A DNA stretch of 8,655 bases from assembly GCA_023250585.1 (NCBI GenBank), contig JAHFAK010000103.1, forward strand, positions 1-8,655, in the 5' to 3' direction. Shown in pieces: positions 1 through 8,655 of the stretch. This DNA is from Deltaproteobacteria bacterium. Lineage in GTDB: Bacteria; Bdellovibrionota_F; JAHFAK01. The notes under the pieces are model-generated. The model did not search any database and was not told where the DNA came from. It saw nothing but the letters and a program-made list of their open reading frames with translations. The translations under genes were made by a program, and so were the position numbers. The first letter of the stretch is position 1. Every line of letters begins with the position of its first letter.

Positions 1-1105
1 CGATATTGAATGTGGCTGAATGCCAGTTAGTTGAATGGTTATTATTAGGCTTTGATCCAATGAAAAAATAGCAGCCAGGGACAGCATTGAGAAAGTAGGA
101 CATGTCTTCGGCTCCAAGAGATTTTCGTTCGGTATGAATTGCTTCTTTACCAAAATGTTTCAATGCAATAGTACGTAGTTTTTCGGCTATCGTATTATTA
201 TTTTTTACTGCAGGATAATTGGAATTAATTATAACTTCCACTCGTGCTCCATGCGCTTGCGCAACTCCTGTTGCTACTTCTTTAATCCGTCGAGCTAAGA
301 ATTCACTCATCTGGGGTTGGTATGATCGGATGATTCCTTTAAACTCACATGTTTCAGGAATGACGTTCCGTGCAGTTCCGGCATGAATAGTGCCAACCGT
401 AATGAGGCCAGAATCGAGCGGATTCTTTTCGCGGGCAACAATGCCGTAGAGAGCATCAATAATATGTGTGCTGACATAAATGGGATCGATTCCTCTATGC
501 GGATGAGCTCCATGCGTATCTTTTCCGATAACACGAATATCAAATGTTTGCGAGTGTGCAAAAACATAATCATTGGCAATAACAAAATTACCTGAGGGTA
601 ATTCATTAAAAAGATGATATCCAAATGCAATATCTACCGTTGGGTTTTCAAGAGCTCCATCTTTAATCATACGATCAGCGCCGCCATTGCCTTCTTCATC
701 GGGTTGAAAGAGGAACTTTATATTACCGGAAATTTTGTCCTGCATTTTTGAAAGAACTTTTGCAAGGCCGAGATTAATTGCCATATGTCCATCATGACCG
801 CATGCATGCATGACTCCTTTATGCTGCGATTTATAAGGGATATCATTTTCTTCAGTAATGGGAAGGCCATCCATATCAGCGCGAATGAGAAAGGTTTTGC
901 CCTTTTGTTTTCCCTGCAGCATTCCGATAACGCCGGTATCCGCAACTTTTTCACGCACTTCATAACCAAATGATTTAAGAAACTCGGTGATTTTTTTTTG
1001 TGTGCGAAGTTCATTGCGGCCCATTTCAGGAAATTGATGAAAGTCACGCCGAACAGTAACAATAAATTCTTTTTCTGCTAATACTTCTTGAGATATATTT
1101 TTCAT
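1..1105 (-). CDS. M20-family metal-dependent amidohydrolase (M20D type), 3' end cut by window edge
   Basis: This is a cytosolic zinc hydrolase of the aminoacylase, hippurate hydrolase and N-acyl-diaminopimelate deacetylase group, which cleaves the amide bond of N-acylated amino acids. I translated it from the ATG at 1105; 368 codons are open to the window edge with no stop, so about 20-30 residues are probably missing. Visible family motifs are RADMDGLP (75-82), MHACGHDGH (99-107) with metal ligands C102 and H104, QPDEEG (134-139) with E137/E138, GYHLFNELPSG (162-172) with H164, HGAHPH (198-203) opening the dimerisation domain, GTARNVIPE (243-251), GAEDMSYFL (331-339), and a terminal H362 as last ligand. 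No signal peptide is seen. It lies downstream of rnj on the same strand, separated by a palindromic element. No Shine-Dalgarno sequence precedes the ATG; an AT-rich TATACT abuts it. The acyl substrate cannot be told. Confidence 0.93.
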   Translation of the reverse strand, partial: MKNISQEVLAEKEFIVTVRRDFHQFPEMGRNELRTQKKITEFLKSFGYEVREKVADTGVIGMLQGKQKGKTFLIRADMDGLPITEENDIPYKSQHKGVMHACGHDGHMAINLGLAKVLSKMQDKISGNIKFLFQPDEEGNGGADRMIKDGALENPTVDIAFGYHLFNELPSGNFVIANDYVFAHSQTFDIRVIGKDTHGAHPHRGIDPIYVSTHIIDALYGIVAREKNPLDSGLITVGTIHAGTARNVIPETCEFKGIIRSYQPQMSEFLARRIKEVATGVAQAHGARVEVIINSNYPAVKNNNTIAEKLRTIALKHFGKEAIHTERKSLGAEDMSYFLNAVPGCYFFIGSKPNNNHSTNWHSATFNI

Positions 1106-1119
1106 AGTATAAGTTTTTA

Positions 1120-1236
1120 GCGCACGTGTACTCTATCTCCAAAATTTTTTTCTATCGACGTCGCTTCTATAAATAATTTTAAGAACAGAAAGCGCGCTCG
1201 ATAGAAAAAAATTTTGGAGATAGAGTACACGTGCGC
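1120..1236. repeat. 117-base palindromic element with perfect 39-base arms
   Basis: The arms at 1120-1158 and 1198-1236 are exact reverse complements over 39 bases. The stem then continues in the same register after a 3/3 mismatch, with CGCTT at 1162-1166 pairing AAGCG at 1190-1194, leaving a 23-base loop. The arms begin GCGCACGTGTACTC and include an A4T7 stretch. It lies 12 bases beyond the rnj stop and 14 bases before the start of the M20 gene, filling the gap. As RNA it would form a very stable hairpin. The outer stem is not followed by a U-tract on either strand, so it is not a standard intrinsic terminator. It could be a MITE-like miniature element, an RNA processing or stabilising hairpin, or both. 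No flanking target duplication is clear. Confidence 0.9.
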
Positions 1237-1248
1237 ATTCTTTCTAAT

Positions 1249-2916
1249 TTACACTTCCAGTACAATTGGAATGACTAAAGGTTTTTTATCAAACTTCTTT
1301 TTAAAATATCTTCGAAGCGTTACTCGAATTTCTTCTTGTATTTCGAGTCGTGATTTTTTTGTTTCCATAGTGGCGTTAAAAAATGTGTCTTCAACAAGTT
1401 TCTTTGATTCTTCAAGAATTTTTTCTGTTTCATTATTAAGAAATAATCCTTTAAAATATATTTCAGGATCAGAAATTATTTCACCGGTTTGTGCGTTTGC
1501 AATGAGGGTGCATACAACAATTCCCGTGTTCGATAAGTGTTTACGATCACGCAGTACGATGCTTTCATATTCTTCAGTTTTGTCACCTTCAACAATAATT
1601 CTTCCTGTTGGTATGCGACCATTCTTTTTTACCGTATCCTCGGTGATTTCAAGTATATCTCCATCGCTTATAAGAATTATATCTTGAGGTGGATGCTCAA
1701 CACTTTCTGCAAGTTCTTTATGCATACGTAAATGGCGATACTCTCCATGAATAGGAATAAAATGGGTCGGTTTAACAACAGAAATAAGCTTTTTTAATTC
1801 TTCCTGATTTGCATGTCCTGAGCCATGGACATCAGATATTTTTCCGTAAATTACATTGGCGCCTTGTCGATAGAGATGATTAATAATGTTGTAAATAGCA
1901 CGCTCATTTCCTGGAATAAATTTTGATGAAAGCACAATTGTATCGGTCTCATGAATCGTAATATGTTTATGCTCACCCGTTGCCATTCGTCGCAAACTTG
2001 AACGCGGTTCACCTTGTGATCCCGTGGAAAGAACAAGAATTTCTTTACTCAATATGTGCTTAAGCGCTTCACCATTTCCGATAAATCGATTGCTATGGGA
2101 TGTAATAAAACCAAGTTTTTTTGCAATACGAACATTTTTTATAATACTTTTTCCATCAAGAAATACTTTACGATTGAATTTTTTTGCGAGCCGTAAAATA
2201 TTTTTAATACGAGAAATATTTGAAGAAAACAACGATATAATGATTCTGCCCTCTGTATGAATAAATATATCTTCAATCTTTTTTGCTACATCTTTTTCCG
2301 ATAAGCTGTGCCCAGCTCGGTCGCTATTTGTGCTATCAGAAAGGAGGATAACTTTTTTGTCATGCTTACTAAGAAAATTTTCAAATGAGGAGAGAGGATA
2401 TTTTTTTCCTTTTATTTTTTCAGTGTCTTCTTTAAAATCACCGGTGTGTATGATTTTCCCCAGCGGTGTATCAATAATGATTGCAACACCATCAACGATA
2501 CTGTGCCGGACTCGATTAAAACGGATGGTGATATCATCGAATTGTAATGACGTTGTTTCATCAACGACTATAAAACTCGGCGCATATTTACGTTTTGGAT
2601 ATTGTTCAAGTTTTGATTTAATGAGTTCAGTAGAAAATCGTGTAGCATATATATGCAGCGGAATTTCCTCGAGTAAAAATGGAATCGCGCCAATATGGTC
2701 CTCATGTCCATGAGTAACAATAAGTGCTTTTACTTTTTCTTTATTCTGAACAAGATATGAAAAATCTGGGATGACAAAATCAATGCCGAAGGTTTGTTCC
2801 TCGGGAAACATGACCCCGCAATCAATAATAATAATCGAATCATCCCACTCCATGAACATACAGTTCATGCCGATTTCACCAATGCCCCCCAGCGGGACTA
2901 CTTTGATTTTTTCCAT
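1249..2916 (-). CDS. rnj: Ribonuclease J (metallo-beta-lactamase / beta-CASP)
   Basis: This is an RNase with endonuclease and 5'-3' exonuclease activity in mRNA decay and rRNA/RNA maturation, acting in the cytoplasm. The 555 residues match the family's usual length. The N-terminal start (VVPLGGIGEIGMN, 6-18) is typical. The zinc site is THGHEDHIG (68-76; H69, H71, D73, H74) with H138 in VRHS and D160 in HTGDF. The beta-CASP part shows SDSTNSDRAG (193-202), LSTGSQGEP (296-304), SSKFIPGNE (330-338), HGSGH (364-368) and PIHGEYRH (388-395; H390). The C-terminal domain is complete, ending in a basic region (about 534-545). The ATG lies inside the 3' end of lgt, overlapping by 19 bases in another frame, so translation is probably coupled. 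No strong Shine-Dalgarno sequence is seen. A large palindrome follows the stop and could form a 3' hairpin on its mRNA. The J1/J2 subtype cannot be assigned. Confidence 0.97.
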   Translation of the reverse strand: MEKIKVVPLGGIGEIGMNCMFMEWDDSIIIIDCGVMFPEEQTFGIDFVIPDFSYLVQNKEKVKALIVTHGHEDHIGAIPFLLEEIPLHIYATRFSTELIKSKLEQYPKRKYAPSFIVVDETTSLQFDDITIRFNRVRHSIVDGVAIIIDTPLGKIIHTGDFKEDTEKIKGKKYPLSSFENFLSKHDKKVILLSDSTNSDRAGHSLSEKDVAKKIEDIFIHTEGRIIISLFSSNISRIKNILRLAKKFNRKVFLDGKSIIKNVRIAKKLGFITSHSNRFIGNGEALKHILSKEILVLSTGSQGEPRSSLRRMATGEHKHITIHETDTIVLSSKFIPGNERAIYNIINHLYRQGANVIYGKISDVHGSGHANQEELKKLISVVKPTHFIPIHGEYRHLRMHKELAESVEHPPQDIILISDGDILEITEDTVKKNGRIPTGRIIVEGDKTEEYESIVLRDRKHLSNTGIVVCTLIANAQTGEIISDPEIYFKGLFLNNETEKILEESKKLVEDTFFNATMETKKSRLEIQEEIRVTLRRYFKKKFDKKPLVIPIVLEV

Positions 2917-3692
2917 AATAAGTCGTCTTTTTTTCTTTTTTGGTGAAAGTAAAGATATGCGATTGCGCCGAATGAAATAAGGGGAATACTAATAAGTTGA
3001 GAGGTCGAAATAGTATTATTGAAAAAAATGCCGCGGTGATCATCGCGGAAGAATTCTATAAAAGATCGAGCCATGCCATAAAGAATCATAAGCATGAAGA
3101 AAAGTTCTCCATGAAATCTTTTTCGATTTTGGTAGGAGATCAGAACAATAAAAATTATCAATACTGCTATCGATTCATAAGTTTGTGTTGGATGCAAAAG
3201 TACACCGGCTTTCCCCAATGTTTGGGGAGGAAATTGTATTGCCCAGGGCAGATCGCATTCTTTACCGTAACAACATCCTGCAAGAAGGCATCCCATCCTT
3301 CCAAATGAAAGACCCAGCGCAACTGATGGAGTAAGTATGTCTGCAATTTTCCAAAAGTTCCATTGCTGTTTTTTACAATAAATATAGACAGTGGGAATAG
3401 AAAAAAGAAATCCACCATAGTAGGCGAATCCACCGTGCCAAAAATAAAATATTGAAATAGGATTTTTTAAATACTTCGGCAGATCTTCAGCAACAACATG
3501 TAATAATCGAGAACCGATGATTGCAAAAATAAAAATATAAAATACGAGTTGAATGATTTTGTTGGGATCAATATTTTCTTGGACACTTCGTTTTGTAGCT
3601 AAATGAATGCCGATAAAAAAACCCAGAGCAAGCATGAAGCCATATGAATGGAGGCCAATATTTTGAGTAATCTCGATGAGCTTTGGATACAT
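2898..3692 (-). CDS. lgt: Phosphatidylglycerol-prolipoprotein diacylglyceryl transferase
   Basis: This inner-membrane enzyme transfers diacylglycerol from phosphatidylglycerol to the lipobox cysteine of prolipoproteins, the first step of lipoprotein maturation. With the ATG at 3692 it has 264 residues, a normal length. Several hydrophobic segments fit the multi-pass fold (about 18-34, 47-66, 90-106, 174-187, 196-208, 232-249). Motifs are FWHGGFAYYGG (84-94), GRMGCLLAGCCYG (131-143) with R132, HPTQTYES (167-174) and FIEFFRDDHRG (211-221) with R216. Compared with E. coli Lgt, Y92 lies where its H103 is, and C135 where its N146 is; I believe such versions are common outside gammaproteobacteria. 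A frame extension to a TTG at 3728 is rejected because the promoter lies there. It is the first gene of the lgt-rnj group and shares the divergent gap with the YD-repeat gene. No Shine-Dalgarno sequence is visible. Confidence 0.96.
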   Translation of the reverse strand: MYPKLIEITQNIGLHSYGFMLALGFFIGIHLATKRSVQENIDPNKIIQLVFYIFIFAIIGSRLLHVVAEDLPKYLKNPISIFYFWHGGFAYYGGFLFSIPTVYIYCKKQQWNFWKIADILTPSVALGLSFGRMGCLLAGCCYGKECDLPWAIQFPPQTLGKAGVLLHPTQTYESIAVLIIFIVLISYQNRKRFHGELFFMLMILYGMARSFIEFFRDDHRGIFFNNTISTSQLISIPLISFGAIAYLYFHQKRKKDDLLWKKSK

Positions 3693-3706
3693 AATCTGTA
3701 AACGAA

Positions 3707-3735
3707 ATTGTAGAGATTGCTGTTGCAATTGTCAA
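3707..3735 (-). promoter_or_regulatory. Strong sigma70-type promoter for the lgt-rnj operon
   Basis: Read on the minus strand, the -35 box is TTGACA (3735-3730, perfect consensus), then a 17-base spacer and a -10 box TACAAT (3712-3707, 5 of 6). Transcription would start near 3700-3699, only about 7-8 nucleotides before the lgt ATG at 3692. This supports the ATG start and explains the missing Shine-Dalgarno sequence. The assignment is by consensus match only. Confidence 0.75.
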
Positions 3736-3751
3736 TTCGGTTGAGTACTAT
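3723..3751 (+). promoter_or_regulatory. Possible weak promoter for the YD-repeat gene and mreB
   Basis: TTGCAA (3723-3728, 4 of 6 to the -35 consensus) is followed by a 17-base spacer and TACTAT (3746-3751, 4 of 6 to the -10 consensus). It would give a leader of about 40 nucleotides before the ATG at 3800. It overlaps the lgt -35 box on the other strand, so the two could compete for polymerase. The match is weak in AT-rich DNA. Confidence 0.3.
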
Positions 3752-3782
3752 TCTTTTCAATATTTTGTACTTTTTGAATAAC

Positions 3783-3790
3783 AAGGAGGG
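3783..3790 (+). promoter_or_regulatory. Shine-Dalgarno site that fixes the YD-repeat gene start
   Basis: AAGGAGGG lies about 10 bases before the ATG at 3800. A closer ATG at 3792 is out of frame and meets TGA after two further codons, so 3800 is the start. This is the strongest ribosome binding site in the window. Confidence 0.8.
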
Positions 3791-3799
3791 CATGAGAGT

Positions 3800-5479
3800 A
3801 TGAAGAAAATTCTCGCCAGTTGTATTCTTTTATATCTATGTGAAATATATTCTTTTGCTAAAGTTAACACCGAAAATCTCAATTTTACTGAAACATGGCA
3901 GGATGTATATTTTAGTTGTTATGGCTTTCCTCTCGAAATCGCGCGAACCTATAATGTTCAATCAACTATTGTAAGCGGATTTGGGAAAGGGTGGACGTAT
4001 AATTATAATGTACGATTACAAGATCGTGATGGCTACATTCGTGTATTTGAAGCAGATGGCTTTTTATCCTCATATATTCCTGAAAAATTTAGCGATGCTT
4101 ATAAAGAAAAAAACATCAATGAAATTATAAAACAGATTATTGCTGAAGATGAGAAAGCGCATAAGCTTCGCAGTAAAGAAGAGTATAAAGCTTTAAATGA
4201 AACACTTCTCAAGGATTACAATCAGTATGAATCTATGAGAAACAAATATCTTGTTAAAAGTGGCAAAACCTCTGAAGGTAAGTATCTTTCTTCATCTCGC
4301 GGCCTCAGTGAGCTTTATAAAACGAAAAATGGATATGTTCGTACGAATGTTTTAGGGATTAAAGAATCCTTTGATAAAGAAGGTCGGCTTATTCAGATGA
4401 AAGATGGTTATGATAATGTTTTAAGCCTTGCCTATTTTACTGATAAAACGACCGTCACTGATGCATGTAAAAGAACGCTGACTATTAATGTAGATGAAGA
4501 TAGAAAGATTCAATCGCTTGTTGATCATACCGGCCGAACGCTTGTTTATAAATATTTTAAAAATGGACAATTAGGAAAAGTTATTGATTTTGATAAGTCT
4601 GAGACGACGTATCATTACGATAAAGATAATCGACTTGATGGCATTACATTTCCTAAAAAAGTAGATGCGAAAACTTCTGAATCTACAAAGATTATTTATG
4701 GAGAATATAATCGAGTTAAAGAGATACAAGAGCCTGGAACCAAAATTACTACGTATAAACGGACCGAGGATTCTAAAAACAAAAATCATTATACGATCAT
4801 TATTCGTGATAACTCTGGCACCTCAACGCAATATGATTATTTTACCGATGAGCACAAAACCATAAAAAAAGATAAAAAAGAGGGAACAAAAATAACTCTC
4901 ATGCATCCTGCAACGGGACGTCCTTCCAAATATACATTTGAACCGAGTAAAGCGTTTCTCGATCTTCATCCCCAAGAAAAAGGTGGAACGACTTATTATG
5001 AATATGATGGCCAAGGAAATCGTATTCGCACAACGAATGCCGCTGGAAGTATTACTGAATTTAACTATGATAAAAAAAATCGATTAGCAGATGTTATTAT
5101 GACAGGAGAAGGGCAGAAAATTTCTTATACATTTAATTCTCAAGGAGATGTTGTTCTGGCTCAATTAATAGATATAAAAAGTCCTCAGAAAAATGTTCTC
5201 AAAAAATTGGAAATCATTTTTAACGAAAGAGGAAAAAAGAAATTTTTAAATGATAAAAATGGTAATCAAATTCGTATGAATTATGATGACTATGGAAATA
5301 TGAGTGAGCTTGAGAAAGTTGGTGTGGGAAAATTTGTCTACTCCTACGACTCTCTTGGTAATTCGCTTTCACAAAAGTTTGAAATAGATAAGAATCATAA
5401 AGACCCATTGACAATGGAAGAATTAAAACAGATTATCAGCACATCGCTTGCTGAGGTAATGACCTTATTACAATATTGA
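3800..5479 (+). CDS. Exported YD/RHS-repeat protein without a toxin domain
   Basis: This is a 559-residue protein with a likely type I signal peptide (MKK, hydrophobic 4-19, cleavage after SFA near residue 20). Residues 30-88 resemble the N-terminal domain of RHS proteins: PLEIARTYN (44-52), FGKGW (61-65), FEADG (83-87). A charged, probably helical insert (about 95-153) interrupts this region. YD-type repeats follow: GRLIQMKDGYDN (195-206), GRTLVYKYFKNGQL (245-258), YHYDKDNRL (271-279), YYEYDGQGNRIR (399-410), FNYDKKNRL (421-429), MNYDDYGN (493-500), YSYDSLGN (514-521). Such repeats form beta-strand shells in large RHS and Tc toxins. Here the conserved RHS C-terminal core and variable toxin end are missing, and the protein ends in a short helical tail (about 536-559). 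mreB starts 34 bases downstream, suggesting one transcript. The role is unknown; an envelope or surface structural part is an inference. Confidence 0.85.
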   Translation: MKKILASCILLYLCEIYSFAKVNTENLNFTETWQDVYFSCYGFPLEIARTYNVQSTIVSGFGKGWTYNYNVRLQDRDGYIRVFEADGFLSSYIPEKFSDAYKEKNINEIIKQIIAEDEKAHKLRSKEEYKALNETLLKDYNQYESMRNKYLVKSGKTSEGKYLSSSRGLSELYKTKNGYVRTNVLGIKESFDKEGRLIQMKDGYDNVLSLAYFTDKTTVTDACKRTLTINVDEDRKIQSLVDHTGRTLVYKYFKNGQLGKVIDFDKSETTYHYDKDNRLDGITFPKKVDAKTSESTKIIYGEYNRVKEIQEPGTKITTYKRTEDSKNKNHYTIIIRDNSGTSTQYDYFTDEHKTIKKDKKEGTKITLMHPATGRPSKYTFEPSKAFLDLHPQEKGGTTYYEYDGQGNRIRTTNAAGSITEFNYDKKNRLADVIMTGEGQKISYTFNSQGDVVLAQLIDIKSPQKNVLKKLEIIFNERGKKKFLNDKNGNQIRMNYDDYGNMSELEKVGVGKFVYSYDSLGNSLSQKFEIDKNHKDPLTMEELKQIISTSLAEVMTLLQY

Positions 5480-5489
5480 GAACAATTAA

Positions 5490-6548
<1,059 letters not shown>

Positions 6549-6554
6549 GGAAAT

Positions 6555-6635
6555 TGTGTTGATGTTAAGATTGTGCTAATGTTAAGGATCTTCTCTTAAA
6601 CATCAGCATTTCAGCACAATCTTAACATCAATACA
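6555..6635. repeat. 81-base nested hairpin element between mreB and the aminotransferase
   Basis: The arms 6559-6577 and 6613-6631 are perfect reverse complements over 19 bases (TTGATGTTAAGATTGTGCT). The stem extends to 6555/6635 with one mismatch that would be a G-U pair in RNA. Inside, ATGTTAAG (6579-6586) can pair with CTTAAACAT (6595-6603) with one bulge. The core TGTTAAG thus occurs twice in each orientation, once with an extra A. It begins six bases after the mreB stop and ends 17 bases before the next ATG. No U-tract follows, so an intrinsic terminator is unlikely. It may be an RNA hairpin, a miniature repeat or an operator cluster. Confidence 0.85.
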
Positions 6636-6652
6636 TAACACATAATTATCTT

Positions 6653-7714
6653 ATGAAGTTATTCATTCCCGGCCCAACTGAAGTTAGCCAAAAGGTCCTC
6701 GAAGCAATGTCTTGCCCAATGATCTACCATCGGAGTCCTGAATTTAAAAATCTTTTTACTGAAATAATCTCTCTTTTACAGCAATTTCTCAAAACAAAAA
6801 ATATGATTTTTCTGTCTACCTCAAGTGCAAGTGGCTTAATGGAAGGGGCTGTGCGTAATTGTATTGAAAAAAGAGCGCTCTTTCTCACTTGTGGAGCCTT
6901 TGGAGAACGATGGAAAGCAATTGCAAGCGCTTGTGGTAAAGAAGTCGAATCTCTCGATTTTGCATGGGGGCAGGGTATTTCCATAGAACAGCTTGAAAAA
7001 GCATTACAGAAAAAGCACTACGAAGCAGTTTTTTTAGTACATAATGAAAGTTCGACCGGAGTCATGAATCGTCTTGAAGCAATTGCAACTTCTTTAAGGC
7101 GATATCCCGAGACACTTTTTATTGTGGATACGGTTAGTAGTGCATTTGGAACAATGATAGACGTCGATTCTCTTGGTATTGATGTGTGTATTACAGGTGT
7201 TCAAAAAGCACTTGCGGTTCCTCCCGGGATGGCTTTGGCAACACTGAGCACAAGAGCTCTCGAGAAAGCAGCTCGCTGTAGTAATAGGGGATATTACTTT
7301 GATTTTATTGAAGCAGAAAAAAATTTTGCAACAGGTTTTACGACAACAACTCCTTCAATATCTCACTGCTTTGCTCTTAAAGAATCGCTTGAGGGAATTT
7401 TAAAGGAAGGCTTTACAAACAGGATACAACGTCATCATGACATGGCCATCTATACACGAAATTGGGCTAAAGAATATTTTGATATTTTTACTGATGAGCA
7501 TTTTTTGAGTCCCACAATTACGTGTATTAAAAATACTCGTGGTATTGATGTAGAAGGAATGAACAAATACCTTCAGTCATGTGGATTTATAATTGCTAAT
7601 GGATATGGAAAAATTAGAGACAAAACATTTCGCATTGGACATATGGGTGAACATACGGTTGATGATGTACGGGAATTACTCGCAGCTATTGAACACTATA
7701 TAAAATTGTGCTGA
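6653..7714 (+). CDS. Class V PLP-dependent aminotransferase (serine-pyruvate / alanine-glyoxylate type)
   Basis: This is a fold-type I pyridoxal-phosphate enzyme that moves an amino group between a small amino acid and a 2-oxo acid in the cytosol. The 353 residues are close to family length. It opens with FIPGPTEV (4-11), typical of the serine-pyruvate, alanine-glyoxylate and aspartate aminotransferase group. STSSASGLMEG (55-65) forms the cofactor phosphate loop, HNESSTGV (130-137) and VDTVSSAFG (158-166; D159 at the pyridine nitrogen) follow, and K185 in TGVQKALAVPPGM (181-193) is the Schiff-base lysine. FRIGHMG (326-332) carries the likely carboxylate-binding R327. No Shine-Dalgarno sequence precedes the ATG; a CATAAT box at 6641-6646 would start transcription about at the ATG. 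The substrate is not decidable. The stop codon touches the next palindrome. Confidence 0.93.
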   Translation: MKLFIPGPTEVSQKVLEAMSCPMIYHRSPEFKNLFTEIISLLQQFLKTKNMIFLSTSSASGLMEGAVRNCIEKRALFLTCGAFGERWKAIASACGKEVESLDFAWGQGISIEQLEKALQKKHYEAVFLVHNESSTGVMNRLEAIATSLRRYPETLFIVDTVSSAFGTMIDVDSLGIDVCITGVQKALAVPPGMALATLSTRALEKAARCSNRGYYFDFIEAEKNFATGFTTTTPSISHCFALKESLEGILKEGFTNRIQRHHDMAIYTRNWAKEYFDIFTDEHFLSPTITCIKNTRGIDVEGMNKYLQSCGFIIANGYGKIRDKTFRIGHMGEHTVDDVRELLAAIEHYIKLC

Positions 7715-7838
7715 TACTAAGTTGCATTCAAACGCTAACTGCGTTGGCTTCGTCGTCGGCTCCTCAACGTACTTATTCCGTACGTTTGCGTCGCCTTCTC
7801 CTTGCCGTCTTGTTATCATTTTGAATGCACCTTAGTAT
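7714..7838. repeat. 125-base nested palindrome joining two genes
   Basis: The outer arms 7714-7732 and 7820-7838 pair over 19 bases with one mismatch (core TGCATTCAAA / TTTGAATGCA). An inner stem AACGTAC (7766-7772) / GTACGTT (7780-7786) with a 7-base loop has exactly the same centre, 7776. The two 33-base stretches between stems do not pair; both are C/T-rich on this strand and GC-richer than the surroundings, with CGTCGTCGG and GCGTCGCC words. The left foot uses the last base of the aminotransferase TGA, and the right foot reaches the amidase start region. The shared centre shows it is one unit. It looks like a REP- or MITE-type element. No transposase is nearby. Confidence 0.85.
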
Positions 7839-7848
7839 GAGAAAAGAC

Positions 7849-8634
7849 ATGAGATACAAGAGAAGAATACTTGTGCCGGTTTTCTTTGTGTTGACTTTTC
7901 CTCTTTTTGCACAAACCGTCCTGCATACCATCGTTATAGATCCAGGCCATGGCGGCAAAGATGTGGGGGCACAATCGAGCGATGGTAAAATATACGAAAA
8001 AGATTTGGCGCTCACCTTTGCGCTGCGATTAAAAAAAAATATTGAAAAACAGCTCAATAAAAAAGTAATTCTCACACGAGATAGAGACATTTTTATTTCC
8101 CTCGAAGATCGTGTGCGCAAAGCAAATAAAGCACATGCAGATCTTTTTTTGAGTATCCATCTAAATGCTGCTCAAAGAAATGGGGCCAAAGGAGTTGAGA
8201 TTTTTTTCTTAAGCGCGGATCCATCGGATAGTGATGCAAAAAAATTAGCCCTTATTGAAAACCGGCACATTTATGATTTTGAGGATAAAAAAAATAATAA
8301 AGAATCACACGATCACGCGTTAGAATTTATTTTACATGACTTGGCTAAAAATGAATATCTATCCCAGAGTAAATATTTTGCGGGGTTGATTGAAAATGAA
8401 CTTAAAAAAAAGATGAGCGCCAAAGATTCTCGACGACTACGGCAAGCTCCATTTTATGTGCTTGCGGGAACTTTTATGCCTTCGATTCTTATTGAACTTG
8501 GCTTTATTACCAACGGAGATGATCTTAAGAAATTGCAGAAAAACAAAGTCATGGATCTCTACGGCAATGCAATCATAGATGCTATAAAATCTTTGGATTA
8601 TTATCTCGTTCAAAAAAAGGTACCAGCTCAGTAA
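7849..8634 (+). CDS. N-acetylmuramoyl-L-alanine amidase, Amidase_3 (AmiC-like)
   Basis: This exported zinc enzyme cuts the bond between N-acetylmuramic acid and L-alanine in peptidoglycan, usually for daughter-cell separation. From the ATG at 7849 it has 261 residues: a basic n-region (RYKRR), a hydrophobic stretch (about 7-20) and a likely cleavage after LFA. The catalytic domain is complete: IDPGHGGKD (30-38; H34), E50 in YEKDLAL, SIHLNA (102-107; H104) and IELGFITN (215-222; E216). Residues about 130-165 contain the ALIEN and HDLAKNE region, which matches the regulatory helix of AmiB/AmiC enzymes that blocks the active site until a LytM-type partner acts. No AMIN, SPOR or LysM domain is present. 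In-frame ATGs at 7825 and 7837 lie within or at the edge of the palindrome; GAGAAAA upstream favours 7849, but 7837 remains possible. The last 21 bases of the window hold no gene. Confidence 0.94.
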   Translation: MRYKRRILVPVFFVLTFPLFAQTVLHTIVIDPGHGGKDVGAQSSDGKIYEKDLALTFALRLKKNIEKQLNKKVILTRDRDIFISLEDRVRKANKAHADLFLSIHLNAAQRNGAKGVEIFFLSADPSDSDAKKLALIENRHIYDFEDKKNNKESHDHALEFILHDLAKNEYLSQSKYFAGLIENELKKKMSAKDSRRLRQAPFYVLAGTFMPSILIELGFITNGDDLKKLQKNKVMDLYGNAIIDAIKSLDYYLVQKKVPAQ

Positions 8635-8655
8635 ATGGGAGTGATTAAGTAATTT

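Follow-up and report, generated by a model that had tools for sequence, protein, structure and literature searches.

What occupies the junction between an aminotransferase-like and a cell-wall amidase-like gene in a Deltaproteobacteria bacterium (GCA_023250585.1), where a concentric palindrome extends exactly from a stop codon to an ATG? The window, that is, the whole stretch of DNA analysed, comprises the 8,655 nucleotides of contig C24 (JAHFAK010000103.1) in a genome assembly of 2.24 Mb and 164 contigs. Both genes, named according to a first-pass annotation of the sequence, lie on the forward strand: the upstream ORF (353 aa) at 6653..7714 and the downstream ORF at 7825..8634. The evidence described below favors, with a probability of about 0.87, a MITE that was moved by a transposase of the IS630 family (DDE_3) and inserted at a TNA target.

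An element between a stop codon and a start codon

The palindrome at 7714-7838 consists of a 123-bp element (7715-7837) and one base of a target duplication on each side. The left copy of this 3-bp duplication, TGA (a TNA trinucleotide, 7712..7714), doubles as the stop codon of the aminotransferase, and the right copy, again TGA, is located at 7838..7840. The element begins with an 18-bp left terminal inverted repeat (TIR), TACTAAGTTGCATTCAAA (7715..7732, plus strand), followed by a left spacer, CGCTAACTGCGTTGGCTTCGTCGTCGGCTCCTC (7733..7765, plus strand), which belongs to a core kept across phyla, a central stem AACGTAC/GTACGTT with a 7-base loop (7766..7786), a right spacer of the same core (7787..7819, plus strand) and a right TIR (7820..7837, minus strand) with one mismatch to the left one. 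The outer arms match at 17 of 18 positions when TACTAAGTTGCATTCAAA (7715-7732) is compared with the reverse complement of TACTAAGGTGCATTCAAA (7820-7837), and can also be written TACTAAGTTGCATTCAAA / TTTGAATGCACCTTAGTA. No paper among those searched contained the TIR letters.

The geometry given in the first-pass annotation, a single centre at 7776 with equal spacers of 33 bases, was borne out, and a chance palindrome was ruled out by dinucleotide shuffles of the window, in which 19-base arms at such spacing never reached 17 matches (0/200; best 16). The interior proved GC-richer than its surroundings, as had been described (52.9% against 36.8% for the window), and the C/T-richness reported on both sides of the centre was found as well (21/33 and 25/33, in stretches counted one base off the true spacers). 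The assertion that the middle cannot pair holds in that the spacers are not complementary, but not for the short conserved GGC/GCC contacts between them.

The element brings two in-frame ATGs, one within the right arm (7825) and one across its end (7837), the latter composed of the final A of the element and the TG of the duplicated TGA. A further ATG (7849) is located beyond the element, where it opens a signal-peptide-like N-terminus, and is present in the empty site as reconstructed (TTGTGC TGA GAAAAGAC ATG); therefore, no start had to come from the insertion, and there is no need to propose that the element supplies the start region of the amidase. The palindrome has its feet on a stop codon and an ATG because the insertion duplicated the TGA that ends the aminotransferase, and the odd gene junction is accounted for by ordinary transposition using a stop codon as target. 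The empty site is predicted to read ...TGCTGAGAAAAG... with a single TGA, and a related strain with an uninterrupted aminotransferase-amidase junction would carry ...TTGTGCTGAGAAAAGACATG... without the element. Elements of this type influence the make-up of intergenic regions and can mislead the calling of gene starts.

Dispersed copies and duplication of a TNA target

In the source genome 43 matches to the 125 bases were found, many of them at 92-97% identity, which rules out an element specific to this junction. Allowing 2 mismatches at most, the core pattern TTCAAACGCTAACTNNGTTGG also occurs at 43 places (control 0). There are about 40 other copies in this genome, contrary to the solitary occurrence that the first-pass annotation named among the grounds against its reading. 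All scored copies in this genome but one are located between ORFs, often a few bases from a gene end, and the orientations of the flanking genes differ. The apparent exception, an old copy (L021:2794-2917), exactly fills the space that separates the stop codons of two convergent genes, one of which takes its stop codon from the element.

The arms start with TAC and end with GTA, and T-N-A stands outside them on both sides. In a set of 62 copies, drawn from the source genome and from others, the left N equals the right N in 43, a value reached by none of 100,000 shuffles (mean 17.3), and 33 of the 62 are flanked by a perfect TNA left and right; in the window N is G and TGA is duplicated. The TNA duplication on both flanks therefore indicates insertion by transposition, although its length is formally 1-3 bp since N is bordered by T and A both in the element and in the target. 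Dispersed copies with TNA duplications, together with the short, non-coding nature of the element (123 bp with 18-bp TIRs), identify it as a MITE, and the same copies and duplications uphold the earlier claim that the element was inserted and has a composition of its own.

The published elements of the IS630 family, including ISY100 and IS630, duplicate TA (PMC2170065), whereas the subgroup to which the window element probably belongs duplicates TNA. A duplication of TA fails to explain the identical N; the empty site of a Sinorhizobium element (see below) rules it out, as does, for L274, the TGA duplication. The 2-bp TA duplication of an IS630-driven, RUP-like element was thus not what was observed here, nor in the related IS630 elements, which also duplicate TNA. 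This duplication marks an IS630 subgroup distinct from the published TA type, and for this subgroup an exact empty site is available. For the window copy no empty site was found among 40 genomes drawn, of which one was of the same class and had no copy at all. A search of joined flanks among the repeats of the source genome gave no clean empty site either; the copy at L022 lies beside a repeat, but this repeat is not continued in its other flank.

IS630-family ends and the alternatives to an IS630 transposase

Three broken contig ends of the source genome (C27, C65 and C155) bear the same TIR with a TNA flank and without the MITE core. In C27 and C65, TCA or TAA is followed by the TIR TACTAAGTTGCATTCA and the start of an ORF, MRIATPISNNQRRSIGKLLSKTKSKADFQRVQCM (also given as MRIATPISNNQRRS...). 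In C155, which carries an 18-mer identical to the left TIR of the window element, a frame encoding a C-terminus that resembles those of IS630 transposases terminates as ...SLIVLENDPQRIHLLTAFKWIINSIHLNAT (also given as ...LENDPQRIHLLTAFKWIINSIHLNAT, followed by the stop), with its stop codon inside the TIR and TCA beyond it. The TIR is thus found at two kinds of IS end, and no complete copy of a partner IS was found in this fragmented assembly. Neither Pfam nor NCBIfam gave a hit for the N-terminal 34 aa, nor did NCBIfam for the C-terminal 30 aa; among named sequences, the C155 piece matched best in tblastn, though weakly (E 0.1), a Polaromonas transposase, parts of which hit DDE_3. The sole DDE_3 hit in the source genome, a fragment (L125), was discarded on checking as the TIR is absent from it.

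Related elements were identified in other genomes. A TIR-bearing locus (L235, genome G240) encodes a DDE_3-like C-terminus, ...LENDHKRTQSIAGFEWIVSIVLKAT, that is 47% identical to the C155 piece and matches DDE_3 partially, with a sub-threshold score; its frame ends 5 nt from a TCA-flanked TACTAAGTTGCTTTCA, and this end has 1 mismatch in 11 to the window-type TIR. A complete DDE_3 element (L226) reads TAA, TACCATTTCGC..., TAA, with 20-bp TIRs that start with TACCATTTCGC and share 17 matches, and contains two overlapping frames with DDE_3. Its closest relatives reside on plasmids and belong to the IS630 family according to NCBI naming. The six plasmid IS630-like elements examined have TIRs starting with TAC and an identical TNA on both sides, and the one on a Polaromonas plasmid starts with TACCACTTTGCATTCAA. 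When the flanks of the Sinorhizobium medicae element are joined with a single TTA, they are identical (300/300, ungapped) to the corresponding site in five other S. medicae plasmids. The joined flanks of the Spartinivicinus element match another IS6 copy over 300 ungapped bases at 88.7%, and those of the Shinella element read through a LacI-type gene, the frame being judged by eye. Ends matching IS630-family (DDE_3) elements were recognized in C155, L235, L240, L226 and the plasmid elements, L235 and L240 being fragments. The window element shares with the insertion sequences of the IS630 family (ISY100 type, Tc1/mariner-like) ends that adjoin DDE_3 transposase coding.

A full-length element with these ends would encode a DDE transposase of the IS630 family that binds the 18-bp terminal repeats, excises or copies the element and inserts it into TNA, duplicating this trinucleotide; in the window the target would have been the TGA stop of the upstream gene, which the insertion leaves intact. 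Judging from the contig ends, the MITE is probably moved by an IS630 enzyme of the source genome itself, the gene for which is visible only as two ends. By analogy, the working principle would be the same as that proposed for the repeat unit of pneumococcus (RUP), namely the trans-mobilisation of short IS630-ended elements. RUP, the mobilisation of which has been attributed to IS630-Spn1, is a non-coding, intergenic sequence of ~107 bp with ~110 copies and TIRs that fold on each other (PMC3049150, PMC2229807). As described, it resembles the window element in being short, non-coding and intergenic and in having TIRs similar to the ends of an IS630-family element of its own host. It differs in inserting at TA-containing targets, whereas the window element duplicates TNA and has longer TIRs and a core common to several phyla. 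The Correia/NEMIS elements of Neisseria are MITEs of 107-155 bp with TA termini, target duplication and size variants produced by internal inserts (PMC2229807); the likeness, drawn from descriptions, extends to all of these features, and the host is a different one. Chunjie, a dispersed MITE of Geobacter uraniireducens with TIRs, intergenic copies and one copy in an operon (PMC10969869), is similar by description only and longer (178-235 bp against 123 bp).

A palindrome that is mostly intergenic could instead be retained because it works as a structured RNA or in regulation (as an attenuator, a terminator or a hairpin for RNA processing) and not be chiefly mobile. The predicted transcript folds far better than shuffled sequences on both strands (z -5.5 and -7.5), both-sided changes preserve the pairing of the outer arms and the central stem (covariation score reached by 0/500 shuffles), and the scored copies of the source genome avoid genes save for the one that fits a convergent stop-to-stop gap. 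The compensated arms are, however, expected where one transposase binds both ends, and the TNA duplications and the IS ends with the same TIR require transposition. In addition, no Rfam family matched the window at the gathering threshold, no promoter- or terminator-like pattern was found, and the gene orientations around the copies vary. A role as RNA is consequently considered improbable as the main explanation, even though compensation in the central stem hints that pairing itself matters.

Mobility through another enzyme that targets TNA, such as a transposase of the IS5 family, is slightly less probable still. IS1031-type IS5 elements duplicate TNA and the source genome has two DDE_Tnp_1 genes; nevertheless, the same TIRs adjoin DDE_3 (IS630) coding ends and the plasmid IS630 elements duplicate TNA too. 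The least credible option, with very little weight, is a palindrome of the REP/BIME type copied by a RAYT (Y1 transposase). The window element is likewise intergenic, palindromic and dispersed, but REPs are described as sequences of 20-40 bp tagged with GTAG or CGTC (PMC3733652). A palindrome of that size, with such a tag and without target duplication, was not found here; the long TIRs, the target duplications and the length of ~123 bp oppose this option. An IS630-mobilised MITE thus accounts best for the locus.

Copies in other phyla and neighboring repeat families

The core pattern was detected in other genome records: a Nitrospinota MAG (many copies), Smithella, several Nitrospirota and several Deltaproteobacteria MAGs. 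A few exact core matches elsewhere, e.g., in Flammeovirga, have no arms and were taken as chance. In Nitrospirota the core is rare (2/148 genomes). Of 395 genomes from the phylum to which Smithella belongs, 30 contain the TIR pattern TACNNAGTNGCATTCA, compared with 5 hits for the reversed pattern used as a control; there it encloses several different cores, most of them TNA-flanked. The MITE family is present in at least three phyla besides its host and represents a new family of a known type. The similarity between the window copy and those of other phyla is up to 85%, and a tree built on 124 columns nests the Nitrospirota and Nitrospinota copies within those of the source genome (support 86/93), which suggests horizontal movement across phyla, within the limits that short sequences and MAG binning set on the tree. 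It is mildly surprising that the core is found across phyla and that TNA serves as the target. It is possible, though doubtful, that a single MITE lineage passed between phyla as a whole, together with its structured core, the core perhaps being kept for transposition by the TNA-duplicating IS630 subgroup or for protection of host transcripts. An autonomous element was sought in Smithella, Nitrospinota and Nitrospirota MAGs, and only MITE copies or unresolved lone ends were obtained.

Several copies contain other palindromes in their centre or spacers (ACAACCCCCTATCCCCC..., TCATTGCCCGGCGCATGCAGGG and CAGCCTGCCCCGGCGCAGGCCGGGG) that look like nested small elements; they occur in Nitrospinota (L056, L065, L070, L088), Smithella (L059, L091) and Deltaproteobacteria (L138, L141, L142). 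The complete genome G073 (L171, L199-L207) harbors many elements with the same TIR around a different, GC-rich core of up to ~260 bp; therefore, several MITE families share one TIR. A second dispersed palindromic family, with ~10 or more copies in the source genome (L013:2698-2850 and L256-L262), starts with CTATACACAACGACATAAATAATTGCG, ends with GGCGTCGTGTATAG and has a central stem GGCGTAY/RTACGCC; one of its copies abuts a window-type element. Another repeat, present in at least three copies (L263-L265), is composed of the palindrome GTCATCCCGCGGCTTGACCGCGGGATCCAGT and an ORF starting with MEKNFFVYILASKKNGTLYVGV, GIY-YIG-like as judged by eye, and at L022 a window-type element adjoins a repeat of this type.
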